NCBI GenBank assembly: GCA_002746795.1
Contig: PDQY01000099.1
Location: forward strand, 20,015 to 84,014
Source: Chloroflexota bacterium
Lineage (GTDB): Bacteria > Chloroflexota > Anaerolineae > Promineifilales > Promineifilaceae
DNA: 64,000 nucleotides
Reading direction: 5' to 3'
Shown here: positions 1 to 64,000 of the stretch, piece by piece
Layout: the number at the start of each line of letters is the position of its first letter
How positions within the stretch are numbered: the stretch's first letter is position 1
Translations under genes and position numbers: made by a program
Notes under the pieces: generated by a model
The model's database searches: none
What the model was told of the DNA's origin: nothing
What the model saw: only the letters and a program-made list of their open reading frames with translations

Positions 1-357
1 TTTGATCATGGTTTGTTGTGGATTTAAGAAACGAAATCCTGCCCCAGCTGCTAAAACTCGTGAGGCCAAATGCATCACATATTCATGAGAAACGTCCGAA
101 TATGAAAAGACTACATCATCAACTTGATGCGTGGCAATCAACGTTTCCAACTCGCTTTCTGCATGAATGGGAATACCCTCTGGGTACAGTTCACCTGAAA
201 GTTCAGGGGGATACCGACGCCCTTCAATATTCGGAATCTGTGTTGCTGTAAATGCGACTACACGAATATCAGTGTTGTTTTTGAAATATGTGTTGAAATC
301 ATGAAAATCACGGCCTGCTGCCCCCGCGATAATCACACGTTGTGTGGATAAACTCAT
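1..357 (-). CDS. Predicted GTPase / cyclic 2,3-diphosphoglycerate synthetase-like protein (COG2403-like), partial, runs off the left edge
   Basis: Reverse-strand translation MSLSTQRVIIAGAAGRDFHDFNTYFKNNTDIRVVAFTATQIPNIEGRRYPPELSGELYPEGIPIHAE... resembles the N-terminus of this family; open at the window edge so absent from the ORF track. Confidence 0.75.
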   Translation of the reverse strand, partial: MSLSTQRVIIAGAAGRDFHDFNTYFKNNTDIRVVAFTATQIPNIEGRRYPPELSGELYPEGIPIHAESELETLIATHQVDDVVFSYSDVSHEYVMHLASRVLAAGAGFRFLNPQQTMIK

Positions 358-755
358 GCAAAATTCTCCTGGTAAAGTAGGTTAAATGGTAATCGTTTGA
401 ACGGAAAACCACCCTCATCCGGATCATAACATCAAATTGTTGTTTAGCCATTTTTGGGGCAATACTATTCGTATAGAGGATAATTTTGCGCGGGTTTGGT
501 AGATTATGTTGATTGTTATTTGATCTTATGAAAAGTAATGCTATAATGCACCTAGGATTAAATTACATAATCCGTTAACAATAAACAAGCCGCCAACACT
601 TGTTACGACCCAGAATATCAAGATTGAAAAATGATTGCGATCTTGATCCGCACTAGCTTACTGTGAACTTTTCGATCTAGTTTGATTCTTTAATCATCAA
701 AACTGCTACTACACGCAATTCGGATCGATGCGGAACTAATAAGGAGTGGCTGGCG

Positions 756-1625
756 ATGGATGACCAATTACTCGCCTTTCTCGATTTTCTTCAAAAAGAA
801 TACAAATATTCAAATAATACAACAGCCGCCTACAAGAATGATTTAGGGCAATTTCTTAAGTTCTTGAACGCTGAATATAACATCAAAGATTGGTCAGAGG
901 TCACGCCAGACATCGTTGATGCATATGTCGCTTATATGAAAGAGAAAGCATATGCTTCTTCTTCAGTCGCTCGTAAAGTTGCTGCTGTAAAGTCCTTTTT
1001 TAATTTCCTGTTTGCTCGGGGAATCATTGAAGATAATCCCACGACAAATGTAGATTCTCCCAAGGTAAAAAAGCGACTGCCTAAAACTTTGACTGCAGAA
1101 GATATTGACAAACTTCTGCAAGCCCCTCAACAAAAACGTTCGCCTAAACATTTACGCGATACGGCCTTGTTATCGATGCTGTACAGCACGGGCATGCGTG
1201 TCACAGAAGTGGTATCATTGCGAGTGGATGATGTTGATTTGCAGGCTAATATGCTTCATTGCCACGGTAAAGATGGGCAAATCCGGGATCTGCCTTTAGA
1301 CAAGGCTACCCGTGATGCTGTGGCGGCCTATCTTGATGGGGGACGTCAATATCTTGTTAAAAACAAGGAAGAGAATGCGCTGTTCCTGAATCATCGCGGG
1401 CAGCAATTAACCCGTCAGGGTTTGTGGTTGATTATTAAGGCATACGCCAAAAAAGCTAATCTAAGCGGCGAGGTCACCCCACATACGCTGCGGCACAGTT
1501 TTGCAGCACATAAATTGGATGACGGTTCAGATTTACAGGAAGTGCAACGTTTATTAGGGCATGCCAATATCTCGACTACTCAAATTTACACACAACTTGC
1601 AGAAGAGGAAAAGGAGCCAAATTAG
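756..1625 (+). CDS. xerD: Tyrosine recombinase XerC/XerD-like
   Basis: Catalytic boxes present: TGMRVTEV, HTLRHSFAAH, LLGHANISTTQIYT. Confidence 0.85.
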   Translation: MDDQLLAFLDFLQKEYKYSNNTTAAYKNDLGQFLKFLNAEYNIKDWSEVTPDIVDAYVAYMKEKAYASSSVARKVAAVKSFFNFLFARGIIEDNPTTNVDSPKVKKRLPKTLTAEDIDKLLQAPQQKRSPKHLRDTALLSMLYSTGMRVTEVVSLRVDDVDLQANMLHCHGKDGQIRDLPLDKATRDAVAAYLDGGRQYLVKNKEENALFLNHRGQQLTRQGLWLIIKAYAKKANLSGEVTPHTLRHSFAAHKLDDGSDLQEVQRLLGHANISTTQIYTQLAEEEKEPN

Positions 1626-1634
1626 AGAACTATC

Positions 1635-2477
1635 ATGTCTGACTTTATCACACACGCCTATATTGAGGAAGCGGCAACGGCCGTTCGCGCATTGACGCAG
1701 TATACGCCCCAAATTGGCCTCGTTTTAGGCTCAGGATTAAGCGGGTTGGCTGACGAAATTGAAGCGCCCGACATTATCCCGTATGAGAAAATCCCCCACT
1801 GGCCCGTGTCCACGGTGCAGGGTCACAGCGGCCGTTTAGTCATTGGCAAATTAGAAGGAAAAACGGTTCTTGTGCAGCAAGGACGTTCCCATTTCTATGA
1901 AGGCTACTCCCCGGCTCAGGTCACTTTGCCGATACGTGTGATGCGTGCGTTAGGCATGCAAACGGTGATTCTGACCAATGCGGCTGGCGGCATCAACCGG
2001 GATTTCAATCCTGGTGATCTGATGCTCATCACTGATCATCTCAATTTTGTGGGGATGGCGGGCAACAACCCGCTGCGAGGCCCCAATGATGACACAGTCG
2101 GGCCACGCTTCCCTGACATTACCCACGCCTATACCCCAGCATTACGAGACATGGCCAAGAAAACGGCCGTTTCCCTCGGTATCGATTTAAAAGAAGGAGT
2201 TTACGCCTACGTGGCTGGTCCAAGTTTTGAAACCTCCGCAGAACTTCGCTTTTTGCACATGGTTGGCGCTGACGCCGTCGGCATGTCTACCGTGCCCACC
2301 GTGATCGTGGCCGCACATGCCGGCATGCGCGTATTAGGTATTTCCTCCATCACCAACAAAGCCATCCTTGAGCCCACCCCTGGCAGCGAAGTCAGCCATG
2401 AAGAAGTGTTGGAGACAGGCAAAATTATTGTGCCTCGTCTTACCAGCTTATTACACAGCATACTTCCTCAACTGTAA
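1635..2477 (+). CDS. Purine nucleoside phosphorylase
   Basis: GLVLGSGLSGLADEIE, QGRSHFYEGYSPAQVTLPIRVMRALG, TNAAGGINRDFNPGDLMLITDHLNF typical of trimeric PNP. Confidence 0.93.
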   Translation: MSDFITHAYIEEAATAVRALTQYTPQIGLVLGSGLSGLADEIEAPDIIPYEKIPHWPVSTVQGHSGRLVIGKLEGKTVLVQQGRSHFYEGYSPAQVTLPIRVMRALGMQTVILTNAAGGINRDFNPGDLMLITDHLNFVGMAGNNPLRGPNDDTVGPRFPDITHAYTPALRDMAKKTAVSLGIDLKEGVYAYVAGPSFETSAELRFLHMVGADAVGMSTVPTVIVAAHAGMRVLGISSITNKAILEPTPGSEVSHEEVLETGKIIVPRLTSLLHSILPQL

Positions 2478-2501
2478 ACCCAAGAAGCAAAAACAATGAA
2501 G

Positions 2502-2534
2502 AAACGCTCTGAAAAGTGAAATTTCCAGGGCGTT
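2502..2534 (+). terminator. Rho-independent terminator after PNP gene
   Basis: AAACGCTCTG...CAGGGCGTTT stem followed by a T-rich tract. Confidence 0.7.
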
Positions 2535-2631
2535 TTTCTTTTTCTCGTGTTGGCACCAAATATTCATAAAGCATGAAATCCCGAGCCAGGAAGCGGCACG
2601 ATTGATTAAACTTAGCTAAAATTATGGGTCT

Positions 2632-3441
2632 ATGGAACGATTCTTTATCTACATTTTGCGCAATGACGTTTGGATAGTGATCTTATGCAGCCTGGGCCTC
2701 ATTTGGTTTGCCAGCCAATATTTTCAAGCACGAAAAATCTTACAACGCGCCATGTTTGGGCTGGAACGGGAAAAAGGACAACGGATACAGACAACGGCCG
2801 TTTTTTTTCTCCTACTTTTTGGGGGCATCATGGTATTTGTTTTCTACGTCAACAACACCATTGCGCCCACAATTCCCGATAGCGCCTGGAAACCACCCAC
2901 GCCAACACCAAATATTTTTGCTACCCCCCTGTCACCCCCTACCCCCATTGGCACAACTGAACTCCAACTACCTGAACCAACTCCAGAATTAGTGCCTACC
3001 ATCACCCTGGCGGCGGAAGCATCCAACTCGCTGCCCCCCTCAGAAACTGAAAATGAGCCAGTGACCAACCTGACCCCAGTTCCAGACACGCCCACCCCCA
3101 GCGGCCCGACCCCCACGCCTTTTGTCGATTGCACAGTCGATCTCAATATCAATGAACCAGCCAACGGCTCTGTGGTGGCAGAAGTGATCAACTTTTCCGG
3201 CACGGCTGATACCCCAAACTTAGCTTACTACCGACTCGAAGCCAACGGCCCCGAAACAAATGGCGTTTGGGCATCTTTGCTGGGGCGCAATATAGAACAG
3301 CCGGTGCGTGATGGCTTCATGGGGAATGTCAATTTAAGTCAATGGGGGAATGGCCCGTATCTCATTCGCCTCACAGCCGTGAATGGCAGTGACTTCACAA
3401 TTGGGCAATGTGTAATCCAGGTAACGTTGGACAATCCCTAG
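2632..3441 (+). CDS. Membrane-anchored protein with T/P-rich linker and C-terminal Ig-like domain
   Basis: Two N-terminal hydrophobic segments, PTPTP-rich linker, C-terminal NEPANGSVVAEVINFSGTAD domain. Confidence 0.7.
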   Translation: MERFFIYILRNDVWIVILCSLGLIWFASQYFQARKILQRAMFGLEREKGQRIQTTAVFFLLLFGGIMVFVFYVNNTIAPTIPDSAWKPPTPTPNIFATPLSPPTPIGTTELQLPEPTPELVPTITLAAEASNSLPPSETENEPVTNLTPVPDTPTPSGPTPTPFVDCTVDLNINEPANGSVVAEVINFSGTADTPNLAYYRLEANGPETNGVWASLLGRNIEQPVRDGFMGNVNLSQWGNGPYLIRLTAVNGSDFTIGQCVIQVTLDNP

Positions 3442-3537
3442 TGACCGCCTAAAAATTAGCCCCCGTTTTTCAGGAGTAAAAGTCACTCAAAGCGCAGCCA
3501 TCAATTCCATCACTTATTTATGGAGGCGTCCACAGCT
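3439..3537 (+). repeat. Dispersed intergenic double-hairpin element, copy A
   Basis: Shares CCATCAATTCCATCACTTATTTATGGA with copy B at 24614-24707; starts at the upstream gene's stop codon; AGTGAC...GTCACT arms. Confidence 0.75.
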
Positions 3538-4095
3538 TTATTGAGAAATGATTTCGTAAAAGAGGAGTTGGGTATTGCCGTATGTGCGCTCTTTGTAGAG
3601 GGAAAGCGTGTGCAAGGGAAGCTCTTCATATTCTCTGGGATCAATCTGCACCACAACCTGCCCCTCTGGATGGAGATACGTTAACGGCCGTTCATCCACC
3701 ATCACCATCACCTCAACCCACAAACGCAAATATTGTGGAGGAGCCACGTAAATGAGGTCAAAGCGAGCCAAATTGCTGCGTGACAGATAATCAAACGCAT
3801 CAGCCTGCACAATCTTCGCCCCAGCTTGCAAACGTGTATGGCGTAAATTATCCTGAATCGTGTTAATCGCCGGGCGCACCTTGTCCACAAAGACAACCTC
3901 TGCCGCGCCTCGGCTCAACGCCTCAATGCCCACCTGCCCTGTGCCCGCAAACAGATCCAGCCAACGGGCATCCAGCACTTCACTGCCCAAAATGTTGAAC
4001 AAGCTCTCTTTCACCCGATCCATGATGGGCCGGGTGGTATCACCTGGCACTTTTTTTAATCGACTGCCTTTTGCCCGACCACTAATCACACGCAT
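3538..4095 (-). CDS. rsmD: 16S rRNA (guanine(966)-N(2))-methyltransferase RsmD-like
   Basis: MRVISGRAKGSRLKKVPGDTTRPIMDRVKESLFNIL; LDLFAGTGQVGIEALSRGA. Confidence 0.88.
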   Translation of the reverse strand: MRVISGRAKGSRLKKVPGDTTRPIMDRVKESLFNILGSEVLDARWLDLFAGTGQVGIEALSRGAAEVVFVDKVRPAINTIQDNLRHTRLQAGAKIVQADAFDYLSRSNLARFDLIYVAPPQYLRLWVEVMVMVDERPLTYLHPEGQVVVQIDPREYEELPLHTLSLYKERTYGNTQLLFYEIISQ

Positions 4096-4100
4096 AAGAA

Positions 4101-6431
4101 TTACTCAACCACCAATGTAAAAACGGGAAAACTATCGCCAATCTGTTCGCCTGCCTCATTGTGCAGCGGCAAACGCCATCCCTCCGATTGTACCCAAAGT
4201 CCAGTTGAGAAGGTATACGTGCCCTGCGGAAAATCTTTCGGCAGCACAAAAACATGATGATCGCGCACAAATTTATCCGTGGGCCAACGCCGGGTAGGAA
4301 ACTCGCCCGGATTGTTTTTGTCAGATTGGGGGGGAATAAGGCTGCCATCCTCACGCAGCATGTGCATAAAAACCTGATAGTTGATGTCTAACGGCCGTTG
4401 TGCCTGCCAATACAAGGTCACATAAACTGTATCACCGGGGGAGGCTTTGACCGCCGAGGTGTCATAGCCGATGAGCGCGATCTGCTCCCCAAAGTCTGCT
4501 AAAACTGCATGCTGCGCCGACTCAGCCACCAATCCAGACGATTGATAATGTAAGACGCCCCATGGCGCAAGCACAAAAACGACCATAGCCGTTGTCCCCA
4601 CAACCACGCCTAGAACCCTCCCATCCAGTCGCGGCAAACAAGTCGGTTTCGCTAACAGAAACTCTTGCGTTGGTCTTCGCCACACATAAAGCGCCACGCC
4701 CCATGTAACCAGAAAAGCAGCCCAGGAAACGGCCGTTCCCGCAGTGCGGGCTGGCGTTGTGCCAAATTTCACATCAACCACATGCTCACCAACCGGCACA
4801 GGCACCACAATAAACCCCTCTGGGCGGCCTAATTCCGTTTCTACCAATTCACCATCGATTTTCACCTGCCATCCGGGGAAATCAAACAAAAACAGCCTGA
4901 GCCAGAAATATTCCGGGGATGACACCTGGTAACGCATATGAAGCGGCGTCACCTGCTCCGCTTCAACAGAAACCCCTGCGGGCAAGGCTTTGCGATTAAC
5001 CCTATCAGGCACCTTGCCCTCACCATAAGCGCCCACCACAGACCCTTCCCGGTTGGGCACCATATCAACCGTCACCGGGACGTAATCAGCTGTAGACGTG
5101 GTGCCAAGCCAGCGCCCCGTATTTTCAATCAGGGACATGCGCAAGGTATTCACTTCACCAAAATCAGGCCAGGGAGCCGGTTGAGTCAGCGGCAGTGCCA
5201 ATATCATCGTGCCTAAAACGGCAACGGCCGTTATCCAACCAGTCCCTCGCTTTGACGTCTCATAACCAGACGCCAAGGCAGACACCCCCAGGCCAGCCAA
5301 CACCGCCAACATCGGGGCAATGGCACCCAGCAGCCGCCAGGGAAATTGAAAATAAGGCAAAAATGGCAGATTCTCCCACACCCAGGTTGACCAGGGCAGC
5401 ATCAAAAAGAGCAAAACGGCCGTTGCTGCTGTAAAAAACACACCCAAAAAACGTTGGCGTCCCTTGCCCCCAACCAACACAATCAACCCCAGGCCAGCCA
5501 ACAACCATTGGGCAAGACCTAAATTAAAGCGAAAAGCAGGTTCAGTCGCCCCCCAATCGAGCAGCAAAGAGGGAGACAACAGCTCGCGCAACGTCAGGAA
5601 ATGGGTGCGAAAATCGTAATTATCCCCTTCACCAATCAAGGTCGTCAGGTTGACAGCATCTCGTTCTATAAAAACAGGGAGCCAGAAAAATAATGATAAG
5701 CCCAATCCCAAAAGTAACGCTGCCAAACCAAAGAAAACAGGCCTAGACACAGGCACGTCCAATTTGTGCCCTCGCTGACCCAACCCCACCCAAATCACCC
5801 AGGCCAGCAACAGGCCAAAAAACAGCGGCCCCAGCAAGTTGTGGCTCAATAATAAACCAGCACTGACAAAAACGGCCGTTAGCCAACGCCAGGGTGTCGC
5901 TCGTCTCATCAGCTTATCAACCGACCCAAGCGCCAGCGGAAAAAGGCCAATGGCAAAAGATTCGGCCAGCACACCCCGCACATGCGGATCAATGTATTGC
6001 ACATACGGCGCATAGAGGAACACAGCCGCCGCCACATAACCCGCCGGTCGCCCCCAATGATCACGCACAAAACCATACATACCCACAGTCCCCAACACCA
6101 TACCGAGCATAAACACAAACTTAACGGCCGTTACCGCGTCAAACCAGGGCAGCATCTCAACCGGTAAGCCCAGATAGTAAGTTAGCGGGGCATAATAATT
6201 GAAAATGGGATAGCCATACCCATGATAAAAATTGGGTGCCCAGCGGGGAAACCACTCCCCTCCGGCAACAAGATAGCTCAATTCCGCCAGGCGAAAAATA
6301 TGAAGTTCCGCATCCGTTTCCTGGGGCAGACTTGGTCGGCTCAAAAACGGCCACAACGCCAAAAGGCACAGTGCGCCAACCACCAAGAAACTGCGATCAA
6401 AACGGCTAATCATTCTTTTCAAGGCAAACAC
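4101..6431 (-). CDS. Large polytopic membrane protein (glycosyltransferase/6-pyruvoyl-tetrahydropterin synthase-related membrane protein type)
   Basis: 776 aa, multiple TM segments, GT39/YfhO-like N-terminal FNYYAPLTYYLGLP region. Confidence 0.65.
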   Translation of the reverse strand: MFALKRMISRFDRSFLVVGALCLLALWPFLSRPSLPQETDAELHIFRLAELSYLVAGGEWFPRWAPNFYHGYGYPIFNYYAPLTYYLGLPVEMLPWFDAVTAVKFVFMLGMVLGTVGMYGFVRDHWGRPAGYVAAAVFLYAPYVQYIDPHVRGVLAESFAIGLFPLALGSVDKLMRRATPWRWLTAVFVSAGLLLSHNLLGPLFFGLLLAWVIWVGLGQRGHKLDVPVSRPVFFGLAALLLGLGLSLFFWLPVFIERDAVNLTTLIGEGDNYDFRTHFLTLRELLSPSLLLDWGATEPAFRFNLGLAQWLLAGLGLIVLVGGKGRQRFLGVFFTAATAVLLFLMLPWSTWVWENLPFLPYFQFPWRLLGAIAPMLAVLAGLGVSALASGYETSKRGTGWITAVAVLGTMILALPLTQPAPWPDFGEVNTLRMSLIENTGRWLGTTSTADYVPVTVDMVPNREGSVVGAYGEGKVPDRVNRKALPAGVSVEAEQVTPLHMRYQVSSPEYFWLRLFLFDFPGWQVKIDGELVETELGRPEGFIVVPVPVGEHVVDVKFGTTPARTAGTAVSWAAFLVTWGVALYVWRRPTQEFLLAKPTCLPRLDGRVLGVVVGTTAMVVFVLAPWGVLHYQSSGLVAESAQHAVLADFGEQIALIGYDTSAVKASPGDTVYVTLYWQAQRPLDINYQVFMHMLREDGSLIPPQSDKNNPGEFPTRRWPTDKFVRDHHVFVLPKDFPQGTYTFSTGLWVQSEGWRLPLHNEAGEQIGDSFPVFTLVVE

Positions 6432-6516
6432 CTAAAGGTTGACGATGCTATGCCACAACTCACTTAATCCTCAACCCTAAAAGCCAGTTTTCTCACGATA
6501 GCTCTACAAAACAAAA

Positions 6517-6553
6517 CGTGAAACGTGAAGAATACCCTCCTTCACATTTCACG
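6517..6553 (-). terminator. Hairpin downstream of sucD
   Basis: CGTGAAACGTGAAG / CTTCACATTTCACG arms, one mismatch, 9-nt loop. Confidence 0.5.
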
Positions 6554-6614
6554 CCTGACGCAAACGTGATGATGGATCAACGCTCAGCCCATAAGAGCCT
6601 AAGCAGTTAACCCA

Positions 6615-7490
6615 TTAGCCATTGATGACCAATTCAGCAATATCATCTGGGTTATCGGCAACCTGTACACCAGCAGCATTCAACGCTTCAATCTTGGATT
6701 CGGCTGTCCCGCTTTTACCCTCGACAATCGCACCGGCATGCCCCATACGACGGCCAGGAGGCGCAGTGCGGCCAGCAATAAAGGAAATCACCTTTTTGCT
6801 CATATGCTGTGAGATAAATGCCGCCGCTTTTTCTTCTGCATTTCCCCCAATTTCACCGATCATCACCACTTGTTCAGTTTCTGGATCCTCTTCAAACATA
6901 CGCAGCACATCAATGAAATCCATGCCCTGAATGGGATCGCCACCAATGCCCACGCAGGTGGATTGACCCATCCCCTTAGCCGTCAACGCATAGACCACTT
7001 CATAAGTCAATGTTCCGCTTTTGGAAACGACCCCAACGCTGCCCGGCTTGACGATGTTGCCCGGAATAATGCCCACTTTAGCTTGCTCGGGTGTAATTAA
7101 GCCAGGGCAGTTCGGCCCTAACAAACGAGTATCTGTTTTATCCAAGTAACGTTTAACGGCGATCATATCCAGCACTGGAATATACTCGGTCAGGCACACA
7201 ACCAGGGGCAAGCCAGCATCAGCCGCTTCATAAATGGCATCTGTGGCAAAACGAGCAGGCACAAAAATCACGGAGGCATTGGCTCCTGTCGCTTCAACGG
7301 CCGTTTTCACCGTATCAAACACCGGGATCTTCTGCGCATCCGTTTCAAACCATTGGCCACCTTTACCCGGCGTGACGCCAGCCACGATATTGGTGCCATA
7401 GGCCGCCATCTGTTGGGTGTGGAATCCACCTTCTCTACCGGTGATCCCTTGAACAACTAAGCGTGTCTCTTTATTAACTAAAATACTCAT
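6615..7490 (-). CDS. sucD: Succinyl-CoA synthetase (ADP-forming) alpha subunit
   Basis: [55 protein letters not shown]. Confidence 0.96.
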
Positions 7491-8632
7491 AATTGTGCGC
7501 CTCCCACTGCCGCTACCGCTTTTTTAGCCGCATCCGATAAGGTAACGGCCGTTTCCATTTCCGCGTCAGCCAACAGCGCCATGCCCTCTTCAGCATTGGT
7601 TCCAGCTAAACGCACCACCATCGGAATATCGGTTTGCACCTCAGCCAACGCTTGAATGATACCTTTGGCCACCTCATCACCACGGGTAATGCCCCCAAAA
7701 ATATTGATGAGAATCGCTTCCACCTTCGGATCAGACAAAATCAGGCGGATAGCAGTTGCTACCTGTTCCGCTTTAGCACCGCCGCCAATGTCCAAGAAAT
7801 TGGCTGGCTCACCACCAAACAACTTAATAATATCCATCGTCGTCATTGCCAGCCCTGCGCCATTGACCATACAGCCAATATTGCCATCCAACTGAATAAA
7901 GTTAATCCCTGCCAGACGGGCTTCTTTCTCAGAGGCAGGCTCTTCGGCAATATCCCGCATTTCAGCCAGGCGCTGCTGCCGAGATAAAGCATTGTCATCA
8001 ATAGACATTTTGCCATCCACAGCCAGCAGCTTGCCTTCCCCCGTAATCACCAGCGGATTCACTTCACACAAAGAAGCATCATTGTGCTTAAAACATTGAT
8101 ACAAACCCACCACAATTTTGTGGAAATCACGCCATAATTCCCGAGGTAAATCAATTTGGGAGGCGATATAAGTCGATTGGTAACTGCGCACCCCCAAAGT
8201 GGGATCAATATGAGCTGTCACAATTTTCTCTGGTGTGTTCTCCGCGACTTCCTCAATATCCATCCCTCCAGCAGCAGATGCCATAATCATCGGTAATCGA
8301 CGGGCACGGTCAATCAGCACAGCCAGGTAAATCTCTTGATCAATACCAGGAGCCTGCTGATCAATCAAAATACGACGAACCTGAAATCCTTTGATGTCCA
8401 TACCCAAAATTTGGCCCGCAAACGTTTCAGCTTCATCAGGATTCTCAGCTAACTTAACACCACCCGCTTTACCCCGTCCGCCAGTTAAAACTTGAGCCTT
8501 CACCACAACTTTGCCACCTAACTCTCGTGCAATCTCTCGCACTGCAGCCGACGATAAAGCTACTTCACCAGGGGGAATGGGCACACCCTGTTCGGCAAAC
8601 AATCGCTTTGCCTGATATTCATGTAGATTCAC
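7487..8632 (-). CDS. sucC: Succinyl-CoA synthetase (ADP-forming) beta subunit
   Basis: [36 protein letters not shown]. Confidence 0.96.
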
Positions 8633-8773
8633 GTGAAATCTCCTTCAATAGTGGGTTGTTTACAATTCACAAAAAGCAGCACACAAATTCAAGAGTATGC
8701 ATCTTTGCGAACCACCTTAATACGCGCAACAAAAAGGGGCGAACAAGTATCTGCTGTTCGCCCAAATCATATC

Positions 8774-8872
8774 TTAAGACTGACGGTGAAATAAAACATG
8801 AAATTGCATCGTCACTTTCAAGAAACGGCAAGGAAACAACTTCATCATATTATTTAATTTCCGTTCCTTAAT
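8774..8872 (-). repeat. Dispersed intergenic double-hairpin element, copy C1
   Basis: Same ~98-nt layout as 10859-10955: CTGACGGT...GCATCGTCA arm pair plus AAACGG...CCGTTCC arm pair. Confidence 0.75.
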
Positions 8873-8933
8873 CAAAAAAATTATAACACGGTGGGAACTA
8901 TCCGGCGAAAATAAAACATTGTCTGCCAAACAG

Positions 8934-8970
8934 AAAAAAGCGCCAGATGTATGATGACACCAGGCGCTTT
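8934..8970 (-). terminator. Rho-independent terminator of the PPIase gene
   Basis: Reverse strand AAAGCGCC...GGCGCTTTTTT. Confidence 0.7.
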
Positions 8971-9024
8971 ATGTAAAACAGATTTCTAATTTCTTACGCA
9001 GTGGACCAGAATGCCCCTTATAAA

Positions 9025-10395
9025 TTAAGGTGAGGCGGTGGCCTCAGGCGCTGCCACCTCAGGGGTAGCGGTTGGTGGTGCCAGGAATTTTGTATCCAAT
9101 CTTGGCTTGACCGGCACGCGCCCACGCCAGAAATCATTGATTTCTACATCGCTCTCCCGCATTTCTGCAAGATAGGCTGCCAGCGCTTCCGCTTTCTGAG
9201 CCTGGAGCGCTGATTCGGGCAAATCCAGCAGTTCACGCCCGTTAACCATGATGATGAAGTATTGTTCTGTGCCATCCTGACCGATAACGGTGATGGCCTC
9301 GCTGGGTGTTTCAACAGCTAAATCAAAAGCGGCATTGGCCAGGTCTTCCCCAAACGTTTCAGTTAACTCTGACTGTGTTTTTTGCAACAGTTCTGCGGCA
9401 ATCAAGGTGCTGGTTGTTTCTGGATCAAATGGTGAACTGCGAATTTCATTCCAAACTTGGAGATACCCATCAGCATTGATCCGCGCCCCTAGATCTTCTA
9501 CTTCAGCCTGGTCTGTGCTCACAATGACGAAGAGGCTGGCATGTTCAGCTTCTGTGGGCAGTTCTTGTTCGATAGCCAGCACATCCATCAACTGCTCACG
9601 CAACAAACGAGTGCGGATGCCGGCACGGTATCGCTCTTGAGAAACACCAAAGTTTTGGTAATCTGCAAAGAACTCTGCGAACTTTGTTTGATATGCTTCT
9701 TCAGATACGGGGGTGGCGGTAGGGAACGGCGTGGCTGTGGGGCCATCAGTCGGTGTGGGGAAGCTGGTGGCTGTGGGCAAAACTTCAGTGATAACGGCCG
9801 TTGGAATTGGCGTTATTGAAGGGGTAGGCACCACAGTCTCTGTTGCTTCGGGTAAAGGTGTAGGCAAACCACCACCATAATACCCAAAATCAGCCCCAAT
9901 GGCTGCATCCAGTTCCTCATCAGAAACCGTGATCCCACGCTCAGCCGCCGCCTGAGCAATTAAAATTTCATCAACCATAAGGTTGAGCACTGTTTCGCCA
10001 AAAGCATCGGGGTTATCAGGCACATAGCTGCTAGAGGCCAAATCAGTTAAATATTGGCCAGCAAATTGCTGCACAATGCCTACATCATTATTAAACGCTT
10101 CTAATTGATTCTCAAGGAAAATAATCCGTTGAATTCTCTCATATTCAACCCGATCCTGAAATGCATTCAACGTAATTTTTTCGCCAGCCACAGATGCAAC
10201 TTCACGATTCGGTGAAATAATTAGCTCATTGACCAAGGCAACCAGAATAATCAACCCAATGAAGCCGGCAACGATACCCACCGCAAGGCGAATACCTCGT
10301 GTTTGTTCTGCTTCTTTTTTGGCAATTAATACTTCTTTTCGAGATCGACGTGATTCTTCACCCTTTGTCTCTTCTTGGTGTTTTTTCTTACTCAT
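9025..10395 (-). CDS. SurA/PrsA-like peptidylprolyl isomerase/foldase, membrane-anchored
   Basis: N-terminal TM, SurA_N-like region, T/P-rich insert, rotamase-like C-terminal half. Confidence 0.65.
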   Translation of the reverse strand: MSKKKHQEETKGEESRRSRKEVLIAKKEAEQTRGIRLAVGIVAGFIGLIILVALVNELIISPNREVASVAGEKITLNAFQDRVEYERIQRIIFLENQLEAFNNDVGIVQQFAGQYLTDLASSSYVPDNPDAFGETVLNLMVDEILIAQAAAERGITVSDEELDAAIGADFGYYGGGLPTPLPEATETVVPTPSITPIPTAVITEVLPTATSFPTPTDGPTATPFPTATPVSEEAYQTKFAEFFADYQNFGVSQERYRAGIRTRLLREQLMDVLAIEQELPTEAEHASLFVIVSTDQAEVEDLGARINADGYLQVWNEIRSSPFDPETTSTLIAAELLQKTQSELTETFGEDLANAAFDLAVETPSEAITVIGQDGTEQYFIIMVNGRELLDLPESALQAQKAEALAAYLAEMRESDVEINDFWRGRVPVKPRLDTKFLAPPTATPEVAAPEATASP

Positions 10396-10515
10396 TTTCT
10401 CTGTTATTAAATAGCTTCTGGTTCATCTCGACGTTTACTACGAATAAAAGAAACCAGAAAACTCAATCCTGTCAAAAAGTGTTGACCTTTGACAATCCAA
10501 TCTTCACGAAAAAGT

Positions 10516-10551
10516 AAAAAATCCTGTTCTGAAGCACAAAACAGGATTTTT
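10516..10551 (-). terminator. Terminator of the rpsF-ssb-rpsR operon
   Basis: AAAAAATCCTGTT...AACAGGATTTTT inverted repeat. Confidence 0.75.
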
Positions 10552-10572
10552 ATACTTGTTTAATCAAGTCAA

Positions 10573-10845
10573 TTATTCAACCACGAATGGCAGCAAAGCA
10601 ATGTGACGCGCACGTTTAACGGCAACGGCTACTTCACGTTGGTGCTTTGCACAAGTGCCAGTCTGACGACGGGGGCGAATACGACCATATTCAGAGACAT
10701 AGCGTTTCAGTTCATCTGCATTCTTGTAGTCGATCACTTTGTCTTTGCCCACACAAAATTCACAAACTCTTTTGCGGGCAAAACGGCGTTTGCCACGTCG
10801 TTGACCGCCTCCACTGTTTCTCCGTCTCATATTTTGGGAACCCAT
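10573..10845 (-). CDS. rpsR: 30S ribosomal protein S18
   Basis: [60 protein letters not shown]. Confidence 0.97.
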
Positions 10846-10858
10846 TGTTACCTCTCTT

Positions 10859-10955
10859 TAAGGCTGACGATTAAATAAGTTATGGAATTGCATCGTCAGC
10901 CTTCAGGAACGGTACAATCCACATTTGTTTAAATTGTTTTGTTGCCGCTCCTTAA
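10859..10955 (-). repeat. Dispersed intergenic double-hairpin element, copy C2
   Basis: Reverse strand GGAGCGG...CCGTTCC then GGCTGACGATGCAATTCCATAACTTATTTAATCGTCAGCC; loop matches copies A/B. Confidence 0.8.
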
Positions 10956-10991
10956 CGTGATCGATTGATTATCACGCTTCTTCGTTAATAC

Positions 10992-11345
10992 CTAATACCG
11001 GGCATCAACATCAGCTAATGCCAACAACTCTTGGGCGACAACTTCTGTACGAAAGTGACGGCGACCGTTGCTATCTTGCCAACGGCGGGTTTGCAAACGA
11101 CCTTCAACATATATTTGCTGATTATCTGCCAAATAATCTCTAGCTAACTCTGCAAATCCATTCCAAGCAACAATGTTGAACCATTCACTTTCCTCATGCC
11201 GGTCTCCTTCTCCAGAAACCCAAGACCGGGGTACAACGATGGTAAAAGTTGCCACAGGACGGCCATTTGGCGTGTGCCGTAATTCTGGATCACCATCGAC
11301 TCTACCAATTAACATCACCTTGTTTAAACCTTTACTTACGTTCAT
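10992..11345 (-). CDS. ssb: Single-stranded DNA-binding protein
   Basis: LNKVMLIGRVDGDPELRHTPNGRPVATFTI; WFNIVAW. Confidence 0.95.
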   Translation of the reverse strand: MNVSKGLNKVMLIGRVDGDPELRHTPNGRPVATFTIVVPRSWVSGEGDRHEESEWFNIVAWNGFAELARDYLADNQQIYVEGRLQTRRWQDSNGRRHFRTEVVAQELLALADVDARY

Positions 11346-11384
11346 TGATTGACCCCTTGCTCATTTTACAATTTGTAAAACGAA

Positions 11385-11678
11385 TCACGCTTCTTTACGA
11401 ACAAACATATATCGGAGAATATCTTCAGTATACTGCATATTTCGCTCAATATCTGAGATTCGTGCCGGATCTACCTTTGCTTCATAAAAAACGTAATACC
11501 CTTCTTTGTGATTCTTGATTGGGTACGCCAAATAACGTTGACCCCAATGAGTCACTACTGGTGCTTCAGCAGATTCATCATTGTTTGTCACCCAACCGGT
11601 GACTCGTTTGATTATCTCTTCACGAGCCGCGTCATCTAATTTAGGCTGTAAAATTATTGTGAGTTCATATTCCCGCAT
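11385..11678 (-). CDS. rpsF: 30S ribosomal protein S6
   Basis: MREYELTIILQPKLDDAAREEI; THWGQRYLAYPIKNHKEGYYVFYE. Confidence 0.96.
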   Translation of the reverse strand: MREYELTIILQPKLDDAAREEIIKRVTGWVTNNDESAEAPVVTHWGQRYLAYPIKNHKEGYYVFYEAKVDPARISDIERNMQYTEDILRYMFVRKEA

Positions 11679-11939
11679 GTTGCAAATACCTCCTTTCCGT
11701 GGAATTACTCGGGCGAGCCTGCCCTTGACTAAGTCAAGAGCGGAAAGCAGCAGTAATGATTCGATTTTTTATGCTGCTGTGCAACAAAAAGCGAGGAATC
11801 ATAACACAAATTAAGAATCAGACAAATTTCTTTTGACCTCTTTCTTAGGAAAGTATAATGGTGCGTTGTAGCATACTATCTGAAGGCGAGAATGTGGAGG
11901 TATAACCACGAATTTCCGGCTCTATTCAAGGAGGTAAAT

Positions 11940-12017
11940 ATGACAGACAAAAGAACGGCCGTTTCCCCCCCATCATCAAACAAACCAAGGCGCTCCCCGT
12001 GGCCAGGAACTGAGTGA
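11940..12017 (+). CDS. Putative 25-aa small ORF coupled to the downstream gene
   Basis: AAGGAGG just upstream of [31 protein letters not shown] overlaps a GTG start as GTGA; contains one AACGGCCGTT. Confidence 0.4.
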
Positions 12018-13885
12018 ACGCAGGCTTACACATGAAAAACTTAACAAGATTGTTCACATTTATTTTTCTTACCAGCCTGCTCATGTTTGTGCTTAAGCCA
12101 GAAGAGAGTGAGGCACAAGGACAAACCGGACTCGTGTTGGCATTTTATTATGCCTGGTACAGCCCTGATTCCTTTGGATCAGGCAGCACCCCGTTTCAGC
12201 CGGTTTCGCCTTATTTTTCTACCGATGCGGGCACGATTCAGCGTCATGTCAATGAGGCGCGGTCTGCTGGTATTGACGGGTTTGTACAAAGTTGGTATGG
12301 GCCGCAAGTTGAAAATAACCAAACTGAGACCAATTTCCAAACGCTGCTGAATATTGCCAACGCCAGTGGTTTTAAGGCTGCTGTTGATTTTGAAGCAGCC
12401 AGTCCATTTTTTGCCAATAATCAAGATCGAATAAATGCTCTCAACACGTTGATTGCCACGCATGCCAATCATCCAGCTTATTTGCGGGTGGATGGTAAAC
12501 CGGTGATATTTTTCTGGGCAAATTGGTCGTTGACGCCTGCGGAATGGGTTGCTATTCGAGATGCGGTTGATCCCAATCACAACACGATTTGGATTGCAGA
12601 GGGTGGCAACACTGCTTATCTTAATTCATTTGATGGGCTGCATCTTTACAATATTGCGTGGGCGGCTAGTCCGGCTACAACGGCCGTTACCTGGGCAGCC
12701 AATACCCGAGCGGCAGCTTCGACCTATGGCGGCTTCAAATATTGGGTAGCAACAGCGATGCCTGGCTGGGATGACACGTTGCTGCCGCGAGGCGATGCCG
12801 CCTTTAGCCGAGACCGGGCTGGCGGGGATTTTTATCGCTCATCATTTGGCGGGGCGGCGTCCAGCTCGCCAGACATGCTCATCATCACCTCGTTCAATGA
12901 GTGGCGGGAAGGCAGCCAGATTGAACCAAGCACAACGTATGGCGATTATTATCTGCAGCTGACTGCTGAGTTGAGTGCTGGCTATAAAAGTGGCAGTCTG
13001 TCAGCCCCACCTCCCCCAGCCCAGCCTACAGCAGTACCTACAGAACAAACAGCACCAGCAACGGCCGTTACGCAAATTACGCCAGACGCCCCCACAGCTA
13101 CTGCGTCGCTGCCCACCAACACACCAGCACCAGCCACAACAGCTGCCCCGCAGCCCACGGCCACCTCGTGGGTAACGCCCACCGCTCAACCAGATGGCAA
13201 AATCCTGTACACGGTGCAAGAAGGAGAATCTCTTTTGTACATTGCCGATCTGTTTAACATTCCGCTAGACAACCTCATGACCTACAATGATATTGGCCGT
13301 GATGAAGTGTTACAGGTTGGGGAATCACTCATTATTGGTTACGCTATCCTGCCTGATGGGTCAACCATCATGCCGGGCAATCCGCAAGGACGTATCAAAA
13401 CAGATGGCACCATGGTGCATGTGGTTACCGCTGGAGACACGTTTATTGGCATCGCCACCACCTATAATCTCACAATTGACGCGCTATTTGAAGTGAGTGG
13501 CCTGGATAAAAACAGTGTCTTGCAACCAGGCCAAGAAGTTGTAGTTGGATTTCAGCCACGCCCGGCAGAAATTGGCGGCTCCACTAATCTGGCTGGTGAG
13601 GAAATCGATACTCCCACTCCAACCATTTCGGCTACAGAAACGGCCGTTCCCACGGCAACATTCACCCCCCGTCCCACAGAAACAGCTGCCGAAGTGGCTC
13701 TGGCCGCAGCCGAAGAGACACCCACGCCTCAACCAGAAAATGCTGACACACCATCCGAAACAGCTGAGCTTCCAGAGCAAACAACCGGACTGGATCTGCG
13801 CTCACTTTCGGTTGCCTTGTTGGGTTTAGTGGGTGCGCTGGCTCTGGGAGGTGCCGTGCTGCTGTTAATTGGGCGAAATAGGTAG
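12014..13885 (+). CDS. Secreted GH99-like (endo-alpha-mannanase family-like) protein with LysM domains and C-terminal TM anchor
   Basis: [28 protein letters not shown]; two LysM-like repeats; C-terminal [23 protein letters not shown]. Confidence 0.75.
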
Positions 13886-13919
13886 CTGACATGCGTTCCT
13901 CTCCCCAAACGCCATGTCG

Positions 13920-15302
13920 TTATTGGGGAACCAGCGACACTTTGATGGCCTCCGCCAAGGTGCGGCAGCCGATTAATTCCAGGCCATCCGGGGCTTTATA
14001 ATTTTGCTTGCGCGTAGAGCGAGGTACCACACAGCGGCGAAAGCCTAGTTTCACGGCCTCTTTCAGCCGGGTTTCCAGTTGGCTAACAGCTCGCAGTTCA
14101 CCGCTCAACCCAATTTCACCCACGAATGCCATGTCTGCATGAATGGGTTGGTCTTTGACGCTGCTGGCCAGTGACACGGCCACAGCCAAGTCAGCGGCTG
14201 GCTCTCCAATTTGCAATCCCCCAATCACGTTGATGAAGACATCTTTGTCGTACAGGGGCACATGGACACGTCGGGTGAGAACGGCCGTTAACAGCAGCAG
14301 CCGGTTGTAATCGACACCATTTGCCGTGCGGCGCGGGTTGGCAAAGGTCGTCGCACTGGCTAAGGCTTGCACCTCTACCAATAACGGCCGTGTGCCTTCG
14401 ATGGTGACAGCGATGGCGGAACCAGGGGCATTGACCTGCCGTTCTGCCAAAAATGCTTCAGAGGGATTAGGCACTTCTACCATGCCTTCTTCGCGCATCT
14501 CAAACACGCCCACCTCGCTGGTAGCACCAAACCGGTTCTTAACGCTGCGCAACAGCCGATAGCGGTGGAAGGGATCTCCCTCCAGGTAAAGCACTGTATC
14601 TACGATATGTTCTAGCACTCGTGGCCCGGCAATGGCTCCCTCTTTTGTCACATGACCAACAAGGAAGATGGTTACGCCTGAATTTTTGGCGAGATCCTGG
14701 AAGCTGCTGGCGCATTCACGCACCTGGCTCACGCTGCCAGCAGAAGAGGTCAACCGTTCATCGTAGGTCGTTTGGATGCTGTCTACAATCACTAAAGTTG
14801 GCTGAATTTCTTCAATGTGTTTGTGAACGGCCGTTAAGTTTGTTTCTGTCACCAAATACAGATCATGAGCTGCAACTTTCATGCGCTCCGCTCGCATCTT
14901 GATCTGACGGGCACTCTCCTCTCCCGAAACATACAAAGTAGGGCCATGCTGATTCGCCATCATCGCCGCAATTTGCAGCAGCAAAGTCGATTTGCCAATG
15001 CCCGGTTCACCCCCCACCAGCACCAAAGAGCCCGGCACCACGCCGCCGCCCAATACCCGAGAGAATTCAGCCACTGAAACCGCCAATCTATCAAAACTAT
15101 CTGCTGTGACCTCAGCCAGGCGCTGCGGCTGACTAGCCACATGCCTTTGCGCTCGCCGATTTTTGGCGGCTGCGGGAGGTGCCGATACCAAAACTTGTTC
15201 TTCCATGGTGCCAAATTCGCCGCATTTAGGACATTTGCCCATATAAGCAGGTGTGGTTCGACCACAATTGCGGCAAACATATTGGGATTTACTTTTTGCC
15301 AT
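13920..15302 (-). CDS. radA: DNA repair protein RadA
   Basis: Zinc finger CRNCGRTTPAYMGKCPKCGEFGTMEE, Walker A GGEPGIGKSTLLLQ, KNRFGATSEVGVFEM; start chosen at MAKSKSQYVC. Confidence 0.95.
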   Translation of the reverse strand: MAKSKSQYVCRNCGRTTPAYMGKCPKCGEFGTMEEQVLVSAPPAAAKNRRAQRHVASQPQRLAEVTADSFDRLAVSVAEFSRVLGGGVVPGSLVLVGGEPGIGKSTLLLQIAAMMANQHGPTLYVSGEESARQIKMRAERMKVAAHDLYLVTETNLTAVHKHIEEIQPTLVIVDSIQTTYDERLTSSAGSVSQVRECASSFQDLAKNSGVTIFLVGHVTKEGAIAGPRVLEHIVDTVLYLEGDPFHRYRLLRSVKNRFGATSEVGVFEMREEGMVEVPNPSEAFLAERQVNAPGSAIAVTIEGTRPLLVEVQALASATTFANPRRTANGVDYNRLLLLTAVLTRRVHVPLYDKDVFINVIGGLQIGEPAADLAVAVSLASSVKDQPIHADMAFVGEIGLSGELRAVSQLETRLKEAVKLGFRRCVVPRSTRKQNYKAPDGLELIGCRTLAEAIKVSLVPQ

Positions 15303-15356
15303 AAGCCACTTCCTTCCTAAGGATAAAACTGCATAATTTTTCGTCCATTTTAGCAT

Positions 15357-15656
15357 ATGCTATACTCCAACGCTGTGATTGACTGGTATGCTGTTGTCAT
15401 CAACCTTTTCTGGATAATTGGGTTAGCCATTTTGCTAGCGTCTTTTAGCTACCATTATTGGCTGGCCGGGGAAGAAGAACGGCCGTTAAAGGTGCAGTTA
15501 AAAGGGATCTCGTTCCAGAAAACCCTTTGGTTTAGCATTTTCCTGATTTCATTAGGGGCAGCTGGTACCAGCCAACATTACTGGGAAATTGCAATATGGA
15601 CTATTCTCACATTGATTTGTGCAGCCAATCTATTTAAACTGTTCAAAGAAAAGTAA
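15357..15656 (+). CDS. Small two- or three-TM hypothetical protein
   Basis: 99-aa ORF with hydrophobic segments, upstream of the Wzc-like gene. Confidence 0.5.
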   Translation: MLYSNAVIDWYAVVINLFWIIGLAILLASFSYHYWLAGEEERPLKVQLKGISFQKTLWFSIFLISLGAAGTSQHYWEIAIWTILTLICAANLFKLFKEK

Positions 15657-15723
15657 ATACAAGCAATCTTATCGGCTGTAATAAAGTTACGGGTTAAGAT
15701 GCTGCTTCTTAGGACTGATCAGT

Positions 15724-17379
15724 ATGGAACTAAAAAACTACTTTTTACTAATATGGCGATGGGTCTGGCTCATTATTCTTGGCGTTGTGATTGCAGCCAT
15801 TGCTGCTTTTCTCATCAGCAAGAACACTGCGCCTGTTTACCAATCCACATCGCGTCTTCTCATTGACCAGGCGCCGGGTGCAGGCTCTGGCAATGATTAC
15901 ACCCAAATATTAGTAGAAGAACGTCTTGCCCAAACCTACGTAGAACTGCTCAAAACAGACCCCATCCTCGAAGAAACAATTAGCCAACTTGAGCTTCCAA
16001 TGAGCGTACCCACCCTTAAGAAAATGATTTCCGTTTCTGCGCCACAAGAGACGCAAATCATCATCATTCAGGTTGAAGATACCAACAAAGATCGCGCTGC
16101 TCTTATTGCCAACACATTGGGTCAAGTATTTATTTTTGAAAATCAAAAGAGAGAAAGTCTACGTTATGCAGATCCCATCAATAATTGGGAAGAGAGACTT
16201 CAGGAAATTGGGGATCAGATAGAAACGATTGAAACTGAAATCAACACACTCAATGCCCAAGGAAAAGAGATAACACCCGAAGAGAGCGCCACACTTTCTC
16301 GTCTAGAAACCAATCTGAACGAGGCACAAATACGCTACACAGAAACCTTCAACAATCTGAATGATTTGCAAATCAAGCAAGCTAAAGAAACAAGTAACCT
16401 CATTCAAATTGAAGAAGCCAAACCCCATGAAATTCCCATTCGTCCCCGTACAGAAACAAATGTTTTGTTGGCCGCAGCGGTTGGGGGCATGATAGCAGTG
16501 GGCATTATCTTCCTCATCGAATACTTGGATGACACCATAAAAACTCCTGATCAAGTATTAGAAAAGACGAATCTGGCCACGTTAGGTGCGATTGCCATCA
16601 TCAAGGATCACACAATCGGTTCAGGCTTAATCACACAAAACGCTCCACGCGATCCTATCTCCGAAGCGTATCGCATCATACGAACCAACTTGAGTTTTTC
16701 CACAGTCGATAAAGAACTCAAGAGTTATCTTGTTACCAGTGCCTCACCTGGAGAAGGTAAATCAACCACAGCCGCGAATCTGGCTGTGGTTTTGGCGCAA
16801 ACAGGGAAAAAAGTGGTGCTGATTGACGCAGATTTGCGGCGCCCCATCCAACACAAGATATTCAACTTACCCAATAACATGGGGCTTACCACGTCTATTC
16901 TCGATGGTCGCACACCAGTGACGGCTCATTTACAACAAACCAAGATCAGTAATCTTGGTTTGCTCACCAGCGGTCCAATCCCGCCAAATCCCTCTGAATT
17001 GCTTAACTCACGGCGAATGCAAGATGTGCTAAAAGAACTCGAAGACAATTCAGATTTGGTCATTTTTGATACGCCTCCTGTGCTGACTGTAGCTGATGCC
17101 TCAATCATTGGACCACAAGTCAATGGGGTGCTGCTGGTTATTAACACGGGACGTACGAGACAAGAGGCGTTTATCAATGCAGTTGACAGGTTACGCAGAA
17201 CGGGTACCCATATTTTTGGGGCTATTTTCAATAGGGTGAAGCTAGATCGCTCCAGCTATGGTTATTATTATTACTCGTCATATGAATACAATGCGAAATC
17301 CAAGAAGCGCCGTTCAAGAAGATTATCTAAATCTTCTAGAATCCCTAGTTGGATAACAAGTATCATCAAACGATCATGA
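15724..17379 (+). CDS. Polysaccharide co-polymerase / BY-kinase (Wzc/CapAB-like)
   Basis: N-terminal Wzz region, Walker A SASPGEGKSTTAANLAVVLAQTGKKVVLIDADLRRP, Tyr-rich tail SYGYYYYSSYEY. Confidence 0.9.
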   Translation: MELKNYFLLIWRWVWLIILGVVIAAIAAFLISKNTAPVYQSTSRLLIDQAPGAGSGNDYTQILVEERLAQTYVELLKTDPILEETISQLELPMSVPTLKKMISVSAPQETQIIIIQVEDTNKDRAALIANTLGQVFIFENQKRESLRYADPINNWEERLQEIGDQIETIETEINTLNAQGKEITPEESATLSRLETNLNEAQIRYTETFNNLNDLQIKQAKETSNLIQIEEAKPHEIPIRPRTETNVLLAAAVGGMIAVGIIFLIEYLDDTIKTPDQVLEKTNLATLGAIAIIKDHTIGSGLITQNAPRDPISEAYRIIRTNLSFSTVDKELKSYLVTSASPGEGKSTTAANLAVVLAQTGKKVVLIDADLRRPIQHKIFNLPNNMGLTTSILDGRTPVTAHLQQTKISNLGLLTSGPIPPNPSELLNSRRMQDVLKELEDNSDLVIFDTPPVLTVADASIIGPQVNGVLLVINTGRTRQEAFINAVDRLRRTGTHIFGAIFNRVKLDRSSYGYYYYSSYEYNAKSKKRRSRRLSKSSRIPSWITSIIKRS

Positions 17380-17849
17380 GTCAGGGTGCAGCTTCTCGAG
17401 CAAATAAAGCCTCTAATTGGCTCATTTTAATAGGCTTTTTGTGGATCTTATTAGGTGGCGGTCTCATTTTTTACCAGCTGATCGTTCCACCATCAGTAAC
17501 AGTGCAATGGGATACCGAAACAGAAATCAACACGGCTGGCTTCAATTTGTATCGGAGCGAATCTGAGAAGGATGATTATATTCTTATCAATGAGACGCTG
17601 ATTGATAGTGAGGGTAACTCTGTTTCTGGGGCTTCATACGAATATGTCGATAGTTCAGTCGAGCGGGGAAAGACATTCTATTACCTGCTCGAAGAAGTGC
17701 AGATTGATGGACAGGTAAACAGGTATGAAGATGAAAAATTTTTGTATGCAGTCCCTGGATTATCGGGGTTAATTGTGCTGCTGGCAACGGTCGTTATTGT
17801 TGTCGGGTTAGCATTGTTGGTGATGGGATTTAAAGAATTAAGAAATTAG
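17376..17849 (+). CDS. Membrane protein with fibronectin-like extracellular domain
   Basis: VTVQWDTETEINTAGFNLYRSES between two TM segments; ATGA overlap with upstream gene. Confidence 0.65.
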   Translation: MSQGAASRANKASNWLILIGFLWILLGGGLIFYQLIVPPSVTVQWDTETEINTAGFNLYRSESEKDDYILINETLIDSEGNSVSGASYEYVDSSVERGKTFYYLLEEVQIDGQVNRYEDEKFLYAVPGLSGLIVLLATVVIVVGLALLVMGFKELRN

Positions 17850-17862
17850 GCATCATGTTTTA

Positions 17863-18132
17863 ATGAATAATTATCCAATCATTCATCCTGGATTAACCTG
17901 GCGACTGTTAGATGGTGAAGCCGTTATTGTTTCACCCGTAACAGGGGAAATTCGGGTCTTAAATCAAGTGGGTGCAGAAATATGGCAGATGGTTGCCAAT
18001 GATTTCACTTTTGCCCAAATTGTTTCTGCCATCACGAAGCAATACGGTCTGTCGGCCAAAGAAGCAGAGTCAGATTTATCAAATTTTTTAGTTGATCTAG
18101 AAGATCGTGGATTAATTTCTTGGCAAAAATAG
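17863..18132 (+). CDS. PqqD family protein (RRE-like fold)
   Basis: VNQVGAEIWQMV-type core; 89 aa: LDGEAVIVSPVTGEIRVLNQVGAEIWQMVANDFTFAQIVSAITKQYG. Confidence 0.8.
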   Translation: MNNYPIIHPGLTWRLLDGEAVIVSPVTGEIRVLNQVGAEIWQMVANDFTFAQIVSAITKQYGLSAKEAESDLSNFLVDLEDRGLISWQK

Positions 18133-18161
18133 CCAATAAATTTTCTGAGGGGTTACATATT

Positions 18162-21100
18162 ATGTATCACTGGAAAATGTTCAAAATTGGATTACCACTT
18201 GTTTCTTCAATATTTTTGTTAATTGGCGTACTCTTTTCGCTCCAAGCTGAACCACTACCTCAAACTGAAATCACGCCTCCTGAGACTGTTGACGTCCCCA
18301 CGCAAACAGGTGTTTCTATTTTAAAGCAGGATAATGATGGGCTTTTGATTGCCTTGAATACGGCCATCATCAATTCCACCAATGATGTTTATCTGTTGCA
18401 GCATGAATTGAATGCCAATATCCAAGAACCTGGGGCACCGGCATTGCCTTACTACTCAACATTTATTGCGCTCCCCCCGGAGGCCAATGTCTCTATCACC
18501 GTTACCCCAATTGAAGTCCATACGGTAAATAATGTGGTTATTCCAGCAGTTGAAGCGCCGACTTTATCGTTTATTAACTATGATGAGGAGTCTCCTTTCC
18601 CGGTAACGGCCGTTACTCCGCAAGTCGCCTCTGACAAAACAGAGCAAGCCATTTACCCCGCTTCAACACAAATCCCCAACACCATCTATCAACTCTCTGA
18701 GCCCATGTATTTCCGAGATATACGTCTTGTTAAACTAGATTTATTCCCTTTGCAATACCGCCCCCAACAACAAGAAGTAACGCAAACCTCTCAAATGCTC
18801 GTTAACATTCAATTTCATGGGGCAAAATTCGACAACTTACAGCCAGCTCCAAGCGTGCATGACATCTATCACAACAGCCTGGCCCATAAGATATTGAATT
18901 TTGAACAAGGGAAAGCATGGCGCAGTTTACCTTCCTCGATGCAAGCTACTGGAGACAATAAAGCCTCTGCGAGCCTAGTTTCTCTTCCGGCGGGGGCAAC
19001 CGCCTACAAAATCGAGATCGATCAAGATGGCATCTACGACATAACAGGACAAGATTTGACAAGCGCTGGCATGGCGATCAGCAACATCAATCCTGACCAT
19101 ATTGAATTCATGTCAAGGGGTGAACCTGTGGCGTATGAATTTATTAAAAATGGCGCCAATGCAGGCATAATTGAGGCAAATGACATTATTCGCTTTTACG
19201 GAGAAGGCGTGAATGGCTCACGCCGGGAAAAACAGTTCCTCACCCATAACATCTATTGGTTGTGGTCTGATCCTGATGGCTCATCAACTTCCATCGACAC
19301 CCTGCCCAATAACCCAGACGCTGATTTGGCAACCTCCTTCATTGACTCCATCACAAGAGAAGATGAAAACTACTTCTTCAGCACCTGGACAGATCAGTGG
19401 GAGCAATTCCCAAATGAACCTGATTCCTGGTATTGGGCACATTTGAGAAGCCCAACCTCTCAAAATTATGAAATAGAACTGCCAGATCCAATCCTGGAAG
19501 ACACGCAGGCCACCACATACACTGTTGAGGTTTTGACCCGGGAAAGCTATGTAAATGAGTTTAATTACTCAGTAGAAGTCTGCTTGAATGGGACATTCGG
19601 CTGTGTGCAAACGACATGGACAGGCCATCAAAATGTCAATATCATGAATACGGTTCCCATGACATCTTTAGTTCCTGGGACAAATGAATTCACCATCAAC
19701 CTTTCCAATTCTGTAGCCCCCGACAGTCGAGTTCGCCTTTTCCTCAACCGCATTACAGTTGAATACCTGCGTTCCTTGAAAGCAGTGGATGACGAATTGT
19801 TCTTTACGGATGCTGTGGGTGGGCGCACAATGATTGTGCAAGATTTCAGTGAAGGCGAGCCCGACAACATCTTGGTGTGGGATATTACGACTCCACTTAA
19901 CCCCACCCAAATCGCCTTAGATTATGATGACATCTTAGAAAATAACGGCCGTTATACCTATACCATTGGGATCCCAAACACCACAACCACAACACAACAA
20001 TACATCGCCACAACCGTATCAAACACATTATCACCCGATCATATTAGCCAATATCAAGTGCCAACAACCATAGAACCCGTTGACGGCGCTGACTGGGTTG
20101 CCATATCTTACAAAGATTTTCTACCCCAAACACAAAATCTAGCTGAACACCGGGCACAAGCAGCGTATGGCGGCATGAAAACCCATGTTGTTGATATTGA
20201 AGATGTCATCAATCTTTACTATCATGGGCTGGCAATGCCAGAAGCCATCCATGCCTTTTTAGAAAACTCATTAACCTGGCCCACAAAACCAAGTTACGTT
20301 GTTTTAATGGGAGATGGCGTTGTGTCACCACGGCACCTACCCTGTGCAGCTTATTGCTACAGCGACTGGGACGTGAATGCACAGAATTTTGTGCCAACCG
20401 ACATACAGTTTATAGATAGATACCAAGGGTTAACCCCCACAGACAGCACATACGTATTCTTAGTCGGAGATGATCTTCTAGCAGATATGGCAATTGGTCG
20501 TTTAGCCGCAGAATCCATTAGCCAGGCTGAAGCCATGGTCGATAAAATCATCCGCTATGAAGAGAATTTGCTCGCCAAAGTCCCCGGCTACCAACGAGTT
20601 CTCTTTATTGCAGATAACCCAGACCCCGACGCTGGCGGCAATTTCTGCGATACCAACCTCGAGCAAACTGGCTCATTAATCCCAGCAGATTACGAACAAA
20701 CCCATTTGTGTAGAGAAGATTACGCAAACGATGTCGCTTTTACAGAAACGATCAAAGCCGAAACATATCCGGGAGCTGCCATTCTGACCTATCGCGGCCA
20801 TGGTGCGATTCACGCCTGGGGCAACTCGCCTAGATTTTGGAGCGCAGATTCATCGGTAAGTGACGAAGCGCTAAAACGCACATGGGCCAATCACTTAAGC
20901 CAAAAACCTGTCGCCATCCTCAGTGCAGATTGTTTAGATGGATATTTTGCCTTGCCTGGGCATTCCGGTTTGAGCGAAAGATTCATGAACCTGGATGAGT
21001 ATGCCGGAGCAGCCGCTCATTGGTCATCATCTGGATTGGGGCTTGATCACGAACATACCGCTCTCCTGGAAGGATTTTATGAAAGCTTGTTTGGCACGGA

Positions 21101-21263
21101 ACAAATCCGTCTCGGAGACGCCACAAATTATGCTAAACTACATTTTAGCTTGAGTGCAAATTATGCTAAATCTGAGATGTATAGCTTTAATCTACAAGGA
21201 GATCCAGCCATGCAGATTAACGTCCTCGATCTCAGTGTTTTTCTGCCTGTTATCATCAGATAA
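18162..21263 (+). CDS. Peptidase C25 (gingipain-like) secreted protein
   Basis: DLLADMAIGRLAAES, ILTYRGHGAIHAWG, ILSADCLDGYF (His/Cys dyad); C-terminus SVFLPVIIR. Confidence 0.82.
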   Translation: MYHWKMFKIGLPLVSSIFLLIGVLFSLQAEPLPQTEITPPETVDVPTQTGVSILKQDNDGLLIALNTAIINSTNDVYLLQHELNANIQEPGAPALPYYSTFIALPPEANVSITVTPIEVHTVNNVVIPAVEAPTLSFINYDEESPFPVTAVTPQVASDKTEQAIYPASTQIPNTIYQLSEPMYFRDIRLVKLDLFPLQYRPQQQEVTQTSQMLVNIQFHGAKFDNLQPAPSVHDIYHNSLAHKILNFEQGKAWRSLPSSMQATGDNKASASLVSLPAGATAYKIEIDQDGIYDITGQDLTSAGMAISNINPDHIEFMSRGEPVAYEFIKNGANAGIIEANDIIRFYGEGVNGSRREKQFLTHNIYWLWSDPDGSSTSIDTLPNNPDADLATSFIDSITREDENYFFSTWTDQWEQFPNEPDSWYWAHLRSPTSQNYEIELPDPILEDTQATTYTVEVLTRESYVNEFNYSVEVCLNGTFGCVQTTWTGHQNVNIMNTVPMTSLVPGTNEFTINLSNSVAPDSRVRLFLNRITVEYLRSLKAVDDELFFTDAVGGRTMIVQDFSEGEPDNILVWDITTPLNPTQIALDYDDILENNGRYTYTIGIPNTTTTTQQYIATTVSNTLSPDHISQYQVPTTIEPVDGADWVAISYKDFLPQTQNLAEHRAQAAYGGMKTHVVDIEDVINLYYHGLAMPEAIHAFLENSLTWPTKPSYVVLMGDGVVSPRHLPCAAYCYSDWDVNAQNFVPTDIQFIDRYQGLTPTDSTYVFLVGDDLLADMAIGRLAAESISQAEAMVDKIIRYEENLLAKVPGYQRVLFIADNPDPDAGGNFCDTNLEQTGSLIPADYEQTHLCREDYANDVAFTETIKAETYPGAAILTYRGHGAIHAWGNSPRFWSADSSVSDEALKRTWANHLSQKPVAILSADCLDGYFALPGHSGLSERFMNLDEYAGAAAHWSSSGLGLDHEHTALLEGFYESLFGTEQIRLGDATNYAKLHFSLSANYAKSEMYSFNLQGDPAMQINVLDLSVFLPVIIR

Positions 21264-21299
21264 AATCCTATTGTCATCAGATCATAAAAGGAAGAATTA

Positions 21300-22400
21300 G
21301 TGGACAATATTTTTACCAAAACAGCCATCTTCATCGTCTTGCTCATCATTATCTTGGCGTTCGTGGGCACGCCTGCCTCCGCTAATGAACCGACAGCTGT
21401 TGGCTTGGAATCTTTTACGTTAACTCCGCTCAACAATGCTGTGCGCATTGATTGGGAAACAGGCAGCGAATCTGGCACCCTGGCATTCATAATTAAACGG
21501 GGCACAAATGGCAGCGAACAACATTTAGATTATCTAGGTGACAATGGCTTCATATACGCCGAAGGTGGCGTGGCTATCGGTCATGATTACTCTGTGACAG
21601 ACAATCAAGTGCAAAATGGCGACACACATACTTACATCTTAGTTGAAATTGAGCATGATAACAGTGAGCATGAACTTGACAGAGCGACTGTAACAGTTGG
21701 GATTCCGGCCACAAGTACGCCAGCTATTATACAAACGGACAGCGCAGCAACCTCTACTAGCCCCAGTACCGGCCAGAGTACTGCCACGATTAGACCCACA
21801 GCCACAGCTACCTCTGCTTCAGGAGCCGACAATTCTATAAACGTGCCCACCAGCACGCCCCGCAGAATTGTTACAGTGACCCCCCGGCCGACTGCGACAC
21901 CTAAAAACACGGCAGCACCAACGGCTGCCATTGTCAGCAACAGCAGTTCTAGCAATCAAGGGAACAAATCTCAAAGTGAAGCAACCCCACATTCAAGTGC
22001 AGAAACTGATACAGCTAATACAAATCCACTTGGTGTAAATGACGTGTTTGCTCAAGATGAAGAAACGACAAGCCCCACGGAAGTTGCCAATGTTTCCTGG
22101 TCACAAGCACAAGAAACTTATCCTGTTTCCACACCCACGGCCGTTTCTGTTGATACCTACCCCGATCATCCCAACAGCCCAACGGCTGTAGCGCCAACAA
22201 CAGACAGCGTGCCAGTTATTGGCAATCCCCAAGGATACAATCCACAATCGCCCGTGGATCAGCCTGAAAACGCTGGGACGTCCAATGCAGATTCTGCGCA
22301 AAGTAACCTTTTCTTATGGTTCGGCTTCATTGTCGCTTTGCTTATTTTTGCAACAGGTCTGATTGGCTCCATTATTTTATTCACCCGAAAAGCAAAATAG
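21300..22400 (+). CDS. Secreted S/T/P-rich protein with C-terminal TM anchor
   Basis: Signal peptide, low-complexity STP region, C-terminal LFLWFGFIVALLIFATGLIGSIILFTRKAK. Confidence 0.65.
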   Translation: MDNIFTKTAIFIVLLIIILAFVGTPASANEPTAVGLESFTLTPLNNAVRIDWETGSESGTLAFIIKRGTNGSEQHLDYLGDNGFIYAEGGVAIGHDYSVTDNQVQNGDTHTYILVEIEHDNSEHELDRATVTVGIPATSTPAIIQTDSAATSTSPSTGQSTATIRPTATATSASGADNSINVPTSTPRRIVTVTPRPTATPKNTAAPTAAIVSNSSSSNQGNKSQSEATPHSSAETDTANTNPLGVNDVFAQDEETTSPTEVANVSWSQAQETYPVSTPTAVSVDTYPDHPNSPTAVAPTTDSVPVIGNPQGYNPQSPVDQPENAGTSNADSAQSNLFLWFGFIVALLIFATGLIGSIILFTRKAK

Positions 22401-22479
22401 CCTATGCTGCTGCTCATCATGTTTGCTCAGACAAAAAATCAACCGATAGGCAGCAGCTTGCCTTAAATTAGGACAAAGG

Positions 22480-24618
22480 ATGCCATTATTTTTTAAGAGA
22501 AAAGCAAACCAGTTGAGACAACTGACATACCAGTCCTGGCTTCTCATAGGGTTGGTATGTTTTCTTTTTCTGGTAAGCTGCCATGATTCCCCTCCGCCAA
22601 GAACAGGTGATGCTGCCGACAACAGAGCAAAAATCGAAGTTAGCGAAGATGGCTTCTACCGCATCAGTGAAAGCGATTTAGCCGATTCAGGGCTTTTGTT
22701 CGACTTGTTTTCAGAATCATCATTGATGTTAACCTCACAAAATGAACCTGTCCCTTTTTATTTTGATGAAGATGCACTTGTTTTTTATGGACAAGCACCA
22801 ACAAGCCGATACTCCGCCACCCGGCCATACATTTTGTCTCTTGGGGATGATGGCGTCTTGATGGAGGAAACGGCCGTTTCCCCAGCCCTATCCTCAGCCC
22901 AGCAAATTGATACCATCACCACGCATCTCCATTTAGAAGAAAACCACCTTTACGAATCTCAAACCCGTCCCCACAGCGAAGATGATGTTTGGTTTTGGGA
23001 AACCATTCGGCAAGGGAAAAGTTTCCCCATTTCAGTGGCACTGCCAGAGGTCACGGATGGCGCGGGAGAAATAACCATACAACTGATTGGTGTCTCCTAC
23101 AATCCAGAAGTTGACAACGATCATGACGTAAACATCTTAATCAACGGCAGCCCGCTCGGTTCTATTCAATTTGATGGCGAAATAAGCCACACCGCTTCTC
23201 TAACTATTCCACCGGGCACACTTAAAAGCGGTCAGAACGAGATTGTTATAGACAATGCCGCAGAAGGGGCCGCGTTTTTAGACATTATGCAGCTCAACTG
23301 GATTGATCTAGCCTACAATGCCCCCACAACGGCCGTTAACGACGCCCTCTTCCTCGAATCCATATCCGGGAAAGTCAACTTGTCGGGATTTAGCGACACC
23401 CCCCTCTTGTTTGACATCACCCAACCCAACTTGCCTCGATACATCCCACAGGCTGCTCCTGGCCAAGACCCGCTTCAACTATCCATCACTGCAGACCAAA
23501 GCATAGCAGCCATCGGCCCCAAAGGCTTTAGCGATTCCGCAACCATACATCCTGTGCGCGACAGCGATTGGCAAGCAGATAACCACCAGGCAGACCTGCT
23601 CATCATCACCACCGACGAGCTGATGCCGCCGCTCGAATCCTTAAAAGAGGCACGAGAAAGTGAAGGGCTATCAGTAGAAATCGTGCCCACACAAGAAATT
23701 TATGATGCATTTGGCGGTGGCGAGGCATCACCAGACAGCTTAAGCGCCTTTATCAAGCATACGCAAACAAACTGGCAGGAACCTAAACCACGCTACCTGC
23801 TCATAGTTGGAGACGCCACCTCAGATTATCAAAACTATCTTAACCTGGCTCCACAAAACATTGTGCCCGCCCCCATGGTGCCAGTCTCCTACAGCGGGGA
23901 AACGGTCAGCGATTCTGCCCTCACAGATATTGACGGCGATGGCAAACCAAACATGGCCGTGGGACGCTGGCCTGTTAACACGCCAGCAGAAGTGGCATCG
24001 CTAGTCCAAAGAACGTTAGCTTACGAACAAGGAACGGCCGTTAACAAAGTATATTTCGCCGCAGATGGCACCGAATCCCAATTCCAGCATATGGCCAAGT
24101 CCATCGTCGAGAACAGCCACCTACCAGAATCAGGCGTGCATATCGCCATCGCCCCCCAAGCAGATGAAGTCACCACTGTTTTGAACGAGGGAGCCTGGCT
24201 GGTAACCTATGTAGGTCATGGCAGCTTGCGGCAGTGGGGAAAAGATGAGGTCTTCACCCAAGAAGCCGTAGCCAACCTCAAGACCCAAACACCACCCATC
24301 ATCATCCAGTTAACATGCCTCACGGGCTTGTTTACGCAGCCTGAACAAACATCCCTCACCGAAATGTTACTCACACATGAAACAGGTCTAGTGCTATCGG
24401 TAGCCGCCACCAGCTTAACACTCTCAGGCAATCAAGAACCCTTTGCCACCAGTTTGATCCAACAGTTAAACGATCCAACAGTGGCACGCATAGGAGATGC
24501 CTTCCAGGCAGCCAAATTATCTTTAGATATTGAGAATGAAAGTTTTAGAGAGATTAGCGACACATTTGCCCTATTTGGTGATCCGAGCGCCAAAATTGTA
24601 CGCCCCAATTCCGGGTGA
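22480..24618 (+). CDS. Peptidase C25-like lipoprotein
   Basis: LFLVSC lipobox-like; AVGRWPVNTPAEVASLVQRTLAYEQ; LVTYVGHGSLRQWG; IIQLTCLTGLF. Confidence 0.78.
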   Translation: MPLFFKRKANQLRQLTYQSWLLIGLVCFLFLVSCHDSPPPRTGDAADNRAKIEVSEDGFYRISESDLADSGLLFDLFSESSLMLTSQNEPVPFYFDEDALVFYGQAPTSRYSATRPYILSLGDDGVLMEETAVSPALSSAQQIDTITTHLHLEENHLYESQTRPHSEDDVWFWETIRQGKSFPISVALPEVTDGAGEITIQLIGVSYNPEVDNDHDVNILINGSPLGSIQFDGEISHTASLTIPPGTLKSGQNEIVIDNAAEGAAFLDIMQLNWIDLAYNAPTTAVNDALFLESISGKVNLSGFSDTPLLFDITQPNLPRYIPQAAPGQDPLQLSITADQSIAAIGPKGFSDSATIHPVRDSDWQADNHQADLLIITTDELMPPLESLKEARESEGLSVEIVPTQEIYDAFGGGEASPDSLSAFIKHTQTNWQEPKPRYLLIVGDATSDYQNYLNLAPQNIVPAPMVPVSYSGETVSDSALTDIDGDGKPNMAVGRWPVNTPAEVASLVQRTLAYEQGTAVNKVYFAADGTESQFQHMAKSIVENSHLPESGVHIAIAPQADEVTTVLNEGAWLVTYVGHGSLRQWGKDEVFTQEAVANLKTQTPPIIIQLTCLTGLFTQPEQTSLTEMLLTHETGLVLSVAATSLTLSGNQEPFATSLIQQLNDPTVARIGDAFQAAKLSLDIENESFREISDTFALFGDPSAKIVRPNSG

Positions 24619-24707
24619 CCATCTAAAACTTACTCCCCGTTCTTCAGCGATAACGGTCACTTGAGGTGCATCCATCAATTCCATCACTTATTTATGGATG
24701 CGCACCT
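24614..24707 (+). repeat. Dispersed intergenic double-hairpin element, copy B
   Basis: GGTGACC...GGTCAC then GGTGCATCCAT-caattccatcacttattt-ATGGATGCGCACC. Confidence 0.85.
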
Positions 24708-24726
24708 AACGTGGATAATTCTTGTT

Positions 24727-25758
24727 ATGGTAGCAAATAAAAAGCAAGAAAAATTAAAGCCTTCCCCCCAGAATCATATTTGGTCCTGGCTTAACTTGCT
24801 CTTAACGGCCGTTTTAGTTGGTGTGGGCATCTGGTATATAGCACAGCGCGTTACCCTGGCCGAACTGGTAGATGCTCTCAAAAATGCAAACCCGCTCCTC
24901 ATCATCCTCAGCTGCGTGAGCATCATAGTCACGCTCATCATCAAGGCGTGGCGCTGGCAGCTATTACTCAGCCAACCTGACGACAAACCGGCATTCGCCC
25001 CTCTTTTTTGGGCTTTCAACCTGGGATCATACGTCAATCTGATTTTGCCATTTTTGCGGATGGGAGAAATTGCCAGACTGTTTGCCGCCGACTGGATGGT
25101 GCAAATAGGGAAAGCACGCGCCCTGGGCACCATTGTCGTCGAAAAAATTCTTGACCTGATGATGTTGGCGCTCACCCTTTTAGTGATTTTGCCCTTCGTG
25201 ATTTTGCCTGAGTTTGTTGAGAATCCACTGCCCATGGTAACGGCCGTTTCTCTTGCTTCCGGTTTCGTGTTATACATCCTGGCCTTTCACCCCAAACGAG
25301 TGATTCACCTGAGCCGTCGAGTTTCCCGTTTACTTCCCTCAAAACTAGAAAAGCGCGTCAATCATTGGTTCGTCGCGGGGCTAGAAGGCTTAAATGCCCT
25401 GCACCACCAAAAACAAATAGTTATCATCATTTCACTCTCCCTTTTACTCGCCTTTTCAGCCGTTCTCAGCCCATTTTTACTATTCTCCGCCTTTCACCTT
25501 AAACTGGGTCTGCTAGAAGCAGCCTTGCTCAATCTGGTGGTAACACTTGCTATCGCGCCTCCCTCCACTCCAGGCAAAATCGGCATTCTCAATGGCACAA
25601 CCGCGTTGGTACTGCTGAGCTTAGGTATCCACGATGAAGCGGTGCTTGTCAGTTACTCAACCGTATACTACCTTGTCATCGTTCTGCCCATTATCACATT
25701 TGGCAGCCTAGCTGTCTCACGCACAAAATGGAAATGGCAGAGGCCTGACGAATCATGA
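24727..25758 (+). CDS. Flippase-like UPF0104 / lysylphosphatidylglycerol synthase TM-domain protein
   Basis: Polytopic; GSYVNLILPFLRMGEIARLF, VVEKILDLMMLALTLL; start moved to 24727 because the ORF-track start lies in repeat copy B. Confidence 0.75.
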   Translation: MVANKKQEKLKPSPQNHIWSWLNLLLTAVLVGVGIWYIAQRVTLAELVDALKNANPLLIILSCVSIIVTLIIKAWRWQLLLSQPDDKPAFAPLFWAFNLGSYVNLILPFLRMGEIARLFAADWMVQIGKARALGTIVVEKILDLMMLALTLLVILPFVILPEFVENPLPMVTAVSLASGFVLYILAFHPKRVIHLSRRVSRLLPSKLEKRVNHWFVAGLEGLNALHHQKQIVIIISLSLLLAFSAVLSPFLLFSAFHLKLGLLEAALLNLVVTLAIAPPSTPGKIGILNGTTALVLLSLGIHDEAVLVSYSTVYYLVIVLPIITFGSLAVSRTKWKWQRPDES

Positions 25759-27371
25759 AAATCTCCGTCATCATTCCAGCCCGCAATGCCGAAAAAACAA
25801 TTTCTACCTGTTTAGAAGCACTCAATCGGCAACAAAACATCGATCCCTCTGAATTTGAAGTGATTGTGGTTGATGATGGCTCTACAGATAACACCAAAGA
25901 TATTTGCCAGAATTTCAACAACGTCACGTACCTACGGCACGCAGCGTCTAAGGGAGCTGCCGCGGCACGAAACAAGGGCTTAGGCATAGCCAAAGGGGAC
26001 ATCATCTGCTTCACAGACGCAGATTGTGAACCCACGGCAACCTGGCTTTACCATCTCATTCAACCCTTCTCCCATTCAGAAATATCTGGATGCAAGGGAA
26101 TTTATGCCAGCAGACAAAAGGAAATTGTGGCTCGGTTTGTGCAAATCGAATATGAAGATAAATATGACCTGCTGAAAAAACAATCTTACATTGATTTCAT
26201 CGACACCTATTCTGCTGGCTACCGGCGCGATATGCTCACCGAAAATGATGGCTTTGACGAACGCTTTCATTACACCGAAGATCAGGAACTCTCTTTCCGA
26301 CTAGCAGCCAAAGGGTATCAATTTGTATTCCAGCCAGAAGCTGTTGTCTTTCACCACCACAGCAGTTCCCTTTACGCTTATTTCCGCAAAAAATTTTGGA
26401 TAGGCTATTGGAAAACCCAAACTATTCGCCGATTTCCAGAGCGAGTGGTTAAGGATTCGCATACGCCCCAGGTGATGAAACTTCAAATTGGGTTGATGGC
26501 CTTATGGCTGGGTATGACAATGTTGCTCCCGATAACGGCCGTTTTCATTTCCACCTTCCTCTCTCTGGTGGGGTTAGCATGGCTCGCCGTTCTCATTGCC
26601 ATTCTATTAACCACCGTTCCATTTACCCAAAAAGCAGCCAAAAAGGATAGCCATGTTGCCCTCGTTTCACCCTTTTTGCTAGCAGCCAGAGCCTTAGCTT
26701 TAGGATTAGGCACAGCCTGGGGACTGTTGAAACCAAAAGCAGGCATCCTGGAAGCAAAACCAGGCATAAACGGCAGCAAATACATCATCAAACGCCTGGT
26801 TGACCTCATGGGCAGCCTGGTGGGTCTCTGTTTCACGTTGTTGGTCACGCCAATGATCGCCTTGGCGATCAAACTCGATTCATCAGGTCCCATCTTCTTT
26901 AAGCAAAAGTGTGCTGGGCGTGAAGGCAAACCATTTACGCTTTATAAATTTCGCGCCATGACGGCTGCGGCAGCACAGCCACAAGAGCATCTTATTGAGC
27001 CAGGCAACTTAAAAGAGCCACGGCTCAAGGCAAAAGATAATCCCCGGCTAACCCGCGTGGGCCGTTTTCTGCGTCGTTGGCGGCTGGATGGGCTGCCCCA
27101 GTTTTGGAACTGTTTCATAGGCCAGATGAGCCTCGTGGGTCCCAGACCAAAGTCGATACGTGTTGTGTCTGACTACAATGCCAAACAAAGGCAAAGGCTC
27201 ACAGTCAAGCCAGGCATAACCGGCCCAATGCAGCTCAAGGAACGGGGAGATTTACCCTTAGCTGATTGCGTTTCCCTAGAAACAAACTATATCCAAACCT
27301 ACTCTGTGAAAACAGACTTCATCATCTTGGCCAAAACGATTCGTGCAATTATTCGAGGTGATAAGGACTGA
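25755..27371 (+). CDS. Fusion protein: GT2 glycosyltransferase plus bacterial sugar transferase (WcaJ-like)
   Basis: N-term ISVIIPARNAEKTISTCLEAL...VVDDGSTDNT; C-term KRLVDLMGSLVGLCFTLLVTPMIALAIKLDSSGPIFFKQKCAGREGKPFTLYKFRAM, VGPRP. Confidence 0.88.
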   Translation: MKISVIIPARNAEKTISTCLEALNRQQNIDPSEFEVIVVDDGSTDNTKDICQNFNNVTYLRHAASKGAAAARNKGLGIAKGDIICFTDADCEPTATWLYHLIQPFSHSEISGCKGIYASRQKEIVARFVQIEYEDKYDLLKKQSYIDFIDTYSAGYRRDMLTENDGFDERFHYTEDQELSFRLAAKGYQFVFQPEAVVFHHHSSSLYAYFRKKFWIGYWKTQTIRRFPERVVKDSHTPQVMKLQIGLMALWLGMTMLLPITAVFISTFLSLVGLAWLAVLIAILLTTVPFTQKAAKKDSHVALVSPFLLAARALALGLGTAWGLLKPKAGILEAKPGINGSKYIIKRLVDLMGSLVGLCFTLLVTPMIALAIKLDSSGPIFFKQKCAGREGKPFTLYKFRAMTAAAAQPQEHLIEPGNLKEPRLKAKDNPRLTRVGRFLRRWRLDGLPQFWNCFIGQMSLVGPRPKSIRVVSDYNAKQRQRLTVKPGITGPMQLKERGDLPLADCVSLETNYIQTYSVKTDFIILAKTIRAIIRGDKD

Positions 27372-27413
27372 CGACGACATACAAAATTGTATCGTCAGTT
27401 TCCAGAAACGGTG
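27363..27413 (-). repeat. Dispersed intergenic hairpin element, copy C3 (short)
   Basis: CTGACGACgacatacaaaattgtATCGTCAGTTTCCAGAAACGG; one hairpin plus the conserved AGAAACGG segment. Confidence 0.65.
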
Positions 27414-27421
27414 GCGTATTC

Positions 27422-28849
27422 ATGCGACAAAAGCGACGAAGCCAGCTAAAAAATCAGGCAGGCATGGTGGCCGGCATCCTGGCCGCATCGATGGCCTTGA
27501 GTGTATATTGGCTCACGTTGGCTCCAGACATAAACTGGGCTCATTATGGCGTTGATGGTGGGGACTTGATAACGGCCGTTCTCACTCGTGGCAATCCGCA
27601 TCCTTCTGGGTATCCCACCTATTTGCTCTTAGGCTACCTTGTAGAACTTATCCCACTTTGGCCTATCGCTCACCGCTTTAACCTCTTTTCAGCCATGACA
27701 ATGGCTGGCGCAGTCGGCATCTTAACCCTAACCACACACCATACGGCTAACACCACCAGCAAAAACAACCATGTCCAGCGCTTGCTGCCAGCAGCAGCCC
27801 TTAGCCTCACATTTGCTTTTTCATATTTAGTTTGGGGACAAGCGATCATCACAGAAGTATACGGTCTCTATCTGTTATTTTGCGCCTTTTTGCTGTGGGC
27901 ATTGCTGCAAAAAAAAGCAGCCTGGCTGACTGGCTCATTACTAGGCCTGACCATAACAGCACACCCCACCGGCATCTTTTTTCTACCACTCGCTTTATAC
28001 AAAACAAAGCGCAGGCAATGGCCTACGTTATTTTTCGGGATGTTAATTGGACTGCTTCCGTTTGCGCTGCTCCCCTTTTTATCAAGTGGAGATAGTCCCG
28101 TCGCCTGGGGTGATTTACGGACGGTTTCCGGGTGGTGGTGGCTGGTCAGCAGCCAGATATACCGGGGATATGCCTTCAGCTTCCCTCCCGCTGAATGGTC
28201 TTCCAGAGCAGCGGAATGGGGGCAGATTATGGGGTCTCAATTCACTTGGGCAGGCATCCCTTTGATTATCTTAGGCTTTGTTTTCGTAAAATCTTCGCGT
28301 CGTCAAACGAACCTATGGCTCTTATTAACGGCCGTTTCCTTCTTCATCTTTGCCTTTTTTTACCAAACCAACGACGCCATCATTTTCACCCTGCCAGCGT
28401 GGTTATTATTAAGCCTGCTCCTTTATCCAGCCTATGAAAAATTAGGGTGGTTAGCTTTTGCTTTACCCCTCACTTTGATTTTGATAAACTTTGATACCAA
28501 TCATCTCAAACATGATCATTTAATTCGCAATCACACTGAATCATTGCTGGCGGACATTCCTGATAAAGCGATAGTAGAAACACCAGGAGATCCAACCATT
28601 TTCACACTTTGGTATTTTGTGTACGGGGAAGAACAACGAACAGATTTGATCCCAGTCGATAGAGACCTGTTTGCTTTCACCTGGTATCGAGATCGGCTCC
28701 AGCATCTACATCCTAATCTTCAAGGTCTGGAAGAAGATAACATTCAAAGATTTCGCCAGTTGAATCATCTCAATCACCCTTACTGTTGGGCCACTCTGGC
28801 ACAGGAAGATTTAGACAAACACCGAACGTATTCTCTATCTTGTCAATAA
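27422..28849 (+). CDS. DUF2723-like polytopic membrane protein
   Basis: LAPDINWAHYGVDGGDLITAVLTRGNPHPSGYPTYLLLGYL. Confidence 0.8.
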   Translation: MRQKRRSQLKNQAGMVAGILAASMALSVYWLTLAPDINWAHYGVDGGDLITAVLTRGNPHPSGYPTYLLLGYLVELIPLWPIAHRFNLFSAMTMAGAVGILTLTTHHTANTTSKNNHVQRLLPAAALSLTFAFSYLVWGQAIITEVYGLYLLFCAFLLWALLQKKAAWLTGSLLGLTITAHPTGIFFLPLALYKTKRRQWPTLFFGMLIGLLPFALLPFLSSGDSPVAWGDLRTVSGWWWLVSSQIYRGYAFSFPPAEWSSRAAEWGQIMGSQFTWAGIPLIILGFVFVKSSRRQTNLWLLLTAVSFFIFAFFYQTNDAIIFTLPAWLLLSLLLYPAYEKLGWLAFALPLTLILINFDTNHLKHDHLIRNHTESLLADIPDKAIVETPGDPTIFTLWYFVYGEEQRTDLIPVDRDLFAFTWYRDRLQHLHPNLQGLEEDNIQRFRQLNHLNHPYCWATLAQEDLDKHRTYSLSCQ

Positions 28850-28864
28850 ATAATATAAAGACAC

Positions 28865-30877
28865 ATGACATCTGAAAGTACACCTCATCCAACAAAACAA
28901 AAGCGCATCATCTTTTGGGCACTGTTTACTCTCATCATCGTTTTTGTCGCCTGGCTGGGCATCAAAACATGGCGAATTTATCACACTGGACAAGCCTTAC
29001 TCGATAGAAAAACAGAAATCGAAACATTGGTAAGCGCTGGTATCACAAACATCGATCCTGAAAAAGCAGAAAGTTTAGTGATGGATACCCGGGCAGATAT
29101 TCACACCTTAAAAAGCGAAACGGCCGTTTTCATGCCATTAACCCCTTATCTAGGATGGGTACCCAAAGTGGGGCCAACGCTTACAGCCGCCCCCGCCTTC
29201 ATGGCTATGGCCGAATCCGGCATCGACGCAGCCGCATACGCCATACGTGGTCTCAAGCCCGCTTTAATCATTTGGCAAAACCCCAGGGAAACAGAGGCAA
29301 GTATGTTAAGTCAGCTAAGTGAGGTTTTAGTAGATGCTGCCCCTGACCTGGCGGCCGCAAACCATGAGTTAAGCGAAGTGGCAGCAGCCCGTTCACACAT
29401 CACGAACACACAAGAGCAACCAGAACAAATCCAAACATGGCTCAATCTAAGTGATACGTTACTGCCCTTTGCGCAAAAAGGGTTGACATTAACGGCCGTT
29501 CTCCCAGAAATGTTAGGTAGAAATGGCGCAAGAACATACCTGGTCATCGCTCAAAATCAAGATGAACTGCGCCCCACTGGTGGGTTTATATCCGGTGCTG
29601 GCACCCTTGTAGTGGAAAATGGCAGCATCGAAAACCTACAAATGGTAGATGCTTACCGCATCGACAACTGGCAAGAAAAGCCTTACGATTTCCCTCCCCA
29701 ACCCTTTTATGATTACATGGGAATTGACTTGTTCCTGTTCCGTGATTCCAACTTTTGGCCAGATTTCCCCACCTCTGCCGAAAAAGCAATGGATCTCTAT
29801 AGCTATGGACAGGATCTCCCCCCGCTTGATGGCCTCATCGCCCTCGACCAAGAGTTCTTCAGACTGTTAGTCGAAGCCACCGGTCCAATTTTCATTGAAG
29901 AAAGTAACCTAACGATCACCTCGCAAAACAGTATCGAAACATTACAAAACGCCTGGTCACAAGGATCTGTCACAGGCGAAGATGAAGAAAGCAACGCCGA
30001 TTGGTTTAAAAACCGAAAAGCCTTCATCGGAATCTTCGCCACAGCCATCCTCGATTACATAGAAAACGACTTCAGCGCAGTCGATCCATTACGCCTCATA
30101 CAAAACATACAAAAAGCCATTGACGAAAAACACATTCAACTTTACATGCGCGATCCAACCGTCCAGTCAAAACTCGACGACATCAACTGGGACAACCGTT
30201 TAGAAAACCAACAGGGGCAAGACTTCTTGGCGATAGCAGAAACCAATATGGGATTTAATAAAGTAAATCACATCATCGAACGCTCAATCCATTATCACGC
30301 CACGCTCGATGCAGATGAGGGAGGAACGGCAAAACTCAACATCACCTACACACATCCTGGCCAAGGGAAAATAGAAGATTGCATTCAGTTTGATTGGGGA
30401 ATCTACAACACAGGTGGCAATTATTTAGAGCTTACCGACCGTTGTTACTGGAACTACCTGCGGGTCTACGTGCCTGGAGGTAGCCAGTTAATTTCCGCCA
30501 CAGAACATACTGTTCCCGGACAAGCTATGCGCAGCGGCAATCCTGTGAACACCACAGCCAACACGTTAATTGAAAAAATCGGACTGACTACCTTTGACAA
30601 TTTTTTGATGGTACCATATGGGCAAGATGTTACCAGCGAATTTCATTACACCTTACCCAAAATAACAAATTTAGATGGGCAGGGCACACATCAATACCAG
30701 TTAACAATTCAAAAACAAGCTGGAACTGGCACAGATCCAGTTGAAGTTCTGATTACACTGCCCCCAGGCAAGACATTGTTAACCGCAGAACCATCGCCCG
30801 TTTCTGTCAATGGGCAACAGATTTCCTTCTCATTTGCCCTTAACACAGATAAGACAATATCATTGACTTATCAATAA
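28865..30877 (+). CDS. DUF4012-like protein
   Basis: GARTYLVIAQNQDELRPTGGFISGAGTLVVENGSI; N-terminal TM. Confidence 0.82.
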   Translation: MTSESTPHPTKQKRIIFWALFTLIIVFVAWLGIKTWRIYHTGQALLDRKTEIETLVSAGITNIDPEKAESLVMDTRADIHTLKSETAVFMPLTPYLGWVPKVGPTLTAAPAFMAMAESGIDAAAYAIRGLKPALIIWQNPRETEASMLSQLSEVLVDAAPDLAAANHELSEVAAARSHITNTQEQPEQIQTWLNLSDTLLPFAQKGLTLTAVLPEMLGRNGARTYLVIAQNQDELRPTGGFISGAGTLVVENGSIENLQMVDAYRIDNWQEKPYDFPPQPFYDYMGIDLFLFRDSNFWPDFPTSAEKAMDLYSYGQDLPPLDGLIALDQEFFRLLVEATGPIFIEESNLTITSQNSIETLQNAWSQGSVTGEDEESNADWFKNRKAFIGIFATAILDYIENDFSAVDPLRLIQNIQKAIDEKHIQLYMRDPTVQSKLDDINWDNRLENQQGQDFLAIAETNMGFNKVNHIIERSIHYHATLDADEGGTAKLNITYTHPGQGKIEDCIQFDWGIYNTGGNYLELTDRCYWNYLRVYVPGGSQLISATEHTVPGQAMRSGNPVNTTANTLIEKIGLTTFDNFLMVPYGQDVTSEFHYTLPKITNLDGQGTHQYQLTIQKQAGTGTDPVEVLITLPPGKTLLTAEPSPVSVNGQQISFSFALNTDKTISLTYQ

Positions 30878-30895
30878 TGATCAAGAGGCCACAAT

Positions 30896-31807
30896 ATGTC
30901 GCGCAAAATTCTCATTTTAATTTTAGTTGCAGGATTAGCTATTTCATTCTTGCTAAACTCGCATAAGAAAATGACCAAAGTCTATGGCATGCCCAATTTC
31001 ACCGTGATTACGCGCACCCCCACCCCACCACCACAAGCACCAACAGCAACGCCCCAAACAAATCCCAGTAATCCCAACCCACCACCTCCCTCCAATGCCA
31101 CAGATGAACCAACGTCTCCCACCCACACAGTCACCCCAGTGATTGTCACCCAAGTGGCAACACCTGCCGGCGGATACTGGCCAACGGCCGTTGCCTGTGG
31201 GACACCACCTACAGTTCAATCCCGAAACAACACCAATGTTCGGTCAGGGCCAGGCACAGACTATGATATTGTTGGTCGGTTAGTCCACTTAGAAACGCGC
31301 ATCATTATCGGCAGGGCATCCAACTCCGAATGGTGGAGCATCCAATTTTCAGACGAGGAAACAGGCTGGGTTGCTAATGATGTGGTAATCGTTCACGGCA
31401 ATATTAACGGCATTCCCATCCTCTCACCTTCAGAAATCAATGGAGAAACGCCCACGCCCGGTGCGCTTTGGCAACCCACCCCTAACCCTGAATGCCCCGA
31501 CATACCAACACACACACCAACGCCAACCATAACAGTAGTCCAAACAGCCACTGCCACAGAAACAACAGCACCACCCACGAATACCCCCAAACCAGAAAAA
31601 GAAGCGGAAGCCACGGCCACTTCGGTCATCCCCACCGCAGTGGAAACAACGGATAGCACTGAAGCTAAAGCCACCCTCACTCCCCAACCAACGGCCGTTC
31701 CCCTGGATGAAGATAACACACCCTCAACAGCAAGCGTATTACCATGCAGCGCCGCCATAATTGGTTTAGCCGCCATCGGCTTCTTAGCCTTCAAACGGAT
31801 ATTCTAA
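30896..31807 (+). CDS. SH3-domain protein with T/P-rich linkers and C-terminal TM
   Basis: NNTNVRSGPGTDYDIVGRLVHLETRIIIGRASNSEWWSIQF; C-term PCSAAIIGLAAIGFLAFKRIF. Confidence 0.75.
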   Translation: MSRKILILILVAGLAISFLLNSHKKMTKVYGMPNFTVITRTPTPPPQAPTATPQTNPSNPNPPPPSNATDEPTSPTHTVTPVIVTQVATPAGGYWPTAVACGTPPTVQSRNNTNVRSGPGTDYDIVGRLVHLETRIIIGRASNSEWWSIQFSDEETGWVANDVVIVHGNINGIPILSPSEINGETPTPGALWQPTPNPECPDIPTHTPTPTITVVQTATATETTAPPTNTPKPEKEAEATATSVIPTAVETTDSTEAKATLTPQPTAVPLDEDNTPSTASVLPCSAAIIGLAAIGFLAFKRIF

Positions 31808-31829
31808 AACAACAAAAACAAGGACAGAC

Positions 31830-32714
31830 ATGCACACACAACCGCACAATCTTATGAAACATCAATTGTGGGTCAGCATCCTGATCTTCACGATGCTATT
31901 TACAGCTTGCACCAGGGAAAAAAGCCAAATAAGCCAGCCAACAACAGCCGTTCCGCCGCAACAATCGCTAAATGATGAAACGATTGCTGAACCAGCCCTC
32001 CATTACACCTACAACATCATTAACAGCTTCCCGCACGATCCCAATGCCTTCACCCAGGGACTTCTGCACCTGGACGGAGTTCTATACGAGGGGACTGGTA
32101 GACACGGACTATCAACATTGCGCAAAGTAGACCTGGATAGCGGTGAAGTTCTCATGTCTCACGCCTTGTCAGATCAATATTTCGGTGAAGGCATCACAAT
32201 CTTTGAAGACAAAATTTATCAACTGACCTGGCAAAGTCATACTGGCTTCGTATACGACCAAAATACATTTGAACAGCTAGACACCTTCACCTACCCCACT
32301 GAAGGCTGGGGCCTCACGCATGACGGACAACAACTCATCATGAGCGATGGCTCCAACACCCTCTTTTTCCTGGATCCAGAAACGCTCCAGGTCACGCATC
32401 AAATTTCTGTCGTAGATACACAAGGCAATCCCATTACCCGGCTCAATGAACTGGAATACATCAATGGTGAGGTGTATGCAAACATCTGGCAAACAAACGA
32501 GATCGTGCGCATTAACCCGCAAAATGGGCAAGTCACAGGTTGGATCAATCTATCAGGATTGCTCGATCCAGGCATGCTCACACAGCCAGTCGATGTACTC
32601 AATGGCATCGCTTATGATGAAGAAAACGGCCGTTTATTTGTAACCGGCAAATTATGGCCCACACTCTTTGAGATAGAACTAGAAGAAACGGCCGTTGCCT
32701 ACCCCAGTCCATAA
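31830..32714 (+). CDS. Glutaminyl-peptide cyclotransferase-like lipoprotein
   Basis: FPHDPNAFTQGLLHLDGVLYEGTGRHGLSTLRKVDLDSGEVL; ITIFEDKIYQLTW; LNELEYINGEVYANIW. Confidence 0.88.
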   Translation: MHTQPHNLMKHQLWVSILIFTMLFTACTREKSQISQPTTAVPPQQSLNDETIAEPALHYTYNIINSFPHDPNAFTQGLLHLDGVLYEGTGRHGLSTLRKVDLDSGEVLMSHALSDQYFGEGITIFEDKIYQLTWQSHTGFVYDQNTFEQLDTFTYPTEGWGLTHDGQQLIMSDGSNTLFFLDPETLQVTHQISVVDTQGNPITRLNELEYINGEVYANIWQTNEIVRINPQNGQVTGWINLSGLLDPGMLTQPVDVLNGIAYDEENGRLFVTGKLWPTLFEIELEETAVAYPSP

Positions 32715-32861
32715 ATAATCGCTGGTTCATCAGCACCCAACAAACATCATCACAAGAAATTCTCAAAAAGAATATCACCAAACACAACACATTCCCCACC
32801 TCATTCCATACTCGAGAGGAATATTGCCAATCACATTAAACCCAGTATAATTCAGAAAAAA

Positions 32862-34037
32862 ATGCCGGGCGTATCCGGTAAGATTGAGAGGCACAATATT
32901 TTGGCAACAAATTCAATAGGAACGGGGAGCGGTGCCACAGGGCACCCCATGGATTTTTTATTAACAACTGACTTTAATTTACCTAAAGCAGGAGAAATTC
33001 GGCAAGGCATCATTGTTTCCAACCGAAATAACGAGCTTATTGTTGACATTGGCTCCAAATCCGAAGGCATCATTTCTAACAGAGAAATTGATAACTTAGA
33101 CAAATCCGTCAAAGAAAAACTGACTCCAGGCGCAGAAATACCAGTTTTCGTCGTTGAGCCAGAAGATGCCAGCGGAAACACCATACTATCATACGTAAAA
33201 GCAGCTGCTCAACAAGATTGGCTTGATGCAGAAAAGCTAATGAAAGCCAAGAAGATTCATACCGGCGCAGTAGTAGGTAACAATCGCGGTGGTTTATTAG
33301 TTGCAGTGGGTCATATTCGAGGGTTTATCCCCAATTCCCAACTGATTCGTAATCGAAACAACGCATCCCAATATGAACTAGGTGAGGAAATTAGTGCAAA
33401 AGTTATCGAAGTCGATCAAGAACGTAACCGCCTGATTCTATCCGAAAGAGCAGCAGAACAAGAACTTCGCCAGTCCAAAAAAGAAAAACTATTAAAATCA
33501 ATGACAGAAGGCGATATTTATGATGGTAAAGTAGTTAACCTGGCAGATTTTGGTGCCTTTGTGGACATTGGCGGGGTAGAAGGCTTAGTTCACCTCTCCG
33601 AATTAAGTTGGAAACGCATTAACAATCCGTCAGAAAAACTAAAAGTTGGTGACACAATTAAGGTTTATGTGTTAAAAGTAGACCATGAGCGTCAGCGGCT
33701 TGCATTAAGTATCAAAAGATTAGAAGCAGATCCTTGGACATTAGTTTCAGAACAATATCATGTAGGACAACTAATGCCAGCCAAAATCACAAAACTAACA
33801 AATTTTGGCGCATTTGCACGACTTCAGGATGAGTACGAACTAGAAGGACTCATTCACATATCAGAACTTTCAGAAGATCATATTACACATCCCAGGGAAA
33901 TAGTAAAACCTACCCAAGATGTAACCGTTCGTATCATTCGTATCGATTCTGAACAGCGGCAGCTTGGTCTAAGCATTAAACAAGTTTCCTCCGAAAAATT
34001 CATGGAAGCCGACCTCGAAGTATTAAATGCCGCTTAA
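32862..34037 (+). CDS. rpsA: S1 RNA-binding domain protein (ribosomal protein S1-like)
   Basis: Four S1-like repeats, e.g. GKVVNLADFGAFVDIGGVEGLVHLSELSW. Confidence 0.85.
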   Translation: MPGVSGKIERHNILATNSIGTGSGATGHPMDFLLTTDFNLPKAGEIRQGIIVSNRNNELIVDIGSKSEGIISNREIDNLDKSVKEKLTPGAEIPVFVVEPEDASGNTILSYVKAAAQQDWLDAEKLMKAKKIHTGAVVGNNRGGLLVAVGHIRGFIPNSQLIRNRNNASQYELGEEISAKVIEVDQERNRLILSERAAEQELRQSKKEKLLKSMTEGDIYDGKVVNLADFGAFVDIGGVEGLVHLSELSWKRINNPSEKLKVGDTIKVYVLKVDHERQRLALSIKRLEADPWTLVSEQYHVGQLMPAKITKLTNFGAFARLQDEYELEGLIHISELSEDHITHPREIVKPTQDVTVRIIRIDSEQRQLGLSIKQVSSEKFMEADLEVLNAA

Positions 34038-34080
34038 ACCAAGTCCATCTCCGTGTTCAGTGAACCCGAGGTAAAAACCG

Positions 34081-36579
34081 GTGAATTCTAAAAATTGGGA
34101 AAGATTCACATCACGCGCTCGTCGCGTTTTAAGCTTTGCACAAGAAGAAGCAGAACGACTGAACCATAACTACATCGGCAGCGAACATGTTCTCATAGGC
34201 TTACTACGAGAAGAAGGTGGCGTTGCCGGACGAGTTCTCCGTGAACTTGGTTTAGATGTTGTCCGCGTTCAAGCCATGGTTGAGCGCCTATCTAGCACCC
34301 CCACCACACCCGCCCCCACCATAAAAACCGAACTCTCCCCCAGCACAAAACGGCTGCTTGAGCTAGCGGTGGAAGAAGCGCGTAGAATGGGTCAGCATTA
34401 TATAGGCACAGAGCATCTGCTCTTAGGTATGGCTCGCCAAAACGAAGGCGTGGCCATTGACGTGTTGCGCAAGTTTGGCATTAGCGCAGAGCAAATTCGC
34501 CGCCAAACAAAACGTATGCTCAAAGAAAGCCCCGTCACCTCCGTTGAAGGAGCCCCAGCATCAAAACGCGCCAAAAAAGAGAAAAGCAAGACGCCCATGG
34601 TGGATCAATTAGCCACCGATCTGACCGCCTTAGCTGAAGAAGGTAAGCTCGATCCTGTGATTGGTCGTCAAACAGAAATCGAACGTGTCATACAGATTTT
34701 AGCACGCCGCACCAAAAACAATCCCGCCCTCATTGGTGAGCCAGGCGTTGGCAAAACAGCCATCATTGAAGGTCTGGCACAACGAGTGATTGCCGGTCGT
34801 GTACCAGAGATTCTTCATGGAAAACGAGTACTTCAATTAGATGTTGGCAGTTTAGTTGCTGGCACCATGTATCGTGGTCAATTTGAAGAACGCCTAAAAC
34901 GAGTTATCGACGAGTTAAAAGCCAGTGATGCCATCTTGTTCATCGATGAAGTTCACATGTTAGTTGGTGCCGGCTCCGCTGGAAGCTCTGTAGATGCCGC
35001 CAATATCTTAAAACCATCCCTCGCCCGCGGAGAATTACAGTGCATTGGGGCGACTACCCTGGAAGAATACCGGAAATATATTGAAAGCGATGCCGCCCTT
35101 GAACGTCGCTTCCAATCCGTTCACGTCGATGAGCCCACCTCAGAAGAGACCATCCAAATTCTAAAAGGGATTAAAGGGGCATACGAATCTCATCACAACC
35201 TCACCATCTCTGAAGACGCGATTGAGGCAGCAGTTAATTTGTCTACACGCTATGTGACTGAACGCTTCCTGCCTGATAAAGCAATCGATCTGATCGATGA
35301 AAGCGCATCCCGTGTTCGTATGTATCGTATGCCGCAGCCAGCCGACATCGAAGATGCCTATAAAGAGCTGCAAAACGTGCGTGAAGAACGGGCGTTCGCG
35401 CTCGAAAAAGGTCAAGCTGAGGTTGCCGAAAATTGGAACCTCCGTGAAGAAGAGATCCAGCAGCGTTTAAATAAAATGAGAGCCAGTTCGTCTCCTGAAG
35501 AAGGCACCAAAGTTACCGCAGAAGATATTGCTGAAGTGTTAGCAATGTGGACAGGAATTCCTGTTTACCAGTTCACAGAAGAAGAATCAGCTCGGTTACT
35601 CCGTATGGAGGAAGACCTGCGCAATCACATTGTTGGACAAGAAGAAGCGATTGAGGCTATATCCAAAGCGGTACGTCGAGCGCGGGCAGGCCTTAAAGAT
35701 CCTCGCAGACCAATTGGTTCTTTCATCTTCTTAGGACCTACCGGTGTGGGTAAAACAGAGTTAACCAAGGCTTTAGCGAACTTTCTGTTTGGCAGCGAAG
35801 ATGCCTTAGTCCAGTTGGATATGTCAGAATTTATGGAACGGCATAACGTTGCTCGTCTGGTGGGTTCGCCTCCAGGCTACGTGGGGTATGAAGATGCCGG
35901 GCAGTTAACAGAAGCGGTACGCCGTCGTCCTTATTCCATTGTAGTCTTTGATGAAATTGAGAAAGCACACCCCGAAGCCTTTAACCTGTTGCTCCAAATC
36001 ATGGAAGAAGGTCACTTGTCAGATGCCAAGGGTCAAAAGGTAAATTTCCGCAACGCAATTATCATCATGACATCAAATGTAGGGGCAGATACCATTAAAC
36101 GGGGACCTAACCTCGGTTTTGCATTCCAGCGTGATGAAACGGTTGAAGAAAAAACACAATATGCTGATATGCGCAAGACACTTATGGATGAGTTGAAACG
36201 CCAATTCCGACCAGAGTTTATCAATCGGGTGGACAGTATCATTGTGTTCCGGCAGTTATCTCAATCTGATATTTGCAAAATTGTCGATTTTATTTTGGCT
36301 GAGGTCAACGAAAGATTACTTGACCATGAACTCAGAATTGAAGCGACGGATGCAGCACAAAAGTGGCTGGGTGAACATGGCTATGATCCTGAGTTTGGAG
36401 CCAGGCCATTACGCCGCCTCATACAAACTGTGGTTGAAGACCAATTGTCTGATGCTGTCTTGTCAGGAAAATTTGAAGCGGGTCAAGTGGTGTTGATCGA
36501 TGTAGAAGATGATGAAATTGTGCTTGTCCACGGTGAACAGACAGAGGAAGCTGTGGAAGAGGTCATGCCTGCGCCCTAA
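34081..36579 (+). CDS. clpC: ATP-dependent Clp protease ATP-binding subunit ClpC
   Basis: Clp_N repeats, [39 protein letters not shown] start. Confidence 0.95.
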
Positions 36580-36602
36580 AAACAGCGTGTTTTACTAACA
36601 TT

Positions 36603-36633
36603 AAAGCCCATCATAAATTGATGGGCTTTTTTT
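36603..36633 (+). terminator. Rho-independent terminator after clpC
   Basis: AAAGCCCATCA-taaat-TGATGGGCTTTTTTT. Confidence 0.9.
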
Positions 36634-36709
36634 GTATCAATCATTTTTAAGTGCACCCTTCAGACTGTTGACGCTGCGCACCAGGGTTATCTAAAGAAAA
36701 AGTAGCTAT

Positions 36710-37135
36710 CTAATACCCTTCAATCTCTATTGGAATGATAATGAGATCATCCACCTCTATGTGATTTGCATCAGAAATCTTATTGATGCTCATCACATCT
36801 TCAAGCGATACATCAAACATATCACTGATTGCCGTCAAAGTGTCACCTCTCTGAACTTTATAAGCATATTGAATAGAGCCGTCTGCGCCGGAGACAGGCA
36901 GCAAATAAAGATGACCTTGGTGAGCCATTGCAGGAGGGGTATACGTAGGTGGTAATGGTGGTATAGGCGTTGCCTCGGTTCGTGGTGCCCCCTCTTCAGG
37001 GGCGATTCCTAACTCTGCATCAACAGCTTCTGTAGACCACTCAATGGGCATAGGCACTGGACTATTTCGCCCTCCACATGCCACAAACACGACGCTCACA
37101 ACAAGAATTAATAGTAAAACCAGTATTTTGCGCAT
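36710..37135 (-). CDS. LysM-domain lipoprotein
   Basis: VVSVVFVACGG lipobox; YKVQRGDTLTAISDMFDVSLEDVMSINKISDANHIEVDDLIIIP. Confidence 0.85.
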   Translation of the reverse strand: MRKILVLLLILVVSVVFVACGGRNSPVPMPIEWSTEAVDAELGIAPEEGAPRTEATPIPPLPPTYTPPAMAHQGHLYLLPVSGADGSIQYAYKVQRGDTLTAISDMFDVSLEDVMSINKISDANHIEVDDLIIIPIEIEGY

Positions 37136-37470
37136 AAATCCTCCTAAATAACTTGCTCAGGCTCACACGAATTGCAAGTTTCAAGTTTATCTGGTTGATC
37201 CATTACTCGTGTGAATTGATCTTTTTATTATAGCAGAGCTGAAGCCCAGATAAAATATAGGCACAAGGTAACATAAAGTAGACAAAAAGGAAAGAGTTCA
37301 TCACGCATCTACATGATTAAATAGGAAGTAATTACTATTACTTTGCCATGAAGAACAGGCAAAATTCCCCTTGTTGGTATTCGAGGTTAACAAAAGGGAC
37401 TGAATGCCGATGCGTCAGGCTTACGCGCTAAAACACGTACGACAAAGTGTGTCGTGGGCACTTCTGATAT

Positions 37471-38934
37471 TTATTCTCCAGGGGGTATCCCGATCGTCAA
37501 GGCGCCTACTCTAGTAGAAGCAACGGCCAACCCCACCAACATCCAAAATGCTGTCACAGCATGGTGAAATTCCATGTTGAACAAGTAATGGTCAAAAATG
37601 CCAGCGGCTAATGCGCCCATCAAGGCTGCATGCAGACCAAGCCAAACTGTGTCAATGCGGGAGTTAGTGCGGATGGCATGCCGATTTAAAAAAGCATAAA
37701 CAAATACACCAATCATGACAGCAAAAAATGATACCAGCCCCACAACGCCCATGACCTCTGCAATGGTAAAATAAACATTGGCTACGCCTAGATAAATATC
37801 AATATCAGGTGCACCCGCAAAACCAACGCCAAAAATCGGATAACGTTGAATTAAAATTAACGCATCCTTATATTCACCAAAACGCATTTGTGTGGCCAGG
37901 TCTTGCCCTAAAATGCCTTCTACAAAACGAGAAACATAAGCCTGCGTGAAGGGCAGCGCCAGAAAGATGATGCCGGCTATCGCCATATATGGAATGAGCC
38001 GTCGATAACGCAATACTCCAATGAAGGCAAACCCAACTGCTAAACCCAACATGGCACTTCTCGAAAAAGTGAGGATAAGCCCTACCAATATGGTGCCAAA
38101 AAGAAAAATGATAAGCCAGCGGGGGAATAACGGCCGTTTGCTCACCAATTGCGGCCCCGCCAATGCACCTATCATCAACAACAAACCGCCTAAAACATTC
38201 GGGTCCACGTTCGTGCCAATAGCCCGTTCAGACAAGGCTGGATTCTCTTCAATGTAACGAATCACCCAGCCACCCGGATAACCAAGACGCGTAAGCAGGT
38301 TCAAAATGGTATTGGCTGTGTCTTCTGGCATAAGCCACAACACAATGGCAACCGCAGCCGCGGCTGCCCCAGCCAAGATGACAACCTTTACTAATCGCTC
38401 TAATTTGATCCAGGTCGTACAGTAATCGATGATGACCAAGACAAAGGCGAGGCTCAAGATCAACTCAGCAAATTTACGAAGCAACGTGGGCGTTAATGGC
38501 CCATGTCCCAAGCCAAAGATAAAGGCAAACACTGCTACCAGGATGAAAATGCCCAGCGGAATCGTTAAAGGTGACAGCACCACAGTGCGTTGCTGTCCGG
38601 TCACTAAGCCCAGTGCCCAAATCGCAAAAACAGCTCCCAGCGCCAGGTCTAAAAATGTTGGCGTCAACCCTATGTCAATGGGCAGGGTGGCAAAAGGCAG
38701 CAAACAAACCACTAAAATGACACCCCAGAAACCCAGCTCAATATCACGCAGCACCACCAGGCCTACGATAATTGCGGCAAGCAAAGCCGCGCCAGCCAAG
38801 GGACCGCCAAAAGCCAACAACAGACCACCGATAACGGCCGTTATCCCCAAAACCAGCCCCAACATCCACACAGAACGAGTGGGTTGCTCACGCCAGATAT
38901 TTTTGTCAGAAATGGGATACTGTTTGCTATCCAC
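37471..38934 (-). CDS. O-antigen ligase-like membrane protein
   Basis: Polytopic; FSRSAMLGLAVGFAFIG, RYPIFGVGFAGAPD. Confidence 0.8.
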   Translation of the reverse strand: MDSKQYPISDKNIWREQPTRSVWMLGLVLGITAVIGGLLLAFGGPLAGAALLAAIIVGLVVLRDIELGFWGVILVVCLLPFATLPIDIGLTPTFLDLALGAVFAIWALGLVTGQQRTVVLSPLTIPLGIFILVAVFAFIFGLGHGPLTPTLLRKFAELILSLAFVLVIIDYCTTWIKLERLVKVVILAGAAAAAVAIVLWLMPEDTANTILNLLTRLGYPGGWVIRYIEENPALSERAIGTNVDPNVLGGLLLMIGALAGPQLVSKRPLFPRWLIIFLFGTILVGLILTFSRSAMLGLAVGFAFIGVLRYRRLIPYMAIAGIIFLALPFTQAYVSRFVEGILGQDLATQMRFGEYKDALILIQRYPIFGVGFAGAPDIDIYLGVANVYFTIAEVMGVVGLVSFFAVMIGVFVYAFLNRHAIRTNSRIDTVWLGLHAALMGALAAGIFDHYLFNMEFHHAVTAFWMLVGLAVASTRVGALTIGIPPGE

Positions 38935-38940
38935 TATCCA

Positions 38941-40152
38941 CTAAATAATCCCCAACGCCTTGCCACCTTCAATCATCACATCCGCACAGTAATCCAAATC
39001 TTCCTTGGTGTGAGAAGCCAGCACACAAGCACGTAATCGTGAAAGATGTGCCGGAACAACAGGAGCGACCACAGCCTGCACAAAAATACCATTGCGCTGG
39101 CAATGATTGGCCAGACGTACAGCCGGCTCCACATCACCACACACAATCGGCACAATCGCAGTTTCTGTCTGCAAAAGATTATAACCAGCATGGCGCAATT
39201 TAGTGGCAAACCCTTTGAAATTTTCCTGAACCTTCTTCACCCGCCATTGTTCCTCATCAATGACATCAAAAGCCGCTTTAGCTGCGGCAGCAGATGCCGG
39301 CGGTACCGCCGCAGAGAAAATGAAAGCACGCGCCTCATGTTTGAGGAATGTGATCAACTGTTCATTACCCGCCACATAACCACCTGCGCTTGGAATCGTT
39401 TTGCTTAACGTCCCCATCTTAATGTCTACCGCATCGGGTGGCAGATCAAAATGTTCCTCAATACCATGTCCCGTCTCACCCAAAATACCGATAGAATGCG
39501 CTTCATCAATCATCAAGTAAGCACCATACTTCTTGCATAACTTCACCACCGCAGGCAGATCAATAATATCGCCATCCATACTAAAAACAGCATCCGCCAC
39601 AACCAACTTACGTTTATCCGGGTCAGCTTGATAGAGACGCCGTTCCAGATGATCCATGTCATTGTGCCGGAAGCGGACATGCTTCGCCATGGACAACATA
39701 CACCCATCCACAATACTGGCATGATTCAGCTTATCACTGATCACAAAATCCCCCTTGCGCAGCAAGCTGGAAATTGTAGCTAAATTTGTAGCATAACCAC
39801 TGGAATACGTAATAGCCGCGTCCGTCTTCTTAAACCTGGCAATGCGCTCCTCCAGCTGATTGTGCAAGTCAAGAGATCCAGCTAACAAGCGCACACCGTG
39901 AGTGCCCGTGCCATATTGATCGACAGCCGCTTTCGCCGCCGCATTAATCTTGGGATGGCCAATCAAACCTAAATACGAATAACTACCCAGCATAATCATT
40001 TCGCCATAATTGATCACATCAACACGGCCGTTTTCCAGCAGCTCTCGCGTCGCTTCCAAGTAAAAGTAAATGCCTTCCTTCTTATAGTAATCAATGTCAT
40101 GAAGCATTGGGGGTGTTAAGGGAACTCGTTCCCTGGTTTCAGCAATAGTCAT
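38941..40152 (-). CDS. Alpha-oxoamine synthase family aminotransferase (KBL/BioF/SPT-like)
   Basis: SYSYLGLIGHPKINAAAKAAVDQYGTGTHGVRLLAGSLDLHNQLEERIARF; DEAHSIGILGETGHGIEEHF. Confidence 0.9.
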   Translation of the reverse strand: MTIAETRERVPLTPPMLHDIDYYKKEGIYFYLEATRELLENGRVDVINYGEMIMLGSYSYLGLIGHPKINAAAKAAVDQYGTGTHGVRLLAGSLDLHNQLEERIARFKKTDAAITYSSGYATNLATISSLLRKGDFVISDKLNHASIVDGCMLSMAKHVRFRHNDMDHLERRLYQADPDKRKLVVADAVFSMDGDIIDLPAVVKLCKKYGAYLMIDEAHSIGILGETGHGIEEHFDLPPDAVDIKMGTLSKTIPSAGGYVAGNEQLITFLKHEARAFIFSAAVPPASAAAAKAAFDVIDEEQWRVKKVQENFKGFATKLRHAGYNLLQTETAIVPIVCGDVEPAVRLANHCQRNGIFVQAVVAPVVPAHLSRLRACVLASHTKEDLDYCADVMIEGGKALGII

Positions 40153-40442
40153 CCTTTATCTCCTAACTGTAAATTCCAACTTCTCATTAAAAACTTGAAA
40201 TCACAAAATTGCTTTTAAGATAATCACTCAATTCTATCTTTCCCAAACTGTTTCTGCCACAAAAAAAATAAACAGCTTGTCAAAGACATAGTTCCTCGCT
40301 TAACCTTCCCCTGACACACAAGGGCATATCAATCATTTCAGATAAAAAATAGCCCACCCATCATAGAGTGAGCCATTCCACTTTTGTCATTCTCAAGCAG
40401 CACTTTTAGCCCAAGGCATCAACCCCGAGTCTGAAACTGAGC

Positions 40443-41414
40443 CTAATGATCCCGGTCAAGCACCAAATCAATAAGACCCTCCAACTCATCCCGCGCCGCA
40501 GATGGCGGCACCCGGTTCAACGCCTCTCGGGCACGCCCGGCCATCTTTTCTGCTTGCATTCTAGCAACATCCACAGCACCAGACTCCCGCAAGCTTTGCA
40601 TCATGCGCTTGAATGGGTCTGTTTCTTCCTCAACTGGCAACTCAGCAACGGCCGTTGCGCCCTCCTCGCCACCATTTTGCGCCATAGCCACACCACGATT
40701 TTGGCTAATATCAAGACCAGTTGGTTTACCCATCGCCTCCGCATCCCCCACAATATCCAAAATATCATCCACAATTTGGAACGTCAGACCCAAGTTATAC
40801 GCATACTGCGCCAACGCTTCAACCGTCACCTCACTGGCACCGGCAAACAAAGCCCCCAATCGGCCAGACGCCTCAAACAAACTAGCCGTTTTCAAGCTAA
40901 TAATTTGTTTATAGGTTTCTCGATCCATCGAGCCAGACTTAGCCGCTGCCGCCTGAAGAGTCTCCCCTTCTACCAATCGAGTACACGCATCAGCAATAAT
41001 GACATTCGGTTCCACACCATACGGCGCCATCAGCTCATACACCTTTGTAAACAAATAATCACCAGTAAGCAAAGCAAAAGTTCGTCCCCACTGGGCATGA
41101 ACAGTCACCTTGCCACGACGTGTTAAACTGTGATCATTGATATCATCGTGAACAAGAGTAGCCGTATGAACCATTTCCATGGCCGCGGCCATAGGCACAA
41201 CAGCATCTAAATCCGTTCCTCCAGCCGCCAAATAGCTCAACAGCACCATTCGTGGCCGTACTCGTTTCCCACCAGAAGTAACGATATGCAAACTCGCATC
41301 TTCCAGAACAGAAATGTCACTACGGACAATAGACACCAATTGATCCTCGATAGCTTCCATTCCTCTTTCTAAGATTTCAGTTACCATAATATTTACCTTG
41401 TTCACAACTTTCAA
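40443..41414 (-). CDS. Polyprenyl synthetase
   Basis: GGKRVRPRMVLLS, TLVHDDINDHSLTRRGKVTVH, QIVDDILDIVGD. Confidence 0.92.
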   Translation of the reverse strand: MKVVNKVNIMVTEILERGMEAIEDQLVSIVRSDISVLEDASLHIVTSGGKRVRPRMVLLSYLAAGGTDLDAVVPMAAAMEMVHTATLVHDDINDHSLTRRGKVTVHAQWGRTFALLTGDYLFTKVYELMAPYGVEPNVIIADACTRLVEGETLQAAAAKSGSMDRETYKQIISLKTASLFEASGRLGALFAGASEVTVEALAQYAYNLGLTFQIVDDILDIVGDAEAMGKPTGLDISQNRGVAMAQNGGEEGATAVAELPVEEETDPFKRMMQSLRESGAVDVARMQAEKMAGRAREALNRVPPSAARDELEGLIDLVLDRDH

Positions 41415-41636
41415 TCTTTTTTGAACGCTTTGACAGATTATAAAATACAGCCCAATTTACGTCAAGCGCAATATGTGAAACTCTTCCCAACTAGTTAAGA
41501 TATTTTCAATCTTTTAGTATAGCCCACTCCGCCACGATGATATAAGATTATCCCAGATTAGCAATCTAGATGAGCAATCTAGATCAGCAACAAAGAGAGA
41601 GAGACAAATTATCTCAACATATCAGGTTAAAAAATC

Positions 41637-42215
41637 ATGCAAGAATTAAAAAAGAAAATTAAAGAAGAAGGTAAAAATCTGGGTCGTGGTATCCTCAAAA
41701 TCGATAGTTTCCTAAACCATCAATTAGATACCAACCTGATGGAAGCTGTAGGGGCACACCTGGCTAAACGCTTTGCCCACACAAACCCCACACGCATCCT
41801 CACCGCAGAAGTAAGCGGCATTATCCCCGCAGTCATGACAGGCAAAGCCATGAACCACATCCCCGTCGTATATGCCCGCAAACATAAACCCATCACCATG
41901 ATGGAACCCGTTTACATCGACACAGCACCCAGTCACACCAAAGGGGGTGAAGTGATGCTCATGGTCTCGCCCGAATTCCTTAGCGCTGAAGATCGTATCC
42001 TCATCGTAGACGACTTTCTAGCCAGTGGCAAAACCATCGATACCCTGGCTCGAATCGTAGCAAGCAGCGGTGCCACCCTGGTCGGCATTGCCGCCGTCGT
42101 AGAAAAGCGCTTTGAAGGCGGACGTGAAGCCTTAGCCCATTGGAATGTCCCCATCGAATCAGCCGCTACCATCCTCAGCATGGATGATGGCAAGATTGTT
42201 ATGACAGAAGATTAA
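41637..42215 (+). CDS. xpt: Xanthine phosphoribosyltransferase-like
   Basis: [52 protein letters not shown]. Confidence 0.87.
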
Positions 42216-42286
42216 CCAATGACCAAAGAAAAATAACCAATAATCAATTGCCATTCATTGATCATTGGTTCCCAAAAAGTAAGCTC

Positions 42287-43873
42287 ATGTCCCCAGAAAC
42301 CACACAACACGACACCATAGTCGTTCTTGATTATGGTTCTCAGTACTCCCAGCTTATCGCTCGCCGGGTGCGCGAAGCAAACGTGTATTGCGAACTTTTC
42401 TCATGGCGCACAGATAAAAACACCATTATGGCACTAAATCCCAAAGGATTCATTCTCAGTGGTGGACCAAACAGTGTCTACGACAAAGGCACACCTACGC
42501 TGCCCAATTATGTTTTGAACAGTAGAGTGCCAGTGTTAGGCATTTGCTACGGTATGCAGTTACTCGCCTATCGGTTAGGGGGCAAAGTAGGGCACAGCCT
42601 TAAACATGAATATGGTCAGGCAGTTCTTGAGATTGATGAGCCCGAGAACCCACTCTTTCACCATTGGCAGTGGCCAAAATCCGGGGCAAGCAAAGACTCA
42701 CAACAAGTCTGGATGAGCCATGGGGATAAAGTAGAAGCATTAGCACCAGGATTCCATCCCATTGCTCATACCAGCAATTCCCCATTTGCAGCCGCATTCG
42801 CTCCTGAACGAAACTACTACTCCGTGCAATTCCACCCAGAAGTAATGCACACACCTCAGGGAAAGGTCATCTTAGAAAACTTTGTAAAGCTAATTTGTCA
42901 ATGCGCTGCAGACTGGACACCCGCCCATTTCATTGAAGAGCAAGTGGCTAAAATTCGGCAGCAAGTTGGTGCTGGGCGCGTAGTATTGGGTCTGAGTGGT
43001 GGCGTAGACTCAGCTGTAGCTGCTGGCCTGCTGCACAAAGCCATTGGAGAACAGTTAGTCTGCATCTTTGTGGATCATGGCATGTTGCGAAAGAACGAAG
43101 CGTTACAGGTCATTGATACCTTTGGCCGTGAGCAAGGCATGAATCTTATTGCCGTCAATGCCATCGAAGAATATATGGAAGCACTAGCAGGCATCACCGA
43201 ACCGGAAAAGAAGCGCAAGGTTGTGGGTGAAAAATTCGTGCGCATATTTGAGCGAGAAGCCAACAAGCTCGGTAAAATCGACTTTTTAGCACAAGGCACT
43301 ATCTATCCAGATGTGATTGAAAGTGCTGGCAAAGATAAAAAGGATGCCCACGTGATCAAAACCCACCATAATGTTGGCGGTTTGCCTGATGACATGGAAT
43401 TTGAATTAGTTGAACCGCTAAAACTGCTCTTCAAAGATGAGGTACGCCGTATTGGCACTGAACTGGGATTACCAGACAGCATCATTTGGCGGCAGCCATT
43501 CCCTGGGCCAGGTTTAGCGATTCGGTGTCTGGGTGAAATCACATGGACGCGGCTGGAAACATTGCGGGAAGCAGACGCTGTCTTCGTCGATGAGCTGCGC
43601 AATGCTGATATGCTCAAACAAGGCACCCAGCAAGCCTTTGCAGTGTTGCTGCCAGTTAAGAGCGTAGGCGTAATGGGTGATGGTCGCACTTACCAGGAAG
43701 TGATTGCCCTCAGAGCCGTCACCACTGAGGATTTCATGACAGCTGATTGGGCGCGATTACCTTATGACTTATTGGCCCACGTCAGCCGGCGCATCGTCAA
43801 TGAAGTGGAGGGTGTCAATCGAGTAGTGATGGATATTACATCTAAACCACCAGGAACAATTGAGTGGGAATAG
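42287..43873 (+). CDS. guaA: GMP synthase (glutamine-hydrolysing)
   Basis: [49 protein letters not shown]-terminal KPPGTIEWE. Confidence 0.97.
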
Positions 43874-43931
43874 CGTAACATATTTATTACTATCTTAAAC
43901 TGCACAACTCCTAACAAAATAGGAAAAGAGA

Positions 43932-44294
43932 ATGACAAACGACATTTCAATTGAAATAGCAAGTATCTTAGGCCCAATACTAATGATCGTTGCCTCATCA
44001 GAATACCTGAATCTTAAAGCTTGGAAAAACGTTGATCCAACTGTAGTATCATTAAATGGATTGATTTTCTTAATAAGTGGAATAGTGATTGTCAAATTCC
44101 ATAATAATTGGAATTTAGATTGGACTTTAGTGATAACAATCTTGGGATGGCTAATTTTCTTGGTTGGGGTATTTAGGTCATTTTTCCCAAATGCAAAGCA
44201 AGCACCACAAAATAGATTCACTAAAACCTTTATTATAATTCTTTTCTTGATAGGCAGCTTTTTGACCTACAAAGGTTATATCCATATCCAATAA
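43932..44294 (+). CDS. Hypothetical small membrane protein, AT-rich
   Basis: 120 aa with hydrophobic segments; AT-rich relative to neighbours. Confidence 0.5.
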   Translation: MTNDISIEIASILGPILMIVASSEYLNLKAWKNVDPTVVSLNGLIFLISGIVIVKFHNNWNLDWTLVITILGWLIFLVGVFRSFFPNAKQAPQNRFTKTFIIILFLIGSFLTYKGYIHIQ

Positions 44295-44297
44295 TCT

Positions 44298-44380
44298 TTA
44301 CTTTTCGCTAACGCAGCATTGACAAAAAGCTTTGAACCATAACTCAAAACGCTAAACATTAAAAAACAAGTTGCAAAACC
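44298..44380 (+). repeat. Direct repeat, copy 1 (paired with 45378-45460)
   Basis: Gapless alignment at exactly 1080 bp offset, 59/80 identical counted by hand over 44301-44380. Confidence 0.75.
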
Positions 44381-44519
44381 ATGTTACAATGATGTGAACC
44401 ACGTCATTTTTAGGTTATCTATCCCCATGCTAAGCATAGTGCTGAAATTCAGGGTTTTAGGCTTTTTTATCCGCTGCTACTCATACACCTAAACCGTTAG
44501 TGGAAAATGAGACAGCAAA

Positions 44520-45419
44520 ATGAGAAAAACGATACATAATCTTAGTTTCATCATTGTTCTTTTGACCATAGTAGTAAGTGGCGTTGGCTTATTTTGGGCA
44601 GATGGAGGAGCCCCTTTTGCAGTGAAAAGCCTGTATGGAAATGAAATAGAGCTCTTTGGCAACGGAATTTACAAAAATGATAATGCTTTTCTCGCCCCTA
44701 TTTTTAAAGGCACAGACTGTGTCATGTTCTTTATCTCTGTTCCTTTCCTACTATTATTCATTTATGTAGATAAAAAACAACATTCGTTTAAATCATTGTT
44801 GCGATTAACTTCTTTTCTATTTGTGGTTTTCTACTATGCCATCAACTTGGCTTTTGGCGTGACTTTTAATGCCTTGCATTTGGTGTATACCCTGCTGTTA
44901 TCCATTTGCTTTTTTACAGGGCTTATTTGCATTCAAGTATTGAAAGATGAATACGAAAAAGATTTCTCTACTACATTTAAAGCAACTTTAGGGCTTAAAA
45001 CATTCATTATTATTAGTGGGATTATGCTTTTCGTAGCTTGGCTTCCAGATATCATTAGTGCTCATATTTCCGACAAACCATTGAGTTATTTAGAAAATTA
45101 TACTACTTCGGTCACCTATATTATAGATATGGGATTTATTTCTCCGCTATTGTTTTTGTCTCTATACCTATTGCGAAAACACATTTTTTATGGTGTTTGT
45201 TCGCTTTCAATGTTATTGAGTTTGTCAATGATGATTGGTATTATTTTGCCATTTCAAACGTGGTTTCAACTGCAAAGCGGAATTGATATTCCTCTGCCAG
45301 AATTGATTACCAAAGTGATTATTTTCATAGTGTTATCTGTATTTGCCATTTACTTTAATCAAAAACTATATAAAACTTTAGTTTCCGCTAAGTCGGAATT
45401 GGCAAAAAGCCTTGAGTAA
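44520..45419 (+). CDS. Polytopic membrane protein, AT-rich, unknown function
   Basis: 299 aa, about eight hydrophobic segments; flanked by the direct repeats. Confidence 0.7.
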   Translation: MRKTIHNLSFIIVLLTIVVSGVGLFWADGGAPFAVKSLYGNEIELFGNGIYKNDNAFLAPIFKGTDCVMFFISVPFLLLFIYVDKKQHSFKSLLRLTSFLFVVFYYAINLAFGVTFNALHLVYTLLLSICFFTGLICIQVLKDEYEKDFSTTFKATLGLKTFIIISGIMLFVAWLPDIISAHISDKPLSYLENYTTSVTYIIDMGFISPLLFLSLYLLRKHIFYGVCSLSMLLSLSMMIGIILPFQTWFQLQSGIDIPLPELITKVIIFIVLSVFAIYFNQKLYKTLVSAKSELAKSLE

Positions 45420-45460
45420 TAACTCAAAGCATTGAACATTAAAAAATCGGTTAAAAAAAC
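45378..45460 (+). repeat. Direct repeat, copy 2
   Basis: See 44298-44380; contains hairpin TTGAGTaataACTCAA. Confidence 0.75.
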
Positions 45461-45518
45461 CGTATTAAAAAGAACATTATCATTTGGGAAAATTGCACCC
45501 AATAAAAAGGAGGCTCTA

Positions 45519-48500
45519 ATGAGCGACGTAATGCGTCCTGTAAAATTCAAGCATTTACTACGCTGGATGCTTAAAGAGTATCAACAGCATAAAAATATAT
45601 TCTCGATCCCCGAAAACAAATTTTACTACAAAAAAGATACGGCCTATTTTGAGATGTTTGGTGAAAAATGTGAAACCGCCATCGGCCCGGCCGCTGGTCC
45701 CCACACGCAACAAGCCCCTAACCTTGTCGCTGCTTATCTGACGGGCGGCCGTTTCTTTGAGCTAAAAACCGTCCAGATCATGGATTCGCTGGACATTGGC
45801 AAACCATGTATAGATGCTCCCGACGAAGGTTACAACACCGAATGGTCAACTGAATTTAGCGTACAGGAAGCGTTTGAAGAGTATGTCAAAGGCTGGTTCT
45901 TGATTCATATTTTGAATGCACTGTTTGGCTTTTCTCAGCTGGAAGAACGAGCCTTTATCTTCAACATGAGCGTTGGCTACGATTTAGAAGGCATCAAGTC
46001 ACCTAAAATTGACAACTTTATTGAAGGGTTGAAAGATGCGTCAGAAACGGAAATCTTTCAGGAATGTGTCAACGATTTAAGAGAGGCTATTCGTGCAGGT
46101 CACCTTACGAATGGCAAAAATGCGATAACAGACCCTGCTTTTGCTGATACAATTTCACCCCATATTTCCAATTCAATCACGCTTTCTACCATGCATGGCA
46201 CACCACCAGAACAGCAGGAAGCGATTTGCCGTTATCTGATCAGCGAGAAGAAAGTACACACGTTTGTTAAGCTCAATCCAACTTTGCTTGGCTACGAATA
46301 CGTGCAAAGTGTGTTTGACCAGCAGGAGTTCGACCGTATTCAGCTTAAGGAAGAATCTTTTACTCACGATATGCAGTATGATGATGCGGTTGTGATGATT
46401 CGCAACTTGCAAGCATTTGCCCATGAAAATAAGGTCAGTTTTGGTATCAAGCTTACCAATACGCTGGCTGTGGTTAATGATGGCGCACGACTGCCTACTG
46501 ATGAGATGTATATGAGCGGTCGTGCCCTTTACATGCTTGCTATCAATTTAAGCAACAAGCTGGCGCAGGAGTTTAAGGGCGATTTGTCTATCTCTTACTC
46601 TGGTGGAGCAAATGCGCTCAATATCGCCGGTATATTCACTAGCGGCATCCGCCCCATTACGTTGGCCACAGATTTGCTGAAACCCGGTGGTTACGGCCGT
46701 TTAACCCAGCTAGCAAGCATTCTCGAAGAGCCATTCGCCCAAAAGCCCCACCGCACCCTGAACTTAGCAAAATTGGAAAGCATTGCGGCGAATGCCCTGG
46801 TAGACGAACGTTACCACAAAGAAGCCAAGCCCGATAAACCAATGAAAATCGACCAAAAGCTGGACTTACTCGACTGCTTTGTAGCCCCCTGTATCGTTGC
46901 TTGCCCAGTTCATCAAGATATCCCCGAATACATTCAGCTTATTGCCGAAGAACGCTGCGTAGAAGCATACAGCCTCATCGTCACCTCAAACGCAATGCCT
47001 TTTACCACTGGCTTCATTTGTGAAAGTGCCTGTGAGCTAAAATGCGTCCGCAATGATTATGAAAAGACAGTACGCATCCGTGATTTGAAGCGCATTGCAT
47101 CTGAGCGCGGGTATGACGAATACATGAAAACCCTCACGCCGCCCAAGCTGCAACGCAAGACAAAAGTGGCTGTTATTGGCGGTGGCCCCGCTGGGCTATC
47201 TTCCGCCTATTTTCTCAGCCGTGAAGGATTCGATGTCACCCTGTTCGACAAAACCAACCGACTAGGCGGCATGGTCGCACACGGCATCGCTGACTTCCGC
47301 ATACCCGATTGGGCAATAGACAACGATCTAGAGCTGATCAAACGAATGGGTGTTAAATTTAAACTAAACTGCGACCCAGCAATTGATATTGCCAAACTTC
47401 AGGCTGACGGATTCAAATATATCAATCTAGCCATCGGAGCCTGGAAATCCCGTCAATTACAGATTGAAGGTGATACCGACAAGGTGATTGGGGCAATCAA
47501 GTTCCTGCGCGACTTCAAAAAAGACCCGAATACCAATAAACTGGGTCAAAATGTAGCTGTCATCGGAGCTGGCAACTCAGCGATGGATGCCGCCCGTGCC
47601 GCCCTCCGCGTGGCTGGTGTAGAAACCGTTACCATCATTTACCGGCGTTCGCGCAAGGAAATGCCCGCCACACGAGAAGAGTTTCTGGAGACAACACATG
47701 ATGGGGCCATCTTCCGCGAGCTAGTAAATCCTGTTAGTCTGCATGATGGCGTGTTGAAATGCCAGCAGATGAAACTGGGAGATAAGGATGCCAGCGGCCG
47801 ACGCCGACCGGTACCAGTGATTGGTCAATTTGTAGATTTTGCGATTGATACTGTCATTACCGCAATTGGCGAGCTAGTGGAGTATGAATTGTTGACCGCA
47901 AATCAGATCGAAGTAGATGCACGTGGGAATGTCCAGGTTGATGATTATTTTGAAACAAGTGTTGAGAATGTGTTTATCAGTGGGGATGCTTTTCGGGGAC
48001 CATCATCCATTATTGAGGCAATTGCCGACGGCCGTAAAGTAGCAAATGGCATCATCAGAAAAGAAGCCATAACTCCACAGCCCGTAAAAACAGCAAACCA
48101 ATACCTGTTTGAATCTGGCCGCATGGATAAAATCTCAGCCCGCAAAGGCGTTATCAATCCACAAATCCCATTAAAGATGTTTGATACCAACTTCGCCGCA
48201 TCAACAAACCGTTGCCTTTCCTGTAACGCAATCTGCAACAAATGCGTGACCGTCTGCCCCAACATCGCCAATCTTTCCATCACAATGGCAGGAATGCGCG
48301 ATGTAAACCAGATTCTACATCTGGAAGGATTGTGCAACGAATGCGGCAACTGCGCCGTTTTCTGCCCATATGACAGTGATCCGGCAAAGGACAAATTCAC
48401 CCTTTACTGGCGTGTAGATGAGTTTGAGATGGGGCAGCATGAAGGGTACGTCTACACATCCGAGAATACATTAAAAATGCGCTATGCGGGACAAGTTTAC

Positions 48501-48641
48501 GAGCTAAAAATAGAAGACAGCGTAGTCAGTTTTACAGATCCTTCCATCCAGGTAAACACTGAAATGGCAGGCTTATTACAGATGATTGATACAGTTCAAA
48601 GCCAATATCCTTACCTGTTGCATTTGGATCCTGTGACCTGA
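45519..48641 (+). CDS. ygfK: YgfK-like (putative selenate reductase subunit) FeS/FAD oxidoreductase
   Basis: GEKCETAIGPAAGPHTQQAPNLVAAYLTGGRFFELKTVQIMDSLDIGKPCIDAPDEGYNTEWSTEF; GGGPAGLSSAYFLSREGFDVTLFDK; ferredoxin-like Cys clusters; AAGGAGG before ATG at 45519. Confidence 0.85.
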   Translation: MSDVMRPVKFKHLLRWMLKEYQQHKNIFSIPENKFYYKKDTAYFEMFGEKCETAIGPAAGPHTQQAPNLVAAYLTGGRFFELKTVQIMDSLDIGKPCIDAPDEGYNTEWSTEFSVQEAFEEYVKGWFLIHILNALFGFSQLEERAFIFNMSVGYDLEGIKSPKIDNFIEGLKDASETEIFQECVNDLREAIRAGHLTNGKNAITDPAFADTISPHISNSITLSTMHGTPPEQQEAICRYLISEKKVHTFVKLNPTLLGYEYVQSVFDQQEFDRIQLKEESFTHDMQYDDAVVMIRNLQAFAHENKVSFGIKLTNTLAVVNDGARLPTDEMYMSGRALYMLAINLSNKLAQEFKGDLSISYSGGANALNIAGIFTSGIRPITLATDLLKPGGYGRLTQLASILEEPFAQKPHRTLNLAKLESIAANALVDERYHKEAKPDKPMKIDQKLDLLDCFVAPCIVACPVHQDIPEYIQLIAEERCVEAYSLIVTSNAMPFTTGFICESACELKCVRNDYEKTVRIRDLKRIASERGYDEYMKTLTPPKLQRKTKVAVIGGGPAGLSSAYFLSREGFDVTLFDKTNRLGGMVAHGIADFRIPDWAIDNDLELIKRMGVKFKLNCDPAIDIAKLQADGFKYINLAIGAWKSRQLQIEGDTDKVIGAIKFLRDFKKDPNTNKLGQNVAVIGAGNSAMDAARAALRVAGVETVTIIYRRSRKEMPATREEFLETTHDGAIFRELVNPVSLHDGVLKCQQMKLGDKDASGRRRPVPVIGQFVDFAIDTVITAIGELVEYELLTANQIEVDARGNVQVDDYFETSVENVFISGDAFRGPSSIIEAIADGRKVANGIIRKEAITPQPVKTANQYLFESGRMDKISARKGVINPQIPLKMFDTNFAASTNRCLSCNAICNKCVTVCPNIANLSITMAGMRDVNQILHLEGLCNECGNCAVFCPYDSDPAKDKFTLYWRVDEFEMGQHEGYVYTSENTLKMRYAGQVYELKIEDSVVSFTDPSIQVNTEMAGLLQMIDTVQSQYPYLLHLDPVT

Positions 48642-48715
48642 CTGTAAAAGTACGAAATTCGTACCCAGGGGTACAATCTGGACAATTATTTATAAAACAT
48701 ACATGTATCATTTGA

Positions 48716-48791
48716 ACAATGGCGATTGACGTGACCCTTTCTTTGTAAATTTTCGAGTACCTAAAATTATGGGTTAGTGAGTCGCCATTGT
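48716..48791. repeat. Long-range inverted repeat in intergenic region
   Basis: ACAATGGCGA...TCGCCATTGT perfect 10-nt arms. Confidence 0.6.
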
Positions 48792-48831
48792 CATCTTCTG
48801 TTTAGCCGAAACTAAAGATTTAGAATTGCTG

Positions 48832-49791
48832 CTAAATGAACAGCTTAATTAGTTCAGGTGAAGCCAGTTCTTGTTCTGCTAAAACGGCCGTTATCTCTTG
48901 ACGCTGGTATCGAACACCAACGAGCTGAGTATGAAGCTGCTCAATCTCAGCCAAATTGAGTTTTTCACCCGATATGTTCACAGATTTTATACAGCCACGT
49001 TCCACACTAATGTCAACTTGTGTGCTATTTTGTGTTTTGCGGACAGTAAATTTGGGAGAACGGCCGTTGTTCCATTCCCAAGTATCATACCGAGCCGCTT
49101 TCATTTCCCACACCTTCGCCCACTCTGCCTCAGTTAGCTCATAAGTAGGAATAGCATCATATCCCTCAAAAATCCCTGTGAGCAACTCTTTTCTGAGAAC
49201 AGTCATGTCCATTTCAGGCAGCCAGTCAATGATATTGGTTACCTTGGCCCGAATCGACTGCACCGCTCTCGATGCAATCTGCACCTGACCTGGATTCAAG
49301 GCATGGAGCAATGCTTCCAAATCACTGTTAAAAAGAATCGTGCCGTGGCTGACCATACGCTGACCTGAGAGATATTGAGCGTTGCCCGACATCTTTTTGC
49401 CACCCGCGTAAATATCACTCTTGCCATGCAGTTCTGCAGGTACGCCCAACTGGTTAAGTACGCGAATCACCGGCTCAGTAAACATCCGAAAATTGTGCAA
49501 ATTCTCAGAGCCAGTAGAAATAAAGCTGAAATTGAGATTGCCTTCATCATGATAGACAGCCCCCCCGCCCGACAACCGCCGCACCACAGACACCCCATTT
49601 TTCTCAACATAATCCCAATCCACCTCTTCCCACACATTCTGGTTACGTCCTAAAATCACCGACGGTTCGTTTACATAAAATAGCAAAATCGGCTCTTCTA
49701 GGCGCACATGCCGCAGTAAAAATTCTTCTAGCGCCAGATTCAGGCGGGGATCAGTGATGTTTTGATTATCAACATAGATCATGCGTGTCAC
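48832..49791 (-). CDS. lplA: Lipoate-protein ligase A
   Basis: NLALEEFLLRH; VILGRNQNVWEEVDWDYVEKNGVSVVRRLSGGGAVYHDEGNLNFSFI. Confidence 0.93.
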   Translation of the reverse strand: MTRMIYVDNQNITDPRLNLALEEFLLRHVRLEEPILLFYVNEPSVILGRNQNVWEEVDWDYVEKNGVSVVRRLSGGGAVYHDEGNLNFSFISTGSENLHNFRMFTEPVIRVLNQLGVPAELHGKSDIYAGGKKMSGNAQYLSGQRMVSHGTILFNSDLEALLHALNPGQVQIASRAVQSIRAKVTNIIDWLPEMDMTVLRKELLTGIFEGYDAIPTYELTEAEWAKVWEMKAARYDTWEWNNGRSPKFTVRKTQNSTQVDISVERGCIKSVNISGEKLNLAEIEQLHTQLVGVRYQRQEITAVLAEQELASPELIKLFI

Positions 49792-50888
49792 TCTTCCGTC
49801 ACAATTTCCACAAAGCTCAATTCGCCATTTTCCACAACAACAGATTGCCGATATTCAACCCCTTGAATTTTGACAAAAAGTTCATAATTACCAGGAACAA
49901 GGTCACCAAAGACAAAATTCTCCGCGTAGCCTGCATCTGGGTTAATGAGATGGGCTGGGTCGTCGAGATAAGTCCAGGTATTGATAAATTCGACCTCTTC
50001 GCCGCGGCCATCAATAAGGGTGACACGGGTACCCTGCCACGGCCGTTTTTCCCCAGTCACCAGCCGTCCCACAATCACACCCCGGTCAGCCTCGGGAGCC
50101 AACCACAGCAGCGGATTCTGGGTAGCAGCAAACGTGTTGCTGCCCACACGCACCTCAAAATGCAAATGGGGATGCGTAGCCACGCCGCCAAAGCCAATTT
50201 CCGCCACCCGGTCGCCAGCTTCCACCCGCTGTCCCCTCTCTACCGACACCGCCAACACATGCCCATACAATGTGTAAATGGGCTGATTCTGCCACAAGAC
50301 ATCATGCTCAATCACCACCAAATTGCCATACCAACCACAGCCCCAACCATACAACACCTCGGCATCCGAGCCAGCATAAACCACCGTGCCCCCCCCTGCC
50401 GCTAAAACATCCACACCTTGCGCAGCCAGAGAGTCAATGCCATTGTGCAGTAGATAACGGCCGTTACTGTCAGAGCCATACGGATAAGCAAGATTCAAGG
50501 CAAGCGGCTGCTCCTCAGGCAATGGCTTCACCAACCAAAAATGAGATTCAAGCCTGTCAGGATCAGGCGTTGGCCAAGGCTCAACAGCCAAATAATTGCT
50601 TCGATAATCCGGCTTCACAGGGCGTTCCGCCAGACAAGTGCGGTCAATAGGCGTTGGTGAAGGAACGGCCGTTGGCGAAGGCAGCACTGTAGGCACTGAA
50701 GTTGGCACGGCCGTCACAGTTGGCAGTCGGGTAGCCGTTGGCGGCACAGCCGTGTTCGTCGGGGGCACAGTCAGGGAAACGGCCGTTGCCAGCATAGTAG
50801 GCAAAGGCATAGCTGCTTCAAGCGCAACATCGCCATTTGAACCCGGCACACAACTCGCCAAAACAAAAACGCCAATTACAAAAAACAT
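49788..50888 (-). CDS. M23-type peptidoglycan endopeptidase-like lipoprotein
   Basis: HNGIDSLAAQGVDVLAAGGGTVVYAGS, HPHLHFEVRVG; start reassigned to MFFVIGVFVLASCVPG. Confidence 0.83.
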   Translation of the reverse strand: MFFVIGVFVLASCVPGSNGDVALEAAMPLPTMLATAVSLTVPPTNTAVPPTATRLPTVTAVPTSVPTVLPSPTAVPSPTPIDRTCLAERPVKPDYRSNYLAVEPWPTPDPDRLESHFWLVKPLPEEQPLALNLAYPYGSDSNGRYLLHNGIDSLAAQGVDVLAAGGGTVVYAGSDAEVLYGWGCGWYGNLVVIEHDVLWQNQPIYTLYGHVLAVSVERGQRVEAGDRVAEIGFGGVATHPHLHFEVRVGSNTFAATQNPLLWLAPEADRGVIVGRLVTGEKRPWQGTRVTLIDGRGEEVEFINTWTYLDDPAHLINPDAGYAENFVFGDLVPGNYELFVKIQGVEYRQSVVVENGELSFVEIVTEE

Positions 50889-50940
50889 GGCACATCGCGC
50901 CAGGCCTGGCAAGCGCCCTACCCAGAACACAGCACACGCC

Positions 50941-51033
50941 TTAAGAACAGAAATTAAATAACATGACAAAGTCATTTCCTGCCCATTCCTTGAAACTGAC
51001 AATAAAATCCCGCATTTTATGTCATCATCACGC
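50941..51033 (+). repeat. Dispersed intergenic double-hairpin element, copy D
   Basis: TTAAGAACAGAAATTAAATAACATGACAAAGTCATTTCCTGCCCATTCCTTGAAACTGACAAT aligns end to end with reverse complement of copy C1. Confidence 0.7.
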
Positions 51034-51161
51034 CTTACCATCAAACCACAATACTTACCCATTCCCCAATTGTCCTCCGCCTCGAGAACCCCGTCAACTT
51101 GCTTGACAAAACAACCAAGATAAACTATGCTGTACACACCTATACGAAACAGGAGGCAGTA

Positions 51162-52136
51162 ATGAGCAAACGTCAACAACCCCAATTGATTGAGGGCGAA
51201 GACACAGCACCCCTCGATAACAAACCATCCAGATTAAGCAGCGAGACTTCTTTGCAAGCCGCGTTAGGAGAATTTGAAAACTACATGCGTGACGAACATT
51301 TTGCTGAAAACACGCACAAAGCGTTTGCCAGTGATATCCGCTTACTGGGAAAATATTTAGGCATCGGCCAACCAATTGGTGAAATAGGTACCAAAAACCT
51401 CAACGATTTCCTCGACTGGCTCTTAAACGAACGGGGCGTGCCTTGCAGCCCCAAATCATACGCGCGGCGCGTGACCACACTCAAAGTATTTTTTGGTTGG
51501 CTGCATAAAACAGGAGTCATCAACAATGATCCATCAACGGCCGTTATCCAACGTAGCGCCAAAAGTCCCCTACCCAAGCTGCCCACAAGCGACGAACTCG
51601 ACCGGGCCGAAACCGTCACCCAGGCCATGAAGGCAGGCGATGTCGGCAAAAAAGCAGACGCCCGACCCCATATGCTGCTCACCTTGCTCCTCAAAACCGG
51701 CATCAAAAAACGCGAAGCCATGAAAATTGTCCCCAACCACATCGACCGCTCACAAGCAGACAAGCCCATACTCTTCATTCGCTACACCGATCCACGTTCA
51801 CGATACAAAGAGCGCAAAATAGAACTAGACCCTGAATGGCTTGAGGTATTCGACGAATACATGGCACAGTACAATCCCACCACCACAATCTTCACCTGCA
51901 CGCCACGCAACCTGGAATACATCCTGCGCAACATCGGTGACGCCGCTGACATCGAACACGGGCTGCTCTCCTTCGAAAACTTGCGCTGGTGTGCCGCCAT
52001 CCGCGACTACAAAGCCGGCGTCGAACAAGACGACATCCGCCAAAAGCTGGGATTATCTAAAGTCACCTGGCGCGACACCAAAAGCAAGCTAGAAAAACTG
52101 ATTCAGCAAGAGCAAGAAGGTCTCGTGGAGGATTAA
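51162..52136 (+). CDS. Tyrosine-recombinase-fold protein with degenerate catalytic residues
   Basis: Phage_int SAM-like N-terminal region; catalytic-domain-like C-terminus with TGIKKREAM, FENLRWCAA, LGLSKVTWRDTKSKL; AGGAGG before ATG at 51162. Confidence 0.75.
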   Translation: MSKRQQPQLIEGEDTAPLDNKPSRLSSETSLQAALGEFENYMRDEHFAENTHKAFASDIRLLGKYLGIGQPIGEIGTKNLNDFLDWLLNERGVPCSPKSYARRVTTLKVFFGWLHKTGVINNDPSTAVIQRSAKSPLPKLPTSDELDRAETVTQAMKAGDVGKKADARPHMLLTLLLKTGIKKREAMKIVPNHIDRSQADKPILFIRYTDPRSRYKERKIELDPEWLEVFDEYMAQYNPTTTIFTCTPRNLEYILRNIGDAADIEHGLLSFENLRWCAAIRDYKAGVEQDDIRQKLGLSKVTWRDTKSKLEKLIQQEQEGLVED

Positions 52137-52226
52137 CCAACGCCATATTACCGGTGGTGGATGCATATGTCCTCCACCGCCTGAACTATCATACCCCCCC
52201 CAATATGCATCACGCTTCAAGCAAAC

Positions 52227-52598
52227 TCACTGATCCCCGGGCTTCGTCATGTCAAACTGCTTCACCACTGTATGCACATCCATACGCTCCGTTTCTGGCG
52301 TTTGGTAATACACAATCGCCGTCGCCTCATACATCTCAGTGGGATCAGCATCCCGCATATGCATCGTCAGCGAGAAGTTGGCCTCCAAAGTCTCAATCAC
52401 ATTCAGCCAGCCCGCTTTCTCTCCCCGGGCATTGACCACGCGCACTTCGATACACGGCCGTTCTATAAACGGTGTCAAATGAAAGCCAACCGCCACCCGG
52501 CGGCCATCCTCATACACATACAAACCCAACGCTTTCAGCCGCACATCCTCCCGCGACCGTGGCGCTTCCAACGGATCCTCAAAAAATTGAATGTCCAT
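52227..52598 (-). CDS. Hypothetical protein
   Basis: MDIQFFEDPLEAPRSREDVRLKALGLYVYEDGRRVAVGFHLTPFIERPCIEVRVVN; start moved to internal Met. Confidence 0.6.
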   Translation of the reverse strand: MDIQFFEDPLEAPRSREDVRLKALGLYVYEDGRRVAVGFHLTPFIERPCIEVRVVNARGEKAGWLNVIETLEANFSLTMHMRDADPTEMYEATAIVYYQTPETERMDVHTVVKQFDMTKPGDQ

Positions 52599-52639
52599 AA
52601 AACCCCTCTGGGTGGCACAATGGCCACCTTGCTGCTCAG

Positions 52640-55600
52640 CTACACTCCCCCATTCCAATCCCACATTTCCAGCCGCTCCAGCACCTGTACCAATGCGACC
52701 TGCCATTCGTGGGTTCCCATGTCACGGGACAACCACACGGCCGTTTTACTCACACGTACATCACGACCCAAATATTGCTGGAGATGGTATCGCTTCACAT
52801 TGTTGACTTCCGGGATGCGGATACGGACTTGACCTGCCTCAGTGGTAACGGCCGTTATCCGAGCCTGACGAGCCAACACCTTAACGCGCAGTTGATACAA
52901 CAAGTTGTGCACCGGATCAGGTATCGAACCAAAGCGATCCGCCAATTCAGCCGCCATCTCATCAATTTCAAGCAGCGAATCCAGCAGCGCCATCCGTCGG
53001 TACAAACGCAAACGCAAAGCCCCATCCGGCACATAATCAGTAGGCACATAAGCAGCCAACGGCAGATCAATCAACACAGCCTCTGGCAAATCAACCGCCA
53101 ACGCCTCCCCCTTTTCCGCCGCCTTTAACCGCTTAACCGCATTCGTGAGCAGCCGCGTGTACAAATCAAAGCCCACCGCAGAAATATGCCCGCTTTGTTG
53201 CCCGCCAAGCAGATCACCAGCCCCGCGAATCTCCATGTCACGCATAGCGATCTGGTAACCAGCCCCAAGCTGCGTATTCTCCGCCAACGTTTCCAGACGT
53301 GCCTGAGCGTCACCCGTCAGCGTGCGCCAGGGAGCGTGGAAGAAATAGGCATAAGCCCGCCGGGTAGCCCGTCCAACCCGACCCCGTAGCTGATACAACT
53401 GGGAAAGCCCAAACTGCTCAGCGCGATCCACAATCAAAGTATTGGCATTGGGGAAGTCGATACCGCTTTCAATAATCGTCGTCGAGAGCAAAATATCAAT
53501 GTGGCCTTTAGAGAAATCCATCATGATCTTCTCAAGTTGGCGCTCACTCATTTGCCCATGCCCAATGGCAATAATTGCCTCCGGCACCAACGCTTGCAGC
53601 CGACGATATATGATGTTGATGGTCTGCACGCGGTTGTGGACGAAGAAAATTTGGCCGCCACGATCCAGTTCCCGCAAAATAGCACTTTTAAGCCGGGTTT
53701 CATCAACCTCACCCACATAGGTTTGCACCGGCAGCCGTTCGGCTGGCGCCGTGTCAATGACACTGATGTCACGCACGCCAGCCAAGCTCATGTAGAGCGT
53801 GCGGGGAATTGGAGTAGCGGTCATCGTGAGTACGTCCACCTCAGTACGCCAGCTTTTCAACTTCTCCTTGTGCGCCACGCCAAAGCGCTGTTCCTCGTCG
53901 ATGATAACCAAACCCAAATCCTTAAACGACACATCATCTGATACCAGCCGATGCGTGCCAATGATGATATCCACCTGACCCTGGCGCAAGCCTTGCACAA
54001 TTTTTTCTTGCTGGCTTTGGGTGCGAAAGCGGGAAAGCATTTCCACTTTCACCGGAAATGGGTGCAAGCGGTCGCGGAAAGTGTAGTAATGCTGCTGCGC
54101 CAAAATCGTCGTAGGCACCAAAATCGCCACCTGCTTGCCATCAATAACGGCCTTAAAAGCAGACCGTAAAGCCACCTCTGTTTTGCCGTAACCCACATCG
54201 CCGCAAATAAGACGATCCATCGGTTTAGCCCGTTCCATATCATCTTTAACTTCGCTGATGACGCGCAGTTGGTCTTCCGTTTCCCGATAGGGGAAGCTGG
54301 CCTCCAGTTCCGTTTGCCATTCATTATCTGGCGCAAAAGCATGACCGGAAACTGTTTCTCGAGCAGCGTACAGCTCCAGCAGTTCACCTGCCAGGTCGTG
54401 GGCAGCCCGCTGTGCCTGGGTCTTGGCTCTGTTCCATGATTTTTCACCCAGGCGATTGAGCGCTGGCGGTCGTTCATCTGAGCCAACCCATTTGCTGAGA
54501 CGATCTGCTTGATGAACGGGTACGTAAAGCACATCGCTGTTGGCATATTTGATGAGCAGATATTCCCGCTCCATGCCGCCAATGGTACGGCTGACCAAAC
54601 CCTGGAATTTGCCGATACCATATTCCAAATGCACCACATAATTGCCCGCTTGAATGTCAGAAAAGTATGTTTCGGGAGCGGCCGCTTTCGGTTTGCGCCA
54701 GCGGCGGGGAGCAGGACGGTTCCAACCAAAGATTTCAGCATCGGTGAGCAGGCCAAGCAAGATTTTGTTGTTTTCCCGGTTTACGAGATTAAAGCCTTCG
54801 GCAACGGCTCCATGCACAAAAGAGAGGGTGCCATCTGCGGGCAAGCCGAGCAGCTCCTCAACATGTTGGATATTTTTGTCGATGTTGGGCAGCAGCACGG
54901 AATCTGCTTTCTTCCGCTGGTCTTCGCGCCATAATTCTGCCAGGCGAGCCGCCTGTAAGCTAACCACAACTGTACGCTCATTTTCAACACGAGTCTGCTT
55001 GAGATGGGTTAACAGCGGACGCATTTGGCCGCCATAGCGGGGGCCCGGTTCAAAGGAATCGGCCAAGGCGACCAATGGCATCTCGGTCTCTTCTCTACCT
55101 TCCCCCAAAATCAAGGGCTGCCACCAGTTTAAATCTGATTCAATTTCAGGCCAAATAAACAAGGGATTGGGATAATCAGGAGGCAGACTGGGTTGTTCTT
55201 CAGCTATTTGGTTGGCGTGTTGTCGTAATTCAGAAACGGCCGTTTCTAGTTCACGCCAATCATCAACTACCACCAGCGCATTGTCGGGCAGGTAACTGAG
55301 CAGGGTAGCGGGCTGGGCGTAAATCAGCGGCAGGTAAAATTCGATATTGGGAAAGGAACGGCCGTTTACCAAATCCTCAATATCATCTTGCCAGGAAGGT
55401 AAACTATCCTCAGAAGGTCTGGCATCTTCAGGCAGCACCGAACCGTAACGGGCAGCAGCCAGCGGCAAGGCTTCTCGGGCAGGGGGAATGACAATGCCCT
55501 GCTGCATCTCAGGTAGTATTTGCATAGAACGCTGGGTAGTGGGGTCAAAGAGGCGAACGGTGTCGATCTCATCGCCAAACAGTTCAATGCGAATGGGGAA

Positions 55601-56224
55601 TGGCACTTGGGGCGGGAAGATGTCGATGATGCCCCCGCGCCGACTAAACTGCCCAGGTGCTTCCACCACGCTCACCGATTCGTAACCAATGTCGAACCAG
55701 TGATGGCTCGTTTTTTCTAAATCCAGTCTGCCACCCAAGCGCAAGACCCGTGTGGCGGTGATGAATTGGCGTTTGGGCAAAGTTTTCTGCAAAAAGGCGC
55801 GTGCCGAGGAGACGATGAGCAATGGTTTATCTGGCGCCGACATTTGTGGATGCTGCCCGGCCATCAAGCGGCACAAAACTCGCAAACGGCTTAAGCGGCT
55901 GGTCTCTCCCCACGGCCCCCGGTCATATGGCAGCGGCGTCGGTTCGGAGAAACAGTAGACGTTTTCATCTTCTGGCAGCCACGCTTCCAGCATCTGCATC
56001 CACCGAGACGCCGCATCAACGCGCCCTGTGAGCAGCAAAACAGGCACCTGTCGGGAACGAAATAGTTTTGCCAAGATGGGCGCACGGGCACCAGCTGGCA
56101 GCAGCAAGGGCGTAACGGCCGTTTCGGCAGAGCCAACGGCAGGCGTGTCACCATTTACTGCCGCAACCAATTCAGCATAGGCCGGCAGTTCATCAAAAAC
56201 ATTGAGTATTCCAGATAGATCCAT
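52640..56224 (-). CDS. mfd: Transcription-repair coupling factor
   Basis: [54 protein letters not shown]. Confidence 0.96.
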
Positions 56225-56306
56225 AGGATTGACGATTTAAGATTGACTGTGTTCCGCTTACCGATTACAGATTGCTGATTACAAATAACGGATTACAGTT
56301 CACGAG

Positions 56307-56945
56307 TTACAAGTCACGCGCCCGCTTCACGTTATGCCGGGTCATGGCTAAATTTATGCCATCCTGTATAAAGGTTTCTACGGCGCGGCTGGCCTCCTCC
56401 AATAGTTCAGCGACGATGGGCTGCTCATCTTTGCCAAAATCTTGCAAAACGTAGGCGGCTGGGGGCATTTTCCCGGGCGGCCGTCCAATCCCCAGACGCA
56501 GGCGCGGGAACGCTTGCCCCAGATGGTTGACGATGGATTTCATGCCATTGTGACCACCGGTACCACCTTTTTCGCGCAGGCGTAAGGTACCCAACGGTAA
56601 ATCTAATTCATCGTAAATCACGAGTATGCGCTCAGGCGGAATTTTGTAATATGTCGCCAAGGGGCCGATAGCATCACCGCTGCGATTCATGAAGGTTTGC
56701 GGCTTGGCCAGGATGACGCTGTGGTGGGCACAACGGCCGTTACCGATGATCGCTTTGTGCTGCACCTTACCCATCTTAATCTGACAGGAAGCTGCTAGAC
56801 GATCAACCGCCATAAAACCAATGTTATGCCGGTTTCCCTGGTATTCACGCCCTGGATTCCCCAGACCGACGATGAGGAATTTGTCGCTGGCAGAATGGTT
56901 ATCTTTATCGTCTGTGTGAAATAAGCGATCCCAAAGCTCTTGCAT
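56307..56945 (-). CDS. pth: Peptidyl-tRNA hydrolase
   Basis: FLIVGLGNPGREYQGNRHNIGFMAVDRLA; KPQTFMNRSGDAIGPLATYY. Confidence 0.95.
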   Translation of the reverse strand: MQELWDRLFHTDDKDNHSASDKFLIVGLGNPGREYQGNRHNIGFMAVDRLAASCQIKMGKVQHKAIIGNGRCAHHSVILAKPQTFMNRSGDAIGPLATYYKIPPERILVIYDELDLPLGTLRLREKGGTGGHNGMKSIVNHLGQAFPRLRLGIGRPPGKMPPAAYVLQDFGKDEQPIVAELLEEASRAVETFIQDGINLAMTRHNVKRARDL

Positions 56946-57033
56946 TTTCGTAACTAACTTGTTTATTGGACGCTGATGCCGTGGAACTTTGATTTTTCAT
57001 GCTCGAGGTTCTCCGGTATTCGTGTCCCCAAAA

Positions 57034-57804
57034 TTATTGTTGTTTTCTCGTCCAAAATAGGTGCCACAAACGGCGGCCAATGGCGCGAATGAGCAGGTAA
57101 AACGCCAACAAGCCAAACAAAAAGCCAACGAATCCAACGCCTAACCCAAAAGCGCGACCAAAACGCCCTGTGTCAACGGTGGCTAACTGCCCAAACAAAC
57201 CGCCGCTTGATTCTTCGCTGCCACCAATGGCGGCCACAGGTGTCGCTGTCTCCGCTGGGCCTGGTAGTGGCGTTGAAGTGGGAAAAGGGGTCAGCGAGGG
57301 CAACGGTTCATTGGGTTGGAAAACGGCCGTGGCCGCTTGGGCTGTTGACGTGGGCAGCGCTTCAATCGTACCTGCACTGGTGGGGGTGGGAGTGGGCTCA
57401 TCATTGACGATGAGCAGATCGCTGACAAAATATTCGTCATAGTTGTAATCGTTCTTCACCACACGCAGACGCAGTTGATAACGGCCGTCAGGAAAAACTG
57501 GGGCACCAATATCACGTCCCACTGTGGTATCCCAAACCGCCAATGAGCCATTCACCACCGGCTCGCTGCCTTCGGCAAAGACAATCCAGTCCGCAGCCGG
57601 GTCAGACACATGGCGAAAGGCCAACTCGTAACGCAAGTAGTCAGGGTGTGAGGCAGTGCCGACCACACTCACAATGCCACTAATTTCACTTCCTGAAGCT
57701 GGCTCTGAGATGCCATTGTCTGATTGTGCCTGAACGGGAACAACGGCCGTTTTCAGACCCAACATTATAAACGTTAATAGTACCAAAGCAATCCGCGCCA
57801 TCAC
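57034..57804 (-). CDS. Secreted membrane-anchored protein with Ig-like domain
   Basis: Signal peptide; SEPASGSEISGIVSVVGTASHPDYLRYEL; T/P-rich linker; C-terminal TM. Confidence 0.65.
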   Translation of the reverse strand: MMARIALVLLTFIMLGLKTAVVPVQAQSDNGISEPASGSEISGIVSVVGTASHPDYLRYELAFRHVSDPAADWIVFAEGSEPVVNGSLAVWDTTVGRDIGAPVFPDGRYQLRLRVVKNDYNYDEYFVSDLLIVNDEPTPTPTSAGTIEALPTSTAQAATAVFQPNEPLPSLTPFPTSTPLPGPAETATPVAAIGGSEESSGGLFGQLATVDTGRFGRAFGLGVGFVGFLFGLLAFYLLIRAIGRRLWHLFWTRKQQ

Positions 57805-57973
57805 TGGCAGACCTCATCTCTTTCGTTTAAGATACGCATCATTGACCATGTATATTTTTCAAGGTAAAACAAACAAGTGAATCTAACACAAACCCCCACG
57901 TCTGGCGAATGCAGGGTAGAAAAATTTATTGAAATCTAACCTCTTGGCAATCGAGAGATAAGGAAAACAGGTT

Positions 57974-59926
57974 ATGACCAATCATCAAGCAAAAGTTTGG
58001 CTAGTTTTTATCAGTCTGGGACTTGCCGCGCTGTTATTCACCGCTTGCAGCACAGAAACGTCAACGAATAACGCAACAGCAGAATCCGCTCCCCCCACTG
58101 CGGAAACCCTGACAGAGAATAGGGCGGCAGATACGATTGAACAGGGGGAAGTTCTCAGCGATGTCAGTGATATTTTTGAGGAAGCAGCTGAAAGCAGCCA
58201 GCCTAACCATGACAATGAAGAAATTGCCTTAGTAAACACAGCATATGATGGCAATGTGCCCGTGGGCTTTACCGAAACGGGTAATCCATATCGGGGCAAT
58301 CCCAATGCACCAGTAGTCATTGAGGAGTTTTCCGACTTTCAATGACCGTTTTGCGGCCGGTTTGCGGAGCAAACCCTTACGGAGTTAGACAAAAACCAAA
58401 TCATAAATGGCGACGTTTTATACATTTACTACGACTATCCCCTAAACAGCCATCCTCAAGCGATGGTTTCAGCCAATGCGGCTCGCTGCGCTGGGGAACA
58501 GGCAGCCCCCGCCTATTGGGATATGCACGACATCCTGTTTAACCGTCCCCGGGAATGGAGCAACAACAATGCCACTCGTGAGTTTATTCGGTATGCTGAA
58601 GAGATAGGCCTTGATGTTGATGACTTTACGACTTGTGTCGAAGAAGAGCGGTATTTCGAGCAGATACAATCCAATTTTGAGTATGGCATGAGCAAAGGTG
58701 TTTCTAGCACGCCTTACTTTTTTGTCAACGAGCAGCCTCTTGTGGGGGCACAGCCCACAAATGTGTTCAACGAGGCGATTGCCACTGTTTTGGCAGGGGG
58801 GAAACTGGCCAATGCGGTTCCTGATGCGCCCCCACCACAACCAACTCCAATTACCATTGCTGATGAAGGGGCAGCCGCCGTGTTAGGCAGTAACGATGCC
58901 CCTTACACCATTGTTGAATTTACCAATTATGGTTGCGAACGGTGTGCAGAACAAGCGATTAACACCTTGCCCACAGTTCAAGATTATCTGATCTCACCCG
59001 GCCAAATTCGTTATGTGATTAAGGATTTACCGGGGGAATCTCCAGAATCGCAAATTGCGGCTGTAGCTGCGCGCTGCGCGGGTGAGCAGGATGCAGATGC
59101 CTATTGGCAAATGCATAAGTCTCTGTTCAGAACGCAAGCAGATTGGCTAGAAAGTAATGATGCTGAATCTATGTTTATGGATTTAGCTGATGAACTGGCT
59201 TTAGATGCGGTGGCCTTTGCTGATTGTGTGGGCAGTGGTCAATTCGACGCGGAGTTACAAGCCAATGTCATGGAAGCAAATGAGTTAGACATTCCAGGCT
59301 ATCCCCATTTCGTCATTGAGGGGCAATCGTTGAGCGGCGTCAAACCTAATGCGTTGGCTATTGTGCTTAAATTGCCCATGGATGTTCCTAGGGACACTGG
59401 CGCTTTTGCTATGGGTGATCCTGATGCTCCGATCACAATCATTGAGTATACGGATTATCAATGTCCCTTCTGCACCAGACATTTTGTGGAAACTTTGCCA
59501 TTGCTCAAGGAGAATTTTATTGATACGGGCAAGGTGTATTATGTGGTTAAGGATTTTCCCTTGACCAACATCCATCCTCAGGCAACGAAGGCTGGTGAAG
59601 CGGCACGTTGTGCGGGTGAGCAAGATGCTTACATGCCCATGCATGATGCGATATTTGCAGGGCAAGCAGCCTGGAGTGGGAATCCCGATGCAGCGAATCT
59701 GTTTATCGGTTATGCCGCTGATTTAGGATTGGATAAGGAGGCCTTCTCTGAATGTCTGAATAGTGGTCGCCTGGAAACGGCCGTTCTCGATAACATGAAT
59801 GAGGGCGCGAGCTTTGGCGTCACTGGCACTCCCGCTTTCTTCATCAACGGCATTCTGGTTTCTGGGGCGCTGCCTTATGACTCTTTTGAGCAAGGGCTCA
59901 ACAATATGCTGGCGGAACTGGAATAA
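57974..59926 (+). CDS. Three-domain DsbA-like thioredoxin-fold lipoprotein with in-frame TGA (candidate selenoprotein)
   Basis: 57974-58345 and 58463-59926 are in the same frame; readthrough gives VIEEFSDFQ[U]PFCGRFAEQT...; domain 2 has CERC, domain 3 has IEYTDYQCPFC; N-terminal LFTAC lipobox. Confidence 0.8.
58346..58382 (+). promoter_or_regulatory. Candidate bacterial SECIS-like hairpin directly after TGA (58343-58345)
   Basis: GGTTTGC-GGA-GCAAACC perfect 7-bp stem (58359-58375), outer pairing CCGT (58346-58349) with ACGG (58379-58382); G in first loop positions; loop begins 21 nt after the UGA. Confidence 0.65.
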
Positions 59927-59999
59927 TATTTAAGCGCAGAGGGTGCAGCTGGCGCAGTTTTTTCTCTGCCTCTCTGCATCTTTGCTTGGGGCACAGGTG

Positions 60000-60965
60000 A
60001 TGACAGCAAAAGGAAGGAAACGCGCCCCGCGCAATCGCACGTTGACGTTGTCGGCGGCGGCGCAAGTGGAGCTGAGTAAGCGGCTTTTGCAGGTGGATGA
60101 TTCAATCTCGGGGGATGAGGTGGTCAACCACACTATCCAGCAGGATTTATTCGACGTGCTGGCATGGCTGCCTAGTAAGGCGGCGGATCTGCTTTTTGCT
60201 GATCCGCCGTATAACCTGACAAAATCGTTTAACGGCCGTTCCTTTACCGCCACCACCCTCTCTGAGTACGAAACCTGGCTGGAAAGCTGGCTTATTCCCT
60301 GCAAACGCATTCTTAAACCAACTGCTTCGCTTTATATTTGTGGCGACTGGCGTTCGGCAGCTGCCATTCAGCGCGTGCTGGAAAGCCACTTTATCGTGCG
60401 CAATCGCATCACCTGGGAGCGGGAAAAAGGGCGCGGCGCTAAGAGCAATTGGAAAAACGCCTCAGAGGATATTTGGTTTGCCACGATGTCTAGCGCATAC
60501 ACGTTCAATGTCGATGCCGTCAAACTAAAACGGCAAGTGATAGCACCATATACCAACGAGGAAGGACAGCCAAAAGATTGGGATCAAGAAGAGAACGGCC
60601 GTTTTCGCCTTACCTATCCCTCCAATCTATGGACCGACCTCACCGTGCCATTTTGGTCCATGCCTGAAAACACAGATCATCCCACACAAAAACCAGAGAA
60701 ATTGCTGGCAAAAATCATTCTCGCCAGCAGCAATGAAGGGGACGTGGTATTTGACCCGTTCCTCGGTTCCGGCACCACCTCAGTAGTAGCCAAGAAGTTG
60801 GGACGGCAGTACATTGGGGTAGAGATTGATGAGCAGTATGCTTGTCTCGCTGAAAAGCGGCTGATTCTAGCCGAAGCAGATAGTTCAATTCAAGGGTATT
60901 CTGATGGCTTTTTCTGGGAACGAAATACGCTTGCTGCTCAGAAAAAACAAACCGGGAAAGGGTAG
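60000..60965 (+). CDS. Site-specific DNA methyltransferase (beta-type order), no adjacent restriction gene seen
   Basis: Motif IV ADPPYNLTKSF precedes motif I FDPFLGSGTTSVVAKKLGRQYIGVEID. Confidence 0.9.
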   Translation: MTAKGRKRAPRNRTLTLSAAAQVELSKRLLQVDDSISGDEVVNHTIQQDLFDVLAWLPSKAADLLFADPPYNLTKSFNGRSFTATTLSEYETWLESWLIPCKRILKPTASLYICGDWRSAAAIQRVLESHFIVRNRITWEREKGRGAKSNWKNASEDIWFATMSSAYTFNVDAVKLKRQVIAPYTNEEGQPKDWDQEENGRFRLTYPSNLWTDLTVPFWSMPENTDHPTQKPEKLLAKIILASSNEGDVVFDPFLGSGTTSVVAKKLGRQYIGVEIDEQYACLAEKRLILAEADSSIQGYSDGFFWERNTLAAQKKQTGKG

Positions 60966-61284
60966 ATTAAATCACATATCACGCCATAAATTGCCAGATT
61001 CAATACACTGACAAGGGTATAGGGAGGGAGACAAATACAAGGAAAATGGAAGTAGCATCAGTTATCCAATACCTGTAAAATACAGATGTAGAGCATACGT
61101 TTGGATAATCCTATATCTGGTAAAAGTGAAATTATTCTCTACCAAAGTGCAGAGAATAAGCCCAAAATACAGGTCATTCTGCAAAATCAATGGTATGGCG
61201 AACTCAAGCAAAGCTGATAACATGAATGTTTCAATTCATTACGCCGAGGCTAATTGCAGACTTGGTTGTATCTTCGCATAAGAG

Positions 61285-62076
61285 TTGATTGCTGAACTGC
61301 TATCTAACATGAATCGAGAATCAAGAGACCAATCCTTATACAACACGATTGCAAAAAAATATATGCAAAAAGATATTGTGCAATCGTCAGCATTGGCACG
61401 TAAAAGTCAATTGTTAGCGGCCATGCAGCCTGTATTGGCAAAGCGGGAAAATGTTGGCACCATCGTGGATGTTGGATGTGGAATTGGTGCGCCGGGGCTC
61501 TTCTTAAACGGCCGTTACACCCATTACATCGGTCTTGACCAATCAGTAGAAATGATTGCAGCAGGCAAACAGTTTAACCAAACAGTACCAAACGTCACCC
61601 TCATTATAAATAACGTCAAAGAATCATCTGTGCCAGATAACAGTGCGGATCTGATTTTGGTTATTGGCGCATTACATCACATGACAGGCCTGGATGACGT
61701 GATGCAAAGCATGATGCGGATGGCAAAGCCCGGTGCCGATTTTGTGGTTATCGAGCCTCAAAATGGCAACCCACTCATTCAATTGATGCGTTGGGTACGC
61801 GCAAAAATCGATGCAGGCTACTCAGAAGAGCAAATCTTCTTCTCAGAACAAGAGCTTGTTGAGCTATTTCAACGACATGGCTTACAAAACATTGATATTG
61901 CTTACCACGGGTTTCTCGCCACGCCGTTTGCACAAGTTATTATCAACCCGCAGTTTATTTCAGTACCCCTTAGTCGATTTGCAATCTGGGTTGATCATTG
62001 GCTCAACCATCAGTTGCGCGGCCCATTACGCAAGCTTAGTTTCAATATTGTACTCACAGGAACCTGCAAAAAATAA
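61285..62076 (+). CDS. SAM-dependent methyltransferase
   Basis: IVDVGCGIGAPGLFLNGRYTHYIGLDQS; SADLILVIGALHHM. Confidence 0.82.
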   Translation: MIAELLSNMNRESRDQSLYNTIAKKYMQKDIVQSSALARKSQLLAAMQPVLAKRENVGTIVDVGCGIGAPGLFLNGRYTHYIGLDQSVEMIAAGKQFNQTVPNVTLIINNVKESSVPDNSADLILVIGALHHMTGLDDVMQSMMRMAKPGADFVVIEPQNGNPLIQLMRWVRAKIDAGYSEEQIFFSEQELVELFQRHGLQNIDIAYHGFLATPFAQVIINPQFISVPLSRFAIWVDHWLNHQLRGPLRKLSFNIVLTGTCKK

Positions 62077-62086
62077 ACTAGAACTG

Positions 62087-63286
62087 ATGCTAAAAAAACG
62101 TGATTTTTTCATTTTAATTCTCCTTTTTTTACTGTTGTCTGGACTAGAAACTTTTGTCACGTATCACGCACTGACACGTCAGGCACCAGGGGCAAATGAT
62201 TATTATTCGCGCTGGTATGGCGCACGGGCACTGTTAGTTGAAGGGCGAAATCCATATGGGCTGGATGTCACCGAAGAGATTCAACCAGTCATAGAAATTG
62301 ATCCCAGCGAAGTTGGACGTGGCGGATTTAACTATCCATTGCACGTTGTGTTTATTTTTTGGCCGCTTGTTTATCTGTCATATCCGCTGGCGCAAGCAAT
62401 TTGGATGGTGACGCTGCAATGGTTTGCCCTCGGCATAGTAATTGCGTTTTTTGGCTGGCAAAAGTGGAAACCAACGATAGCTGAGCTTGTGGCGGTGGGG
62501 CTGGCAACGCTTACCTTTTATATTGTGGTACGCTCCATTTTTCTAGGACAGTTTACGCTGCCAGTTGCGTTTTTTCTAGTAGCATGTTTATGGGCATTGG
62601 GCAGCAAGCGAGATGTGATGGCAGGTATATTGCTGGCGGCAACATCTATTAAGCCGCAGATGGTGCTGTTTACAGGAATTTGGCTTGTGATCTGGGCGGT
62701 TGGGCAACGGCGATGGCGTTTTTTAATCGGGTTGTTTGGTAGTGGATTTGCCATGTTGGCGGGATCAATGGCACTTTTTCCGGCATGGCCACTGGCGTTT
62801 TATGAAGACATCGGGCGATATGCCCGCTTTGCTGGCGGGCGTAACCCGTTGGCGCTGTTGCTGCAGATGATCTGGCCAGGATATCCGCAGGGGGTGTTTA
62901 CGGCCGTTTCCACACTTATCATACTCGCCATGCTCTGGGCATGGTGGCAAAGCTGGCGTACAAAAGATGACACCCCTGATCATGGTTTGTTTTGGGCCAT
63001 CATCGTGAGCACCTTGGTTACCTTTCAAACCGGCACAACCAATCAAACCTTGCTGCTAATCCCCTGGTTTGCATGGCTAACTATGGCTGCTCAACAACGA
63101 GGCAAGCTCCCCGTTTTTGCACTATTTGCCATTTGTTCTATAGCATTGTGGGCATTGTTCCTAACCACCATTTCGGGAAACGAGGAAAATCCAGTTTTGT
63201 TTTTGCCGCTGCCGTTGTTGTCTGTTACCATGCTTTTATGGCAGACGTGGGGTGGAAGGCCAACGGCCGTTAACCCAACATCATGA
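62087..63286 (+). CDS. GT87/DUF2029-like polytopic glycosyltransferase
   Basis: DYYSRWYGARALLVEGRNPYGLDVTEEI; start chosen at MLKKRDFF because the track start overlaps the methyltransferase gene. Confidence 0.75.
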   Translation: MLKKRDFFILILLFLLLSGLETFVTYHALTRQAPGANDYYSRWYGARALLVEGRNPYGLDVTEEIQPVIEIDPSEVGRGGFNYPLHVVFIFWPLVYLSYPLAQAIWMVTLQWFALGIVIAFFGWQKWKPTIAELVAVGLATLTFYIVVRSIFLGQFTLPVAFFLVACLWALGSKRDVMAGILLAATSIKPQMVLFTGIWLVIWAVGQRRWRFLIGLFGSGFAMLAGSMALFPAWPLAFYEDIGRYARFAGGRNPLALLLQMIWPGYPQGVFTAVSTLIILAMLWAWWQSWRTKDDTPDHGLFWAIIVSTLVTFQTGTTNQTLLLIPWFAWLTMAAQQRGKLPVFALFAICSIALWALFLTTISGNEENPVLFLPLPLLSVTMLLWQTWGGRPTAVNPTS

Positions 63287-64000
63287 ACAAATGGGTGCGC
63301 CATTTACTACAACTCGTTAGCGTCCTCTTATTTATTGCCATATTGTGGTGGGCAGAACCAAAAACATGGCAACAACTGCGGCAAGGCAACCCGACAGACC
63401 TTCTCTGTTTTTTTGGTATTTATGCAATTGCTGGTATCGTGTCAGCCTCCAGGCTGCGGCTTATCACACACGCCATCACCGGCAAAACATGGGCATCATG
63501 GCGGCAATATTTTCATTTGAATTGGACAGCGCGCGCCTTGGGTTTAGTTTTGCCTCGTAGCGTCAGCGGTGTAGGCGGCAAAACTGTTGGTTTGCGCACC
63601 TTTGGCATTTCTGTAAAAACATCCATCTGGATTGTACTTGTTGACAATTTATTTGATCTCCTGCTGTTAACAAGCGTTACATTGCCCAGCATCCTGTTTT
63701 TTCAGGGCAGCCTGAGCGAGCAGTGGCTGTTTGCTGGCATGTTGCTCATGCTGTTTTTGTTTGCTGTTGCGGTGTGGTGGGGTACAAAAGCAGATCACTT
63801 GCAACTGTTGTTGCAACGCATTCCATTTTTCAAGAAACGGCTGCCCGACCTGCATTCTGGGCGGCTTTTGCCAACTGGGCCTCAGGCGTTACAAGCAGCA
63901 GGATTTTCATTGCTGCTAAATGGGGTGTTGGCGGTCAGCTTTTATGTGATGGGACATGCCGTTGGGTTGTCGCTACCGCTGCCGCTGATAGTGGCGGCTT
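63283..64000 (+). CDS. UPF0104/flippase-like membrane protein, partial, runs off the right edge
   Basis: MNKWVRHLLQLVSVLLFIAILWWAEPKTWQQL...LNWTARALGLVLPRSVSGVGGKTVGLRTFG. Confidence 0.7.
   Translation, partial: MNKWVRHLLQLVSVLLFIAILWWAEPKTWQQLRQGNPTDLLCFFGIYAIAGIVSASRLRLITHAITGKTWASWRQYFHLNWTARALGLVLPRSVSGVGGKTVGLRTFGISVKTSIWIVLVDNLFDLLLLTSVTLPSILFFQGSLSEQWLFAGMLLMLFLFAVAVWWGTKADHLQLLLQRIPFFKKRLPDLHSGRLLPTGPQALQAAGFSLLLNGVLAVSFYVMGHAVGLSLPLPLIVAA

Follow-up and report, generated by a model that had tools for sequence, protein, structure and literature searches.

The gene described here very probably encodes a selenoprotein, a three-domain lipoprotein thiol-disulfide oxidoreductase in which a single in-frame UGA would be decoded as selenocysteine (Sec), with insertion driven by SelB and a hairpin next to the codon. 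It lies in a stretch of 64,000 nucleotides from an Anaerolineae genome, to which we refer as the window and whose numbering is used unless another contig is named. Comparisons at the sequence level support the reading of the UGA as Sec, translation of the entire frame, and membership of the product in the family discussed below. An initial annotation had placed two open reading frames, at 57974-58345 and 58463-59926, in one frame, and the TGA at 58343-58345 is indeed the sole interruption in 651 codons; with this codon read as Sec, the product has 650 residues and the Sec is residue 124 (Table 1). The TGA takes exactly the place of the first cysteine of a CPFC motif, as becomes apparent when EEFSDFQ-U-PFCGRFAEQT is compared with domain 3 (EYTDYQCPFCTRHFVET). 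The three DsbA-like domains proposed at the outset are likewise recovered by Pfam family PF13462, which matches in three stretches of the protein, each corresponding to a DsbA fold with CxxC, and the cis-Pro loops read STP/GYP/GTP.

Table 1. Features of the probable selenoprotein gene, in window coordinates.
Feature	Position	Strand	Basis
Probable selenoprotein gene; three DsbA/Thioredoxin_4 domains, predicted lipoprotein	57974..59926	+	Single TGA, rest open; Pfam, NCBIfam
Lipobox Cys25 (LLFTAC-S), predicted lipid anchor	58046..58048	+	Signal helix; C25 nearly invariant in alignment A3
Domain 1, residues ~104-275; UPFC, STP cis-Pro site	58283..58798	+	PF13462; model pLDDT mostly >85
UGA codon, probably read as selenocysteine U124, residue 1 of UPFC in domain 1	58343..58345	+	TGA/Cys orthologues
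bSECIS-like hairpin; stem GGTTTGC/GCAAACC (7 bp), loop GGA (3 nt)	58359..58375	+	Stem conserved in TGA genes; published rules
Domain 2, residues ~305-455; CERC at 58934-58945	58886..59338	+	PF13462; model
Domain 3, residues ~477-648; CPFC at 59462-59473	59402..59917	+	PF13462, residues 478-642; model

Orthologues and the hairpin next to the UGA

We searched 59 related genomes for orthologues, the window's own genome being designated G000. Besides the window gene, two orthologues carry a TGA at the identical codon: one in a genome of the same genus (G001, locus L010; 68-71% identity) and one, partial because of a contig end, in a genome of a different genus (G003, locus L027; ~41-49% identity). 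The other 25 align exactly at this position and hold TGC or TGT, and they are the Cys homologues that the initial annotation had anticipated. Where the locus was checkable (L013, L124, L125, L127, L128, and L130), it is conserved, with mfd and/or pth upstream, which indicates that these are true orthologues. The exchange of Sec for Cys at a redox-active site is a classical selenoprotein criterion. A tree did not distinguish a single from a separate origin of Sec in G003 and the window's genus. Between the window and G001, on which all dN/dS figures rest (the L010-L027 pair, whose coordinates were shifted, was left out), dN is much lower than dS both before and after the TGA, indicating purifying selection.

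The hairpin that had been pointed out just downstream of the codon is present as described, its loop beginning 20 nt after the TGA. All three TGA genes share one and the same stem (consensus GGTTTGC-GG[A/C]-GCAAACC), whereas the seven stem pairs are not preserved at this site in any of the 25 Cys orthologues, L037 alone having a comparable hairpin nearby. Published rules for a bSECIS ask for an apical loop of 3-9 nt, a stem of 4-16 bp, a G in the first two loop positions, a distance of 16-37 nt from the UGA, and an MFE of <= -7.5 (PMC13188914, section 5). The layout here agrees with these rules (loop of 3 nt, GGA; stem of 7 bp; 20 nt), while the energy is borderline, at -8.5 kcal/mol in context and -7.4 for the bare hairpin against the published threshold of -7.5. 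The outer CCGT/ACGG pairing that had been added around the stem did not hold up, as it is not conserved and is absent in G001. Folding of the first 58 nt after the TGA was no better than that of shuffles (z = 0.04). Together, these observations suggest that the signal is carried by the minimal hairpin, and we therefore rely on its conservation, not its energy, as evidence. An equally stable hairpin that satisfies the bSECIS layout rules follows 2.4% of 2500 TGAs in the window, so on its own the hairpin would prove little; that it is confined to the TGA orthologues counts for more. The 11 codons after the TGA show 0-1 synonymous changes relative to G001, and among 554 segments of 11 codons the only one without a synonymous change is that just after the TGA; dS exceeds 1.2 in every other gene segment, with synonymous sites near saturation. 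An Rfam scan of the window at gathering score returned no match.

Selenocysteine machinery and alternative readings of the UGA

The assembly of the window's own genome (2.98 Mb in 179 contigs, 77% complete) encodes SelA (472 bits), SelB (355 bits), and SelD (382 bits); with regard to the full selA/selB/selC/selD set named in the initial annotation, only selC is missing from what is an incomplete assembly. The SelD gene has an in-frame TGA of its own (LLAYASCAG-U-ASK; L122:1531, G000 contig C118). It fits UxxK, the Sec motif listed for selenophosphate synthetase (PMC13188914), so that, judging by this motif, the genome very likely encodes a second selenoprotein. No hairpin was found at the SelD UGA under the simple rule, which shows that likely real cases escape this rule.

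A tRNA-Sec was found neither in G000 nor in G001 of the same genus, and SelA was not found in G001. Most relatives of the bacterial family have a tRNA-Sec, scoring ~59-78 bits. Below the cut-off, the matches in the own genome were to other tRNAs, such as those for Ser, Leu, Arg, Tyr, and Lys; matches to a tRNA-Sec anticodon-arm pattern in G000 and G001 have no tRNA fold, and the one in G003 folds as a tRNA. A gene with an M3-peptidase match adjoins tRNA-Sec in several relatives. This neighbor is not in the G000 assembly, and in G001 the contig stops inside it, on the tRNA-Sec side. Assembly gaps are thus the likely cause of the missing tRNA-Sec in both genomes.

Could the TGA stem from faulty sequencing, or from a nonsense mutation that recently hit an ordinary Cys gene? 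Most orthologues do have Cys codons at the site, and the assembly is fragmented and incomplete. However, the same TGA recurs in two other genomes, one of them from a different genus and with an orthologue only ~41-49% identical, the hairpin is kept only in TGA genes, and the codons downstream are still under purifying selection, which leaves this explanation extremely improbable. Just as hard to credit is that the UGA terminates a short protein and that the downstream frame is translated separately from the in-frame ATG at 58463, since the codons from the TGA to that ATG behave as part of a conserved protein (dN 0.03 and dS 1.27 versus G001), continue the DsbA fold, and hold the second active-site Cys. 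Readthrough with an ordinary amino acid, either Trp or Cys, would be in keeping with the tRNA-Sec missing from the assembly, but it is very unlikely in a genome with SelA, SelB, and a UGA-containing SelD, with a SECIS-like hairpin specific to TGA genes, and with tRNA-Sec in most relatives. The selenoprotein reading of the initial annotation, in contrast, is upheld by the Cys homologues at the UGA, by SelA, SelB, and SelD in the genome, and by the conserved bSECIS-like hairpin.

Family, domain layout, and putative function

The whole protein matches NCBIfam NF041057 ("Rcas_1661 family thioredoxin-like (seleno)lipoprotein") in three stretches with 402 bits against a cut-off of 190, the single domains alone staying below it at 113-143 bits. 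Listed as "DsbG-like protein," a UxxC selenoprotein family, in Table 1 of a 2026 review (PMC13188914), the family is given there with one Sec per protein. DsbA-like selenoproteins had been called a known class, and NF041057 has indeed been curated before as a family of (seleno)lipoproteins. The gene shares with this family a Sec at the first Cys of CxxC and a predicted lipoprotein nature; however, the profile describes one domain of 247 positions, whereas the gene has three in tandem, with Sec only in the first. What stands of the claim that this layout is unusual is the U/C/C arrangement with Sec in domain 1, the sole unusual feature and a modest variation, as three-domain Cys forms are widespread. 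Such forms are common in the window's Anaerolineae family; those at L013, L025, and L034 have the same three domains and the same lipobox, as well as the pth + mfd locus (shown for L013), but carry Cys instead of Sec and no hairpin. In the literature on Rcas_1661 and on Anaerolineae selenoproteins, we found no description of the three-domain protein. The gene is a genuine new example of an already catalogued selenoprotein family, and its novelty was at first overrated.

Within the class, TGA at this Cys is also seen in relatives, some with one domain and some with several. A TGA pattern search across 52 genomes of the bacterial family found such a gene in 11, with the reversed control pattern in none; the three-domain Sec form was seen only in G000, G001, and G003 (cut by the contig end in the last), and most others are single-domain. 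Like the window gene, single-domain Sec DsbA-like proteins (L110, L158, L163, and L166) feature UPFC and, after the UGA, a hairpin of ~7 bp with a 3-nt loop beginning with G, but they have ~240 residues in one domain, an N-terminal hydrophobic helix instead of a lipobox, and the hairpin farther from the UGA. At these loci and at L164, in several genera, the hairpin reads CTGRCGC-G[GT]N-GCGYCAG, with one pair varying between A-T, G-T, and G-C. Another family member (L115; G051:C24, 484-2313) has 609 residues and two in-frame TGAs, giving UPFC at residue 88 and UPAC at residue 272, and L117 and L118 (in G056 and G044) have two domains, with Sec in domain 1 and the CxxC of the second lost (FQSAANR and FQSPENR, respectively).

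A structure model contains three confident DsbA folds (mean pLDDT 83), while its pTM of 0.48 means that the domain arrangement is not fixed by the model. Among PDB structures, each single domain comes closest in fold to BdbD of Bacillus subtilis (3eu4), DsbA of C. diphtheriae (4pwo), and alpha-DsbA1 of Wolbachia (3f4r). Unlike the three-domain gene product, these are single-domain proteins and are not known to contain Sec. We propose that the hairpin just 3' of the UGA recruits SelB and Sec-tRNA(Sec), upon which the ribosome would insert Sec and continue to the 650-residue lipoprotein. Anchored on the outer face of the membrane, this protein would act through the active sites UPFC, CERC, and CPFC of its three DsbA-type domains as an extracytoplasmic thiol-disulfide oxidoreductase, Sec124 attacking to form a mixed selenosulfide with the substrate. 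Its function is likely to be thiol-disulfide exchange outside the cytoplasm, the attack being made by Sec; lipidation, the redox partner, and whether the enzyme works as an oxidase, isomerase, or reductase are inferred. VKOR homologues are encoded in the genome, and re-oxidation of the three-domain protein by VKOR is possible. On G000 contig C16 (538-1479), a VKOR gene comes immediately after a single-domain Cys Dsb gene, the two probably making up an ordinary oxidation pair in this organism. It is tempting to speculate that the three active sites in series form an internal redox relay, in which Sec in domain 1 would let electrons in or out quickly and exchange them with the two Cys domains, although we judge this unlikely. 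If true, it would amount to a cell-surface relay within a multi-domain selenoprotein, for which the literature searched held no description in the NF041057 family.

With the standard code, gene callers break this gene into two pieces, and its active site is lost. The clear local SECIS pattern, with its GC-G[G/U]N-GC apex, may serve as an aid in searching for more selenoproteins in uncultured Anaerolineae. The well-supported pair of Sec and Cys orthologues at one conserved locus, in turn, would allow Sec and Cys to be compared in similar multi-domain oxidoreductases.
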